This document shows positions 1-64,000 of a DNA stretch of 64,000 nt, in pieces. Position numbers and translations under genes: made by a program. Within the stretch, counting starts at the first letter, position 1. Each line of letters begins with the position of its first letter. The notes beneath the pieces were generated by a model. That model ran no database searches and was not told where the DNA came from. It worked only from the letters and a program-made list of their open reading frames with translations. Origin of the DNA: Dietzia sp. B32 (GTDB lineage Bacteria > Actinomycetota > Actinomycetes > Mycobacteriales > Mycobacteriaceae); NCBI RefSeq assembly GCF_024732245.1, contig NZ_CP093845.1, positions 3,532,087-3,596,086 of the forward strand, written 5' to 3'.

Positions 1-18
1 GTGTGCGGTCGTGGTCAT
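1..18 (-). CDS. Start of a gene cut by the window edge, probably the ABC ATPase partner
   Basis: Only the first six codons (MTTTAH) are inside the window. The ATG overlaps the stop codon of the upstream permease gene in an ATGA arrangement, so the two are almost certainly translationally coupled. FtsX/MacB-type permeases are usually encoded next to their ATPase, which makes an ATP-binding subunit the best guess, but nothing in these six residues identifies the product. Confidence 0.55.
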
Positions 19-1142
19 CGGTTCTCTCCCAGTGCGCTGTGCGGGGCGACGGAGCTGATACGGACAGTGGCGAGCGTGGCGCCGACCAGGCCCAGGACCA
101 GCAGGAGGACGGCCCCGAGGACGATCGGTCCGGCCTCGAGTGCGAACGGCATCCCGGTCCCGACCAGCAGTGAGCCCAGGCCCACGCCGATCGCGACGCC
201 GACGGTGATGGCGGCCGCCAACAGGATGAGCGCCTGGCCGACCGCGTCGATCAGCAGCTTGGCGGTCGACGCGCCCATGGCGCGCAGGACCGCGATCTCG
301 CGGGAGCGCTGGACGGTGAGGATCGCGAAGAAGGCGCCCACGACGAGCGCGGAGATCGCGTAGAGGAACCAGGTGATCATCGACATCGTCGTCGTCTCCG
401 CCTGATAACCGGGGGAGGCGTTGTAGGCGTCCTCCATCGGGCGCGCCGAGGTGTCGGCGACGGCGTCGCCGGCGGCCAGGTCGGGGATCTTCCCGTCGAC
501 GCCGGCCAGGGCGACCACGCTGTACTCCTCGCGGGCGCCGGCACGGGGCTCCTCGCCGAAGCGGGTGCCGGAGTTGACGTCCTGCCAGGTGGTCAGGGTG
601 GTGAAGGCCATGTCGACGTGGCCGAAGGTGTGCTGGTCGGCGGCGATGCCGACAACGGTCAGCGGGATCTCCAGCCGGTCGACCGTCACCGTGTCGCCGA
701 TCGAGACGTTCTCGGCGGCCGTGGAGCTGACGAGGATCTCGCCGTCCGCGGTCGGGGTGCGGCCCTCCGCCGCAGCGGGCACGAGCGGCCCGTCCGGGTC
801 GGCGCCGATCAACGTGAGATCGACGGGCGTGCCGGCCGAGGACTTGGCGTTGATGATCGACAGGCCCATCGGGGTGGCGATCTCGACGTCCGGTTGTGCG
901 GCCCAGGCCTCGACCTGGTCCGGCCCGACCACGGAGCGGGTGAAGGCCGAGTCGGTCTTGGTCTCCGGGGCGAAGGCGACCGCCTGTACGGGCATGCGCT
1001 GCAGGCCGGAGACGCCGTCGTTGACGAGGCCGGAGGTCAGCCCTGCCAGCAGGACCATCAGGACGCTGATCAGGGCTACGACGGAGCCCATCAGGGTGAA
1101 TCGGGAACGCGCGTGTATGAGTTCGCGCCAAGCGAGGAACAT
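15..1142 (-). CDS. FtsX/MacB-type ABC transporter permease
   Basis: Integral membrane subunit of an ABC exporter of the FtsX/LolE/MacB class. The 375-residue protein has the class topology: a transmembrane helix at about residues 17-39, a large extracytoplasmic domain at about 40-250, then three helices at about 255-275, 297-325 and 340-362. The segment before the third helix (QRSREIAVLRAMGAS) is the characteristic cytoplasmic coupling motif of FtsX permeases. The start ATG at 1142 is preceded by a GGAAGG ribosome site. Its stop overlaps the start of a further gene running off the left edge, likely the ATPase. The substrate cannot be told from sequence; lipids, peptides or drugs are all known for the class. 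Confidence 0.86.
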   Translation of the reverse strand: MFLAWRELIHARSRFTLMGSVVALISVLMVLLAGLTSGLVNDGVSGLQRMPVQAVAFAPETKTDSAFTRSVVGPDQVEAWAAQPDVEIATPMGLSIINAKSSAGTPVDLTLIGADPDGPLVPAAAEGRTPTADGEILVSSTAAENVSIGDTVTVDRLEIPLTVVGIAADQHTFGHVDMAFTTLTTWQDVNSGTRFGEEPRAGAREEYSVVALAGVDGKIPDLAAGDAVADTSARPMEDAYNASPGYQAETTTMSMITWFLYAISALVVGAFFAILTVQRSREIAVLRAMGASTAKLLIDAVGQALILLAAAITVGVAIGVGLGSLLVGTGMPFALEAGPIVLGAVLLLVLGLVGATLATVRISSVAPHSALGENR

Positions 1143-1223
1143 GGAGGCCTTCCGGCGTCGACGTGGGGGACGAGAATTATCCTAACTCTGTGTCGGCAAG
1201 ATGCTGACATCATGTCGCGAAGA

Positions 1224-1823
1224 TCACCGGGCCGGTGTCGCCCGGATGTGCGCCCGCTCGCCCTGTCTGCCCACCAGGCTGAGGAACTCGACCGGGCCTG
1301 CGCTCGTGGCGCCGAACCAGTGCGGGGTGCGGGTGTCGAACTCGGCCGCTTCGCCCGGCGTGAGGATGAGGTCGTGCTCGCCCAGGACCAATCGCAGCCT
1401 GCCGTCCAGGACGAACACCCAGTCGTAGCCCTCGTGGACGTGGAGGTGGGGTTCGTCGTCGTCGCGACCGGTGGGGAGTACGAACTTGTACGCCTGGATC
1501 CCGCCTGGTCGGCGCGACAGCGGGATCACGGTCGCGCCGTGGTCGGTGGCGATCGGACGTAGCGTCACCCGCGGGTCGCCGGTCGGCGGGGCGTCGACGA
1601 GTTGGTCCAGGGTGACGCCGTGTGCCCGCGCCAGCGGCAGCAGTAGTTCGAGGGTGGGGCGGCGTTGCCCGGACTCGAGTCGGGAGAGCGTGCTGGTGGA
1701 GATGCCGGTGGACTCCGCCAGCGCGGTCAGCGTGAGGTCGCGGCGTTGCCGGAGGGCCCGCAGTCGGGGCCCCACCGCGTCGAGGGTGCGGGCGGTCGGG
1801 TCGGTCCCGTTCGGATCGGTCAT
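1224..1823 (-). CDS. XRE-family regulator with C-terminal cupin sensor domain
   Basis: Transcription factor of 199 residues. An N-terminal helix-turn-helix of the Cro/C1 type lies at about residues 15-70 (LRQRRDLTLTALAESTGIS followed by TLSRLESGQRRP). A small cupin domain lies at about residues 115-190 (HLHVHEGYDWVFVLDGRL), which normally binds a metal or small ligand. The frame extends further upstream, but the ATG at 1823 begins immediately before family-like sequence and is the natural start. It is divergent from the flavoprotein/methyltransferase pair 105 bp away and is the obvious candidate to control that pair and itself. The effector is unknown. Confidence 0.92.
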   Translation of the reverse strand: MTDPNGTDPTARTLDAVGPRLRALRQRRDLTLTALAESTGISTSTLSRLESGQRRPTLELLLPLARAHGVTLDQLVDAPPTGDPRVTLRPIATDHGATVIPLSRRPGGIQAYKFVLPTGRDDDEPHLHVHEGYDWVFVLDGRLRLVLGEHDLILTPGEAAEFDTRTPHWFGATSAGPVEFLSLVGRQGERAHIRATPAR

Positions 1824-1928
1824 GGGACCGACTTTGCCAGAACGGCAATGAATGTTGCGTCTCGTGCGCGCGGAGGTCATCGTCGAGGGATGTGGGCCGG
1901 AACCGGTGGCCCGGACAGGGGGACGGAC

Positions 1929-2882
1929 ATGGACACGCACGACCGGGAACTGCGGGACGTGGTGGTGGTCGGCGGCGGAGCGGCCGGTTTGGGTGCCGCC
2001 CTGACGTTGGCCCGTGCACGCCGTCGGGTGACGGTGGTGGACGCTGGCGAGCCGCGCAACGCACCCGCCGAGGGCGTCCACGGGCTACTCGCCCTGGACG
2101 GGGTGGGCCCGGTGGAGCTGCTCGCCCGGGGCCGCGCGGAGGTCAGGGGATACGACGGCGAGGTCATCGACGGCGAGGTCGTGGACACCCGCGCTGCCGG
2201 ACACGGCTTCGACGTGATCCTGCGTGACGGGGCCGTGCTGCCCACCCGCACGCTGCTCATCGGGACCGGCGTGACCGATGAACTGCCCGACGTCCCCGGC
2301 GTCCGGGAGCAGTGGGGACACGGCGTCCTGCACTGCCCGTACTGCCACGGCTGGGAGGTGCGCGACCAGCGGATCGGGATCCTGGGGACCCATCCGATGT
2401 CCGCCCACCAGGCTGTGCTGTTCCACCAGTGGAGTCGCAGCATCACGTTCTTCAGCGGCGGTCGCCCGATCGAGGAGCAGGACCGGCTCCACCTGGCCGC
2501 GCTCGGCATCCCGATCGAGGAGCGTGGGCTCTCGCGGGTGGAGGCCGACGGTGGGCGGGTGGTCGGGGTCAGGGTCGACGACGACGAGGTCATCGGACTC
2601 GACGCGGTGGTGGTGGCCACCCGGATCACCGTTCGGGTGGAGCCCTACGCGGCCATCGGTCTGGTGGCGGTCGATCACCCGGTCGGCACGGTCATCCCGA
2701 CCGACGAGTTCGGCGCCACCCCGGTGCCGGGGGTGTGGGCCGCGGGCAACTGCGCGGACCCCATGGCGCAGGTCGGCGGCGCGGCGGCGCAGGGGACCCG
2801 GGCCGCGCAGCAGATCAATGCCGCGCTGATCATGGCCGATCTCAAGAAGGCGATCGAGGTGCACGATGGCGCCCGAGTTTGA
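1929..2882 (+). CDS. Thioredoxin-reductase-like NAD(P)/FAD oxidoreductase
   Basis: Two-domain flavoprotein of 317 residues related to thioredoxin reductase. The FAD-binding GxGxxG motif is near the N terminus (VVVVGGGAAGLGAALTLA). A redox-type CPYC pair lies at C136 and C139 (HCPYCHGWEVRD) where thioredoxin reductases carry CATC. A C-terminal FAD motif is VWAAGNCADP. The ATG at 1929 follows a GGGGGAC site and was preferred to upstream in-frame codons because the Rossmann motif follows at once. It overlaps the following methyltransferase by 17 bp, implying coupled translation. In other actinobacteria these two activities occur fused in one protein, supporting a joint role, probably in thiol or metalloid/xenobiotic detoxification (inference). 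Confidence 0.92.
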   Translation: MDTHDRELRDVVVVGGGAAGLGAALTLARARRRVTVVDAGEPRNAPAEGVHGLLALDGVGPVELLARGRAEVRGYDGEVIDGEVVDTRAAGHGFDVILRDGAVLPTRTLLIGTGVTDELPDVPGVREQWGHGVLHCPYCHGWEVRDQRIGILGTHPMSAHQAVLFHQWSRSITFFSGGRPIEEQDRLHLAALGIPIEERGLSRVEADGGRVVGVRVDDDEVIGLDAVVVATRITVRVEPYAAIGLVAVDHPVGTVIPTDEFGATPVPGVWAAGNCADPMAQVGGAAAQGTRAAQQINAALIMADLKKAIEVHDGARV

Positions 2883-3549
2883 CCGCGCCTACTGGGGCGA
2901 CGTCTGGACGGGTGCCGGCGACCGCGCGGCCGCGATGGCCGCGAGCCCTCCCAACCCGCACCTGATCCGGGCGGTCACTCCGCTGGATCCGGGCACGGCA
3001 CTCGAGGCCGGGTGCGGCGCCGGGTCCGAGGCGCTGTGGCTCGCCTCGCAGGGGTGGCAGGTCACCGGGGCGGATATCGCCGCCGAGGCGCTGGCGATCG
3101 CCGCCCGGCGCGCTGCGGAACGCGGGCTGTCCGATCGGGTGTCGTGGGTCGAGGCCGACCTCTCCGGCTGGGAACCCCCGGCGCGGTACGACCTCGTCAC
3201 CACGCACTACGCGCACCCGTCGATACCGCAGTTGGACTTCTACGACCGGCTGGCCCGGTGGGTGGCGCCCGGCGGGACGCTGTTCATAGTCGGGCACCTG
3301 CACCACGAGGAGCAGGGGCATGGCCAGGGGCAGGGACATCACCAGGGGCACGGACATCACCAGGGGCACGGTGGCGGTGCTCATCCGCCGGCCGGGGCCG
3401 GCGTCACCGCGGCCACCGTCACCGCGCGGCTCGAGGCGCAGGGGTGGGAGATCGGATTCGCCGAGGAGACCTCTCGTGCCATGCCGGGTCGCGGGGTCGT
3501 CCCGGTGACGGTCCACGATGTCGTCGTCAAGGCCGTCCGGAGGCCCTGA
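2866..3549 (+). CDS. Class I SAM-dependent methyltransferase with histidine-rich insert
   Basis: Rossmann-fold methyltransferase of 227 residues. Motif I is ALEAGCGAGSEALWLA at about residues 45-60, and the acidic motif II is GADIAAEAL near residue 70. Overall it resembles the thiopurine/tellurite methyltransferase group. It starts inside the oxidoreductase gene (17-bp overlap). An odd feature is a His/Gly/Gln-rich insert at about residues 144-173, encoded partly by an 18-bp tandem repeat; such inserts often bind metals. The substrate is unknown; the neighbouring redox enzyme and cupin regulator suggest methylation of a thiol or metalloid compound. Confidence 0.9.
   Translation: MAPEFDRAYWGDVWTGAGDRAAAMAASPPNPHLIRAVTPLDPGTALEAGCGAGSEALWLASQGWQVTGADIAAEALAIAARRAAERGLSDRVSWVEADLSGWEPPARYDLVTTHYAHPSIPQLDFYDRLARWVAPGGTLFIVGHLHHEEQGHGQGQGHHQGHGHHQGHGGGAHPPAGAGVTAATVTARLEAQGWEIGFAEETSRAMPGRGVVPVTVHDVVVKAVRRP
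3334..3369 (+). repeat. 18-bp tandem repeat encoding His-rich linker
   Basis: Two exact copies of the unit ggacatcaccaggggcac, at 3334-3351 and 3352-3369, flanked by degenerate partial copies on both sides. The unit is in frame and encodes GHHQGH, producing the histidine-rich insert of the methyltransferase. Repeat-unit number is likely to vary between strains without breaking the frame. Confidence 0.85.
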
Positions 3550-3608
3550 CGCGGTGAGTCGCGGCGTGTGGCCCGCCCGCGGGGTGGTGGCGAAGGTAGT
3601 TCTTATGT

Positions 3609-5219
3609 ATGCCCCGTGTCATCCCCGCTCACCCCGTCTACGGACACCCCTCCGAGAAGAGTGTGGTCGACCTCCTGCGCGACCAACTCTCCGACGACAG
3701 CCTCATTGTGGTGGGCCAACGGGTGTCCACCGACGAGAAGGAACACGAGGTCGACATCCTGGTGGCGATGCCCGGCGCGGGGATCGTGGCGATCGAGGTG
3801 AAGGCCGGACAGATCGTGATCGAGGACGGGGTGTGGGTGCAGGGCAGCGGCACCAGGAAGTTCACGATCGACCCGGTCAACCAGTGTCGTGACGCCCTGT
3901 ACGCGCTGCGGGGATACGTCAGCGACGACCCGCGGTGGCCGGACCGGTTACAGCGGTGGACCCACATGCTGGTGTTCCCCAACGCCTCGATCCCCGAGGA
4001 CTTCGCGCGGCCGGAGATCCAGCGCAACCGGATCGTGGACCGCGATCAACTCGATCAACTCGCTCATCGTGCGTACCTGTTGGCACAGAACTCCGGCCCG
4101 GCGGATCGCCCCTTCCCGTCCGCGGACACTGTCAGCCGGCTGGCGGAGATCCTCGGAGGTCGAGGACTGCCCCAACGCGACGTCGTGGCCCGCGCCGCCG
4201 AGAACGCCGACATCGCCGACGCTCTCACCCGCGAGCAATCGGTTCTGTTGCGGGCGGTCGACGCGCTGCCTCGGGTGGAGATCCGCGGCGGCGCCGGCAG
4301 CGGTAAGACCTATCTGGCACTGGAGCAGGCGCGCCGCCTGTCGAGGGACGGGCAGCGGGTCGCGTTGCTCTGCTACTCGCACGGCCTGGCCAGCTACCTC
4401 AAGCGGGTCACCAGCGGGTGGAAGCGGCGGGAGCGACCCGCCTACGTCGGCGAATTCCACGCCCTGGGCGTCGAATGGGGAGCGCCGGCGGGTCCGGACG
4501 AGAGGATCCGGTCCACCGAGACGGTGCGGTGGTGGGAGGAGGACCTGCCCGGGCTGATGTCCGACCTCGCCGACGAGCTTCCCGACGGCAAGCGCTTCGA
4601 TGCCGTGATCGTGGACGAGGCGCAGGACTTCGCGGACAGCTGGTGGCAGCCGGTGGTGGGGGCGTTGCGTGACAGGGAGAACGGTCGGCTCATGATCGTC
4701 GGCGACGCGGGCCAGAGCGTGTTCGAGCGTGCGGGCCGCCCACCCGTGGATCTCGTTCCGCTCGTGCTGGATCACAACCTCCGCAATACCCGGCAGATCG
4801 CCAGCGCCTTCATGCCGCTGGTGGGTCAGCGGATGGAGCTGCGCGGTGGCACCGGTCCCGCCGTCCGGTACGTGGGCGTCCCGGAGGGCGCGGATCCCGT
4901 CGCGGTGGGCGACGACGAGGCCATGCGGCTGCTCGACGAGGGGTGGGAGCCCGGCGACGTGGCGCTGTTGACCATCGGCTCGCGCCATCCGATGCAGGTC
5001 GAACTCCAGGAGGACGGCAACGACGCCTACTGGGAGACGTTCTGGGACGGGGAGGACATCTTCTACGGTCACGTCCTCGGCTTCAAGGGTCTCGAACGAC
5101 GAGCTGTCGTGCTGGTGTGCAACGGCTACGAGGGGATCGACCGCCTCCGCGAACGGATCTACGTGGGATTGTCACGAGCCACGGACATGCTGGTGGTGGT
5201 GGGGGACGCCGACCTCTGA
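3609..5219 (+). CDS. NERD-domain UvrD-like superfamily 1 helicase/nuclease-related protein
   Basis: A 536-residue protein with an N-terminal NERD (nuclease-related) domain at about residues 12-125, including EVDILVAMPGAGIVAIEVKAG, which preserves the D and ExK residues of restriction-type nucleases. A superfamily 1 ATPase follows: Walker A GGAGSGKTY at about residue 230, Walker B VIVDEAQD at about 333, the LDHNLRNT motif near 385, and the C-terminal helicase motif YVGLSRATDMLVVVGD. It is probably a DNA-processing enzyme. No partner gene or DNA-modification enzyme is adjacent. It stands alone between the methyltransferase and a bidirectional terminator. NERD-helicases are suspected in repair and phage defence, but the role is unproven. 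Confidence 0.88.
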   Translation: MPRVIPAHPVYGHPSEKSVVDLLRDQLSDDSLIVVGQRVSTDEKEHEVDILVAMPGAGIVAIEVKAGQIVIEDGVWVQGSGTRKFTIDPVNQCRDALYALRGYVSDDPRWPDRLQRWTHMLVFPNASIPEDFARPEIQRNRIVDRDQLDQLAHRAYLLAQNSGPADRPFPSADTVSRLAEILGGRGLPQRDVVARAAENADIADALTREQSVLLRAVDALPRVEIRGGAGSGKTYLALEQARRLSRDGQRVALLCYSHGLASYLKRVTSGWKRRERPAYVGEFHALGVEWGAPAGPDERIRSTETVRWWEEDLPGLMSDLADELPDGKRFDAVIVDEAQDFADSWWQPVVGALRDRENGRLMIVGDAGQSVFERAGRPPVDLVPLVLDHNLRNTRQIASAFMPLVGQRMELRGGTGPAVRYVGVPEGADPVAVGDDEAMRLLDEGWEPGDVALLTIGSRHPMQVELQEDGNDAYWETFWDGEDIFYGHVLGFKGLERRAVVLVCNGYEGIDRLRERIYVGLSRATDMLVVVGDADL

Positions 5220-5239
5220 CATCGTGCGGACCGACGCGA

Positions 5240-5271
5240 CCGCCCCCCGCCTCGGACGAGGCGGGGGGCGG
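5240..5271. terminator. Bidirectional intrinsic-type terminator
   Basis: A perfect 15-bp GC-rich stem (5240-5254 pairing with 5257-5271) lies between the convergent NERD-helicase and hsp20 genes. There is no strong T-tract, as is usual in high-GC actinobacteria. Confidence 0.8.
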
Positions 5272-5300
5272 AGGCGGTACGCCCGCGTCGGAACGGGTCG

Positions 5301-5759
5301 TCAGCTACCGAGGTCGGACGAGCCCTCGACGATCTCCGCCTGCTCGGTGCGCTGCGTTCCGCGCGAGACGGCGATCTTGCGTGGCTGCGCCTCCTCGGCG
5401 ACCGGGATGACCAGCCGGAGGACTCCGTCGGTGTAGTCGGCCTCGATCCGGTCGGTGGCCAGGCCCTTGCCGAGGGCGAGCTGCCGGGCGAACGTGCCCG
5501 ACTGCCGCTCGTGCATGAGCCACTGCGCCTCGCCACCGATCGGCGCGCGGCGCTCGGCGCGGACGGTCAACGTGCGGTCCTCCACATCGATATCGATGCT
5601 GTCGGGGTCCACACCGGGCATGTCGATGAGTCCGACGAACCGCTCGCCGTCCTTGAACAGATCCATCGGGAGTGAGGTCGAGCCGGTCGCGGTGCGTAGC
5701 CCCTCGCCCAGGAGGCGGTCGAGCTCACGGAACGGATCGAAACGGTTACTGGTGGCCAT
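5301..5759 (-). CDS. Hsp20/alpha-crystallin small heat-shock protein
   Basis: ATP-independent holdase chaperone of 152 residues. The alpha-crystallin domain spans about residues 30-130. It includes the typical DMPGVDPDSIDIDVEDRTLTV strands and the DGVLRLVIPV motif, followed by a short C-terminal tail. The ATG at 5759 follows a strong GAAGGAG ribosome site. Upstream lie a near-consensus HAIR operator and an extracytoplasmic-sigma-like promoter, the arrangement known for acr2/hsp in M. tuberculosis, where HspR represses and SigH/SigE activate. The gene is monocistronic, closed by the terminator at 5240-5271. Confidence 0.95.
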   Translation of the reverse strand: MATSNRFDPFRELDRLLGEGLRTATGSTSLPMDLFKDGERFVGLIDMPGVDPDSIDIDVEDRTLTVRAERRAPIGGEAQWLMHERQSGTFARQLALGKGLATDRIEADYTDGVLRLVIPVAEEAQPRKIAVSRGTQRTEQAEIVEGSSDLGS

Positions 5760-5816
5760 GGCTGGTCTCCTTCAGGACTGGTCGGGAGCGCCCGGTCTCT
5801 CCGGGATCGCACCCGT

Positions 5817-5845
5817 AACAACTGCGATCCGTAGTTGAGTATTCC
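5817..5845 (-). promoter_or_regulatory. Putative SigH/SigE-type stress promoter of hsp20
   Basis: Reading on the minus strand, GGAAT (complement of 5841-5845) is followed after 18 bases by GTT (complement of 5820-5822), with a second GTT immediately downstream (5817-5819). This matches the GGAAY-N17-19-GTT pattern of mycobacterial SigH-class promoters. The -35 element lies in the spacer of the HAIR operator, so HspR binding would block it. Inference from pattern only. Confidence 0.55.
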
Positions 5846-5854
5846 CGACTCACG
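5834..5854. promoter_or_regulatory. HAIR-like operator (HspR binding site)
   Basis: The sequence GTTGAGT-N7-ACTCACG matches the HAIR consensus CTTGAGT-N7-ACTCAAG at 12 of 14 positions with the exact 7-base spacer. It lies 75-95 bp upstream of the hsp20 start, overlapping the proposed -35 element. HspR, the repressor known to bind HAIR in Streptomyces and mycobacteria, is not encoded in this window. Confidence 0.75.
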
Positions 5855-6142
5855 TTTCGATTCTCGCGCGGTTCAGATGTCGGCAGGCTGGCCGACGCCA
5901 GCACGAACGCCTCGACCGGTCCGAATCCCGTCCGGGTGGACACCACCGTGACGGACACCAGGGTGACCACGACTAACACGACGGTCTCCGCCCGGGAACG
6001 AAGCAACAGCGCCCACAGGACGATCACCCCCGACACGGGCCAGTGCAAGGGAGAACCCGGACTCCTCGTGGACTCCCAGGCGACCGACGATGGTGGGCGG
6101 TGTCTCCTGGCGGATCCGCGGGCAACCCTGAGAGGGGAGGGC
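5855..6142. other. Non-coding gap between hsp20 promoter and the YceI gene
   Basis: No convincing gene is seen. A minus-strand open frame beginning at 6048 has a hydrophobic N-terminal half. It lacks a ribosome site and runs on through the hsp20 promoter into the hsp20 start, so it is not called. No strong hairpin or repeat was found. Confidence 0.5.
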
Positions 6143-6829
6143 TCAGCTCTTCTCCAGGACCACCCGGAAGTCGACAGTCCCGTCGGGGGAGACGGTCACG
6201 AATCCCAGGCTGGGTGGCTGCACTCCCACCTCGGTCCACGTCACCGGGACCCGCCCCGAGGCGATGAGCTGGTCTCCCGCCCGCAGTACGGTCACCTCGG
6301 CCTGTCTGCGGACCGTGGTCCCCTTGATGGTCAGGTCGACGAGCATCGGCACCGTGGAGGTGGTGCCGTCGCCGGGCAGACCGGCCAGGTCGACCGGCTC
6401 GGCGAGGGTGAGGGTCGAGACCGGGTGGCCGTCCGCGTCGAGGATGTCCGCCGACCGGGCCCGGTTGTCCCGCGCGCTGATGTCGGTCTCGAGGCCATCC
6501 ATCCGGACCTCGAAACCGCCGGATTCGAGGATGCGGCCGGTGATGATGACCTCACCGTCCACCTGGCCGGTGGTGCCGACGACCGTCACCGGTTCGCCCC
6601 TGAGGACCTCGTCGACGGTGTACCCGGCGACCGTGCCGTTCGGTGGGGTGCCCGGGACCACCTCCCAGGCGCCGTCGAGCTCCGTCGCCGCGGCGTCGAC
6701 GTCCCGGGTGTCGATCACGGTGGGCGGCGCGTCGTCTCCGCCACGAGCCGCCTTGTAGACGAACGGAGCGGCGATCACGACGACGATGACGACGACGAGG
6801 ACGCCGATCACCCAGAACAGTCTGCGCAT
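6143..6829 (-). CDS. YceI-family lipocalin-like protein, membrane anchored
   Basis: A 228-residue protein with an N-terminal hydrophobic anchor or signal (about residues 4-27) followed by a YceI domain at about 50-228. The domain shows the family pattern: AWEVVPGTPPNGTVAGYTVDE, GQVDGEVIITGRI, a central DLTIKGTTVRRQAEVTVL, and a terminal VDFRVVLEKS. YceI proteins form a lipocalin-like barrel that binds polyisoprenoid or other amphiphilic ligands outside the cytoplasm. It is probably tethered to the outer face of the membrane. It is divergent from the next gene pair, and its ligand is unknown. Confidence 0.88.
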   Translation of the reverse strand: MRRLFWVIGVLVVVIVVVIAAPFVYKAARGGDDAPPTVIDTRDVDAAATELDGAWEVVPGTPPNGTVAGYTVDEVLRGEPVTVVGTTGQVDGEVIITGRILESGGFEVRMDGLETDISARDNRARSADILDADGHPVSTLTLAEPVDLAGLPGDGTTSTVPMLVDLTIKGTTVRRQAEVTVLRAGDQLIASGRVPVTWTEVGVQPPSLGFVTVSPDGTVDFRVVLEKS

Positions 6830-6977
6830 GCACCTGAGCTTAGAAAGCCCGGCGGGCCGGTGGATGAGAGCGGGCTGACAACAGGTGCGTCGGGATGTCC
6901 CGAATGCTCAGTGAACCTAAGATAAAGTCAATGTTTACTGCGGGCACCCCGGCCACGCGGAACCGACAGGACTTCCC

Positions 6978-7553
6978 ATGACGCCCGACCAGCCCCCACG
7001 ATGGGACAACGCCCCGAGCTGGAGCTCCCCGTCCGACGCGCAGTTCAGACCGGCGCCTCCCGGTGGGTACGGGATGCCGCCCCAGCGATCCGGGCTCTCC
7101 GTCCCGGTGATCGTGTTCCTGGTTCTGGGGTCCGTCCTGCTGTTGGGGATCCTGGTCGCCGGCGCGATCGTCCTGGCCCCTCGCTTCTCCGGGACCGCGG
7201 CAGCTCCGGCCACCTGGACGGTATCGGCGACCGCCACCGCCCCTGCCGAGGCGGCCAACCCCCCGACCGTCCAGCCGGCACGACCCGCCCAGGGAAGTCG
7301 ACCCGCCGGCGCGTACGAGTGCATGGATCGTGGGGCCGGTCCGTACTCGGCGGCGGCGGTGGGGTCTTCGGCGACCTCCTGCGAGTTCGCCGAGGTCGTC
7401 TGGTCGCAGTACGTGGGATCCGGCGGAACCGGGCAGGCGATGACGGTGAACGCCTACAGTCCGGTCACCGGACAGAGCTACGCGATGTCGTGCGCTGGTG
7501 GCCCCGTCGTGACCTGCACGGGCGGCAACAACGCTGTCGTACATCTCTACTGA
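6978..7553 (+). CDS. Proline-rich single-pass membrane protein, unknown function
   Basis: A 191-residue protein. The N terminus is a Pro/Ser-rich cytoplasmic segment (about 1-42). One transmembrane helix at about 43-68 (VIVFLVLGSVLLLGILVAGA) and an Ala/Pro/Thr-rich linker follow. The extracytoplasmic domain at about 112-191 contains three conserved-looking cysteines (YECMD, TSCEF, MSCAGG/VTCTGG) that could form disulphides. This layout is common in mycolata secreted/anchored proteins. Its stop overlaps the next start by one base (TGATG), so it is co-translated with the beta-lactamase-fold protein. No function is assigned. Confidence 0.8.
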   Translation: MTPDQPPRWDNAPSWSSPSDAQFRPAPPGGYGMPPQRSGLSVPVIVFLVLGSVLLLGILVAGAIVLAPRFSGTAAAPATWTVSATATAPAEAANPPTVQPARPAQGSRPAGAYECMDRGAGPYSAAAVGSSATSCEFAEVVWSQYVGSGGTGQAMTVNAYSPVTGQSYAMSCAGGPVVTCTGGNNAVVHLY

Positions 7554-8506
7554 TGACCCCGACACCAGGTGGGCGGTCGACGGGAGTGATCTCGCTGATC
7601 GCGTTGCTCGCGGTGGCGGCCGCCGGCGGGGGATGCGCTGCCCTCTCGCCCACTTATGGCCCCCCACAGGTGGTGGTGACCGAGACCGTGGCGACGGTGA
7701 CCGGCCTCCCCGTCCAGGGCGGGGTGGGCGCACCGGGCGACCTCGCGTCGCTGTCCGCCGAACCGCCGCCCGCCGATCTCGTGTCGCCGCCTGCACCTGT
7801 GGCAACGGGGGCGACGGCAGTCGATCTCGACTCGGTCGTGGCTGCCGTGCCCGAGGACGCCGGTATCGCCGTCGTCCCGGTCGGTGGCGGTGAGCCCCGG
7901 GAGGCCGGGACCTGGCGCACCGGCGTCGCCTGGTCGACGATCAAGGTCCCGTTGGCGGTCGCCGTGGCGCGGACTGACCCGCGGGTCCTCCGGGACAACG
8001 CCGCCGCCATCTCCGTCTCCGACAACCGGGCGGCGGAGAACCTCTGGTCCCACCTGGGCGGTGGCGCGGCCTCGGCGGCGGCCACCGGCCGAATCCTCAC
8101 CGAGGGCGGAGACGTCACCTCCGAGGTGCCCTCGGTCCGGATGCGACCTGGGTACACCGTCTTCGGTCAGACCCGGTGGGCGTTGGTCGATCAGACCCGG
8201 TTCGCATCCGCCCTGCCGTGCATGGACGGAGCCTCACCGGTCATCGAGCTCATGGGACGGATCGCGCCCGACCAGCGCTGGGGTCTCGGACGTCTTCCCG
8301 GCGCGCGGTTCAAGGGCGGATGGGGTCCGGGAGACGGTGGCGGGTACCTCGTCCGCCAGTTCGGGCTGATCCCCGCCGCAGGGGGTGACGTCGCGGTCTC
8401 ACTCGCGGTCGACGCCCCGACCTTCGAAGCCGGGACAGCGGCGTTGAGCACGATGGCGGACGCGCTCGCACCGCAGCTCGCGTCCCTTCCCGGCGGAGGG
8501 TGCTGA
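7553..8506 (+). CDS. Exported beta-lactamase/transpeptidase-fold serine hydrolase
   Basis: A 317-residue exported protein with a hydrophobic N terminus (about 11-27) ending in a possible but atypical lipobox cysteine (C28). A Pro/Ala-rich linker precedes a domain with all three class A beta-lactamase/penicillin-binding signatures in order: STIK at S128/K131, SDN at 156-158, and KGG at 254-256. The spacing fits a beta-lactamase-like fold. There is no clear Glu166-type omega-loop motif, so a penicillin-interacting peptidase-like role or a degenerate enzyme is as likely as a true beta-lactamase. It overlaps the preceding membrane-protein gene by one base. Confidence 0.85.
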   Translation: MTPTPGGRSTGVISLIALLAVAAAGGGCAALSPTYGPPQVVVTETVATVTGLPVQGGVGAPGDLASLSAEPPPADLVSPPAPVATGATAVDLDSVVAAVPEDAGIAVVPVGGGEPREAGTWRTGVAWSTIKVPLAVAVARTDPRVLRDNAAAISVSDNRAAENLWSHLGGGAASAAATGRILTEGGDVTSEVPSVRMRPGYTVFGQTRWALVDQTRFASALPCMDGASPVIELMGRIAPDQRWGLGRLPGARFKGGWGPGDGGGYLVRQFGLIPAAGGDVAVSLAVDAPTFEAGTAALSTMADALAPQLASLPGGGC

Positions 8507-8713
8507 TCCGAGGGGGATCGCGCCCGGTCGGGCCACACGGGGCCAGGCCGGTCGATGTCGGGGCCACCCGCGCAGGTGCCCGAGTCGCGGTCGGGTGACC
8601 CACAACTAGACTGGTGCCAGGTGGTCCCGCGGGCCACGGGCGTCCACGTCCTGCCGGAATCCATCGCCGGGTTCCCGCTCGCGGCCACGGCGCTCCCGAA
8701 GAAAGGCCACACC

Positions 8714-11810
<3,097 letters not shown>

Positions 11811-11817
11811 TGCCGGC

Positions 11818-13065
11818 GTGACCCCGCGCGTCGCCACGCCGGGGGCGTTCTCGACGCTGGCCCGCACCCCCGGCGTCGCGGCCGCGTTCGTCCTGGTCCT
11901 GCTCGCGTTCGGGGGCTTCTCCCTCCTGCTGCCGGTGGTACCGCTCGCCGTTGTCCGCGGAGGCGGCACCGAGTTCGTGGCCGGCGCCACCACCGGCGTG
12001 TTCATGACGGTGACCGTCCTGTTCCAGCTCGCCACCCCGCGTGTCACGAGTGCGATCGGTTATCGCTGGGTCCTGGGGATCGGCAGCTCCCTGCTCGGAC
12101 TGCCCTCGGGACTGCTCGCCCTCTCCGACAACCCGATCGCGGTGTTGGCGATCAGCGGCGTGCGCGGTGCGGGGTTCGGCATGATGACCGTCGCCGGTTC
12201 CGCCCTCGTGGCCGAGCTCGCCCCGCCCGGCATGCTCGGTCGGGCCACGTCGCTGATCGGTCTCGCCGTGGGCATCTCCGAAGCGATCTTCCTGCCGGTC
12301 GGACTGTGGCTGCTCGACCTCCTCGGGCTGCCGACGGTGGCCTGGGCCGCCACCGCGTTCGGCGTCGTCGGCCTGGTCGCCGCGGCGCGACTGCCCCACG
12401 TCTACCCGAGCCCACCGGGGGAGACGGACCGGTCGACGCTCGGTACCAAGCAGGTCGTGCTCCTCCTCGCGGGCCCGTTCCTCGTCATGGTGGCGGTGAC
12501 CCTGCCCTACGGGGCGGCGGCGTCGTTCCTGTCGCCGGCGTTGGATTCCCTGGTCTCCGGTAGCGGCGCTGTCGTCGCCGGCGTCGGGCTCGGACTGCTG
12601 GGCGTCGGTGTCATCGTCGGACGCACCGTCGCCGGCCTCATCTCGGACCGGCGTGGCCCGGGGTCGCTGGTCTGGCCGGGCCTCGGTGTCGCGGCACTCG
12701 GAATGCTCGGCATCGCCGGGTTGTTGACGATGGAGGTGAACCCGTGGTGGTTCCTCGTCCCGACCGTCGTCTTCGGCCTCGGGTTCGGTGCTGTACAGAA
12801 CGAGGCCCTGGTGGCGTCGTTCGAGCGGATGCCGCGCTCGCGACTGGGGACGGCGTCCGCGTCGTGGAACATCTCCTTCGACGCCGGAACCGGTCTCGGC
12901 TCCGTGGTCATGGGCGGGTTCGCGGGCTTCGGCTACGTCGTGCTGTTCACCGTCGCGGCGGGGGTCGTCCTCGCGGTGGGCGGCCCTGCGGCGGTGGGTG
13001 CCCGGCGTACGAGACCCACGCGCGATCTGACCCCGAACGACCCCGGCGATAAGGTGGACCAATGA
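11818..13065 (+). CDS. Major facilitator superfamily transporter within his cluster
   Basis: A 415-residue membrane protein with about 12 hydrophobic helices and a loop rich in charged residues in the middle, typical of MFS permeases. The GTG at 11818 is the first start after hisB (7-bp gap) and precedes the first helix. A MFS gene occupies an equivalent position in the Corynebacterium glutamicum his cluster, so the association is conserved, but its substrate is not known. Export of histidine or an intermediate is only a guess. The stop overlaps the hisH start. Confidence 0.9.
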
Positions 13066-13730
13066 CGAATTCGGCGACGCGGGTGGCACTCCTGGACTAC
13101 GGCTCCGGAAACCTGCGTTCGGCGCATCGTGCGCTCGAGCGGGTCGGCGCCCGGGTCGAACTCACGTCGGACCCCCGCGTCGCCACCGAGGCCGAGGCGT
13201 TGGTCGTCCCCGGGGTCGGCGCGTTCGCGGCGTGCATGAAGGGCCTCGAGGCGGTCAAGGGACCGCGGATCATCGGAGAGCGTCTCGCCGGTGGTCGCCC
13301 CGTTCTGGGGATCTGCGTGGGAATGCAGGTCATGTTCGATCGGGGCACCGAGTTCTCGGACGGTGAGCACGAGGGTTCGCCCGGTGTTCCCGGATGCGGT
13401 GAGTGGCCCGGCGTGGTGGAGAGGCTGGACGCACCCGTGCTGCCGCACATGGGGTGGAACACCGTCGAGGCGCCGTCGGAATCGGTGTTGTTCGCGGGCA
13501 TGCCCGCTGACGAACGCTTCTACTTCGTCCACTCGTACGGCGTGCAGCGCTGGGAGATGGAGCCGTCGGACCACCTCCGTGCCCCGGACGTCACCTGGGC
13601 CGAACACGGCACGAGGTTCATCGCCGCGGTGGAGAACGGGCCCTTGTCCGCCACCCAGTTCCACCCCGAGAAGTCGGGCGATGCCGGACTGCATCTGCTC
13701 GAGAACTGGATTCGTTCTGTCCGCCGTTGA
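13062..13730 (+). CDS. hisH: Imidazole glycerol phosphate synthase, glutaminase subunit
   Basis: Class I glutamine amidotransferase of 222 residues. The nucleophile cysteine sits in [15 protein letters not shown] (about residue 84), and the catalytic His/Glu in [12 protein letters not shown] near residue 201. It supplies ammonia to HisF, which is encoded downstream in the same cluster. The ATG overlaps the MFS stop by 4 bp. Confidence 0.98.
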
Positions 13731-13752
13731 CGGCTCTCGGGACCCCGCCCCG

Positions 13753-14004
13753 GTGTCCTTCGCCCAGCTCGCCCTGGGAGTCGCGGGGGCGGGGGTGTCG
13801 GGTCTCGCCCTGACCGCGCTCGCGGTGGCCCTCCTGCCCGTGCCGCCGGCCGGCAAGGCTCTCGTCGCGCTGGTCGGCGTGATCCTGTCGATCGTCGCGA
13901 TGGGCCTGGTGTCCAACCGCATCACCGATCGCGCGATCCGCGCCGAGTACGGCGAGGAGCCCGGCGGGCAGGCGGAGCACGCCGGTGACGACGGACTAGG
14001 CTGA
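13753..14004 (+). CDS. Small two-helix membrane protein
   Basis: An 83-residue protein with two hydrophobic helices (about residues 5-28 and 33-52) and a charged C-terminal tail. The GTG at 13753 is the best available start; no strong ribosome site is visible. Its stop overlaps the hisA start by one base (TGATG), indicating that it is translated within the operon. It has no recognisable domain. Small membrane proteins occur between hisH and hisA in several mycolata, but a role in histidine synthesis has not been shown. Confidence 0.72.
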
Positions 14005-14759
14005 TGGCCGTGACCAACGCCAATTACCTCGAACTCCTTCCCGCCGTCGACGTCGCCGACGGTCAGGCCGTCCGTCTCGTCCAGGGGGAGGCCGGGACCG
14101 AGACGTCCTACGGTGCCCCGCTGGACGCGGCTCTGCAGTGGCAGCGGGACGGCGCGGAATGGGTCCACCTGGTGGATCTCGACGCCGCTTTCGGTCGGGG
14201 GTCGAACCGGGACCTGCTCGCCGAGGTCGTGGGGGCGCTCGACGTCAGGGTCGAGATGTCCGGTGGTATCCGCGACGACGACTCGCTCGAGGCCGCCCTG
14301 GCCACCGGGTGCGCCCGCGTGAACCTCGGGACGGCCGCGCTGGAGAACCCGGAGTGGTGTGCCTCGGCCATCGCCCGTCACGGTGACCGCATCGCGGTGG
14401 GCCTCGATGTGCGGGTGGTCGACGGCGAGCCCAGGTTGCGCGGTCGTGGATGGGTTTCCGACGGTGGCAACCTCTGGGAGGTCCTCGAACGTCTGGACAA
14501 GGACGGCTGCGCCCGGTACGTCGTCACCGACGTCTCCAAGGACGGCATGCTCAACGGACCCAACCTGGAGATGCTCTCGCAGGTGTGCGCGGCCACCAAC
14601 GCCCCCGTGGTGGCGTCGGGCGGCGTCTCGTCGGTCGCGGATCTCGAGGCCATCGCCTCGCTGGTGCCACAGGGCGTGGAGGGGGCGATCGTGGGCAAGG
14701 CCCTCTACGCGGGCAGGTTCACCCTCCCCGAGGCGCTCGCTGCCGTCAGCCGCCGCTGA
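14004..14759 (+). CDS. priA: Bifunctional phosphoribosyl isomerase A (HisA/TrpF)
   Basis: TIM-barrel isomerase of 251 residues acting on ProFAR in histidine synthesis. In actinobacteria the same enzyme isomerises phosphoribosyl anthranilate for tryptophan. Both catalytic aspartates are visible: the N-terminal [18 protein letters not shown] and the later [11 protein letters not shown]. The RGRGW segment (about residues 143-148) matches the Arg/Trp pair that PriA uses for the TrpF reaction. Together with the absence of trpF from the adjacent trp genes, this supports dual function (knowledge of family plus inference). Confidence 0.95.
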
Positions 14760-14825
14760 CTCCACGACGCCGTCACCCCCCTGGCAGCTTCCCGACCCCG
14801 CATGACCTCGAGCAGGAGGCCCGAG

Positions 14826-15740
14826 ATGGACGATCAGACCGGAAACACCCTGCCGACGGACCTCCCCGTCGACCCGGCCGAGGCCCTCGCGCTGGCGACG
14901 CGCGTCCTCGATGAGGTGACGCCCCGCTTCGTCGAGGGGGTGGGGGCGCAGGGCATCCAGAACAAGGGCTCGCGCAACGACTTCGCCACCGAACTGGACC
15001 TGGAGCTGGAGCGCCGGATCTCGGAGGCGCTGCGGGAGGGGACCGGGCTCGAGGTGCACGGCGAGGAGTACGGCGGTCCGCCCGTGAACGAGGGCACCCT
15101 GTGGGTCGTCGACCCCGTCGACGGCACCGCCAACTACTCCCTCGGTATCCCCACCGCCGGCATCCTGGTCTCGCTGGTCCACGAGCGCCAGCCGGTGCTC
15201 GGCCTGACGTGGCTGCCGCTGCTGGGGTTGACGTTCACCTCCGTCGCGGGCGGACCGCTCAAGGAGAACGGTGAGGAGGTCGCACGGATCCCCGACGTCT
15301 CCATCCGCGACGTCGCCCTGGGACTGGGGTCGCTCAACACCGGTGCGCGTACGACCTACCCGCCGGCCTATCGACGCGAGGTCTTCGAGCAGCTCACGCT
15401 CGACGCCGCACGGACCCGGAAGTTCGGCTCCACCGGGGTCGATCTGTCGTTCGTCGCGTCGGGCAGGCTGTCCGCCGCGGTCAGCTTCGGCAACCGAGCC
15501 TGGGACAACGCGGCCGGCGCCTCCCACGTCCGCGCCGCGGGTGGTGTGGTCACGGACCTCGCGGGGGAGCCCTGGTCCACCGACTCCCAGTCCATCCTCG
15601 TCGCGGGCCCTCGGGCCCACGCCGAGGTCCTCGACACCATCCGACAGCTCGGCGAGCCGAGCAACTTCTTCGAGGCGGGGCGACGTCGCGCCACTCCGGA
15701 ACCCGAGAGCCCCCGTCCGTGGCTCCAGAACGGGCGGTAA
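14826..15740 (+). CDS. impA: Inositol monophosphatase-family phosphatase (ImpA-like)
   Basis: Mg-dependent phosphatase of 304 residues with the family motifs [20 protein letters not shown] (DPxDGT) and WDNAAG. The ATG at 14826 was chosen over one at 14802 because an AGGAGG site sits seven bases upstream of it. impA lies between hisA and hisF in mycobacteria and corynebacteria. Family members dephosphorylate inositol-1-phosphate, but some actinobacterial homologues are histidinol-phosphate phosphatases. Its place in the operon makes the latter activity possible; sequence alone does not decide. Confidence 0.92.
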
Positions 15741-15747
15741 CCGGGTC

Positions 15748-16521
15748 ATGACACTCGCAACCAGGGTCATCCCGTGTCTCGACGTGGACGCCGGCCGCGT
15801 GGTCAAGGGCGTCAACTTCCTCGACCTCCGGGATGCGGGAGATCCCGTCGAACTGGCGGCCGCCTACGACGAGCAGGGTGCCGACGAACTCACCTTCCTC
15901 GACGTCACCGCGTCGTCGTCGGGACGCAGCACCATGATCGACGTGGTCAGGCGCACCGCCGAGCAGATCTTCATCCCGCTCACCGTCGGAGGTGGGGTGC
16001 GGACCGAGGAGGACGTCAACCAGCTCCTGCGGGCGGGTGCGGACAAGGTCAGCGTCAACACCGCCGCGATCGCCCGTCCCGAGCTCCTCGGCGAGCTCAG
16101 TCGCCGCTTCGGCTCGCAGTGCATCGTCCTGTCGGTGGACGCGCGCACCGTGCCCGAGGGGTCCGAGCCCACCCCGTCCGGCTGGGAGGTCACCACCCAC
16201 GGCGGTCGTCGTGGGACCGGGATCGACGCCGTCGAGTGGGCCAGGCGGGGCCAGGACCTCGGTGTGGGTGAGATCCTGCTCAACTCGATGGACGCCGACG
16301 GCACCAAGGCGGGTTTCGACCTGGCGATGGTGCGGGCGGTCCGTGAGGCCGTGTCCATCCCCGTCATCGCCTCGGGCGGGGCCGGCGCGGTGGAGCACTT
16401 CGCTCCGGCGGTCCACGCCGGGGCCGACGCCGTCCTCGCCGCCAGTGTCTTCCACTTCGGCGAGATGACCATCGGTGATGTGAAGTCGGCGCTCGCGGCC
16501 GAGGGGATCACGGTCCGATGA
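15748..16521 (+). CDS. hisF: Imidazole glycerol phosphate synthase, cyclase subunit
   Basis: TIM-barrel cyclase of 257 residues that partners HisH to make imidazole glycerol phosphate and AICAR. Catalytic aspartates are in [15 protein letters not shown] (about residue 11) and [11 protein letters not shown] (about 130). The ATG at 15748 lies 7 bp after impA. The 3' end overlaps hisI by 4 bp. Confidence 0.98.
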
Positions 16522-16871
16522 GCACTCACGTCCTGGACCGTTCCATCGCCGAGCGGCTGTCCCGCAACGTCGACGGGCTGGTCGCCGCGGTCGTGCAGGA
16601 CGCCACCTCGGGCCGGGTGCTCATGATGGCGTGGATGGACGACGCGGCCCTCGCCGAGACCCTGGCGACCCGGCGGGGTGTGTACTACTCCCGCTCGCGG
16701 GGTCAGCGGTGGGTCAAGGGGGAGACCTCCGGCCACGTCCAGCACGTGCGTCGTGTGGAGATCGATTGCGACGGCGACGCCGTCCTGCTCCACGTCGACC
16801 AGACCGGGGCGGCCTGCCACAACGGCACCACCAGCTGTTTCGACACCGCAACCCTGCTCGGAGAGGACTGA
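16518..16871 (+). CDS. hisI: Phosphoribosyl-AMP cyclohydrolase
   Basis: Zn/Mg-dependent cyclohydrolase of 117 residues, third step of histidine synthesis. Metal-ligand motifs [17 protein letters not shown] and [10 protein letters not shown] are intact. It is monofunctional (no fused HisE). hisE and hisG are not in the window, as in mycobacteria, where they lie elsewhere. It is followed after 5 bp by the small tautomerase gene, so the his cluster runs on into the trp genes without a visible terminator. Confidence 0.97.
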
Positions 16872-16876
16872 TCGGC

Positions 16877-17056
16877 GTGCCCTTCATCCAGATCAACCAG
16901 CTCGACGGGATGGCCGCGGCGGACAAGGCCCGCGTCATCGAGGCCGTCACGGCCGCGTACGCGGAGGCCTCGGGCAAGGACCCGGCGAAAGTGTGGGTCC
17001 ACGTCAACGACATGCCGCGTGATTCCTTCGGGATCGGCGGCAAGGCCCTCGGATGA
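16877..17056 (+). CDS. 4-oxalocrotonate tautomerase-like small protein
   Basis: A 59-residue protein of the 4-OT superfamily. After removal of the initiator (GTG start at 16877) the chain begins with proline ([20 protein letters not shown]), the catalytic base of this family. [18 protein letters not shown] segment follows, as in known members. It sits between hisI and trpE, overlapping trpE by 4 bp. Family members form oligomers and act on keto-enol substrates; the substrate here is unknown and a link to amino acid biosynthesis is only implied by position. Confidence 0.88.
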
Positions 17057-18594
17057 GCACCGAGACCACGACGTTCGAACAGTTCCGCGCGCTCGCCGCG
17101 GGGCACCGGGTCGTGCCGGTGGTGCGCACGGTGCTGGCGGACTCCGAGACGCCGCTGTCCGCGTACATCAAGCTCGCCGGGGACCGGCCGGGCACCTTCC
17201 TCCTGGAGTCGGCCGAGCACGGACGCTCCTGGTCGCGGTGGTCCTTCATCGGTTGTGGCGCGGCCGCCGCGCTGACCGTCGACGACGCGGGGGAGGCCAC
17301 GTGGTGGGGCCACGTGCCGGCGGGTGCGCCCACCGGCGGTGACCCGCTGGACGCGCTCCGGAGGACCCTGGACCTGTTGCGGACCGATCAGATCCCGGGT
17401 CTGCCCCCGTTGACGTCGGGGATGGTGGGTTACCTCGGGTACGACATCGTGCGTCGACTCGAGCGGATCGAACCGGACACGGTGGACGACCTGCAGGTGC
17501 CGGAGCTCGTCCAGCTGCTCGCCACCGACCTGGCGGCCTTCGACCATCACGAGGGCCGGATCCATCTCATCGCCAATGCGGTGAACTGGGACGGCAGCGA
17601 CGAGCGGGTCGGTGAGGCCTACGCGGACGCCGTGGCAAGGGTCGACTCCATGACGGCGCGACTCGCCGCGCCCGGCGCGGGCGGGGTAAGCGTGTTCGAC
17701 ACCCCGGCTCCCGACGTACGTCGCTGCACGGATGAGGAGACCTACCACTCGCGGGTCGCCGACATCATCGAGCAGATCTACTCGGGCGAGGCCTTCCAGG
17801 TGGTCCTCAGCCAGCGGTTCGAGGTCGACACCCAGGCCTCCCCGCGGGACGTCTATCGGATCCTGCGCACCACCAACCCGAGCCCGTACATGTTCCTCAT
17901 GACGATCCCGGACGGGAGCGGGGAGGACGGTTTCGGCGGGACCGCCTTCACCATCGTGGGATCGAGCCCCGAGGCGTTGGTGACCGTCAAGGACGGTGTG
18001 GCGACGACCCATCCGATCGCGGGGACCAGGCCGAGGGGCGACGACGACGAGCACGACATCCTGCTCGGCAAGGACCTGGTGGACGACGCCAAGGAGAACG
18101 CCGAACATCTGATGCTGGTCGATCTCGGCCGCAACGACCTCGGCCGGGTCTGCGTGCCGGGCACGGTGGAGGTGACGGAGTTCCGTCAGGTCGAGCGCTA
18201 CAGCCACGTCATGCACCTGGTGTCGACGGTGACCGGTCGACTGGCCGAGGGGCAGACCGGCATCGAGGCGGTGACCGCGTGTTTCCCGGCGGGCACGCTG
18301 TCCGGGTCGCCCAAGCCCCGTGCGCTGCAGATCATCGAGGACCTCGAGGACACGCGACGCGGTGTCTACGGGGGAGTGGTGGGCTACGTCGACTTCGCCG
18401 GAAACACCGACCAGGCCATCGCGATCCGGTCGGCAGTGATCAAGGACGGCACGGCCTATGTCCAGGCGGGTGCCGGGATCGTCGCCGACTCGGTGGCGAC
18501 CTCGGAGGATGCCGAGTGCCGCAACAAGGCGATGGCGGTCCTGCGGGCCGTCGCCGCCGCGGAGACGCTGCGCGACGCGGGGCGGAGCCGGTGA
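17053..18594 (+). CDS. trpE: Anthranilate synthase component I
   Basis: Chorismate-binding enzyme of 513 residues producing anthranilate with ammonia from TrpG, which is not encoded here. The C-terminal chorismate domain includes [20 protein letters not shown] and [16 protein letters not shown]. The N-terminal LLES motif (about residues 49-52), required for feedback inhibition by tryptophan in characterised enzymes, is intact, so the enzyme is likely Trp-sensitive. The ATG overlaps the tautomerase stop. The stop overlaps the next gene by 4 bp. Confidence 0.98.
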
Positions 18595-19238
18595 CCCAGC
18601 GCTCCCGTCTCCTGGTTCCGGTCGTCCTGTTGCTCGTGGGGGCGGCCCTGCTGTGGGTCGCCTCGCGGATGGTGTGGCTCGACGTGGAGGCCTTCAACGA
18701 CCAATCGGGACAGGCTCGGCGGGCCCTGACCGGCGCGGACTGGCAACCCGCTCTCGTCCCGCTCGCGCTGGGCGCCCTGGCGGCGGTCGCCGCGGTGGCT
18801 CTGGTCCGCGGCGCCGCCGCCCGCGCGGTGGGCGCCGTCATCGCACTTCTCGGCGTGGCCGCCGGGGGCCTGATGGTGATGTCGGTGGGGGAGGTCGACG
18901 CCGACCGGGTCCACTCGGTGATCACGAGTGACGAGGGCCTGGCCCGGACCGATGCCGGGCCGGGTTCCGAGGGCGCGGAGGCGATCCCGCAGTGGTCGGA
19001 GATCATCGAGTTGTCGACCCGGCCCGCGGGACCCGTGATCACCGGCGCGGGGGCCGTCGCCCTGCTGGCGGCGGGGATCGTCGTCCTCGTCAATCCGGCC
19101 CGTCCGGTGCGCCGCGACGACCGGTACGTGACCCCGGCGGCCCGGCGGGAGAGTGCGGCGACCGGACCGGGCCCGGAGGACGACGCCGGGCGGGATCTGT
19201 GGCAGGAACTGGACGACGGACGGGATCCGACCGGCTGA
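18591..19238 (+). CDS. Trp-region conserved membrane protein (TIGR02234 type)
   Basis: A 215-residue membrane protein with about four hydrophobic helices (residues near 7-26, 50-68, 72-95 and 145-167) and an acidic soluble C-terminal tail. It corresponds in position and topology to Rv1610 of M. tuberculosis, a family found beside trpE/trpC in actinobacteria. The GTG start overlaps the trpE stop (GTGA). The conserved association suggests a link to tryptophan metabolism or transport, but no function is established. Confidence 0.9.
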
Positions 19239-19245
19239 CCGGGTC

Positions 19246-19268
19246 GGGGGTCCCGATTCGGGAACCCC
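19246..19268 (+). terminator. Possible weak hairpin between the trpE and trpC transcription units
   Basis: A GC-rich hairpin with a bulged base (GGGGTCCCGA opposite TCGGGAACCCC) lies just after the membrane-protein gene and before a 65-bp spacer preceding trpC. It could be a terminator or attenuator; no leader peptide rich in Trp codons was found. Confidence 0.4.
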
Positions 19269-19333
19269 GGCCGGGACCTCTATTGTTGATCTCGATCACA
19301 CTTTCCGCCCTACGACTGCAGAGGGAGGTCACG

Positions 19334-20146
19334 GTGGGTACCGTGCTCGACTCGATTCTCGACGGGGTCCGTGAGGACGTCGCGGCCCGTGAGGCCGTCA
19401 TCGATATGGCGGCGGTGAAGCAGGCGGCCCAGTCGGCGCCGGACCCACTCGACGCGCTCAAGGCGTTGCGCGATCCCGGAGTGGGCGTCATCGCCGAGGT
19501 CAAGAGGGCCAGCCCGTCCAAGGGTGCCCTGGCCGAGATCCCCGACCCCGCGGTCCTTGCCCGGATGTACGAGGAGGGCGGGGCGCGCATCATCTCGTGC
19601 CTCACCGAGGAGCGCCGTTTCCACGGCAGCCTGGCAGATCTCGACGCGGTCCGACGCGCGGTCGACATCCCGGTCCTGCGGAAGGACTTCGTGGTGGGGC
19701 CATACCAGATCCACGAGGCGCGGGCGCACGGCGCGGATCTGATCCTGCTGATCGTGGCCGCGCTCGAGCAGGACGCCCTGGTGTCGCTCCTCGATCGCAC
19801 GGAGTCGTTGGGTATGACGGCTCTGGTGGAGGTCCATACCGAGGAGGAGGCCGACCGCGCGCTGGAAGCCGGCGCCACGGTCATCGGTGTCAACGCCCGC
19901 AACCTCAAGACACTCGAGGTCGACAGGGACGTGTTCTCCAGGATCGCGCCGGGGCTTCCGTCCGACGTCGTCAAGATCGCCGAGTCCGGGGTCCGGGACG
20001 CCTCGGACCTCCTGGCGTACGCCAGCGTCGGGGCGGACGCCGTGCTCGTGGGCGAGGGACTGGTGACGCAGGGCGACCCGCGGGCGGCCTGCAACGCCCT
20101 GGCCACGGCCGGTGCCCACCCGTCCTGCCCGCAAGGACCCCGCTAG
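19334..20146 (+). CDS. trpC: Indole-3-glycerol phosphate synthase
   Basis: TIM-barrel enzyme of 270 residues converting CdRP to indole glycerol phosphate. Signatures: [47 protein letters not shown] and [10 protein letters not shown]. The GTG start at 19334 follows an AGGGAGG site with good spacing. It is monofunctional (no TrpF fusion), consistent with PriA supplying that activity. A 34-bp gap separates it from trpB. Confidence 0.97.
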
Positions 20147-20179
20147 GCCGGGGCCGCGGGCTTCCGGCAGACTGGGGGC

Positions 20180-21508
20180 GTGAACTCCAAGGATTTTCCG
20201 TCACTGCCCACCATGGGAGTGGTGCTCCGGTCCACCACCGGACATGAGCCCGACCAACGGGGCCACTGGGGGCCGTTCGGCGGCCGGTACGTCCCCGAGG
20301 CGCTGATGGCGGTGGTCGACGAGGTGACCGACGCCTATGCCAAGGCCAGGGCCGACGAGGACTACCTCGACGAGCTCGACCGGCTGCAGCGTCACTACTC
20401 GGGCCGGCCGTCGCCGTTGTACGAGGCGAAGCGGTTCGGTGCGGAGATCGGTGCGCGGGTCTTCCTCAAGCGTGAGGATCTCAACCACACGGGCTCCCAC
20501 AAGATCAACAACGTCCTCGGCCAGGCGCTGCTCGCGCAGCGGATGGGCAAGAAGCGGGTGATCGCGGAGACCGGTGCCGGCCAACACGGTGTGGCCACCG
20601 CCACCGCCTGCGCCCTCCTCGGCCTGGAGTGCAAGGTCTACATGGGCGCGGTGGACGTGCGCAGGCAGGCGCTCAACGTCGCCCGGATGCGCCTGCTCGG
20701 TGCCGAGGTGGAGGCCGTGGAGATCGGCTCGGCCACACTCAAGGACGCGATCAACGAGGCCATGCGGGACTGGGTCGCCCACGCGGACGACACCTACTAT
20801 GCCTTCGGTACCGCGGCCGGGCCGCACCCCTTCCCGACCATGGTCCGCGACTTCCAGCGCATCGTCGGTGCGGAGGCCAGGGTGCAGATCCTCGAGCAGG
20901 CCGGGCGTCTGCCGGACGCCGCCGTGGCGTGCGTCGGCGGCGGTTCCAACGCGATCGGCCTGTTCCACCCGTTCCTCGGGGACGAGTCGGTCCGTCTCGT
21001 CGGCTGCGAGGCCGGGGGCGACGGCGTGGCGTCCGGACGAACCGCGGCGACCGTCAACGCCGGTACGCCGGGCGTCTTCCAGGGGTCGTACGCCCATCTC
21101 ATGCAGGACACCGACGGGCAGACGATCGAGTCCCACTCAATCTCGGCCGGCCTGGACTACCCGGGTGTCGGGCCCGAGCACTCGCGCCTGGCCGAGATCG
21201 GGCGGGCCGAGTACCGCCCGATCACGGATACCCAGGCCATGGATGCGTTCGCACAGTTGTGCCGCACCGAGGGCATCATCCCCGCGATCGAGTCGGCTCA
21301 CGCGATCGCCGGCGCCGCGCAGCTCGCCGCGGAGGGCGTGGGGCTGATCCTGGTCAACGTCTCGGGTCGTGGCGACAAGGACGTCGACACCGCCGCCCGG
21401 TGGTTCGGCCTGTTGGACGGGGGGACCCCGCCCGAGGCCGGGGTGGATTCGAGCCAGGGCGCCGACGACGGCGAGGGCGAGTACGCGGACGGGGGAGTCG
21501 AGGGATGA
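20180..21508 (+). CDS. trpB: Tryptophan synthase beta chain
   Basis: PLP enzyme of 442 residues joining indole and serine. The PLP lysine lies in [20 protein letters not shown] (about residue 115) and the phosphate loop is [10 protein letters not shown]. The GTG at 20180 is taken as start; ATG at 20213 is an alternative giving a slightly shorter N terminus. A 25-residue acidic tail extends beyond the usual C terminus. Its stop overlaps trpA by 4 bp. Confidence 0.97.
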
Positions 21509-22296
21509 GCGTTCTCAGTGACGTGTTCGAGCGGTGCCGGGGCGAGAACCGGGCCGCACTCATCGGGTACTACCCGGCCGGTTACCCGACCGTCGAGGGA
21601 TCGATCGACGCCGTGCACGCGATGGTCGAGGGCGGGTGCGACATCGTCGAGGTCGGCATCCCCTATTCCGACCCCATGATGGACGGGCCGACCATCCAGG
21701 CCGCCGCCGACACCGCACTCGAGGCCGGGTTCCGCGTCGCGGACACCTTCGAGGTGGTACGCGCCGTCGCCGAGGCAGGGGCGGTGCCCGTGGTGATGAC
21801 GTATTGGAACCCGGTGCTGCAGTACGGCGTCGACCGTTTCGCGGCGGACCTCGCCGCCGCCGGCGGGACCGGCGTCATCACGCCGGACCTCATCCCGGAC
21901 GAGGCCGACGACTGGATCGCCGCGTCGGACGCAAACGGCATCGACCGGGTGTTCCTCGTCGCCCCGTCGTCGACCCCCGAGCGCCTCGCGATGACGCTCT
22001 CCCACACGGGCGGTTTCGTCTACGTCCAGGCGGTCATGGGGGTCACCGGCGCCCGCGACGTCGTCTCGGACGCGCCCCGGATCCTCACCGAGCGCGTCCG
22101 CGAGGTCTCCGACCTCGCCTGCGGGGTCGGACTCGGGGTCCGCAACGGCGACCAGGCGGCCGAGATCGCCTCCTACGCCGACGGCGTGATCGTCGGGTCG
22201 GCGCTCATCACGGCGGCGACCGAGGGACTGGACTCCCTGAGGCGACTGACCGCCGAGCTGGCGGAGGGCGTCCGTCGTCCCGGGGCGGGCTCGTGA
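21505..22296 (+). CDS. trpA: Tryptophan synthase alpha chain
   Basis: TIM-barrel lyase of 263 residues cleaving indole glycerol phosphate and channelling indole to TrpB. The catalytic glutamate and aspartate are in [20 protein letters not shown]. The ATG overlaps the trpB stop; the stop overlaps the lgt start. Confidence 0.97.
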
Positions 22297-23201
22297 TCCC
22301 CAGCCCTCCCCAGGGGGTGTGGGAGCTCGGGCCGTTCCCTCTGCGCGCGTACGCCCTGTGGATCATCCTCGGCATCGTCATCGCCATCTGGTGGGGAGAG
22401 AAGCGCTGGGTCGCCCGCGGGGGTCGCGCCGGGGTCGTGCTCGACACGGCACTGTGGGCCGTCCCGTTCGGTCTGATCGGCGGCCGCGTGTACCACGTCG
22501 CCACGGATTGGTACCGGTACTTCGGGGAGGGGCGCAACCCGGTTGACGCGCTGAAGATCTGGGACGGCGGCCTGGGGATCTGGGGTGCGGTCGCGTTCGG
22601 TGCTCTCGGCGCCTACATCGGGCTGCGCCAACAGGGGATCCGGGCACTGGGCGCCCTGGGCGACTCGATCGCGCCCGGCGTCGTGCTGGCGCAGGGGATC
22701 GGCCGACTCGGCAACTACTTCAACCAGGAACTCTACGGTCGCGAGACGGACGTGCCCTGGGCGCTGGAGATCTACCAGCGTTACGACGAGTCCTACGGGT
22801 ATTCCGAGACCATCGGGCGGTCGACCGGCCAGGTCCTGGCGACCGTCCATCCGACGTTCCTGTACGAACTCCTGTGGAACGTGTTGGTCGCGCTCGTGTT
22901 GGTGCTCGTCGACAGACGGTTCCGACTCGGCCACGGTCGGCTCTTCGCGCTCTACGTGGCGTTGTACTGCTTCGGACGCTTCTGGGTGGAGCTGCTGCGC
23001 GCGGACGCCTCCACCGAGGTGTTCGGACTGCGCATCAACACCATCGTCTCGCTGGTCGTCATGCTCGGCGCACTGGTGTACCTCTGGCGGGCGCGCCGCG
23101 GTCGCGAGGAGCCGTCCGAGCTGCGGGCCCCCGACGACGGTGTGGACGACACGGCATCGGGCGGTTCCGCCGGCGACGCACCCCCGTTGGCCGGTCGTTG
23201 A
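22293..23201 (+). CDS. lgt: Prolipoprotein diacylglyceryl transferase
   Basis: Membrane enzyme of 302 residues that transfers diacylglycerol from phosphatidylglycerol to the lipobox cysteine of pre-lipoproteins. About seven hydrophobic helices are seen, with the family signature GRLGNYFNQELYGRETDVPW in the middle and a C-terminal polar tail. The GTG start overlaps trpA (GTGA), so lgt is co-transcribed with the trp genes as in mycobacteria. Lipoproteins encoded in this window, such as the amino acid-binding protein at 36.4 kb, would be its substrates. Confidence 0.96.
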   Translation: MIPSPPQGVWELGPFPLRAYALWIILGIVIAIWWGEKRWVARGGRAGVVLDTALWAVPFGLIGGRVYHVATDWYRYFGEGRNPVDALKIWDGGLGIWGAVAFGALGAYIGLRQQGIRALGALGDSIAPGVVLAQGIGRLGNYFNQELYGRETDVPWALEIYQRYDESYGYSETIGRSTGQVLATVHPTFLYELLWNVLVALVLVLVDRRFRLGHGRLFALYVALYCFGRFWVELLRADASTEVFGLRINTIVSLVVMLGALVYLWRARRGREEPSELRAPDDGVDDTASGGSAGDAPPLAGR

Positions 23202-23247
23202 CCTCGGGTTAACCGGGCGGCCGGTCGAGGGGACTAGATTGGGTGGA

Positions 23248-24666
23248 GTGAATCGTCGTACCAAGATCGTCTGCACCCTGGGTCCCGCCGTCGCCTCCGA
23301 GGAGGGAATCCGCGAGCTGGTCGACGCGGGGATGGATGTCGCCCGCCTCAACTTCAGCCACGGAGAGCACGCCGACCACGAGGCCAACTACCGGTGGGTC
23401 CGCAAGGCCTCCGACGAGTCCGGCAGGGCCGTCGGCGTCCTCGCGGACCTGCAGGGCCCCAAGATCCGACTCGGACGCTTCATCGAGGGCAAGCACGAGT
23501 GGGTCGAGGGTGACCGTGTCGTCATCACCGTCGCGGAGGTGGAGGGCACCAAGGACCGCGTCTCCACCACCTACAAGGGGCTGGCAAACGACGCCCGCCC
23601 GGGCGATCGGCTGCTGGTCGACGACGGCAACATCGGACTCACCGTCGAACAGGTCGACGGGGACGACGTCCACTGTGTCGTCACCGAGGGCGGCACGGTC
23701 TCCAACAACAAGGGCGTCTCCCTCCCCGGGATGAACGTCTCCGTCCCCGCGTTGAGCGAGAAGGACATCGCCGACCTGCGTTTCGCCCTCGACCTGGGGG
23801 TGGACTTCATCGCCCTGTCGTTCGTGCGGTCGCCGGCGGACGTCGAACTCGTGCACGAGGTGATGGACGAGATGGGGATCCACGTGCCCGTCATCGCCAA
23901 GCTCGAGAAGCCGGAGGCCGTCAAGAACCTCGAGTCGATCGTCCTGGCGTTCGACGCCATCATGGTGGCCCGGGGTGATCTGGGTGTGGAGCTGCCGCTG
24001 CAGGAGGTGCCGCTGGTCCAGAAGCGCGCCATCCAGATCGCGCGCGAGAACGCGAAGCCGGTGATCGTGGCCACCCAGATGCTCGAGTCGATGATCACGA
24101 ACTCCCGGCCCACCCGGGCCGAGGCGTCCGATGTGGCGAACGCCGTCCTCGACGGGGCGGACGCGGTGATGCTGTCGGGCGAGACCTCGGTGGGCAAGTA
24201 CCCGATCGAGACCGTGCGGACCATGTCGTCGATCGCGCTCGCAGTGGAGTCGGACTCCACGGCCGCGCCCGAACTGGTGCACGTCCCGCGGACCAAGAGG
24301 GGTGTCATCTCGGCCTCGGCCCGGGAGATCGGTGAGCGGCTGGGGGCGAAGGCGCTCGTCGCGGTCACCTCGACCGGGGACACGGTGCGGCGGCTGGCCC
24401 GGCTGCACAGCCACCTTCCGCTCATCGCGATCACCAGCGACCCGCGTATCCGTAGTCAGCTCGCCCTGACGTGGGGGACCGAGACCTTCCTCACCGACCG
24501 CATCACCGAGACCGCCGAGATCGTCAAGGTGACCGACGAGATGCTCCTCCCGCTCGACGGGTACAACGAGGACGACCTGATCGTGCTCGTCGCGGGGAAC
24601 GTGCCGGGCGTCGAAGGATCGACCAACTTCATCCTCGTCCACCGGATGGGCGAGGTCGACCACTGA
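23248..24666 (+). CDS. pyk: Pyruvate kinase
   Basis: Glycolytic enzyme of 472 residues making pyruvate and ATP from phosphoenolpyruvate and ADP. It shows RRTKIVCTLGPA at the start, NFSHGEH, the active-site MVARGDLGVELPLQ segment and a C-terminal alpha/beta regulatory domain (about 350-472). The GTG at 23248 gives the usual N terminus. A TAGATT -10-like hexamer lies just upstream, suggesting its own promoter. Two hairpins close the gene. Confidence 0.98.
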   Translation: MNRRTKIVCTLGPAVASEEGIRELVDAGMDVARLNFSHGEHADHEANYRWVRKASDESGRAVGVLADLQGPKIRLGRFIEGKHEWVEGDRVVITVAEVEGTKDRVSTTYKGLANDARPGDRLLVDDGNIGLTVEQVDGDDVHCVVTEGGTVSNNKGVSLPGMNVSVPALSEKDIADLRFALDLGVDFIALSFVRSPADVELVHEVMDEMGIHVPVIAKLEKPEAVKNLESIVLAFDAIMVARGDLGVELPLQEVPLVQKRAIQIARENAKPVIVATQMLESMITNSRPTRAEASDVANAVLDGADAVMLSGETSVGKYPIETVRTMSSIALAVESDSTAAPELVHVPRTKRGVISASAREIGERLGAKALVAVTSTGDTVRRLARLHSHLPLIAITSDPRIRSQLALTWGTETFLTDRITETAEIVKVTDEMLLPLDGYNEDDLIVLVAGNVPGVEGSTNFILVHRMGEVDH

Positions 24667-24683
24667 AGTAGCAACTGCGACAC

Positions 24684-24718
24684 CGACTTCGCCTGATCAC
24701 CGTCAGGTAACGAAGTCG
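24684..24718 (+). other. Compound hairpin after pyk
   Basis: CGACTTCG pairs with CGAAGTCG, enclosing a second stem CCTGA/TCAGG. It lies directly in front of the terminator hairpin at 24721-24749. It may stabilise the pyk mRNA 3' end or act as part of a tandem terminator. Confidence 0.6.
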
Positions 24719-24720
24719 CG

Positions 24721-24749
24721 GCGCCGGTGAGCACCCCGCTCACCGGCGC
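24721..24749 (+). terminator. Rho-independent terminator of pyk
   Basis: A perfect 12-bp stem (GCGCCGGTGAGC with GCTCACCGGCGC) with a 5-base loop is followed by a TTTCGTATCCTTTC tract. It isolates pyk from the M23 endopeptidase gene. Confidence 0.88.
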
Positions 24750-24774
24750 TTTCGTATCCTTTCGTGCTTTTGAC

Positions 24775-24804
24775 GTGACAGGGCCGAGACACTTCTGTTA
24801 CCTT
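24775..24804 (+). promoter_or_regulatory. Putative promoter of the M23 endopeptidase gene
   Basis: GTGACA and TACCTT are separated by 18 bases, a reasonable SigA-type arrangement, 69 bp upstream of the ATG. The 5' leader would be about 60 bases, too short for a known riboswitch class. Confidence 0.5.
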
Positions 24805-24872
24805 CTTGGAGTCGACCGGGGAAGCCGGTCACGTCCCTGCTTCACCCGCTTTCCAGTCTCTGAGGTTCCCTG

Positions 24873-25586
24873 ATGTCCGACGCCACTCGCATTCCCTTCG
24901 CCGAGCTCGCCGATCGACTCGGTGTCGAGGGCTCCGGCGCGACCGCCGGGCGCCACCGCGCGGCCCGCTCGACCCACATGGGCCGCATCGTGGCCGGCAC
25001 CGTCGCGGGCGCCGCCCTCTCGGGAGGCCTGGCCATGGCCGCGGCCCCCGTCGCCTCCGCCCAGTCCGCGGACGTCAACGCGGACCAGCTCGCCGAGATG
25101 GCGCAGGGCGTCATCCAGGGAATCGGCTTGACCGAGGACCAGCTGCGCGAGTACGCCATCGACCCGGCCGTCTTCGGCTCGCTCGGTATCCCGGCGATCG
25201 GCGGCGGCCACGCCCCGACCTACGGGCCCATCACCTCCGGCTTCGGCCCCCGCTGGGGCACCTTCCACAACGGCACGGACTTCGGTGCGCCGATCGGCAC
25301 CCCGATGTTCGCCGCCAAGTCCGGCACCGTCGTCGCGGCCGGCCCGGCCTCCGGTTACGGTCTGTGGATCCGCATCCAGACCGACGACGGGCACCTGCTC
25401 GAGTACGGCCACAACGACAAGAACTACGTCGCGGTCGGCCAGCGCGTCAACGCCGGCCAGGTCATCGGAACGGTCGGCAACCGCGGCTACTCCACCGGTC
25501 CGCACCTGCACTTCGGCGTCCGCAACCCGGCCGGCCAGTGGATCGATCCCGTGCCGTGGCTGCGCGCCAACGGCGTCGCCGTCTGA
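24873..25586 (+). CDS. Secreted M23-family (LytM) peptidoglycan endopeptidase
   Basis: A 237-residue exported protein. Residues 1-35 are a polar N-terminal extension, followed by a signal-like hydrophobic segment at 39-60 with likely cleavage after ASA (61-63). The LytM domain occupies about 115-232 with a full Zn set: H132 and D136 (HNGTDFG), H180 (EYGHND), and H211/H213 (HLHFGV). It probably cuts peptide cross-links in peptidoglycan during growth or division. It is flanked by strong terminators on both sides and so is monocistronic. The long region before the hydrophobic segment resembles other corynebacterial M23 exports. Confidence 0.93.
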
Positions 25587-25614
25587 TCGGTCGCCGGCCA
25601 CCCGCCACGCACGT

Positions 25615-25648
25615 CGCGCCCCGTCTCCCCTCGAGGAGGCGGGGCGCG
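25615..25648 (+). terminator. Terminator of the M23 endopeptidase gene
   Basis: A 14-bp stem with one G-T wobble (25615-25628 pairing with 25635-25648) and a 6-base loop, 28 bp after the stop codon. Confidence 0.82.
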
Positions 25649-25725
25649 CCGCGTTGTCCGGCCACGTGTCGGGCGTTTCTGACACAGTGGGTCGAGAGAA
25701 TCCACCAACAGTCGAGAGGCGATCC

Positions 25726-26811
25726 ATGTCGCAGACCGTCAAGGGCGTCATCGCCCGCAGCAAGGGGTCCGAGGTCGAGTTGGTCGACGTCGTCGTCCCC
25801 GATCCCGGACCGAACGATGTGATCGTGCGGGTGCAGGCGTGCGGCGTCTGCCATACGGACCTGGCATACCGGGACGGCGGGATCAACGACGAGTACCCGT
25901 TCCTGCTCGGCCACGAGGCCGCGGGCATCGTCGAGACCATCGGGGATCGGGTCACGCACGTGGCGGAGGGCGACTTCGTCGTCCTCAACTGGCGCGCCGT
26001 GTGCGGCGAGTGCCGGGCATGCAAGAGGGGTCAGCAGCAGTACTGCTTCGCCACCCACAACGCTTCGCAGAAGATGACGCTGACGGACGGCACCGTGCTC
26101 ACCCCCGCCCTGGGGATCGGCGCGTTCATCGACAAGACCCTCGTCCACGAGGGTCAGTGCACCAAGGTCGACCCGGCCGCCGACCCGGCCGTGGCGGGGC
26201 TGCTCGGCTGCGGCGTCATGGCCGGCCTCGGTGCGGCCGTCAACACCGGTCAGGTCAGCCGCGGTCAGTCCGTCGCCGTCATCGGCTGTGGTGGCGTCGG
26301 CGTCGCCGCGGTCGTGGGCGCCCGGCTCGCGGGCGCGTCGACGATCATCGCGGTGGACATCGACGACACCAAGCTCGAGTGGGCGAAGGACTTCGGGGCG
26401 ACCCACGCGGTCAACTCGACCTCGACCGATCCGGTGGCCGCGATCCAGGAGCTCACGGGTGGCTTCGGGGCCGACGTCGTGATCGACGCCGTCGGTCGGC
26501 CGGAGACGTACGAGCAGGCCTTCTACGCGCGGGATCTCGCCGGGACCGTGGTCCTGGTTGGCGTGCCCACGCCGGAGATGCGGTTGGAGTTGCCGCTGCT
26601 GGACTTCTTCGGCCGCGGTGGTTCGCTCAAGTCGTCCTGGTACGGCGACTGCCTGCCCGAGCGTGATTTCCCGATGCTCGTCGACCTGCACCTGCAGGGT
26701 CGACTCCCGCTGGAGAAGTTCGTCTCCGAGCGGATCGGCATCGACGCCGTCGAGGCGGCGTTCGACGCCATGAAGTCCGGGTCCGTCCTCCGATCGGTGG
26801 TGACGTTGTGA
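25726..26811 (+). CDS. mscR: S-(hydroxymethyl)mycothiol dehydrogenase
   Basis: Zinc medium-chain dehydrogenase of 361 residues, the length of mycobacterial MscR/AdhE2. It oxidises the formaldehyde-mycothiol adduct and can reduce S-nitrosomycothiol. Catalytic Zn ligands lie in [13 protein letters not shown] and GHEAAGIVE, structural Zn cysteines in [15 protein letters not shown], and the NAD fold in [13 protein letters not shown]. The assignment to mycothiol rather than glutathione rests on the overall sequence type and on the partner metallo-hydrolase gene, overlapping by 4 bp as at Rv2259-Rv2260. This marks the organism as a mycothiol producer. Confidence 0.93.
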
Positions 26812-27467
26812 GCGAGATCCACACCAGCGCCGGCACTGCCGGTGGTCTGCGTATCGAGAAGGTCGTGACGAGCGGGATCTTCGCGCTCGACGGCGGCGAG
26901 TGGGAGGTGGACAACAACATCTGGATCCTCGGGGACGACTCCGAGGTGTTCGTGATCGACGCGGCCCACTCCGCGCAGCCGATCATCGATGCGGTGGCGG
27001 GCCGCAAGGTCAAGGGCATCCTGTGCTCGCACGCCCACAACGACCACATCACCGTGGCACCGGAGCTGTCGGAGAAGTTGGATGCGCCGATCCTGGTGCA
27101 CCCGGGTGATCAGATGCTGTGGGACGAGACCCATCCCACGGTCTCCCACGGTGATCTGGAGGACGGGCAGCGGCTCGAGATCGCGGGTACCCGCGTCGAG
27201 GTGATGAACACGCCGGGGCACTCACCGGGATCCTGCGTGTTCCACGTTCCCGAGGCGGGCGTGCTGTTCTCCGGCGACACCCTGTTCTCCGGCGGTCCGG
27301 GCGCGACGGGCCGGTCGTACTCGGATTTCCCGACCATCATCACCTCCATCCGCGAGCGCATCCTCACGCTGCCCGCGGAGACCTTGGTGCACACCGGCCA
27401 CGGTGACGGGACGAAGGTCGGGGACGAGTCCCCGCACCTGGAGGAGTGGATCGCCCGCGGGCACTGA
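26808..27467 (+). CDS. Metallo-beta-lactamase-fold hydrolase paired with mscR
   Basis: A 219-residue binuclear metal hydrolase with the HAHNDH motif near residue 75, further metal ligands in [11 protein letters not shown] and [11 protein letters not shown], and a final HTGHGDG. The GTG start overlaps the mscR stop. The pairing with mscR suggests hydrolysis of the S-formylmycothiol product to formate and mycothiol, by analogy to S-formylglutathione hydrolase (inference from context). Confidence 0.92.
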
Positions 27468-27533
27468 CACCGCGGTGGCGGTCGCGACCCGGACCGGTGC
27501 GGCCCGGGCCGGTGGGGCGGGAGGACCGGGGAG

Positions 27534-30281
27534 ATGACGACGACGAGGTCGGCAGCGGAGTCCGGTACACCCACGCCGTGGCACGCCCTCCCGCCGGAGG
27601 AGGTGCTCTCCCGTCTCGGAACGGGCCCGGGCGGGCTCAGCAGTACCGAGGCGGGGGAGCGCCTGGCCGGGCACGGGCCCAACACGATGCCCGACGCCGC
27701 GCCGGTGTCCGCGTTGCGGCGGGTGGCGAGGCTGTTGGCGGACCCGATGATCCTCGTGCTCGCAGTGGCGGCGGCGGTGAGCGCGGGGGTCTCCCGGGAG
27801 TGGGAGACCCCGGTGGTCATCCTGCTGGTGGTAGTGCTCAACACGATCCTCAACTATGTCCAGGAGACCCGCGCGGAGGCCGGTCTCGCGGCGTTGCGCG
27901 ACATGTCGGTTCCCCGCAGTCGGGTCGTGCGGGATGGCGTGGAGATCGAGGTCGACAGCAGCGATCTCGTGGCGGGCGACATCGTGGTGGTGGAATCCGG
28001 GGACCGTGTGCCCGCCGACGGCAGGGTGCTCGCCGAGTCGAGGGTGCAGGTGGCCGAGTCGTCGTTGACAGGGGAGTCGGTCCCCGTCGACAAGTCCCCT
28101 CGGGCGGTGGAGGACGTCGATGCACCGCTGGGTGACCGCTCGAGCATGGTGTTCATGAACACGGAGGTCACCCGCGGCCGGGCCCGCCTGGTGGTGACCG
28201 GCACCGGCGAACACACCGAGATGGGCGCTATCGCCGACCTGCTCAGCGGGGCGGCGCCCGGGCAGACCCCGCTGCAGAAGCGGATCGGGGCGCTCGCGCG
28301 CGTCCTCACCGCGATCGCACTGGTCGTGGTGGGCCTGGTCCTGGTGATCGGGCTCGTCCGTGGTCAGACCTGGGAGGACATGCTCCTGTCCGCGGTCTCC
28401 CTGGCCGTGGCCACGATTCCGGAAGGGCTCACGGCGGTCGTGGCGTTCACGCTCGCCATGGGTGCCTCTCGCCTCGCCCGTGAGGGCGCGATCATCAAGA
28501 ACCTCGCAGCCGTCGAGACCCTCGGGTCGACGAGTCACATCGCCACGGACAAGACCGGCACCCTGACCCTCAACGAGATGACCGTGACGCGGATCGTCGC
28601 GGGTGGCGGGTCATACTCCGTGACCGGGACCGGATACGGCGGGTCCGGGGCCGTCCTCTCGTCCGACCCGGACGTCGTACCGGACCTGAGGCGGGCCGCG
28701 GTGGCAATGTCGCTGTGCAACGACGCGATCATCGACGACGGGGTCCTGGTGGGCGACCCGACCGAGGGCGCCCTGCTCGTGGCGGCGACCAAGTGCGGGA
28801 TCGACGTGGAGGGCCTGCGCGCCGCCCGGCCGCGCGTGGCAGAGGTACCGTTCGACTCGGCGTACAAGTTCATGGCGACGGTCAACCGGTCACCGAGCGG
28901 GGACCCCGTCCTGTACGTCAAGGGTGCCACCGGCGCGGTACTGCCGCGGGCGACGCAGGTCTGGGACGGCACCTCGGAGGCGGAGCTCACCGACGAGCGC
29001 CGCGAGGCGTTGCGGGCCGCGACGGACGGGCTCGCCGCGTCCGGCCTGCGTACCCTGCTCGTGGCGGCGCGGCCGTTCGACGGAGCCGACGGCCCACCGG
29101 ACGAGGACACGCTGCTCGACGAGGTCCGTGATCTGACCGTGCTCGCGGTCCTGGGAATCGTCGACCCACCGCGCACGCAGGCGGCGGAGGCGATCCGCAT
29201 CGCACACGAAGCGGGCATCTCGGTACACATGATCACCGGGGACCACCTGGTGACCGCCTCGGCCATCGCCCGCGATCTCGGCATCGGCGGGGAGGCCGTG
29301 AGCGGTGCCGAGCTGGACCGGATGGACGATGACGAGCTGCGCACCCGGGCAGGTCGGCTCGGTGTACTGGCCCGCGTGACCCCCGAGCACAAGATCCGGA
29401 TGGTACGTGCCCTGCAGTCCGGCGGGCACGTGGTCGCCATGACCGGCGACGGGGTCAACGACGCGCCCGCCCTGGGTCAGGCCGACATCGGGATCGCGAT
29501 GGGGATCACCGGCACGGATGTGTCCAAGGGCGCGGCGAACATGGTGCTCACCGACGACAACTTCTCGACGATCGTCTCCTCGGTACACCAGGGGCGGGGG
29601 ATCTACGACAACATCGTCAAGTTCGTGAAGTTCCAGCTCACCACCGCGTGGGCGTTCGTGCTCGTCTTCCTGGCCAGTGGCCTGCTGGGCCTGGCGTCGG
29701 TGCCGTTCACGGCCCTGCAGGTGCTGCTCGTCAACATCGTCATGGACGGCCCACCCGCGATGGCGCTGGGCGTGGAGCCGGTGGAGAAGGACGCCATGCG
29801 GAGGCGGCCTCGACCGGCGGACGAACAGATCCTCACCCCGGTACGGCTGATGCGGATCCTGTGGCTGGGCGTGGTGATGGCCGCGGGAACCCTGCTCGTC
29901 CTGGCGTTCGCGGAGGTCGTCTTCCCCGAGCGAACGGGGGAGACCCTGTTCGCCACGACGCTCGCGTACGCGACGTTCGTCTTCTTTCAGGTGTTCAACC
30001 TGATGAACGTGCGGTCCGACCACGGTTCGGTCTTCTCCCGCGACATGGCGCGCAACGCCCCGATCTGGGTGGCGCTGGGGGCCGTGCCGCTCCTACTGGT
30101 GGCGGTGATCCAGGTTCCGTTCCTCCAAGGGGTGTTCGACACGACCTCGCTGCGGGCCGACGAATGGTTGCTCGCCGTCGCCGTGGGGTCGTCGATCCTC
30201 TGGCTGGAGGAGCTCCGCAAGGCCGGCGTGAGATGGCGTACGCGGCGCGCCGCCGGGTCGGGCAGGATGGACGTGGTCTGA
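27534..30281 (+). CDS. P-type cation-transporting ATPase (Ca2+/P2A-like)
   Basis: A 915-residue ion pump. It has the cation-ATPase N-terminal domain, the actuator motif ESSLTGESVPV, the transport-site sequence ATIPEGLTAVV as in SERCA-like pumps, the phosphorylated D339 in DKTGTLT, and the hinge MTGDGVNDAPALGQ (about 635-648). Six C-terminal helices follow. The PEGL motif and general layout point to Ca2+ (or Mn2+) export rather than heavy metals; no N-terminal metal-binding CxxC domain is present. It stands alone, 66 bp after the metallo-hydrolase gene. Confidence 0.95.
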   Translation: MTTTRSAAESGTPTPWHALPPEEVLSRLGTGPGGLSSTEAGERLAGHGPNTMPDAAPVSALRRVARLLADPMILVLAVAAAVSAGVSREWETPVVILLVVVLNTILNYVQETRAEAGLAALRDMSVPRSRVVRDGVEIEVDSSDLVAGDIVVVESGDRVPADGRVLAESRVQVAESSLTGESVPVDKSPRAVEDVDAPLGDRSSMVFMNTEVTRGRARLVVTGTGEHTEMGAIADLLSGAAPGQTPLQKRIGALARVLTAIALVVVGLVLVIGLVRGQTWEDMLLSAVSLAVATIPEGLTAVVAFTLAMGASRLAREGAIIKNLAAVETLGSTSHIATDKTGTLTLNEMTVTRIVAGGGSYSVTGTGYGGSGAVLSSDPDVVPDLRRAAVAMSLCNDAIIDDGVLVGDPTEGALLVAATKCGIDVEGLRAARPRVAEVPFDSAYKFMATVNRSPSGDPVLYVKGATGAVLPRATQVWDGTSEAELTDERREALRAATDGLAASGLRTLLVAARPFDGADGPPDEDTLLDEVRDLTVLAVLGIVDPPRTQAAEAIRIAHEAGISVHMITGDHLVTASAIARDLGIGGEAVSGAELDRMDDDELRTRAGRLGVLARVTPEHKIRMVRALQSGGHVVAMTGDGVNDAPALGQADIGIAMGITGTDVSKGAANMVLTDDNFSTIVSSVHQGRGIYDNIVKFVKFQLTTAWAFVLVFLASGLLGLASVPFTALQVLLVNIVMDGPPAMALGVEPVEKDAMRRRPRPADEQILTPVRLMRILWLGVVMAAGTLLVLAFAEVVFPERTGETLFATTLAYATFVFFQVFNLMNVRSDHGSVFSRDMARNAPIWVALGAVPLLLVAVIQVPFLQGVFDTTSLRADEWLLAVAVGSSILWLEELRKAGVRWRTRRAAGSGRMDVV

Positions 30282-30362
30282 CGCGCCCACCCGAGGGTGC
30301 CGCCGCCGCGAACGCGTCCGGTGCGGAACGATCGGTCGGACCGTCGAGGAGGAGTCATCACC

Positions 30363-30812
30363 ATGGCCAGGGTCACCGCCACCAACACCATCGTCATCGA
30401 GGCACCCGTCGAGGCCGTGACCGCGGCGATCGCCGATTACGCGCAGGTCCGCCCCCGCATCCAACCCGAGCAGTTCAGCGCCTACCGTCTGATCCAGGGC
30501 GGGCAGGGAGACGGCACCGTCGCCGCCTGGAATCTCCAGGCCACCAAGAAGCGCAACCGGGACGTCAAGGCCAACGTCACCGTGGATGACGCCGCCGCCC
30601 ACTGGTCGCTGGTGGAAGAAGACGAGAATTCGTCCATGGCCACCACCTACACGGTGCGCGAGGCGACAGGGGGCTCGCTCGTCGAGATGACGACGTCGTG
30701 GGACGGCGCCGGGGGTGTCGGCGGCTTCTTCGAGCGGACCTTCGCTCCGGCCGGTCTCAAGCGCATCCAGCACGCCCTGCTGACCAACCTCAAGGACGAC
30801 GTCGAGGGATAG
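30363..30812 (+). CDS. SRPBCC (START-like) family protein
   Basis: A 149-residue protein of the polyketide cyclase/dehydrase superfamily, a hydrophobic-cavity fold (N-terminal NTIVIEAPVEAVTAAIADYAQVRP and C-terminal helix FFERTFAPAGLKRIQHALLTNLK). The ATG at 30363 follows a GAGGAGGAG site. Such proteins bind or act on lipidic small molecules; the ligand here is unknown. It is convergent with the MFS exporter gene downstream. Confidence 0.9.
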   Translation: MARVTATNTIVIEAPVEAVTAAIADYAQVRPRIQPEQFSAYRLIQGGQGDGTVAAWNLQATKKRNRDVKANVTVDDAAAHWSLVEEDENSSMATTYTVREATGGSLVEMTTSWDGAGGVGGFFERTFAPAGLKRIQHALLTNLKDDVEG

Positions 30813-30895
30813 CCGACCGGGCTCCGTCCGCCCGCTCGAGCTCAGCCCAGCCGACCGGGCTCAGCCCAGCCGACCGGGCTCAGTCCGTTCGCTCG
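30809..30895. repeat. Short direct repeats at the SRPBCC/MFS 3' junction
   Basis: Three copies of agccgaccgggctc, the last two in a 19-bp period with CAGCCC between them. The last copy runs into the end of the MFS gene. Low-complexity expansion is likely; no open frame or mobile element signature is associated. Confidence 0.7.
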
Positions 30896-32706
30896 GCCGA
30901 CCGCGATCGATCCGCCGGGGCGGTCCTCGTCGTCGTCCCCTTTCCCGTCGGGGTCGGTGACGCGTCGGTTCCGGTGGCGGCCTCGGCGGCGTCGGCGTCG
31001 GTCCCCGTGGGCGCGGCCGCGGCGGCCGCCTCGCGGGCGGCCTCGGCCTGCGCGGAGCCGGTCCGGAGCACGATCTGCGGCATGAACGCCAGGATCACCG
31101 AGGCGGCCACGGCGAGGATGCCGGCCACCAGGTAGATCTCGGACATGCTCAGCGCGTAACCCTGCTCGAAGGGATGCGCCACCAGCTCGGGAAGCCGGTT
31201 GATCACCGAGGAATCCTTGGTGACCGTCTCCAGTGCCCCCGCGCCGGTGGTGGGGTCGGCGAGGGCCCGGACGATCCCGTACGCGTCGGGATCCCGCTGC
31301 AGTGCGGGATCGGTGAGGCCCTCCTGAACGCCGCGGGCGAGACTACCGTCGGCGGCGGCCTGCTCGAGTTGGCCGGAGATGGAGCCGCCGACGCGGCTGA
31401 ACAGGATGGACAGGAACACCGCGACGCCGGCGGTACCGCCGAGTTGGCGGAAGAAGGTCGCCGAGGCGGTGGCCACTCCGATCTCGCGGGGACTCACGGC
31501 GTTCTGGACTATGAGGGTGAGCGGCTGCATGCAGTTGCCGAGCCCGATGCCCAGCACCAGCATGTAGACCATCACCAGCGTCAGCGACGTGTCGGCATCG
31601 ATCGTCCACAGCAGGAACAGGCCGGCAGCGGCCACCGCCGTTCCGAATATCGGGAACTCGCGGACACGGCCGGTCCTGGAGATGAGCTGGCCCGACACGA
31701 TCGAGGCACCCATCATCCCCGCGACCAGCGGGAGCATCATGAGCCCGGACTCCATGGGGTCGGCGCCGTGCACGATCTGCATGTACAGCGGCAGCGTCAT
31801 CATGCCGCCGAACATGGCCATACCCACGATCACGCCGCCGACCGTGACGATCGCGAAGGTGCGGTCGCGGAACAGGCGGAGCGGGATGAGGGCCTGGTCG
31901 CCCGCGCGGGCCTCGACGAGGAGGAAGAGCCCGATGCCGGCCAGCCCGACGACGTAGCAGCCGAGGGCGGCGGTGGAACCCCACCCCCAGGTGTTGCCCT
32001 GCTCGGCCACCAGCAGGAGAGGTACCAGACCGACGACGATCGCGGCGGCCCCCGCCCAGTCCACGCGATGATCGACCCGGACGTTCTTGACGTTGAGGGT
32101 GATCATCACGAGGGTCAGCGCCACCGCGCCGATGGGGATGTTGATGAGGAAGATCCAGCGCCACCCGTCGATGCCGAAGATCGTGTCCGCCCCGGCGAAG
32201 AACCCGCCGATCACCGGCCCGAGGACCGACGACGACGCGAAGACCGCCAGCATGTAGCCCTGGTACTTGGCGCGGTCACGGGGCGGGATGATGTCGCCGA
32301 TGATCGCGAGCGCCAGGGACATCAGTGCGCCGGCACCCAGTCCCTGGATGCCGCGGAAGACGGCGAGCATGTACATCGAGGTGGCGAGCGTGCACAGCAG
32401 AGAGCCGAACACGAAGATCACGATGCCGATCACGAAGAACGGCTTGCGTCCGTAGATGTCCGAGAGCTTGCCGTACAGGGGCGTCGAGATCGTGGACGTC
32501 ATGAGATAGGCGGTGGTGACCCATGCCTGGGCGTCGAGGCCCTGGAGGTCGTCGGCGATGGTCCGGATCGCGGTGCTCACGATCGTCTGATCCAGGCTGG
32601 CCAGGAACATCGCGGACATGAGCCCGGCGAGGATCACGAGGATCTGACGGTGCGTGAACTCGCCGTCCTCGCCTGCGAGCGCCGTGGAGGTCTTGGCGGT
32701 GGTCAT
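30880..32706 (-). CDS. DHA2-family (EmrB/QacA) multidrug MFS exporter
   Basis: A 608-residue 14-helix drug:proton antiporter. The first helices carry LASLDQTIVSTAIRTIADDL, the antiporter motif QAWVTTAYLM and the loop motif YGKLSDIYGRKP; motif C-like GPVIGGFF is also present. A long Ala/Thr-rich C-terminal tail (about 545-608) is unusual and probably cytoplasmic. The ATG at 32706 overlaps the stop of the upstream MarR gene by 4 bp, so regulator and pump form one operon. Substrates are likely hydrophobic toxins or dyes (family knowledge). Confidence 0.95.
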   Translation of the reverse strand: MTTAKTSTALAGEDGEFTHRQILVILAGLMSAMFLASLDQTIVSTAIRTIADDLQGLDAQAWVTTAYLMTSTISTPLYGKLSDIYGRKPFFVIGIVIFVFGSLLCTLATSMYMLAVFRGIQGLGAGALMSLALAIIGDIIPPRDRAKYQGYMLAVFASSSVLGPVIGGFFAGADTIFGIDGWRWIFLINIPIGAVALTLVMITLNVKNVRVDHRVDWAGAAAIVVGLVPLLLVAEQGNTWGWGSTAALGCYVVGLAGIGLFLLVEARAGDQALIPLRLFRDRTFAIVTVGGVIVGMAMFGGMMTLPLYMQIVHGADPMESGLMMLPLVAGMMGASIVSGQLISRTGRVREFPIFGTAVAAAGLFLLWTIDADTSLTLVMVYMLVLGIGLGNCMQPLTLIVQNAVSPREIGVATASATFFRQLGGTAGVAVFLSILFSRVGGSISGQLEQAAADGSLARGVQEGLTDPALQRDPDAYGIVRALADPTTGAGALETVTKDSSVINRLPELVAHPFEQGYALSMSEIYLVAGILAVAASVILAFMPQIVLRTGSAQAEAAREAAAAAAPTGTDADAAEAATGTDASPTPTGKGTTTRTAPADRSRSAERTD

Positions 32707-33173
32707 CGGCTCTCCTCGGCGGACGTGAGGGAGCAGAGTTCGGTGTGGAGGGAATCGGCGAGTCGGCGCAGGTCCGAGATGAAGGTGTCCGCCTGGTCCG
32801 GTGTCCAGTCCCGGAGGAGGCCGGCCATCCACTCCCCGCTGCTGTCGAGGACCCGGGAGATGAGCTCGGCGCCCGCGGAGGTGAGCGTGACGAGGCTGGC
32901 GCGCCCGTCATCGGGGTCGGGGACCTTGGTGATGAGGCCGCGGCTCTCGAGCTGGCTGACCTGGCGGCTCACCACCGACACGTCGGTGTGGATCCGCGCG
33001 GCCAGATCGGTGACCCGGGCGGGGCCGTCATGGATGGCGAACAGGAGCGGATGGGCGGTCGGTTCGACGGCCTCGTCGTAGCTGGGGACCGAGAGGTTCA
33101 CCGCACGAAGGAGTTTGACCACCCGCGACAGGTCCACCACCACTCGCCCGCCGCGTTCCGCGTCTATCGGCAT
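32703..33173 (-). CDS. MarR-family transcriptional regulator of the adjacent exporter
   Basis: A 156-residue winged-helix repressor. The core has ARVTDLAARIHTDVSVVSRQ as recognition helix region and the wing PDPDDGRASLVTLT. The ATG at 33173 follows a GAGGGGTGGG site and is preferred to a longer frame whose extra codons cover the operator. A perfect inverted repeat sits 19-35 bp upstream. It most likely represses its own operon until a drug ligand binds. Confidence 0.94.
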   Translation of the reverse strand: MPIDAERGGRVVVDLSRVVKLLRAVNLSVPSYDEAVEPTAHPLLFAIHDGPARVTDLAARIHTDVSVVSRQVSQLESRGLITKVPDPDDGRASLVTLTSAGAELISRVLDSSGEWMAGLLRDWTPDQADTFISDLRRLADSLHTELCSLTSAEESR

Positions 33174-33191
33174 GCCCACCCCTCGCTTCGG

Positions 33192-33208
33192 TTGCTTGCA
33201 GCAAGCAA
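33192..33208. promoter_or_regulatory. Operator for the MarR regulator
   Basis: A perfect 7-bp inverted repeat TTGCTTG-CAG-CAAGCAA lies just upstream of the MarR start codon. The size, symmetry and location are those of MarR-dimer operators; similar TTGCTTGC/GCAAGCAA sites are common in front of actinobacterial marR-MFS pairs. Confidence 0.82.
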
Positions 33209-33323
33209 ACATTACGCGCGGAGCGCACCATCGCGCCACCGGGTGGGCTGCGGGGTGGAGGGGAGAGGGCGGTTAAGCGTGATGAGGGGAACGCGAGCGG
33301 GTCCGACCTCGCTCGGGATGTGG

Positions 33324-33397
33324 TGCCCCCGGTCGGACTCGAACCGACACTGGACGGGTTTTGAATCCGTTGCCTCTGCCAATTGGGCTACGGGGGC
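33324..33397 (-). tRNA. tRNA with CAA anticodon (Leu)
   Basis: Reading on the minus strand: acceptor stem GCCCCCG with CGGGGGC, discriminator A73, and an encoded CCA at 33323-33321. The T arm is GTCGG-TTCGAGT-CCGAC. The D loop contains AATTGGCAGA, and the anticodon loop is TTCAAAA. Anticodon CAA reads the Leu codon UUG. The variable region is only about 5 nt (CCAGT), although leucine tRNAs normally carry a long variable arm, and there is an A31-C39 mismatch at the base of the anticodon loop. A73 is the leucine discriminator base. Confidence 0.85.
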
Positions 33398-33476
33398 GAA
33401 CGCGGCGAACCGCTGGTCCGGAAGTCTAACCGACGACCGATGAGCTTCTGTCCGACGCCCACCCTAGAGTGGCCCT

Positions 33477-36269
33477 GTGAGCACCACGAGTAAGACCGCA
33501 GAAGCCAGCACCACCCCCGGCACCGGACCCGGCGCCGCTTCCGGGGCCACCGCGGGGGAGGGGCCGACCCGCCTGCTGCTCCTGGACGGGCACTCGCTCG
33601 CGTTCCGCGCGTTCTACGCGCTGCCGGCAGAGAACTTCTCCACGGCCTCCGGCCAACACACCAACGCCGTGTACGGCTTCCTGTCGATGGTGGCCAACCT
33701 GGTGACCGAGGAGGAGCCCACGCATCTGGCCGTGGCGTTCGACGTCTCGCGGGCGACGCTGCACCGCACGGCGGAGTACCCGGAGTACAAGTCGACCCGT
33801 TCGGCCGCGCCCGAGGAGTTCAAGGGGCAGGTCGAGCTCATCCAGGAGGCGCTGGCGGCACTGGGCGTGCGGACCCTGTCCCTGGAAGGGCACGAGGCCG
33901 ACGACATCATCGCCACCCTCGCCACCCACGCGGGCGTCGCCGAGACGCTGATCTGCACCGGGGACCGCGACGCCCTGCAACTGGTGACGGACGAGGTCAC
34001 CGTCCTCTATCCGGTCAAGGGCGTCTCCGAACTCGCCCGGTTCACGCCCGAATCGGTCGAGGCGAAATACGGGGTGACGCCCACCCAGTACCCGGACGTG
34101 GCCGCGCTGCGGGGCGACACCTCAGACAACCTCCCGGGTGTGCCCAAGGTCGGCGACAAGACCGCCGCCAAGTGGATCACCCAGTACGGCACCCTCTCCG
34201 AACTCATCGCGCACGCGGACGAGATCAAGGGCAAGGTCGGAGAGAGCTTCCGCGAGCACCTACCCCAGGTCCAGCTCAACCGCCGGATCACCGAGCTCAC
34301 CCGCGACCTGGACCTCGGCGTCGGGATCGGCGACCTCGTCCGGGCGACCCCGGAGCGCGCTGACGTCAACGCACTGTTCGACCGGCTGGAGTTCGGGCCG
34401 CAGGCTCGCGATCGATTCCTCACGGCGTTCCTGCCGGAGGGTTCCCCCGCGCCGGCAGCGGAGGTGGAACTGGAGCAGGCCTCGGTCCTGCACGCCGGCG
34501 AGGTCTCCGACTGGCTCGCAGCCCATGCGCCGGCCGGGCAGCGGCACGGCCTCGTCGTCGTCGGACCCTCCCGACCCGGCGCGGGCGACGCGCAGACGAT
34601 CACCATCGCCGCCGCCGGCGGCGCCTCCGGGCACCTCGATCTGGCGACACTCGGACCCGACGACGAGCAGGCCCTCCGGGACTGGCTGGCCGACGACGCG
34701 GTGCACAAGGCGGTCCACGACGCCAAGGCGGCCACCCACGCGCTGATGGGGCGCGAGTTCCGGTTGGGCGGGGTCACCATGGACGTGGCCCTGGCGGCCT
34801 ACCTGGTGCGGCCCGGCCAGCGCAGTTACGGCCTGGCGGAACTGTTCCAGCGTCACCTGCGGCGCGAACTGCCCGAGGCGGAGGTGGGGGACAAGCAACT
34901 GTCCCTGCTCGACGAGGTCGATGACGCCGAGGCGGAACAGAAGAACGCCGACGCCGCCGCGACCCGCGCCCGCGCGGTGGTCGATCTCGCGGAGCGGCTG
35001 GACGTGGAACTGGAGCAGGTGCACGGGGCGCGCCTGATGGCCGAGATGGAACTGCCGCTCGTACCGGTGCTGGCGCGGATGGAGTCGATCGGCATCGCGG
35101 TGGACGGTGGCGCCCTGGACGGGCTGCGGGACGACTTCGCCGACCGCGGTCGGCAGGCTGCCGACGCGGCCTACGCCGCGATCGGCGGGGAACAGATCAA
35201 CCTGGGCTCACCCAAGCAGCTCCAGGTGGTGCTGTTCGAGACCCTCGGTATGCCCAAGACCAAGAAGACCAAGACCGGGTACACGACCGACGCCAAGGCC
35301 CTCGAGGAACTGCTCGCCAAGGAGACGGGGGACACCCCGGGTCGGGCGTTCCTCGAGGCACTGCTGCTGCACCGCGAGACCACCAAGATGCGGACGACGG
35401 TCGAGGGGCTCATCAAGACCATCGGTGACGACGGACGAATCCACACCACCTTCAACCAGACCGTGGCAGCGACCGGCCGGTTGTCCTCGACCGACCCGAA
35501 CCTGCAGAACATCCCCGTACGCACCGAGGATGGTCGACGCATCCGCGGATCGTTCGTCGTGGGCGACGGCTACGACTGCCTCCTCACCGCTGACTACAGC
35601 CAGATCGAGATGCGGGTGATGGCGCACCTGTCCGGAGACGCCGGGCTCATCGAGGCGTTCCGGACGGGGGAGGACCTCCACTCGTTCGTGGGCTCCCGTG
35701 CGTTCGGCGTTCCCATCGACGAGGTCACCCCGGAGCTCCGTCGCCGGGTGAAGGCCATGAGTTACGGCTTGGCCTACGGGCTCAGTGCGTTCGGCCTCGC
35801 CGCCCAGCTCGGGATCAGCCAAGGCGAGGCGAAAGAGCAGATGGAGGCCTACTTCTCGCGCTTCGGCGGCGTGCGCGACTACCTGCGCGCAGTGGTCGAA
35901 CAGGCCCGCCGCGACGGGTACACGGAGACCCTGTTCGGTCGGCGCCGCTACCTGCCCGAGCTCAACTCGGACAACCGGCTCAAGCGAGAGAACGCCGAAC
36001 GTGCTGCGCTCAACGCGCCCATCCAGGGCACGGCCGCCGACATCATCAAGGCGGCCATGCTCAAGGTCGACGCGGACCTCGCCGAGCGGCGGCTGAAGAG
36101 CCGTCTTCTGCTCCAGGTCCACGACGAACTGGTGCTCGAGGTGGCGCAGGGTGAACTCGACGAGGTCCGCGACCTGGTCGTGGACCGCATGTTCTCCGCC
36201 ATCGAGCTCGACGTCCCGCTGGACGTGTCCACCGGCACCGGCCCGAACTGGGACTCTGCGGCGCACTGA
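33477..36269 (+). CDS. polA: DNA polymerase I
   Basis: A 930-residue repair and primer-removal polymerase. The N-terminal 5'-3' exonuclease domain (about 20-310) includes AVAFDVSRATLHRT, GHEADDIIAT and DNLPGVPKVGDKTA. The 3'-5' exonuclease-like middle domain lacks the DxE proofreading motif (it reads GHLDLA), as in mycobacterial PolA, so proofreading is probably absent. The polymerase domain carries DYSQIEMRVMAHLSGD, the O-helix RRRVKAMSYGLAYGLS and VHDELVLEV. A GTG start follows the tRNA gene region. Confidence 0.97.
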   Translation: MSTTSKTAEASTTPGTGPGAASGATAGEGPTRLLLLDGHSLAFRAFYALPAENFSTASGQHTNAVYGFLSMVANLVTEEEPTHLAVAFDVSRATLHRTAEYPEYKSTRSAAPEEFKGQVELIQEALAALGVRTLSLEGHEADDIIATLATHAGVAETLICTGDRDALQLVTDEVTVLYPVKGVSELARFTPESVEAKYGVTPTQYPDVAALRGDTSDNLPGVPKVGDKTAAKWITQYGTLSELIAHADEIKGKVGESFREHLPQVQLNRRITELTRDLDLGVGIGDLVRATPERADVNALFDRLEFGPQARDRFLTAFLPEGSPAPAAEVELEQASVLHAGEVSDWLAAHAPAGQRHGLVVVGPSRPGAGDAQTITIAAAGGASGHLDLATLGPDDEQALRDWLADDAVHKAVHDAKAATHALMGREFRLGGVTMDVALAAYLVRPGQRSYGLAELFQRHLRRELPEAEVGDKQLSLLDEVDDAEAEQKNADAAATRARAVVDLAERLDVELEQVHGARLMAEMELPLVPVLARMESIGIAVDGGALDGLRDDFADRGRQAADAAYAAIGGEQINLGSPKQLQVVLFETLGMPKTKKTKTGYTTDAKALEELLAKETGDTPGRAFLEALLLHRETTKMRTTVEGLIKTIGDDGRIHTTFNQTVAATGRLSSTDPNLQNIPVRTEDGRRIRGSFVVGDGYDCLLTADYSQIEMRVMAHLSGDAGLIEAFRTGEDLHSFVGSRAFGVPIDEVTPELRRRVKAMSYGLAYGLSAFGLAAQLGISQGEAKEQMEAYFSRFGGVRDYLRAVVEQARRDGYTETLFGRRRYLPELNSDNRLKRENAERAALNAPIQGTAADIIKAAMLKVDADLAERRLKSRLLLQVHDELVLEVAQGELDEVRDLVVDRMFSAIELDVPLDVSTGTGPNWDSAAH

Positions 36270-36354
36270 CATCCCCGTCCACCTCCTCGGAGCCCGCCGA
36301 CCTGTACCCTAAGTTCATTTCAGATTCGGCTCCACGACGCCTGAAAGGGCAACC

Positions 36355-37257
36355 ATGACCCTCACCTCTCGGCGCGGTCTACGCGCCGCCCTGGCACTCA
36401 CGGCCACCGCTGCCCTCGCGCTGACCGGCTGCACCACCAACACCGAGGGGCCGCAGGACTCCGGGGAGCCCCGCGAGGAGGTGTCCCTCGAGACCGACGA
36501 GGAGATCGCAGCCCTCGTCCCGGCCGAGATCCGGGACAAGGGCGTCATCGTGATCGGCACCAACCCGCCGTACGCGCCCAACGAGTTCAAGAACGAGAAG
36601 GGCGAGATCGTCGGTTTCGACATCGACGTGATGACCGCGGCCGCCCAGCTGATGGGGCTGCGCGCCGAGTTCCGGGAGTCCGACTTCGAGAAGATCATCC
36701 CGGCGATCGAGGGCGGCACCATGGACATGGGCGCCTCCTCGTTCACCGTCAACGACGAGCGGCTCCAGACCGTCGACTTCGTCACCTACTTCGAGGCCGG
36801 TATCCAGTGGGCCTCCGCCGCCGGGAACGAGGTGGACCCGGATGACGCCTGTGGCCTGAACGTGGCCGTCCAGCGCACCACGGTCTCCGATCAGGAGGAC
36901 GTGCCCGCCCGTAGCAAGGCCTGCACGGACGCCGGCAAGCCCGCGATCGAGAAGGTCCAGTTCGACTCCCAGGACGAGGCCTCCACCGCTGTCGCCCTGG
37001 GCAAGGTCGACGCGATGTCCGCCGACTCGCCCATCTCGGCCTATGCGGTCAAGCAGTCCGAGGGCAAGATGCAGCTGGCCGGCGACGTCTTCGACTCCGC
37101 ACCCTACGGCTGGCCCGTCCGCAAGGACTCCGAGCTGACCGCCGCCCTGGAAGCCGCCGCAGACAAGCTCATCGAGACCGGCGACTTCGAGAAGATCGCC
37201 CAGAACTGGGGCCTCGAGGCCGGGCTCATCGACGACGCCGAGATCCGGAAGGGTTGA
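36355..37257 (+). CDS. Amino acid ABC transporter substrate-binding lipoprotein
   Basis: A 300-residue periplasmic-type binding protein (SBP family 3). The lipobox is LTGC with the lipidated cysteine at C26. The domain opens with GVIVIGTNPPYAPNEF and GEIVGFDIDVMTAAAQLMGL, typical of glutamine/polar amino acid receptors. It begins the three-gene importer and should be lipidated by the Lgt encoded upstream. Which amino acid it binds is not clear from sequence. Confidence 0.94.
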   Translation: MTLTSRRGLRAALALTATAALALTGCTTNTEGPQDSGEPREEVSLETDEEIAALVPAEIRDKGVIVIGTNPPYAPNEFKNEKGEIVGFDIDVMTAAAQLMGLRAEFRESDFEKIIPAIEGGTMDMGASSFTVNDERLQTVDFVTYFEAGIQWASAAGNEVDPDDACGLNVAVQRTTVSDQEDVPARSKACTDAGKPAIEKVQFDSQDEASTAVALGKVDAMSADSPISAYAVKQSEGKMQLAGDVFDSAPYGWPVRKDSELTAALEAAADKLIETGDFEKIAQNWGLEAGLIDDAEIRKG

Positions 37258-37268
37258 GTGACCGGTAG

Positions 37269-38252
37269 GTGAGTACCGCGGAACAGGGGGCGACGACCCC
37301 CCGGGCGGACGCCCCGGAACCCATCAAGGCGGTGCCCCTGCGGCATCCGTGGCGATGGGTCTCGGCGACGGTCGTCCTGGTGCTGGTGTTCCTCTTCATC
37401 TGGGGCGCGGCGACCAATCCGGCCTACGGCTGGAGCACGTACGGGAGGTATCTGTTCGACACCCGGTTCGGCATGGCGGTGTTCTACACCATCGCGCTCA
37501 CCCTGCTGTCGATGATCCTCGCCGTCGTCCTGGGCGTCATCCTCTCGGTGATGCGGATGAGCAGCAACCCGGTCCTCAAGGCCGTGGCGTGGGTGTACCT
37601 GTGGATCTTCCGCGGGACCCCGATCTACGTGCAGCTGCTGTTCTGGGGCCTGATCTTCACCCTGTACCGCCAGGTCCAGTTCGGGATCCCGTTCACCGAC
37701 TTCCAGATCGTCCGCTTCGACGACACGATGGTGCTGTACTCGGCCTTCTGGTTGGCCGTGGTGGGACTCGCCATGAACGAGGCCGCGTACATGGCGGAGA
37801 TCGTCCGCGCCGGCATCTCCTCGGTGCCGGAGGGGCAGGCCGAGGCCTCGACCGCACTGGGCATGACGTGGGGCCAGACCATGCGGCGGACGATCCTGCC
37901 GCAGGCCATGCGGGTCATCATCCCCCCGACCGGCAACGAGTTCATCTCGATGCTCAAGACCACCTCGCTCGTCGTCGCCATCCCCTTCTCCGGTGAGCTG
38001 TACGGGCAGGCGCGCGACATCTCGGGCGTCAACTTCCAGCCCATCCCGTTGCTACTGGTGGCCGCCACCTGGTATCTGGTCATCACCAGCGTCCTCATGG
38101 TGGGCCAGCACTACCTCGAGAAGCGCTTCTCCCGCGGCGCCACCCGTCAGCTCACGGGTCGACAGCTGCGTGCACTCGCCGATGCGGACGGGCTCACCCC
38201 GTCCTCTCTCGCCGCGGCCCGGGCCGCCGACCCGTCCGGAGGCAAGCCATGA
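37269..38252 (+). CDS. Amino acid ABC transporter permease (HisM/GlnP type)
   Basis: A 327-residue inner-membrane subunit. A first helix at about 35-55 precedes the His/Glu/Gln/Arg-type permease domain, with the EAA loop near residues 195-215 ([23 protein letters not shown]). The GTG start lies 11 bp after the binding protein. The C-terminal 40 residues form a soluble tail. It forms the membrane pore of the importer with the following ATPase. Confidence 0.94.
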
Positions 38253-39010
38253 CGCCGATGGTCAGGGCCGAGCAGGTCTGTAAGAATTTCGGGTCACTCC
38301 GCGTCCTCAAGGGCATCGACCTCGAGGTCGCCGCTGGTGAGGTGCTGTGCCTGGTCGGGCCCTCCGGCTCGGGCAAGTCCACGTTCCTCCGGTGCATCAA
38401 CCACCTGGAGAGGGTCGACGCGGGCAGGCTCTACGTCGACGGGGAGCTCGTGGGATACCGCGAGAAGGGCGACAAGCTCTACGAGATCTCCCCGAAGCAG
38501 GCCGCGCGCCAGCGCCGGGACATCGGCATGGTGTTCCAGCACTTCAACCTCTTCCTCCACCGCACCGCCCTCGAGAACGTGATCGAGGCACCGATGCTGG
38601 TGAAGGGTCAGTCACGTTCGGACGCCACCGAGCGGGCCCGGGAGCTGCTCGCCAAGGTCGGCCTCGCAGCGAAGGCCGACACCTATCCGGCTCAGTTGTC
38701 CGGCGGGCAGCAGCAGCGTGTCGCTATCGCCCGCGCCCTGGCGATGGACCCCAAGCTGATGCTGTTCGACGAGCCCACCTCCGCGCTTGATCCCGAACTG
38801 GTCGGAGAGGTCCTGGGCGTGATGCGGGATCTCGCGGACGCGGGGATGACCATGGTCGTGGTCACCCACGAGATGGGCTTCGCCCGCGAGGTCGCCGACA
38901 CCGTGGCGTTCATGGACGACGGCGTCGTGGTGGAATCCGGCAAGCCGGCCGACGTGCTCAGGTCGCCGTCCCACCAGCGTACGAAGGACTTCCTGTCGAA
39001 GATCCTCTGA
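38249..39010 (+). CDS. Amino acid ABC transporter ATPase (GlnQ type)
   Basis: A 253-residue ATPase with Walker [10 protein letters not shown], signature [15 protein letters not shown], Walker [13 protein letters not shown] and the switch histidine in VVVTHEMGF. It overlaps the permease by 4 bp. The unit is closed by a 14-bp stem terminator. The importer is inserted between polA and rpsA, which are adjacent in M. tuberculosis. Confidence 0.96.
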
Positions 39011-39031
39011 CGCGCAGGCGCCCCGGGTCGG

Positions 39032-39069
39032 CGGCCCTGATCCCCTGCGGACGCGGGGGATCAGGGCCG
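39032..39069. terminator. Bidirectional terminator between importer and methyltransferase
   Basis: A perfect 14-bp stem (39032-39045 with 39056-39069) and a 10-base loop between two convergent genes. Confidence 0.85.
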
Positions 39070-39091
39070 TCTCGGCCCGGCGTCGAATCGT

Positions 39092-39898
39092 TCAGGGAAG
39101 CGTGGCCACGAAGATCGCCGTGCCGGGGAAGATCCCGCCCCGGAGCGGGCTCCACTGCCCCCACTCCCTGTCGAGCCATTCCGGCCACTCCGGCTCGATG
39201 AGGTCTTGCACCACGAAACCGGCGGCGACGAGTTCGCGGATTCGGTCACCCACCGTCCTGTGGTGCTCGACGTAGGTCAACTCGCCGGAGTCGTCGTACT
39301 CGGTGTACGGCGACCGGTCGAAGTACGGGAACATCGCCAGCAGTCCCTCCGGCCCCGGGTCGTCACGGAATATCCACCGCATGGGGTGGTTCACGGAGAA
39401 GACGAACCGGCCGCCCGGCCGCAGGACGCGAGCCGCCTCCGCCATGACACCCGCGGAATCGGCCACGAACGGGACCGCGCCGAATGCAGAGAAGACGACA
39501 TCGAAGCTGTCCTCCGCGAACGGGAGCCGACCGGCATCGGCCTGGATGAGAGGAACAGTCGCGGCCGGGCCCGTCGACCGGCTCGCCGCCTCGGCCCCCA
39601 CTCGGAGCATCCCGGCGGACAGGTCCACGGCCACGGCGCGGGCATCCTGGCCCGCGAGCCACCGCGAGCACGGCGCCGACCCGCACCCGATCTCGAGTAC
39701 ATCGCGGCCCGCCACGTCGCCGAGCAGATGCCAGTCACCCTCGTGCAGGCCCTCGGGGCACCAGATGAACTCACCCTCGGGGGAGTGGGCGCCGAGGAAG
39801 TCGCCGTGTTGATCGTGGTAGACGGTCGCTTCCGAGTCCCACCACATCCGTGAGGCTCGGACCGACTCTCCATGTCCGGGGGGGTTTGTGGACGTCAC
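39092..39898 (-). CDS. Class I SAM-dependent methyltransferase, divergent from rpsA
   Basis: A 268-residue methyltransferase of the Methyltransf_11 type: motif I DVLEIGCGSAPCSRWLAGQ near residues 75-93, motif II AVAVDLSAGML, a DVVFSAFGAVPF strand and ARVLRPGGRFVFSVNHP. The GTG at 39898 gives the N terminus TSTNPPGHGESVRASRMWWDSEA found in mycolata homologues; a downstream ATG is possible. It is divergent from rpsA by 91 bp. Its substrate is unknown. Confidence 0.9.
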   Translation of the reverse strand: MTSTNPPGHGESVRASRMWWDSEATVYHDQHGDFLGAHSPEGEFIWCPEGLHEGDWHLLGDVAGRDVLEIGCGSAPCSRWLAGQDARAVAVDLSAGMLRVGAEAASRSTGPAATVPLIQADAGRLPFAEDSFDVVFSAFGAVPFVADSAGVMAEAARVLRPGGRFVFSVNHPMRWIFRDDPGPEGLLAMFPYFDRSPYTEYDDSGELTYVEHHRTVGDRIRELVAAGFVVQDLIEPEWPEWLDREWGQWSPLRGGIFPGTAIFVATLP

Positions 39899-39955
39899 GT
39901 GTGAAGCGTACAGTTGACGGTCGCGTGCGTACGCGCTCGCTTTCTTCCTGTCCGC

Positions 39956-39961
39956 TACGAT
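39956..39961 (+). promoter_or_regulatory. Likely -10 element of rpsA
   Basis: TACGAT lies 29 bp upstream of the rpsA start codon, with the position expected for a -10 hexamer and a short leader. No convincing -35 at the right spacing was found, as is common for ribosomal promoters of actinobacteria. Confidence 0.4.
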
Positions 39962-39989
39962 TCCTATCCACTCCGGAGCACCCCACCAT

Positions 39990-41468
39990 ATGACCACCAA
40001 CACCACGTCCCCGCAGGTAGCCGTCAACGACATCGGCTCTGCTGAGGACTTCCTCGCCGCCATCGACGCCACGATCAAGTACTTCAACGATGGCGACATC
40101 GTCGAGGGCACGATCGTCAAGGTCGATCGTGATGAGGTCCTGCTCGACATCGGCTACAAGACCGAGGGTGTCATCCCCTCGCGCGAGCTCTCCATCAAGC
40201 ACGATGTCGACCCGGGTGAGGTCGTCGAGGTGGGCGATGAGGTCGAGGCCCTGGTCCTGACCAAGGAGGACAAGGACGGCCGTCTGATCCTGTCCAAGAA
40301 GCGCGCCCAGTACGAGCGCGCCTGGGGCACGATCGAGGAGCTCAAGGAGAAGGACGAGGCCGTCAAGGGCACCGTCATCGAGGTCGTCAAGGGCGGCCTG
40401 ATCCTCGACATCGGTCTCCGTGGCTTCCTCCCCGCCTCGCTGGTGGAGATGCGTCGCGTGCGCGACCTCCTGCCCTACGTGGGCCAGGAGCTCGAGGCCA
40501 AGATCATCGAGCTGGACAAGAACCGCAACAACGTCGTGCTCTCGCGTCGTGCGTGGCTCGAGCAGACCCAGTCGGCCGTGCGCTCCGAGTTCCTGCACCA
40601 GCTGCAGAAGGGCCAGGTCCGCAAGGGCGTCGTCTCCTCGATCGTCAACTTCGGTGCGTTCGTCGACCTCGGCGGCGTCGACGGTCTGGTCCACGTCTCC
40701 GAGCTGTCTTGGAAGCACATCGATCACCCGTCCGAGGTCGTCGAGGTGGGCCAGGAGGTCACCGTCGAGGTCCTCGACGTCGACTTGGACCGCGAGCGCG
40801 TCTCGCTGTCGCTCAAGGCCACGCAGGAGGATCCGTGGCGGCACTTCGCCCGGACCCACGCGATCGGTCAGATCGTCCCGGGCAAGGTCACCAAGCTCGT
40901 GCCGTTCGGCGCCTTCGTGCGCGTCGACGAGGGCATCGAGGGCCTCGTCCACATCTCCGAGCTGGCCGAGCGCCACGTCGAGGTCCCGGACCAGGTCGTC
41001 ACGGTCAACGACGACGCCATGGTCAAGGTCATCGACATCGACCTCGACCGTCGTCGTATCTCGCTCTCGCTGAAGCAGGCGGACGAGGACTACACGGAGG
41101 AGTTCGACCCGTCGAAGTACGGCATGGCCGACAGCTACGACGAGGCCGGCAACTACATCTTCCCCGAGGGCTTCGATCCCGAGACCAACGAGTGGCTCGA
41201 GGGTTTCGAGAAGCAGCGCGAGGAGTGGGAGAACCGCTACGCGGAGGCCGAGCGTCGCCACAAGATGCACACGGCCCAGATCGAGAAGGGTCGGGCCGCT
41301 GCGGCGGAGGCCGCCGAGGCCGCTCCGACCAACTACTCGTCGGAGTCCACCCCGTCGTCGCGTCCCGCTGCTGCGGCCGACGCCGCTCCGGCGGAGACCA
41401 CCGGCGGTTCGCTGGCCTCGGACGAGCAGCTGGCCGCCCTGCGGGCCAAGCTCGCCGGTGGTGAGTGA
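39990..41468 (+). CDS. rpsA: 30S ribosomal protein S1
   Basis: A 492-residue RNA-binding ribosomal protein with four S1/OB domains at about residues 35-105, 120-188, 208-277 and 293-363. E. coli S1 has six; four is the actinobacterial form. The C-terminal 100 residues are charged then Ala/Ser-rich and probably disordered, the region where mycobacterial RpsA has been linked to pyrazinoic acid binding. Highly biased codon use fits strong expression. Confidence 0.98.
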   Translation: MTTNTTSPQVAVNDIGSAEDFLAAIDATIKYFNDGDIVEGTIVKVDRDEVLLDIGYKTEGVIPSRELSIKHDVDPGEVVEVGDEVEALVLTKEDKDGRLILSKKRAQYERAWGTIEELKEKDEAVKGTVIEVVKGGLILDIGLRGFLPASLVEMRRVRDLLPYVGQELEAKIIELDKNRNNVVLSRRAWLEQTQSAVRSEFLHQLQKGQVRKGVVSSIVNFGAFVDLGGVDGLVHVSELSWKHIDHPSEVVEVGQEVTVEVLDVDLDRERVSLSLKATQEDPWRHFARTHAIGQIVPGKVTKLVPFGAFVRVDEGIEGLVHISELAERHVEVPDQVVTVNDDAMVKVIDIDLDRRRISLSLKQADEDYTEEFDPSKYGMADSYDEAGNYIFPEGFDPETNEWLEGFEKQREEWENRYAEAERRHKMHTAQIEKGRAAAAEAAEAAPTNYSSESTPSSRPAAAADAAPAETTGGSLASDEQLAALRAKLAGGE

Positions 41469-41510
41469 TCGTCGCTGACTGAGGCGCTGATCGTCTCATA
41501 GCACGTCGCA

Positions 41511-41557
41511 CGGCCCCGGCCGCGCGCACCACCACATGGTGGGCGCGGCCGGGGCCG
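41511..41557 (+). terminator. Terminator of rpsA
   Basis: A perfect 15-bp stem (41511-41525 pairing with 41543-41557) encloses a short inner hairpin around CCAC/GTGG and is followed by a modest T-containing stretch. Confidence 0.85.
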
Positions 41558-41855
41558 CCGCGCATTTGTCGCCCGATTGTCTCTGAAGCGTGTGGCCCGG
41601 TGGGGAGGCGGCCCCACTGCTATCTCCGTATGCGATCGGGACTGCCATGCCCGTGAGTCCTCTGAGTACGGGACATCGGCCGCTGCAGAGCCCGGCGCCA
41701 GCGGCGACCGAGCAGCGTGGTGGGACAGTCCTCCGCCGGGCCTCGGACGAACTCACCGGCGACGATGGCGGTGAGTCCGACGGTGGTGAGTATTCGACGC
41801 CCGCGCAATCAGGTGTGCGACCCGACAGATCGAAGGTTCATCTGCCGGAGGGGCG
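41558..41855. other. Non-coding gap between rpsA terminator and first DUF4185 gene
   Basis: Several short open frames exist on both strands, but none has a ribosome site, a recognisable domain or the third-position GC pattern of neighbours. No repeat or tRNA was seen. It may hold the remnant of a lost gene. Confidence 0.45.
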
Positions 41856-43454
41856 TTAGCGGCCCGGCGGCTCGGCGATCGGCTCCGGGGCCGCGGGCAT
41901 GACCTCGGAGGCATCCTCCAGACGCTGTTCGTCGATCACGCCCTCGTCATCGATGGCCCCGGCCTCCACGGCGTCGCTCACTCTGACGCGCGACTGCACT
42001 TCGGTGTGCGTGTTCGTGTCGGGGGCGTTGAAGTTGAACTGGCTGAGATCGGTGCGCAGGAAGAAGACGTTGTACGCATCCCAGGTGGACAGAGTGAAAA
42101 ACAGGTGGGAGCCGTCTGAGGTGATCGAGTCCGGGTGGATCATCGGGGCGTAGGCGTTGGGGAACATACGGCGATCGACGAGCGTCTGGGGCGCAGACCA
42201 GGGGCCCTCCGGTGCGCTCGCCACCCGCATCGAGACGACTCCCGACGCGGTGGACGTCAGTGATATGTACTTGTTCAGGTACTCGTTGTAGGCGACCGAC
42301 AACTCCTCGACCGGCGCCGGCAGGATCACCTCGCTCGCGCTCGGGTCGGACTCCCAGGTGGAACCTCCCTTGAACCACTGGTAAGCGCCGGGGTTCTCGA
42401 CCTGATCGATCGGCACTCGCGCGAGCGTGGCCGGCCCGCGACGCCCGGACGGTGTCAGATACTCGTACAGATAGCCGTCCTTCTCGAGGAATGCGCTCAT
42501 CTGCATCCCGTACCAGAGGCTGCTGTCGGCCTCGGGCAGGTCGTCGGCGTCGGGTTCGAACTCGACGTCGTTGTTCCAGCCGGTGAACTCGGTGACCCGG
42601 CGCATCGAGTTGGCGAGGATCTTCCACGTGTTGCCGTCGTCATCCGACTTCACCAGCGCGGAGTAGTTGGTGTTCCAGCCGCCCGGGGCGTTCCAGTCGC
42701 GGACCGACATGACGCGCATGTACAGGGCGTCGCCGGTGGCGTTGTTCGGGTCAGGGAGGCTGATCGCGGCGGTGGGGATCACCGTTACCTCGCCGATGCC
42801 GTTCGGCTGATGGGCGCCCTGAACCAACGCCGTGGCGTAGCCGGTAAGTCCGCTCGGTCGTGCACCAGTGATCTTGAGGCCGTTTTCGGGCGGTCCACTC
42901 TGGGCAGTGAGCATGACATTGGAGCGCCAGTCGTTGCCTGACGGGGTGCAGTCGCCGAAGGTGTCGCCGAACAGCACCATCGTCTCGTCGCCGTGCTCGA
43001 ACATGATCCCGAGGTCGGTCCCGTAGATGTTGTATGCGGAATCGGTATTTGCAGGGCTGGTGGGGCCGGTGATCAACTGAAGCACTGACGTGGCGCCCTT
43101 GAGGACGGGGATCGTGCCCTGGTCCCCGGTGATCCATCGCGGGAAGTCGCGTACGGAGGAGGCAGCGGTACCGGCGACGGAATTGGCCGCGTTCGCGAGC
43201 GAGCCCGTCGCGAGGTTGAGGCCAAGCGATCCGGGAGGGAAGTTGCCGAAAAAGTTGTTGCACGGCCCGCTCTCGAAGCCGCTGGAACCCGACGATCCAG
43301 CGGACCCTGACGAACCAGGGACCTCCGCGGAGCCCGCCGTGCCGAGTGAGCCCGAGGACTGGGCGTTCGCGGTGGCGGGAACAAGAAGGGAGGTGGCCAG
43401 GATCGTCACGGGGACCGTGAGGAGCACTGAGGTTCTTGCTGAGTGTCGAACCAT
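41856..43454 (-). CDS. Secreted DUF4185 protein, putative endo-D-arabinanase, paralogue 1
   Basis: A 532-residue exported protein with a signal peptide (about 1-31, ending ANA). A Gly/Ser-rich low-complexity linker (about 32-60) precedes a DUF4185 beta-propeller domain at about 110-480. Conserved blocks shared with the two paralogues nearby are [51 protein letters not shown] and [14 protein letters not shown]. Characterised DUF4185 enzymes (CAZy GH183) cut D-arabinan of mycobacterial arabinogalactan, so a role in remodelling the cell-wall arabinan is likely. The acidic Asp of GTDLG and FGDT are candidate catalytic residues (inference). The tail beyond 490 is acidic. It is divergent from coaE. 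Confidence 0.85.
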
Positions 43455-43517
43455 GCGTGCGACCTTATAGTTGCGTCGATGCGCTGTAAACATCCCGGGT
43501 TCACTTACACTCCTGGA

Positions 43518-44609
43518 ATGCTGATGGTGGGTCTGACCGGTGGGATCGGTGCCGGCAAGTCGACGGTGACGGCGGTGCTCGCGGAGGCGGGGGCGGTGAT
43601 CGTGGACGCGGACCTCATCGCCCGCGAAGTCGTCGAACCGGGATCCCCGGGTCTGGCGATGCTGGTCGCCGAGTTCGGTGAGGACATCCTGGGGCCCGAC
43701 GGCGCGCTCGACCGCGCGGCCCTCGCCGCCCGCGCCTTCGTCGATGCCGACCGGACCGCGGCCCTCAACGCCATCACCCATCCGCTCATCGGCGAGCGGA
43801 CGGCGGAGCTGTTCGGCTCGGCCCCGGAGGACGCGATCGTCGTACACGACATGCCGCTGCTGGTAGAGGGCGGGATGACGCCCGGTTACCACCTGGTGAT
43901 CGTCGTGGACACCCCGGCGGAGATCCGTCTCCGGCGCCTTGTGGAGTTCCGGGGGATGCCGGAGGACGATGCCCGGGCCCGTATGGCGCGGCAGGCGACC
44001 GATGAGGCCCGGCGGGCCGTCGCCGACGTGCTGATCGACAACTCCGGGGATCGACAGACGGTCGTGGACCTGACCCGTGCCCTGGTCGAGATCCGGCTGG
44101 ATCCGTTCGAACACAATCTGCGCACCGGGACCCCGGTGGTGGGTGATCGCACCGTCGTGCCGTTCCGTCCGGAATGGGCGGGGGAGGCGGAGAGGGCGTG
44201 TGCCCGGTTGCGTCACGTGGTGGGGGAGATCGCGACCAGGATCGACCATGTCGGTCCGACCGCGGTCGAGGGGCTGGACGCCCCCGACGTCATCGACCTC
44301 CAGGTGACGGTCCGCGACGCCGCGGCGGTGGAGGCGGCCTTGACCACGCTCACCGGGGCCGGCTACGTACGCGACCGGTCCAGCGAACGCCCGTTGTTGC
44401 ACTGGTGCGATCCCGCGCGTCCTCTGGAGGTCTCGATTCTCGCCGAGGACGACCCCGAGCACGAGTTCTCGCTTCTCATAGCGGAGGCGATCGGCGCGGA
44501 CTCCGCCGCCCGAGCCGAGTACTCGGAGATCCTCCGTCGGGCGGATCGCGAGGAGACCCGGCAGTGGGAACGCACCCTGAGTGAGGCCCTGCTGCGCGGC
44601 CGGTTGTGA
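43518..44609 (+). CDS. coaE: Dephospho-CoA kinase with C-terminal UPF0157 domain
   Basis: A 363-residue protein. The kinase domain (about 1-200) has the P-loop [12 protein letters not shown] and the substrate motif [11 protein letters not shown]; it makes CoA from dephospho-CoA. The C-terminal region (about 205-360) is a GrpB/UPF0157 domain of the nucleotidyltransferase fold ([23 protein letters not shown]), the fusion typical of mycobacterial CoaE. The ATG at 43518 is used; ATG at 43524 would also work. rpsA-coaE-uvrB order is conserved in mycobacteria, but here coaE is flanked by DUF4185 genes on the opposite strand. Confidence 0.96.
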
Positions 44610-44647
44610 CGACCGCGGGCGGGTCCGAGACCCGCCCGCCGCCGCGC

Positions 44648-46204
44648 TCACGCCGTCGGGACCACTCCGTCCACCAGCTCGGAAACCGGCACCCGGCGGA
44701 TGACCTCGGTCTCCACGGGCTGTGCGGCCGCTCGGCGCAGGTTCGGGTTGGGGAACACCTCCGACAGGCGGGTGCGTACGAGGAAGACGTTGTACGCGTT
44801 CCACGTGGTGACGAGGTAGTAGAGGTCCTCACCCTGCGCCCACGGGTGCATGAACGCCCCGTACACGCCCGGCAGCACGGAGTAGTCCACCAGGACCGTC
44901 GCCGAGCTCCACGGCCCCTCGGGCCGGTCGGCCGTACGCATGACCACCGAGTTGTAGCCCTGCGAGTACATGGCCGTGTACTTGCCGAGGTACTCGTTGT
45001 ACATGGTCGAGATCTCGCTCGCCGGAGCTGGCAGGACCCGCTCCGCCGCGCCGATGTCCGAGACCCACTCCGAACCGTCCCAGTACTCGTAGTCCGTCGG
45101 GTCGAGGACACCTGCGGTGGGCGGGGTGCTCGAGGCGTCGAGCTCGCCCGCGGTCGGGGAACCGGCGAGTGGGACGCGGGCGACGATCGCCGAGCCCTGC
45201 CGCCCGGACGGGGTGAGGTACTCGTAGAGATGCGAGTCCGCCTTGAGGAACGAGCTCATCTGGGCGCCCCGCCAGGCGGAGTCCACGGTCGGGGCCCCTT
45301 CGCCGAGGGGGATGGTGTCGGTGATGGGGCGGGCCATCGCCGGCACGGCGGTCCAGTTCTCGCCGTTGTCCGTCGAGTACGCCATCCCCGAGTAGTTGGT
45401 GGTCCACGTTCCCGGTTGGCCCCAGTGGGCCACGGACATGTACCGCAGGTACTGGACACCGTCGACCGAGATGCCCGCGGTGGGGATGATGGTGACCTCA
45501 CCGGGCAGCCCGGATCGCGGGACGAGCGACTTGGCGAGTCCGTCGGTGCCCACGGCCGCCGAGTCGACGGAGATGCCGTCGGTCAGGTCCGTGTCAGCGG
45601 ATCGGAACAGGACGTTCGATCGCCACTGGTTGCCGGGCACGGTGCAGTCGCCCATGGTGTCGCCGAAGGCCATGAGGACCTCCGGATGGTCGGGATCGCC
45701 GTTGTCCCACATGATGCCGAGGTCCGTTCCGGCCACCCCGAATCTGTTGACGGAGTCGCCGGGGCTCGTGGGGCCGGTGACCAGCTGTTCGAAGCGGGTG
45801 GGGCCGCGGAGGACGGGCACCGTGCCCTCCTCGCCCGTGATCCACGGCGGCATCCCGTAGACCGAGCCGATCATCGGGTCGAGGGAGCCGGACAGTCCGT
45901 TGCCGAGCGAACCGGTCTCCAACTGCTGGACCAGCGATCCTGAGCGGTCCGCGGATCCGAGGGCGCGGGAGGCGGAACCGAGCGACCCGGATTCTCCGGT
46001 CGAACCGAGTGAGCCGAGAGAGCCGGTGGCCATTCCGGCCCCGGTCCGGTTCTCGAGCAGGGAGCCGAAGTTGCCGAACATCTCACTGCACGGGCCGGCC
46101 GAGGCGGTGCCGGCACCGATCGTGCCGATGGTGACGACCGACGCGGCCGTGGTCATCGTCGCCGCGACCACCGTGCTGAGGAGACGAGTGAGAGGGCGGG
46201 ACAT
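44648..46204 (-). CDS. Secreted DUF4185 protein, putative endo-D-arabinanase, paralogue 2
   Basis: A 518-residue exported protein with a signal peptide (about 1-36, TASAG). A long GSLGS-type low-complexity linker (about 55-110) precedes the DUF4185 propeller (about 118-490) with [59 protein letters not shown] and WNAYNVFLVRTRLS. The ATG follows a GGAGG site located in the end of the upstream paralogue gene, one base after whose stop it begins, so the two are co-translated. Closest in character to paralogue 3. Confidence 0.86.
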   Translation of the reverse strand: MSRPLTRLLSTVVAATMTTAASVVTIGTIGAGTASAGPCSEMFGNFGSLLENRTGAGMATGSLGSLGSTGESGSLGSASRALGSADRSGSLVQQLETGSLGNGLSGSLDPMIGSVYGMPPWITGEEGTVPVLRGPTRFEQLVTGPTSPGDSVNRFGVAGTDLGIMWDNGDPDHPEVLMAFGDTMGDCTVPGNQWRSNVLFRSADTDLTDGISVDSAAVGTDGLAKSLVPRSGLPGEVTIIPTAGISVDGVQYLRYMSVAHWGQPGTWTTNYSGMAYSTDNGENWTAVPAMARPITDTIPLGEGAPTVDSAWRGAQMSSFLKADSHLYEYLTPSGRQGSAIVARVPLAGSPTAGELDASSTPPTAGVLDPTDYEYWDGSEWVSDIGAAERVLPAPASEISTMYNEYLGKYTAMYSQGYNSVVMRTADRPEGPWSSATVLVDYSVLPGVYGAFMHPWAQGEDLYYLVTTWNAYNVFLVRTRLSEVFPNPNLRRAAAQPVETEVIRRVPVSELVDGVVPTA

Positions 46205-46205
46205 G

Positions 46206-47624
46206 TCATGCCTCCGGGATGGGGAGTCGATCGACGAGGACGGTCTCTCCGGTGTCCGCCGGATCGGGGGTGTTGCGGGTCCAGCTGTCATCGGACGTCT
46301 GCATCCGCGCCCGGGCGTCGGGCAGGGTCCTCGTGGGGATCTGGGTCAGGTCGGTCCTCATGAGGAAGACGTTGTAGGCGTCCCACGTGGACATGGTGAA
46401 GTACAGGTCCTCGCCGCGGGTCTCCACGGCCGGACTCCACGGGTGGACGAAGGCGCCGTAGAGGGTGGGGACGTGCTGGTACGAGAGGAGGATGTCCTCA
46501 CCGGACCACGGCCCCCACGGAGTGGCCGCCTGGCTCATGACGATGTTGTTGGCGCGGTTGTTGTACAGCGCGATGAATCGGCCCAGATGCTCGCTCCAGG
46601 ACACGGACAACTCACTCACCGACGTCCCGTTCGGGGCGCCGAGCACCGGGACGGCGTCGCGGTGATCGACGACCCAGTCGCTGCCGTCCCAGAACCGGTA
46701 GGCCGCCATCTCCTCGATCTGTGCCTCGGGAACCCGCGCCAGCCGCGCGGACCCGCTGCGGCCCGATGGCGTGAGGTACTCGTAGACGAACCCGTCGTGC
46801 TTGACGAACGCGCTCATCTGCCCGGCGACGTGGGTCGTCGACTCCGCGCCCAGGTCGGCCGGGAGAGGCATCGGCGCGGTTCCCCGGCGTGCGGTGCCGC
46901 GTACGGGACGCCAGTTCTCACCGTTGTCCGTCGACCGGGCGAGCGCGGAGTAGTTGGTGGTCCACTCGCCGGGGTCGCCCCAGCGCTCCACCGACATGTA
47001 GCGCAGGTACTGGGTGCCGCCCACCTCGACGCCGGCGGTCGGGATCACCGTGGTCTCGCCGGGTTGGCCGGTGCGGGGGAGGATCGACTTGGCCATCCCG
47101 GGCCGTTCCATCGGTGCGTCGGTGACGCGCATCCCGTCGGTGAGGGTGCGGTCGTCGGACCGGAAGAGGATGTTGCTGCGCCACTCGTCATCGGGCGCGG
47201 TGCAGTCGCCCATCGTGTCGCCGAGGGCCATCATCACCTGCGGACGGGCGGAGTCGCCGTTGTCCCACAGGATCCCCAGGTCAGTGCCGGTGATGCCGAA
47301 CCGGTCGACCGTGTCGTTGGGGCTGGTCGGCCCCGTGAGCAGTTCGACCGTGGTGGTGCGGCCCTGGAGGACCGGGATGTATCCCCGTTCACCGTTGGCC
47401 CACGGGGTGGCAGGCTCTGGTGCGGACCCGCCCAGGGAGCCCGAGAGGGATCCCGATCCCGCGCCCGCGCCGGCCGGGGGCCACGGGTCACAGGGCGCGG
47501 CCACGGCGATCGGAGCGAGAAGGGTGAGAGCCCCCGCCGCGAGTGAGGCGGCGGTGACCGCCGTGATCGGCCGACGCACGCCGTGTGGGCAGGCGGTACG
47601 ACGACGAAGGGAGCTGCGGGCCAC
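46206..47624 (-). CDS. Secreted DUF4185 protein, putative endo-D-arabinanase, paralogue 3
   Basis: A 472-residue exported protein. The GTG at 47624 after a GGAGATCACC site gives a basic n-region (RRR) and signal peptide to about residue 43; a shorter GTG start is possible. A GSGSLSGSLGG linker precedes the DUF4185 propeller (about 70-420) with [54 protein letters not shown] and WDAYNVFLMRTDL. It is the first gene of a two-gene operon with paralogue 2 and divergent from uvrB. Probable role: cleavage of D-arabinan in the arabinogalactan layer. Confidence 0.85.
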   Translation of the reverse strand: MARSSLRRRTACPHGVRRPITAVTAASLAAGALTLLAPIAVAAPCDPWPPAGAGAGSGSLSGSLGGSAPEPATPWANGERGYIPVLQGRTTTVELLTGPTSPNDTVDRFGITGTDLGILWDNGDSARPQVMMALGDTMGDCTAPDDEWRSNILFRSDDRTLTDGMRVTDAPMERPGMAKSILPRTGQPGETTVIPTAGVEVGGTQYLRYMSVERWGDPGEWTTNYSALARSTDNGENWRPVRGTARRGTAPMPLPADLGAESTTHVAGQMSAFVKHDGFVYEYLTPSGRSGSARLARVPEAQIEEMAAYRFWDGSDWVVDHRDAVPVLGAPNGTSVSELSVSWSEHLGRFIALYNNRANNIVMSQAATPWGPWSGEDILLSYQHVPTLYGAFVHPWSPAVETRGEDLYFTMSTWDAYNVFLMRTDLTQIPTRTLPDARARMQTSDDSWTRNTPDPADTGETVLVDRLPIPEA

Positions 47625-47750
47625 GGGTGATCTCCAGACGAGTGGGCAGGGGCTGCAAGGGGTGTTAGACGACACGGTAGTTGGCACCTCTGACATCTGA
47701 GCCGGGAACTCCGGTGGGCGGGGGTGAACAGCTGCTCGTACGCTGGTGAC

Positions 47751-49880
47751 ATGGCATTCGCGACCGAGATCCCCGACGACGGGGTCCCCGCCGACCCGAC
47801 AGTGCTCTCCTATTCGGAATTCCGACCGATCGGCGACGTCGAACGGAGCACGACGCGCTTCGAGGTGGTGAGCGAATTCACCCCGTCGGGCGATCAGCCC
47901 ACCGCGATCGCGGAGCTGACCGAGCGCCTGGCACGGGGAGAGCGCGACATCGTCCTCCTGGGTGCGACGGGCACCGGCAAGTCGGCGACCACCGCGTGGC
48001 TCATCGAGAAGGTGCAGCGGCCGACCCTGGTGATGGCGCCCAACAAGACGCTCGCCGCGCAGCTCGCCAACGAGTTGCGCGAGATGCTGCCCAACAACGC
48101 GGTCGAGTACTTCGTCTCCTATTACGACTATTACCAACCTGAGGCGTACATCGCCCAGACGGACACCTTCATCGAGAAGGACTCGTCCATCAACGATGAC
48201 GTGGAGAGGCTTCGGCACTCCGCGACTTCGTCGCTGCTGTCCAGGCGTGACGTCGTCGTCGTCAGCTCCGTCTCGTGCATCTACGGACTCGGCACCCCCC
48301 AGTCGTACCTGGACAGGTCGGTGGCCCTGTCCATCGGGCAGGAGGTCGACCGTGACCAGCTCCTCCGACTACTGGTGGATGTCCAGTACGAACGCAACGA
48401 CGTGTCCATGACCCGCGGCACGTTCCGCGCCAAGGGCGACACCGTCGACATCATCCCGACCTACGAGGAGCTCGCCGTCCGCATCGAGTTCTTCGGCGAC
48501 GAGATCGATGCGCTGTACTACATCCACCCGCTGACGGGCGACGTCGTCCGCAGGGTCGACGAGGTGCGCATCTTCCCGGCCACCCACTACGTCGCCGGTC
48601 CCGAGAGGATGGCCAAGGCGATCGCCTCCATCGAGGCCGAGCTGGAGGAGAGGCTCGCCGAGTTGGAGAAGCAGGGCAAACTGCTCGAAGCGCAGCGGCT
48701 GCGGATGAGGACCTCCTACGATATCGAGATGATGCAACAGGTGGGCTTCTGCTCCGGCATCGAGAACTACTCGCGGCACATCGACGGGCGGCCGGCGGGA
48801 AGCTCCCCGGCCACGCTCATCGACTACTTCCCCGAGGACTTCCTCACGGTGATCGACGAGTCCCACGTGACCGTGCCGCAGATCGGCGCCATGTACGAGG
48901 GCGACGCATCCCGCAAGCGCAATCTCGTCGACTTCGGATTCCGTCTACCATCCGCACTCGACAACCGTCCGCTGACCTGGGAGGAGTTCTCGGGCAGGGT
49001 GGGGCAGACCGTATACCTGTCCGCCACGCCGGGGCCCTACGAGATGGGCCGCGCGGGCGGCGAGTTCGTCGAGCAGGTGATCCGGCCGACCGGCCTCGTC
49101 GACCCGAAGATCGTGGTCAAACCCACCAAGGGCCAGATCGATGACCTGATCGGCGAGATCCGTCAGCGCGCCGAGCGCGACGAGAGGGTACTGGTCACCA
49201 CGCTGACCAAGAAGATGTCCGAGGACCTCACGGACTACCTGCTCGAACTGGGGATCCGCGTGCGGTACCTCCACTCGGAGATCGACACCCTCCAGCGGGT
49301 GGAGCTGCTCCGGGATCTCCGGCGCGGAGAGTACGACGTCCTGGTCGGCATCAACCTGCTCCGGGAGGGACTTGACCTGCCAGAGGTCTCGCTCGTGGCG
49401 ATCCTGGACGCCGACAAGCAGGGTTTCCTCCGCTCGGCCACCTCGCTCATCCAGACCATCGGGCGTGCGGCCCGCAACGTCTCCGGTGAGGTCCACATGT
49501 ATGCGGACTCGGTCACCGAGGCCATGCGGCAGGCCATCGACGAGACCGATCGCAGGCGTGAGAAGCAGGTCGCGTACAACACCGAGCACGGTATAGACCC
49601 GCAGCCGCTCCGCAGGAAGATCGCCGACATCCTCGACCGGGTCGGAGAGGAACGCGGGGACGACGCGGATCCCAAGGACCGACCGGAGCTCGTGGGCGCC
49701 CGGGCGGCCGACGGGTCGGCGCGGCCCCGCAAGGAGCTCGAGAAGCTCATCGAGGAGATGACCGAGCAGATGATGTCCGCGGCCACGGACCTGCGGTTCG
49801 AACTGGCGGGCCGATTGCGCGACGAGATCGCGGAGTTGCGCAGGGAACTCAAGGGGATGCGTGAGGCCGGGATCGACTGA
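47751..49880 (+). CDS. uvrB: Excinuclease ABC subunit B
   Basis: A 709-residue nucleotide-excision-repair helicase-like subunit. Walker [12 protein letters not shown], the damage-verification hairpin [21 protein letters not shown]-like [11 protein letters not shown], motif VI GRAARN and a C-terminal UVR motif for UvrC contact are present. The ATG at 47751 was chosen over an upstream in-frame start because it restores the usual N terminus. No SOS box was recognised in front. Confidence 0.98.
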
Positions 49881-49970
49881 CCCGGACCGGTTTCTCGCCC
49901 GTTTACCCCGCCCGTCGGGCGCGTCGTCCGACTACTCTGGGTGAAACGTGTTCCCGAGGAGAGGAAGCAA

Positions 49971-50420
49971 ATGAGCGCCTACACCAAAGTGGTGGTGGGA
50001 ACCGACGGTTCCGAGTCGTCCTACCGAGCCGTCGACCGCGCCGCACAGCTGGCCGCCGACGCCTCGGCCGACCTCGTGATCGCCTGCGCCTACGTGCCCG
50101 CCGATCCGCGGTCCGTCAGCCAGGCCGCGGACCAGCTCGGTGACGACGCCTACCAGATCCGTGGGGACAATCCCGCCGAGGACATCGTCCGGGGCGCCAA
50201 GGACCGGGCCCTGAAGGCCGGAGCCGACAGGATCGAGGCGCGCACCGTGAAGGGCGCGCCCGTGGAATCACTCATCAAGCTGGCGAACGAGGTGGGCGCC
50301 GACCTCCTCGTGGTGGGCAACAAGGGCCTCAACTCGCTGACGGGTCGGCTGCTCGGGTCCGTGCCCGCGGATGCCGCCCGTCGCGCGACCTGCGACGTAC
50401 TCATCGTCCACACCACCTAG
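49971..50420 (+). CDS. Universal stress protein (Rv1636/TB15.3-like)
   Basis: A 149-residue UspA-fold protein with the nucleotide-binding signature GNKGLNSLTGRLLGSVP near the C terminus and VVVGTDGSESSYRAV at the N terminus. The ATG follows a GAGGAGAGG site. Its position after uvrB matches Rv1636 of M. tuberculosis, whose product binds cAMP; a similar role is inferred from synteny and length only. Confidence 0.93.
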   Translation: MSAYTKVVVGTDGSESSYRAVDRAAQLAADASADLVIACAYVPADPRSVSQAADQLGDDAYQIRGDNPAEDIVRGAKDRALKAGADRIEARTVKGAPVESLIKLANEVGADLLVVGNKGLNSLTGRLLGSVPADAARRATCDVLIVHTT

Positions 50421-50428
50421 GACCGCCT

Positions 50429-50444
50429 CGCCCCACCCGGGGCG
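50429..50444. terminator. Short bidirectional hairpin between usp and DUF732 gene
   Basis: A 6-bp stem CGCCCC/GGGGCG with a 4-base loop between two convergent genes; weak but suitably placed. Confidence 0.5.
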
Positions 50445-50450
50445 CGGTGG

Positions 50451-50879
50451 TCAGTCGCAGAGGTGGGTCCGGCTCGCATCGACGATCGCCCGACCCACCT
50501 CTGCGGTGTCGAGGTCCGGGGTCTGGGCTGCGATCGCACTGGTGAGCGGACGGATCCGGTCGAGGATCGTCTCGGTGTCCGCCCCGTCGGCGATCCCCCT
50601 GCAGATTCCGACGCCCACCTCGACGGTGGTGGCCGCGGTCATCTCGGTGGGGAGGCCGAAGCCGGAAAGATCGGCGAGGAACGCCTGCTCCTCGTCGGTC
50701 CGTGTGTCGATCCGGTCCTCCGGGGGGAGCTGTTCGGAGGACTCGGATCCGAATCCGGATGCGGCGACGGTGGACATCGTGCCGGCGGGATCCTCGGCAC
50801 CGGTGCCGCACGCGCCGGCCACGGCCGCGAGGGCGACGAGGGCCGACGCCCCCAGCACGCGTGGTCTGCTGTCGGTCAT
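50451..50879 (-). CDS. DUF732-type small lipoprotein
   Basis: A 142-residue predicted lipoprotein with a hydrophobic signal and lipobox ending at C24 (VAGAC). A mature domain at about 62-142 resembles DUF732 (AFLADLSGFGLPTEM and VGVGICRGIADG, plus a terminal cysteine that could pair with the central one). DUF732 proteins are common exported proteins of mycolata with no known function. The ATG overlaps the stop of the helicase gene by 4 bp, so it is the second gene of that operon. Confidence 0.82.
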   Translation of the reverse strand: MTDSRPRVLGASALVALAAVAGACGTGAEDPAGTMSTVAASGFGSESSEQLPPEDRIDTRTDEEQAFLADLSGFGLPTEMTAATTVEVGVGICRGIADGADTETILDRIRPLTSAIAAQTPDLDTAEVGRAIVDASRTHLCD

Positions 50880-53269
50880 GCGGTGAGCTCCTGTGCACTG
50901 TCGCCGAGGCTGTCCCGGATACCCGAGAGTAGCGGGCCGAAGCCACCCGGCTGGATCAGGACGAGCTCCTGCGTGGCCCGGGTGGCGCCGACGTAGAGGT
51001 CCTGGACCCCCTGGGGAGAGCGTGCGAGGACCCGTTCGGGGTCCACCACCACGACGACATCGAACTCCAGCCCCTTGGCCAGAGCCAGCGGTAACACCGT
51101 GGTGCCCGGCCGAGCCAGTTCGGCGGCCTCGCGGACGGCGGGACAGCCCGCGCCGGTTTTCGCGTCGTCGTCTCCATCCACCGTGTCGTCGCCCCCGGGG
51201 TCGGGCAGCAATACCGCCACCGCCCGCTCGGCGGGCACCGCCGTGACCTCCTCGGCCACCGCCTGCTCCACCGACCGGGCATCAGGCTCGATCCACGCCA
51301 CCGGCCGCCGCCCCGGACGAACCGTCCGGGGCGAGCGCGCCTGCGGGTCGATCTCGGCGAGAAGCAGCTCGGCCACCGCGGAGATGGTCTCCGGGGTGCG
51401 GTAGTTGACCGTCAGTTCGGACAGTACCCACCGATCGTCCACGTACGGCGACAACGCGTCATCCCACGAGTCGATGCCCGCCGGGCTCGAGGTCTGGGCG
51501 ACGTCCCCGACCAGGGTCATCCACCGGTTGGGGGAGCGACGCATGAGCACCCGCCACGCCATGGTGGACAGCTCCTGGGCCTCGTCGACGATCACGTGTC
51601 CGAACGCCCATGTCCGGTCCGCACCGGCACGATCGGCCACGGTGAGGTCGGAATCCGCGCTGTGGCGGCGGGCCAGGGACTCGGCGTCGACGACGTCGTA
51701 GGCCATGAGCACCTCGGGATCGAGGTCGTCCTCGATGTCCTGCACGGCCGAACCGGTGAGGATCTCGAGTGCCTCCTCGGCCTGCCGCAGCTGCTCCTCC
51801 CACGCTCGGTCCGCTTCACTGCCCTCGGCGGTCGGGTCGTCCCCGAGGAGCTCTGCGAGCTCGTCCAGGAGCGGGACGTCCGCGACGGAGAACGCGGTGC
51901 CGTCCTCCCGGAACAGTGCGTCCTGGTCCTCCGCGACGTAGTCGCCCGCCGCCTCGGCGATCCGCTCGCGGCTCGACAGCAGATCGGCGAGGAGCTGCTC
52001 GGGTCGGAGAACGGGCCACCACTCATCGATCACCTGCATGACCTCGCGGGAGGCCTCCACCTCGCGTCGGAGTTCGGCGCGGTCGTCGGCGTCCAGCAAC
52101 GGTCGGGCGGGATCGCCGAGGTCACCGACACCGTCCCCATCCGGCGACCACGCCTCGTCCTCCGCGTGCCCGACCGGATCGGTCAGCGCGGCGACGTACT
52201 GCTCGGTGAGGGCATCGATGATCCGGGTCTCGAACGCGCCGCGGGACTGGTTGTGGGGTCGTCGGGTCATCCGGCCGCGTCCCCGTGCCGCCCGCACCAT
52301 CGCCGGGGTCAGGGTCAGATCGTGTCCCTCGACCCGCACCACGACGTCGGCCTCCGGCGCCAGCTGGCGGGCCCGGACCGCCGCCTTGAGGATGCCCACC
52401 ATCTCGCCCGAGCCCTTGACCTCCTCCCCGCGCAGGGTCTCCGGGCCGGTGGCGCGGATGCCCGGGTAGAGGTCCGCGAGGGTGCGCAGGACGACGCCGG
52501 ACTCACCGAGGGACGGCAGCACGCGCGCGATGTAGTCGAGGAATCGCGCGTTGGGTCCGACGATGAGCACACCGCTCCGGTCCAGTCGCTGGCGGTGCGT
52601 GTAGAGCAGGTACGCCGCGCGGTGCAGTGCCACGGCGGTCTTGCCCGTGCCCGGTCCACCCTGGACCACGAGCACCCCGGCGTGTGGGTTGCGGATTATC
52701 TCGTCCTGTTCCCGCTGGATGGTGGCCACGATGTCGGTCATGTGCGCGGACCGTGCGGAGTCCAGGGCCTCGAGCAGGGCGGACTCGCCCACCACGTCGT
52801 CGTGGTCCTCCGGAAGCTCGCAGTCGGCGGGGGCCGTGAGGTACTCGTCGTGGATCCCGATCACCCGGCGACCGATGGTACGCAGGTGGCGCCGGCGGTG
52901 AGCGCCCTCCGGCCGGGCCGTCGTGGCCAGATAGAAGGGGCGACTGTGGTCGGCACGCCAGTCGAGCAGCAGCGTGGTGAGGTCCTCGTCGTCGTCGCGG
53001 AGCCCCACGCGCCCGATCCTGCGCACCTCACCGTCGGCCATGTCCAACCGGCCGAAGTACAGCCCCAGATTGGCGGCGCCGTACGCCGCGAGCTCCGACG
53101 AGTAGAGGCGGGCGTAGGACTCCCGCTCCGACCTCGCCTGGGGGGTGCCACCGGATCCGCGCAGGACAGCGTCGAGGCGTGCGCGGGTATCCGCCTTCAG
53201 CTCGTCCAGGCGGTCGAGGAGACGACCGAGGTGAGTTTGTTCCTCGTCGACGGCATCGTGTCCCGTCAC
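50876..53269 (-). CDS. helR: HelD/HelR-like RNA polymerase-associated superfamily 1 ATPase
   Basis: A 797-residue UvrD-like ATPase with an N-terminal coiled-coil arm (about 1-75) rather than a DNA-binding domain. Walker A is GGPGTGKTAVALHRAAY near residue 205, Walker B VIVDEAQELSTMAWR near 560, a GDVAQTSS motif follows, and the C terminus has LYVGATRATQELVLIQ. This architecture is that of HelD/HelR proteins, which pry stalled RNA polymerase off DNA; the actinobacterial HelR group is associated with rifampicin tolerance. Helicase subgroup assignment is by architecture. A DUF732 lipoprotein gene overlaps its 3' end. Confidence 0.87.
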   Translation of the reverse strand: MTGHDAVDEEQTHLGRLLDRLDELKADTRARLDAVLRGSGGTPQARSERESYARLYSSELAAYGAANLGLYFGRLDMADGEVRRIGRVGLRDDDEDLTTLLLDWRADHSRPFYLATTARPEGAHRRRHLRTIGRRVIGIHDEYLTAPADCELPEDHDDVVGESALLEALDSARSAHMTDIVATIQREQDEIIRNPHAGVLVVQGGPGTGKTAVALHRAAYLLYTHRQRLDRSGVLIVGPNARFLDYIARVLPSLGESGVVLRTLADLYPGIRATGPETLRGEEVKGSGEMVGILKAAVRARQLAPEADVVVRVEGHDLTLTPAMVRAARGRGRMTRRPHNQSRGAFETRIIDALTEQYVAALTDPVGHAEDEAWSPDGDGVGDLGDPARPLLDADDRAELRREVEASREVMQVIDEWWPVLRPEQLLADLLSSRERIAEAAGDYVAEDQDALFREDGTAFSVADVPLLDELAELLGDDPTAEGSEADRAWEEQLRQAEEALEILTGSAVQDIEDDLDPEVLMAYDVVDAESLARRHSADSDLTVADRAGADRTWAFGHVIVDEAQELSTMAWRVLMRRSPNRWMTLVGDVAQTSSPAGIDSWDDALSPYVDDRWVLSELTVNYRTPETISAVAELLLAEIDPQARSPRTVRPGRRPVAWIEPDARSVEQAVAEEVTAVPAERAVAVLLPDPGGDDTVDGDDDAKTGAGCPAVREAAELARPGTTVLPLALAKGLEFDVVVVVDPERVLARSPQGVQDLYVGATRATQELVLIQPGGFGPLLSGIRDSLGDSAQELTA

Positions 53270-53344
53270 GGGCGCTCCTTCCGGGGTGAGGGCTGTTCGG
53301 GCAGGATGACCAGGCTACCGGGAACCGGGCGGGTGCTCCCACGA

Positions 53345-53378
53345 CGACGACCCCGCCCGGGTGCGGGCGGGGTCGTCG
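53345..53378 (-). terminator. Strong terminator of the DoxX-like gene
   Basis: A perfect 15-bp stem (53345-53359 with 53364-53378) and a GGTG loop, 55 bp beyond the stop of the DoxX-like gene and before the helicase gene on the same strand. Confidence 0.88.
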
Positions 53379-53433
53379 GGGGCGGCGTGGGGTCGCCGGC
53401 GGTCATTCCGGGTGGGGGCGGGGCCCCGGGGTG

Positions 53434-54513
53434 TCAGGGACGGATGACGTCGGCGGCCTTCTCGCGGACCTCGTCCGTCATCTTCTTGGCCTCGGAAGCC
53501 TTCTTGCCGGCCTCCTTCTCGAACCGGGCGGACTTCTTCCTGGCGTCCTTGCCAGCCCGGGCGAGTTTCTTGCGAGCGTCCTTCTCCGCGACCTTCTTCC
53601 TGGCCTGCGCGACCTTGCGGGCGTCCTCGGCCTGGACCGCGGCGAGCCGCGCGGCGGCACCGGCCTGGTCGCGGACCTGTGCGGTGTAGGGCCGCGCCTC
53701 CTCGGCCGCTGCGTGGGCCACGGCCCCCGCCTGGTCGCGGACCTGGGCAGCGAGAGGTGCGGCCTGTTCCCGGGCAGCGCTCGCCCGGTCCCGAAGGGTT
53801 GCGGCGACCACCGGGGCGGTCTCTCGGACGATCCCGGCGAAACCCGTCGCCTGGTCGCGGACCTGATCGGCGACGACCGGGGCCTTCGCGCGCACGGTCT
53901 CGGCCACCTCGGGCGCCTTGTCACGGACGGTGTCCGCGGCGCCACGAGCTTGATCGGCCACGGTGTGGGCGACACCGGCGAGAGCGGCGCCGGCCGCGGC
54001 GGACTCCGCCTTGGCGCCGGGCAGCCTGGCGGCCACCTTGTCCCCGGCCTTACGGGCGCGCCACGCCACACCGGGCTGGCCGGCGGTGTCGACCGACGCG
54101 AGGACGAGCCCGCCGAGGAGCGCCACGTCGGTCGCCAGACCGGTGGTCTTGCGGCTGCGGGCGGCCTTGTCGGACTCCATCCAGAACGCGTGGCGGCTGA
54201 TGGTCGAGGGCACGTGCGCGGCCGTGAGGGCGACTGCCGAGAGGCGGGGGGCCTTGCCCAGCGCGAACAGGACTCCCGCGCCGATCTTGACCCCGGCCAG
54301 GGCCTTGACGAGCGTCTCGGTGTCCTTGGGGACGGGCGGCACGTTGGCGGAGACCGCCTCGTTGACGGCCTGTTCACCCTTCTCCACCAGGGGGGTGGCC
54401 TTGTCGACGAGCGGGGCCGCGTCGGCGACATGGGCCTGCGGATTGCGAAGCGTCTCAACGCCGTCGATGACGAACACCGTGGCGAGCATGGGTCGTGCGA
54501 GTCGTCGGATCAT
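53434..54513 (-). CDS. DoxX-like membrane protein with long repetitive Ala/Lys helical tail
   Basis: A 359-residue protein. The first about 150 residues resemble a DoxX-type membrane domain (MIRRLARPMLATVFVIDGVETLRN, then hydrophobic segments around 75-110 and 130-145). From about 165 to 359 the chain is a long Ala-rich amphipathic tail. It repeats VRDQA/VRDKAP/ETVRAKAPV units every 11 or so residues and ends in a Lys/Ala/Glu-rich segment (KKVAEKDARKKLARAGKDARKK). The tail resembles apolipoprotein- or histone-H1-like sequence and could bind membrane, nucleic acid or itself. Closed by the terminator at 53345. Confidence 0.82.
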   Translation of the reverse strand: MIRRLARPMLATVFVIDGVETLRNPQAHVADAAPLVDKATPLVEKGEQAVNEAVSANVPPVPKDTETLVKALAGVKIGAGVLFALGKAPRLSAVALTAAHVPSTISRHAFWMESDKAARSRKTTGLATDVALLGGLVLASVDTAGQPGVAWRARKAGDKVAARLPGAKAESAAAGAALAGVAHTVADQARGAADTVRDKAPEVAETVRAKAPVVADQVRDQATGFAGIVRETAPVVAATLRDRASAAREQAAPLAAQVRDQAGAVAHAAAEEARPYTAQVRDQAGAAARLAAVQAEDARKVAQARKKVAEKDARKKLARAGKDARKKSARFEKEAGKKASEAKKMTDEVREKAADVIRP

Positions 54514-54708
54514 CGTTCCTCCTGTGTAAGTGGGAGTGCGTGGTCGAACCTAGCCCGAACCCGGGGAGGGCGCCTCCGGTCGCGTTGCCCCGCGGACCGT
54601 GGTCGGTCCGTCAGCGGGGGAGTGCGCTGCGCTGATCGCGCACGGCGGCCGTTTGATAACGATTGGATGACGGGCCACGGGGCGGAGGGGACGGCGACGC
54701 CATCGTCG

Positions 54709-55410
54709 TCACCAGCCGCGCTCGCGCCACTCCGTCAGGTGCGGCCGTTCGGCTCCGATGGTGGTGTCGTCCCCGTGACCGGGATGAACCACCACGTCAT
54801 CGGCGAGGGCGTCGAAGATCCGCGTCTCGAGGTCACTCATCAGCTGGGCGAAATCGTCTTCCGATCCGGTCTTCCCCGGCCCGCCCGGAAAGAGGGAGTC
54901 CCCGGAGAACAGGTGGGTTCCGGCGTCGGTGCGCAATACCAGCGCGATCCCGTCGGGAGTGTGGCCCCGTAGTCCGATCACCTCCAGCCGGAGGTCGCCG
55001 ACCACGACCTCGTCCCCGTGCGAGACGTGGCGATCGGTGGGGACGTCGATGCCCCCGGCGTCGCCGGGGGAGGCGATGGTGGTCAGGCCCAGGGCGTCGA
55101 CCGTCTCGGCGAGCCCGATCCAGTGGTCGGCGTGGAGATGCGTGGTGAGCACCTCCCTGACACCGGGCGCGCGGTCCCGCAGGTGCGCGACGAGGTGTGG
55201 CGCGTCGTCAGCGGCGTCGACGAGCAGCACCTCGCCCGTGGCCGTGGACTCGATCACGTAGACGTTGTTGTCCATCTCGCCGACCGAGATCTTGGAGAGC
55301 CGGGCGGGACCCACGGTCCATCGCTCGCCGGTCAGTCGGCCGGCGGTGCGTCCGGAGTAACCCTCGGTGAGGGTGATGCGGTCGGATGAAGACTCGGTGG
55401 GATTCGCCAT
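54709..55410 (-). CDS. MBL-fold metallo-hydrolase (glyoxalase II-like)
   Basis: A 233-residue metal hydrolase with [10 protein letters not shown] near residue 90, [22 protein letters not shown] and HPGHGDDT. It is divergent from uvrA across 148 bp and corresponds in place to Rv1637c. The protein resembles glyoxalase II and related thioester hydrolases; the substrate is not defined. Confidence 0.92.
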
Positions 55411-55558
55411 AACTGCAGGCTACCGACGGCGGACGGAGTCGGTGGCCGGAACCGTGTCGTACTACGTTGGTACCTTCGTCTGCGGGATCGGCAGCCATGC
55501 GGCAGGTGCGGCTTTCGTCACGGGTACGTGGCGGCCTCCCGACTCGGAAGGAGAACCC

Positions 55559-58588
<3,030 letters not shown>

Positions 58589-58594
58589 CGAGTA

Positions 58595-58624
58595 CCCGGT
58601 CCGGGCAGCCGGTTCCGGACCGGG
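58595..58624. terminator. Terminator between uvrA and DUF1844 gene
   Basis: A perfect 10-bp stem CCCGGTCCGG/CCGGACCGGG with a 10-base loop, between convergent genes. Confidence 0.75.
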
Positions 58625-58691
58625 AACACCGGGGGCGGCGTGGTCGGCGCCGATCTTCCGGTTCAGCGCCGACCTTCTCGATTGGGCGCGG

Positions 58692-59093
58692 TCAGTAGAC
58701 CGGGCCGGTGAACTTCTCGCCGGGGCCCTCGCCGGGCTCGTCGGGGTAGGCGCTGGCCTCCCGGAACGCGCGCTGGAGGCCCTGCAAGCCGTCCTTGACG
58801 ACCCGGGCCTGGGGCCCGAGATGCTCGGCGGACCCGGCCACCAGACCGGAGAGGGCGGTGATGAGCTTGCGTGCCTCGTCGAGATCCAGTCGCGGGCTCG
58901 ACGTGGGGTCGTCGTCGGAGAGCCCCAGCTTCTCGGCCGCGGCGCTCATGAGAACGACGATCGAGCGGAAGATGATCTCCTGCGCGGAGACATCAGCCAG
59001 GTCGACGATCTCGACCTCACGGGCGTCGAGGTGCCCCTCGAGCAGGTTCTCGGTGCTGGCCTGGTCGGTGGAGGCGGGCTGATCGGTGGTCAT
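58692..59093 (-). CDS. DUF1844-family protein
   Basis: A 133-residue acidic protein of the DUF1844 family (VEIVDLADVSAQEIIFRSIVVLMSAAAEKLGL, then a helical ARKLITALSGLVAGSAEHLGPQA). Homologues lie next to infC in many actinobacteria. The ATG at 59093 is preceded by a longer in-frame stretch that is rejected because it overlaps the infC promoter. No function is known. Confidence 0.88.
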   Translation of the reverse strand: MTTDQPASTDQASTENLLEGHLDAREVEIVDLADVSAQEIIFRSIVVLMSAAAEKLGLSDDDPTSSPRLDLDEARKLITALSGLVAGSAEHLGPQARVVKDGLQGLQRAFREASAYPDEPGEGPGEKFTGPVY

Positions 59094-59143
59094 GCCGAAC
59101 ACTGTCCCACGGACCGATCCCCATCGTGTGGCCAGCCACCGGT

Positions 59144-59172
59144 TTGGGGGCAATGGTCAAGACTGGTACAGT
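59144..59172 (+). promoter_or_regulatory. Putative infC operon promoter
   Basis: TTGGGG and TACAGT are separated by 17 bases. Transcription would begin near 59179, giving a leader of about 287 nt before infC. Confidence 0.6.
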
Positions 59173-59187
59173 GATGTATCGACTGTG

Positions 59188-59211
59188 GGAATCCGCTACG
59201 TAGCGGGTTCC
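59188..59211 (+). other. Leader hairpin upstream of infC
   Basis: An imperfect inverted repeat (GGAA-CCGCTA with TAGCGG-TTCC) near the 5' end of the proposed leader; could stabilise the RNA or form part of a regulatory fold. Confidence 0.5.
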
Positions 59212-59263
59212 GTCGTCCAAGAGGAGCCTAATCTCCCACCATCCGACGCCGGAAGGCAGTTTG

Positions 59264-59425
59264 ATGGTCACCACCCCGGCGAGGGGCTGCGAGCGATCGC
59301 GGAAGTGTCCTCGTCGACGGGTGAGGAGTGAGAGGCCCCCGGTAGGCATACCGTGGGGCCTTCTCGGTTTGACCGGTAGTCGCCGGCGGGCCGGGGTCCT
59401 CGAGGGCGGTTGTGCGACCGCGTGA
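59264..59425 (+). CDS. Possible arginine-rich leader ORF overlapping the infC attenuator
   Basis: A 53-codon frame starting with ATG behind a well-spaced GGAAGG site. The N-terminal half is Arg/Cys-rich ([20 protein letters not shown]). The frame runs through the terminator-like hairpin and stops 41 nt before the infC start. Its translation could unfold or block the hairpin, coupling ribosome activity to infC expression. Not known as a family; it may be only a chance frame. Confidence 0.35.
59333..59361 (+). promoter_or_regulatory. Attenuator-like hairpin in the infC leader
   Basis: AGGCCCC pairs with GGGGCCT and an inner CGGTA with TACCG (one bulged base, loop GGCA), followed by TCTCGGTTT. 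It lies between the proposed promoter and infC, a position for premature termination. Translation-factor and L20 operons are autoregulated in other bacteria, though by different RNA folds. Confidence 0.7.
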
Positions 59426-59465
59426 GTGGTCGTGTGCAGAGCACCGTAACTACCGAGGAGGGCCC

Positions 59466-60032
<567 letters not shown>

Positions 60033-60123
60033 GCCCCCGCCGACCAGACCACGGACGCCCGACGTCCGCACACCCGAGGCCCCACCGGGCCTTCCGGGAC
60101 GAACCATGTGAGGAAGACCGATC

Positions 60124-60318
60124 ATGCCGAAGATGAAGACCCACAAGGGCACCGCCAAGCGCTTCCGTAAGACCGGAACCGGCAAGCTGGTGCGTCAGCA
60201 GGCCAACCGCCGCCACATCATGGAGAAGAAGCCCACCAAGCGCACCCGTCGTCTCGACGGCCGCACGGACGTCGCCCCGGCCGACGTGCCCCGCATCAAG
60301 CGGCTTCTCGGGCTCTGA
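60124..60318 (+). CDS. rpmI: 50S ribosomal protein L35
   Basis: A 64-residue basic ribosomal protein with the full family sequence [20 protein letters not shown]. Located 91 bp after infC and 68 bp before rplT, the conserved infC-rpmI-rplT order. Confidence 0.98.
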
Positions 60319-60386
60319 GCCCCCCACCTTCGAAGAACTTCCCGGCCGCCGGCAGGCGGTCGACCCAGACCAGTGAGGATTGACCA

Positions 60387-60767
60387 GTGGCACGCGTGAA
60401 GAGGGCCGTCAACGCCCAGAAGAAGCGTCGGACCGTACTCGAGTCCACCAAGGGCTACCGCGGACAGCGTTCGCGGCTGTACCGCAAGGCCAAGGAGCAG
60501 ATGCTCCACTCGATGACCTACAGCTACCGCGATCGTCGTGCGCGCAAGGGCGACTTCCGCAAGCTGTGGATCTCCCGCATCAACGCGGCGGCCCGCGCCA
60601 ACGACATGACCTACAACCGCTTCATCCAGGGCCTCAAGCTCGCGGGTGTCGAGGTCGACCGCAAGGTCCTCGCCGACCTCGCCGTCACCGACCCGGCCGC
60701 CTTCACGGCGCTGGTCGAGGTCGCCCGCAAGGCGCTGCCGGCCGACGTCAACGCGCCGGCTGCCTGA
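60387..60767 (+). CDS. rplT: 50S ribosomal protein L20
   Basis: A 126-residue ribosomal protein ([20 protein letters not shown] start, [18 protein letters not shown]). The GTG start follows a GAGGATTG site. L20 is an early 50S assembly protein and represses its own operon in E. coli and Bacillus; a homologous fold in this leader was not identified. Confidence 0.98.
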
Positions 60768-60778
60768 CGCGGGGCGAA

Positions 60779-61614
60779 TTGACGAACACTCCGCCCGCCC
60801 AGGGCACGGGACGACCCGCGGATCCGTTCACCGAACGGACCCCGCGGGTCGTTTCCGCATCCAAGCTCCACCGCGCCGCCGCCAGACGTAAGGCCGGCCG
60901 GTTCCTCGCCGAGGGCGCCAACTCCGTCGAGGCGGCACTGGCCACCGGCGCCGCGATCGAGGTCTTCTGCACCGAGGACGCTCTCGTCCGGTTCGCCGAC
61001 CTCCTGGACGCCGCCCGGTCGTCCGGGGTGCCGGTGTCCGTGGCGACCGACAGGGCCCTGAAGGGGCTGTCGGACACGGTCACCCCCACGGGCATCGTCG
61101 CCCTGTGCCGCACGGTGGTGCGCACGGCCTCCGCGGACGTGGCCGCACCGACGCCCCGGCTGGTCGCCGTCGGCCAGTCGCTGACCGAGCCCGGCAACGT
61201 GGGCACCCTGGTCCGGGTCTCCGACGCCCTCGGCGCCGACTCGGTCTGGCTCACGGAGGGCGGCGCGGACCCGGAGAACCCCAAGGCGGTCCGGGCCTCC
61301 GCCGGCAGTGTGTTCCACCTGCCCGTCGTCCGGGGGATCGCCGAGGACGACCTCATCGACCGGGCACACCGCTCGGGTCTGCAGGTGGCGGTCGCCACAG
61401 CCGACGGTGAGGTGGACGTGGAGCGGGCGGACGACCTCCTGTCCAGGCCGACCGCGTGGATCTTCGGCAACGAGGCCCACGGCGTACCCGAAAAGCTCGC
61501 GGCCGCCGCGGACCTCCGCGTCCGCATCCCCATCCGTGGAAGGGCCGAGAGCCTGAACATCGTCACCGCCGCCTCCATCTGCCTCCACACGAGCGCCCGG
61601 CTCCAGGCGGGATC

Positions 61615-61618
<4 letters not shown>
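60779..61618 (+). CDS. tsnR: SpoU/TrmH-type rRNA 2'-O-methyltransferase (TsnR-like)
   Basis: A 279-residue SPOUT methyltransferase. An N-terminal substrate-binding domain (about 24-110, KAGRFLAEGANSVEAAL) precedes the knot domain with SLTEPGNVGTLVRVSDALGAD, FGNEAHGVPEKL and IPIRGRAESLNIVTAAS. TTG at 60779 is the probable start, 11 bp after rplT; it is the only start-like codon before the conserved region. Its stop overlaps the following ABC-F gene. The target is probably a 23S rRNA ribose. Confidence 0.92.

Positions 61619-64000
<2,382 letters not shown>

Follow-up and report, generated by a model that had tools for sequence, protein, structure and literature searches.

Three secreted GH183-family paralogues, predicted to be endo-D-arabinanases, at the coaE locus of Dietzia sp. 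B32

Introduction

GH183 is a recently found means for mycolate bacteria to cut the arabinan that bears their outer membrane. Mycobacterial enzymes of this family have arabinogalactan (AG) or lipoarabinomannan (LAM) as substrates, and passages of one report describe MSMEG_2107, an AraH1 homologue, as active on LAM but not on AG, and Rv3707c as active on both (PMC10115798). For EndoMA1, the substitutions D33N, D51N and E243A/Q nearly abolished activity, as given in the mutant data of its description (PMC10509167). A passage in PMC9599347 says that Dietzia possesses arabinogalactan and a mycolic-acid layer; a paper on the regulation of the Dietzia envelope nowhere mentions coaE or a DUF. Here, we analyzed a window of 64,000 nucleotides from Dietzia sp. 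B32 (contig NZ_CP093845.1), in which three secreted DUF4185 paralogues around coaE had been proposed to act on cell wall arabinan.

Results

The three genes, here called D1, D2 and D3, lie with coaE in the interval between rpsA and uvrB, with the positions, strand and sizes that the original prediction had given them (Table 1). The starts of D1 and coaE are divergent and separated by 63 nt, D2 is convergent with coaE, and D3 and uvrB point away from each other. D3 and D2 form an operon, with a single nucleotide between the D3 stop and the D2 start and a GGAGG located 6 nt ahead of the D2 ATG. A scan for promoters and terminators found none. A fourth PF13810 gene was found about 1.1 Mb away in the same genome, outside the window. 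Four GH183 copies per genome are not unusual; among the listed same-family genomes with a match, the number of PF13810 copies ranged from 1 to 7.

Table 1. Features of the rpsA-uvrB locus (positions are those of the window)
Feature	Coordinates	Strand	Description
rpsA	39990..41468	+	left border of the locus; NF005911, 945 bits
D1	41856..43454	-	secreted GH183 (DUF4185), 532 aa; between rpsA and coaE; diverged copy
D1 Gly-Ser-rich N-terminal tract	43110..43364	-	aa 31-115; 39% G+S vs 17% from domain start; holds Cys65
coaE	43518..44609	+	dephospho-CoA kinase with C-terminal GrpB domain; PF01121 + PF04229, NF002879
D2	44648..46204	-	secreted GH183, 518 aa; gene 2 of D3-D2 operon
D2 Cys187	45644..45646	-	five residues past acid/base Asp182; conserved column, co-occurrence; putative partner Cys39
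D2 Gly-Ser-Leu tract	45818..46096	-	aa 37-129; 40% G+S vs 18%; holds Cys39
D3 stop/D2 start junction	46195..46220	-	GGAGG, then TGA, 1 nt, ATG
D3	46206..47624	-	secreted GH183, 472 aa, GTG start; gene 1 of operon
D3 short Gly-Ser tract	47376..47498	-	aa 43-83; 34% G+S vs 16%; holds Cys45
uvrB	47751..49880	+	right border of the locus; TIGR00631, 1073 bits; ATG start picked by eye

Family membership was investigated with profile searches. All three proteins matched PF13810 over the full-length domain, with 298 bits for D1 (E 9.2e-89), 330 bits for D2 (E 1.8e-98) and 353 bits for D3 (E 1.6e-105) at a cut-off of 39.5. Scores of this size are far beyond chance. Of the DUF4185 blocks that had been noted as shared by the three paralogues, GTDLGI, the block beginning with GDTx, and WxAYNVFxxRT are invariant across them. 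Moreover, a profile made from the three proteins retrieved 8hhv (E 3e-87) and 8ic1 (E 2e-86), both endo-alpha-D-arabinanase, as the sole relatives among solved structures up to E 0.01, and D1 matched 8hhv by phmmer with E 4.9e-49. In NCBIfam, D1 gave one 16-bit match, far below the cut-off of 600, and D2 and D3 gave none.

In a sequence alignment to the solved EndoMA1, residues D33, D51 and E243 were matched by D147, D164 and E384 in D1, by D161, D182 and E397 in D2, and by D115, D136 and E338 in D3. The positions of the nucleophile (D33) and of the acid/base (D51) are occupied by Asp in D1 to D3 and in every row of the seven groups listed, and that of R198 by Arg in every row listed; the third carboxylate (E243) is replaced by Gly in one Corynebacterium row. 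W138, R198 and Y293 are also matched in the three proteins of the window, and the L292 position varies between copies (A, V, L). Since the nucleophile, the acid/base and the third carboxylate are kept in all three, the proposed membership in GH183 is well supported, and enzymatic activity is predicted. The lack of catalytic acids that had been named as grounds against the proposal was thus looked for in this sequence-based alignment and not seen in any copy. D1, D2 and D3 are under purifying selection (dN/dS 0.13-0.33 over the three genes).

Upstream of the domain, each protein has a signal peptide, judged by eye, and a tract rich in Gly and Ser (34-40% G+S in the tracts versus 16-18% from the domain start). 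In composition the tracts, which would be flexible and exported, resemble the O-mycoloylation regions described for Corynebacterium (PMC11066868). The D2 tract contains seven GSL, each with a different codon spelling, and it is mostly conserved in sequence as well as in composition. Each protein also carries one cysteine near the mature N terminus and one five residues past the acid/base, the equivalents of the D2 pair being Cys169 with Cys65 in D1 and Cys141 with Cys45 in D3. Because the loop cysteine forms a conserved column and co-occurs with the N-terminal one, we infer that a disulfide joins the two; the co-occurrence count covered rows with at least 40 aa before the domain and more than a weak hydrophobic stretch.

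We then compared the locus among relatives. D2 was found in 16 of 16 Dietzia-type loci, a presence count that is biased toward loci with a copy because the Dietzia loci were collected by GH183 search; some D2 rows are fragments because a short locus ends within them, and a locus may have been drawn twice, from two collections. L008 and L009 are near-duplicates. Some relatives are without one or two of the three copies. Of the 14 loci in which D1 could be judged, 6 lack it or have a fragment, and D1 is thus dispensable in those relatives. The rpsA-coaE-uvrB copies had been described as lineage-specific insertions, a description that needs correcting: a coaE-linked GH183 gene is present in Corynebacterium in 17 of the 18 best-scoring loci, so that only the expansion to three copies looks particular to Dietzia. 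One genome (G335) had a single PF13810 match and was not used for coaE-linked presence, its lack of coaE-linked copies being uninformative since the coaE match is missing there as well.

For the phylogeny, 181 of 221 frames were kept as the domain set, after removal of frames with a summed score below 200, a match beginning beyond model position 140 or a domain shorter than 280 aa, and of identical domains. The tree comprised 92 hand-chosen rows including EndoMA1, with every third row taken for the Rhodococcus group and the order group. A clade of D1 with the eight Corynebacterium copies from the rpsA side of coaE was rejected (p-AU 6e-7), indicating that the shared position does not reflect orthology under the model used. 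The set probably expanded in the lineage leading to Dietzia, starting from a coaE-linked gene of the kind that Corynebacterium also has. D2 is the most constant copy, D3 its operon partner and D1 a diverged one, which several relatives lack or have only in broken form.

Discussion

Our analysis suggests that D1 to D3 are quite probably exported GH183 endo-D-arabinanases that mainly cut the arabinogalactan or lipoarabinomannan of their own cell. They would cleave internal alpha-D-arabinofuranosyl bonds by a retaining mechanism, with the Asp of GTDLGI as nucleophile, the Asp of GDTxGDC as acid/base and a third Glu, and the cutting of wall arabinan might take place during wall growth, division or turnover. 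The data establish the family, the catalytic residues, the conserved gene context, purifying selection and the presence of Emb genes, while activity, substrate, timing and division of labour are predictions. GH183 itself has been described before; what is new here is that the gene is tripled and that the proteins have serine-glycine tails.

The use of the three copies on the cell's own polymers, as originally predicted, gains indirect support from gene content. The Dietzia genome has three Emb-type arabinosyltransferases. None of 23 Dietzia genomes, the present one included and several of them incomplete (64-88%), had GH172 (DUF2961) in a search that was positive in 4 of 61, and GH116 (DUF608) gave no match in the genome itself, with controls positive in 3 of 14, 2 of them above the cut-off. 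Together, these observations favour trimming of the own wall over feeding or competition, in which the arabinan of other mycolate bacteria would be digested and the products used. GH183 does serve such clusters in Microbacterium arabinogalactanolyticum and Dysgonomonas gadei, according to passages of two reports (PMC10509167, PMC10115798), and an ABC transporter, called as amino-acid type by eye, lies beyond rpsA at 37269-39010. However, only the GH183 genes and coaE were seen among the long frames from rpsA to uvrB, and almost the whole family carries GH183 (40 of 41 other same-family genomes among those listed). A role in feeding is highly improbable. It is also unlikely, if less so, that one copy, D1 being the best candidate, has turned into a binding or regulatory protein or acts on another substrate. 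Its stem branch is long (1.14, versus 0.29 for D2 and 0.27 for D3), and D1 rows have replaced EndoMA1 Trp38 by Phe (9/9), Tyr220 by Trp (9/9) and Gln128 by Met (8/9, the window copy having Leu); against this, the three carboxylates and W138, R198 and Y293 are retained in 9/9 D1 rows, with a dN/dS of 0.18-0.29. The long stem branch and the Phe at Trp38 also bear on the different linkage preferences that had been suggested for the copies, which may or may not exist.

For the tracts, we lean toward plain flexible spacers, free of any lipid anchor, that would let the catalytic domain extend across the wall. Indeed, orthologues differ in tract length, and in the 12 g2-group rows that were readable among the 22 order rows listed the corresponding segment is rich in Pro (G+S 0.09-0.15). 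Nor is there an excess of GSLGS at the DNA level, since the pattern GGNTCNCTNGGNTCN gave 17 matches in the own genome versus 16 for its reversed control. What a spacer accounts for less readily is the sequence conservation of the D2 tract and the recurrence of GSLGS-type tracts elsewhere in the genome, in a mycoloyltransferase and further exported proteins, at the C terminus in the case of PhoX-like phosphatases and others. In these matches only the kind of gene, and not the count, may be informative; in a literature search on GSLGS, none of the 20 titles listed of 35 was on the topic. We regard it as rather doubtful that the tracts are multi-site O-mycoloylation acceptor tails, part of an envelope-targeting code also borne by the mycoloyltransferase, the PhoX-like phosphatases and the other exported proteins, and that they hold the arabinanase on the mycomembrane while a disulfide fastens the same N-terminal segment to the loop with the acid/base Asp. 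If true, a lipid tether would place the enzymes where mycolate and arabinan meet, and the disulfide could tie their activity to the redox state of the envelope. The paired cysteines and Gly-Ser-Leu tails offer concrete, testable ideas on the positioning and retention of such an enzyme. Dietzia moreover provides a natural three-copy set in one locus, with relatives that are without one or two of the copies, and this makes division of labour testable.

Among known systems, EndoMA1 of M. arabinogalactanolyticum (8hhv, 8ic1) has the three carboxylates and W138, R198 and Y293 in common with D1 to D3, and the similarity spans the whole catalytic domain. Unlike them, it has a putative CBM domain and is encoded together with GH172 and GH116 in a cluster for degradation, as stated in passages of PMC10509167, whereas D1 to D3 have the N-terminal Gly-Ser tract and the loop cysteine, which is absent from EndoMA1, and no degradation cluster was found for them. 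AraH1 (Rv1754c) and AraH2 (Rv3707c) are likewise GH183 enzymes of mycolate bacteria directed at the same class of wall polymer, and the N-terminal region of Rv3707c is described as proline-rich, in contrast to the Gly-Ser tracts of D1 to D3 (passages of PMC10115798). On the question of AraH1 or AraH2 relationship, the tree took in no named mycobacterial sequence, and a reading by eye of the flanking frames of six order loci gave no decisive AraH1/AraH2 neighbour. The O-mycoloylated proteins of C. glutamicum resemble D1 to D3 in that they include secreted hydrolases and mycoloyltransferases with the modified Ser in flexible surroundings enriched in Gly, Ala and Ser, and they have no strict motif; Table 1 of that paper names no GH183 or DUF4185 protein, some of its entries being uncharacterised (PMC11066868). 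The coaE-linked GH183 proteins of Corynebacterium (L045, L112-L127, L129) belong to the same family and are encoded beside coaE, rpsA or uvrB. They form a separate clade (SH-aLRT 99), with one coaE-linked copy seen per genome, and they share with D1 to D3 both the N-terminal and the loop cysteine.

Three GH183 genes around coaE

As originally predicted, three DUF4185 paralogues (D1, D2 and D3) surround coaE, two of them in one operon; their open frames and PF13810 domains and the D3-D2 junction confirm this layout. The gene order is rpsA> <D1 coaE> <D2 <D3 uvrB>. D2 starts 1 nt after the end of D3, and a GGAGG lies within the D3 end, 6 nt before the D2 ATG; D3 and D2 were thus assigned to one operon, with probable translational coupling. 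Pairwise identities were 42% (D1/D2), 40% (D1/D3) and 49% (D2/D3). A terminator scan found none; the inverted repeat behind rpsA is perhaps a terminator of another type.

Features of the Dietzia sp. B32 locus and related sites in the same genome (G000); window positions unless a locus (L) or genome (G000:C1) coordinate is given
Feature	Position	Strand	Description	Equivalents of EndoMA1 D33/D51/E243 (by alignment)
D1	41856-43454	minus	532 residues, open frame, PF13810 (DUF4185) domain far over cut-off	D147/D164/E384
coaE	43518-44609	plus	flanked by D1 and D2-D3, between rpsA and uvrB; GrpB domain at C-terminus, Corynebacterium loci match over only ~180-200 residues
D2	44648-46204	minus	518 residues, open frame, PF13810 (DUF4185) domain far over cut-off	D161/D182/E397
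D3	46206-47624	minus	472 residues, open frame, PF13810 (DUF4185) domain far over cut-off	D115/D136/E338
Inverted repeat	41512-41556		long, G+C-rich, directly 3' of rpsA, without T run (by eye)
DUF732 gene	50454-50879	minus	small protein, after uvrB
Fourth GH183-family gene	L081:7745-8935 (G000:C1:2499744-2500934)		397 aa, adjoins DUF4921 gene
Two genes near fourth copy	L081:11231-12727, L081:5257-6129		exported-looking, rich in GSL-type repeats, without Pfam family
PF00756 pair (L178, L180)	G000:C1:2078750-2080079		adjoining genes, GSLGS tracts soon after signal peptide
Terminal GSLGS (L195-L210)	G000:C1:1641027-1641044, 2079030-2079047		matches in Dietzia genomes; positions given are the own-genome sites

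Up to E 0.01, the D1-D3 profile matched only two solved structures, 8hhv (E 3e-87) and 8ic1 (E 2e-86), both endo-alpha-D-arabinanases. In the Microbacterium enzyme EndoMA1, D33 is described as the nucleophile, D51 as the acid/base and E243 as a third essential carboxylate (PMC10509167). PMC10115798 reports a retaining mechanism and a Dysgonomonas enzyme of which two Asp mutants lost activity; its Glu mutant was broadly active, in contrast to EndoMA1 (PMC10509167). The catalytic acids, whose absence had been named as counter-evidence, are present in all three proteins by alignment of sequences rather than structures: the equivalents were Asp, Asp and Glu in 9/9 D1, 34/34 D2 and 17/17 D3 rows. 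W138 and R198 were retained in every one of these rows, and Y293 in all except eight D2 rows with a gap there, probably due to locus ends. D1-D3 are correctly observed enzymes of a known family in a clustered arrangement; what this analysis adds is a revised history, a ranking among the copies, the paired cysteines and the connection to the tracts. Among the papers listed for DUF4185, for GH183 and for endo-D-arabinanase in combination with Corynebacterium, none had a title on Dietzia, in a search mostly confined to papers outside subscription.

A conserved cysteine pair

D1, D2, D3 and the readable Corynebacterium rows share a pair of cysteines, the first within the N-terminal segment and the second shortly after the acid/base Asp (Cys39 and Cys187 in D2). 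Both were found in 9/9 D1, 31/31 D2 and 17/17 D3 rows, in the single row of genome G350, in 9/9 Corynebacterium coaE-uvrB rows and one of one without synteny, in 1/8 Corynebacterium rpsA-side rows and in 46/48 Rhodococcus-group rows. The other seven rpsA-side and two Rhodococcus-group rows did not match the search expression, but reading their alignment or sequence shows the loop Cys. Among 20 further rows of the order, 13 had both residues and 7 did not. The EndoMA1 domain, by comparison, lacks equivalent Cys. We infer from this pattern a disulfide that would fasten the N-terminal part of the protein onto the catalytic loop.

Linkage to coaE and probable multiplication in Dietzia

D2 was present in all 16 Dietzia-type loci (L005-L020), which were collected via GH183 and are therefore biased towards presence. 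D3 was present in 12 of them, fragmentary in one (L017) and absent from three; D1 was present in eight, fragmentary in two (L014, L019) and absent from four, the contig ending in the other two. PF13810 occurred in 50 of 81 genomes of Corynebacterium (the genus of G218). Among the 18 best-scoring of 30 loci of this genus, 17 had coaE, rpsA or uvrB at most 1.5 kb away (eight adjacent to rpsA or on that side of coaE, nine between coaE and uvrB), as did none of the remaining 12; a further Corynebacterium locus, L045, agrees with this linkage. Neither coaE nor uvrB was found near GH183 in 59 loci of Rhodococcus, Rhodococcoides, Prescottella, Williamsia, Gordonia, Nocardia and Tomitella, where short rpsA-like matches (46-50%) in four loci were read as other S1 proteins, nor in 30 further loci of the order, whose flanks are short. 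The coaE linkage is thus common to Dietzia and Corynebacterium.

In a quick tree of 92 rows with long branches, D1-D3 clustered with the single coaE-uvrB copy of G350 (SH-aLRT 96), apart from a clade of the Corynebacterium rows (99); D1 grouped with D2 (95) and D3 with G350 (93). A D1-D2-D3 clade without G350 was not rejected (p-AU 0.07). Grouping D1 with the rpsA-side copies of Corynebacterium was rejected (p-AU 6e-7). On the simplest reading, a single coaE-linked ancestor gave rise to several copies within the Dietzia lineage, and Dietzia and Corynebacterium arrived at the rpsA-side slot independently; given the tree, the evidence is moderate. The original prediction of lineage-specific insertions therefore needs correction as to the linkage, which Corynebacterium shares, and holds for the multiplication on this reading.

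In pairwise comparisons with three Dietzia relatives, dN/dS was 0.18-0.29 for D1, 0.13-0.25 for D2 and 0.20-0.33 for D3, higher than for coaE (0.07-0.12) and uvrB (0.03-0.05); the three genes are clearly under purifying selection. The stem branch of D1 is long (1.14) with conservation afterwards, and EndoMA1 W38 is replaced by Phe in 9/9 D1 rows, which would fit a changed role for this copy.

Predicted role in the wall

The genome encodes three Emb-type arabinosyltransferases. GH172, which serves as an exo partner in arabinan use, gave no match there in a first search, whose controls were silent too, and none across 23 Dietzia genomes, some only 64-88% complete, in a second (matches in 4/61). 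A search of the own genome for the GH116 family gave no match either, with controls matching in 3/14 (2 above cut-off). PF13810 occurred in 118 of 249 genomes of the order and, among the genomes listed, outside which stand 111 without a match, in 40 of 41 others of the same family (1 to 7 matches each). Taken together, these observations suggest a housekeeping wall role of D1-D3 rather than feeding.

The own genome, a single contig of 3.73 Mb, also holds a fourth, more distant PF13810 copy. No signal peptide is visible, and upstream room is scant (open frame 414 aa); among solved structures it comes closest to 8an0 (5e-17), a 'putative secreted protein'.

Gly-Ser tracts in D1-D3 and elsewhere

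D1, D2 and D3 each have a tract between signal peptide and domain (85, 93 and 41 residues, respectively, as delimited by hand) in which Gly and Ser make up 34-40% of the residues, compared to 16-18% from the domain start onward. No two of the seven GSL units in D2 share a codon spelling, so that the tract is no simple DNA repeat.

A GSLGS DNA pattern gave 17 matches in the own genome, no excess over the reversed control (16). Read in frame, three lie in D2, ten in seven other genes and four elsewhere (named by eye: a ligase-like protein, an alpha/beta hydrolase, a doubtful short frame and the wrong frame of the PhoX gene). The seven genes comprise two PF00756 genes, one PhoX phosphatase (RR signal, C-terminal tract), and four exported-looking ones without a Pfam family over cut-off. 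The PF00756 protein in L180 matches PS1, Cmt1 and antigen 85. Within the adjoining PF00756 pair, one protein is clearly mycoloyltransferase-like and one also ends in GSLGS. Restricted to the very end of a gene, GSLGS matched 16 times, in 12 of 23 Dietzia genomes, versus 7 uninspected matches for the reversed control. Each of the 16 closes a real-looking frame of 248-505 residues (by eye, 6 with the PhoX ending, 5 of one small exported-type family, 1 own-genome mycoloyltransferase and 4 others); terminal GSLGS may be a C-terminal envelope tail of the genus Dietzia.

In C. glutamicum, exported proteins, including mycoloyltransferases and secreted hydrolases, are reported to be O-mycoloylated on Ser where the chain is flexible and enriched in Gly/Ala/Ser (PMC11066868). 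This analogy calls for caution, since the same text reports no strict motif and PMC11927696 casts doubt on the metabolic probes with which such proteins have been mapped and shows the transferase MytC to be selective for beta-hydroxylated chains. The D1-D3 tracts are accordingly best regarded as candidates for lipid anchoring, no more. Similar tracts occur in many Rhodococcus-group rows. The 12 readable g2 rows among the order rows printed have Pro-rich equivalents (Gly+Ser 0.09-0.15), which recall the proline-rich region of the mycobacterial GH183 enzyme AraH2 (Rv3707c) described in PMC10115798.
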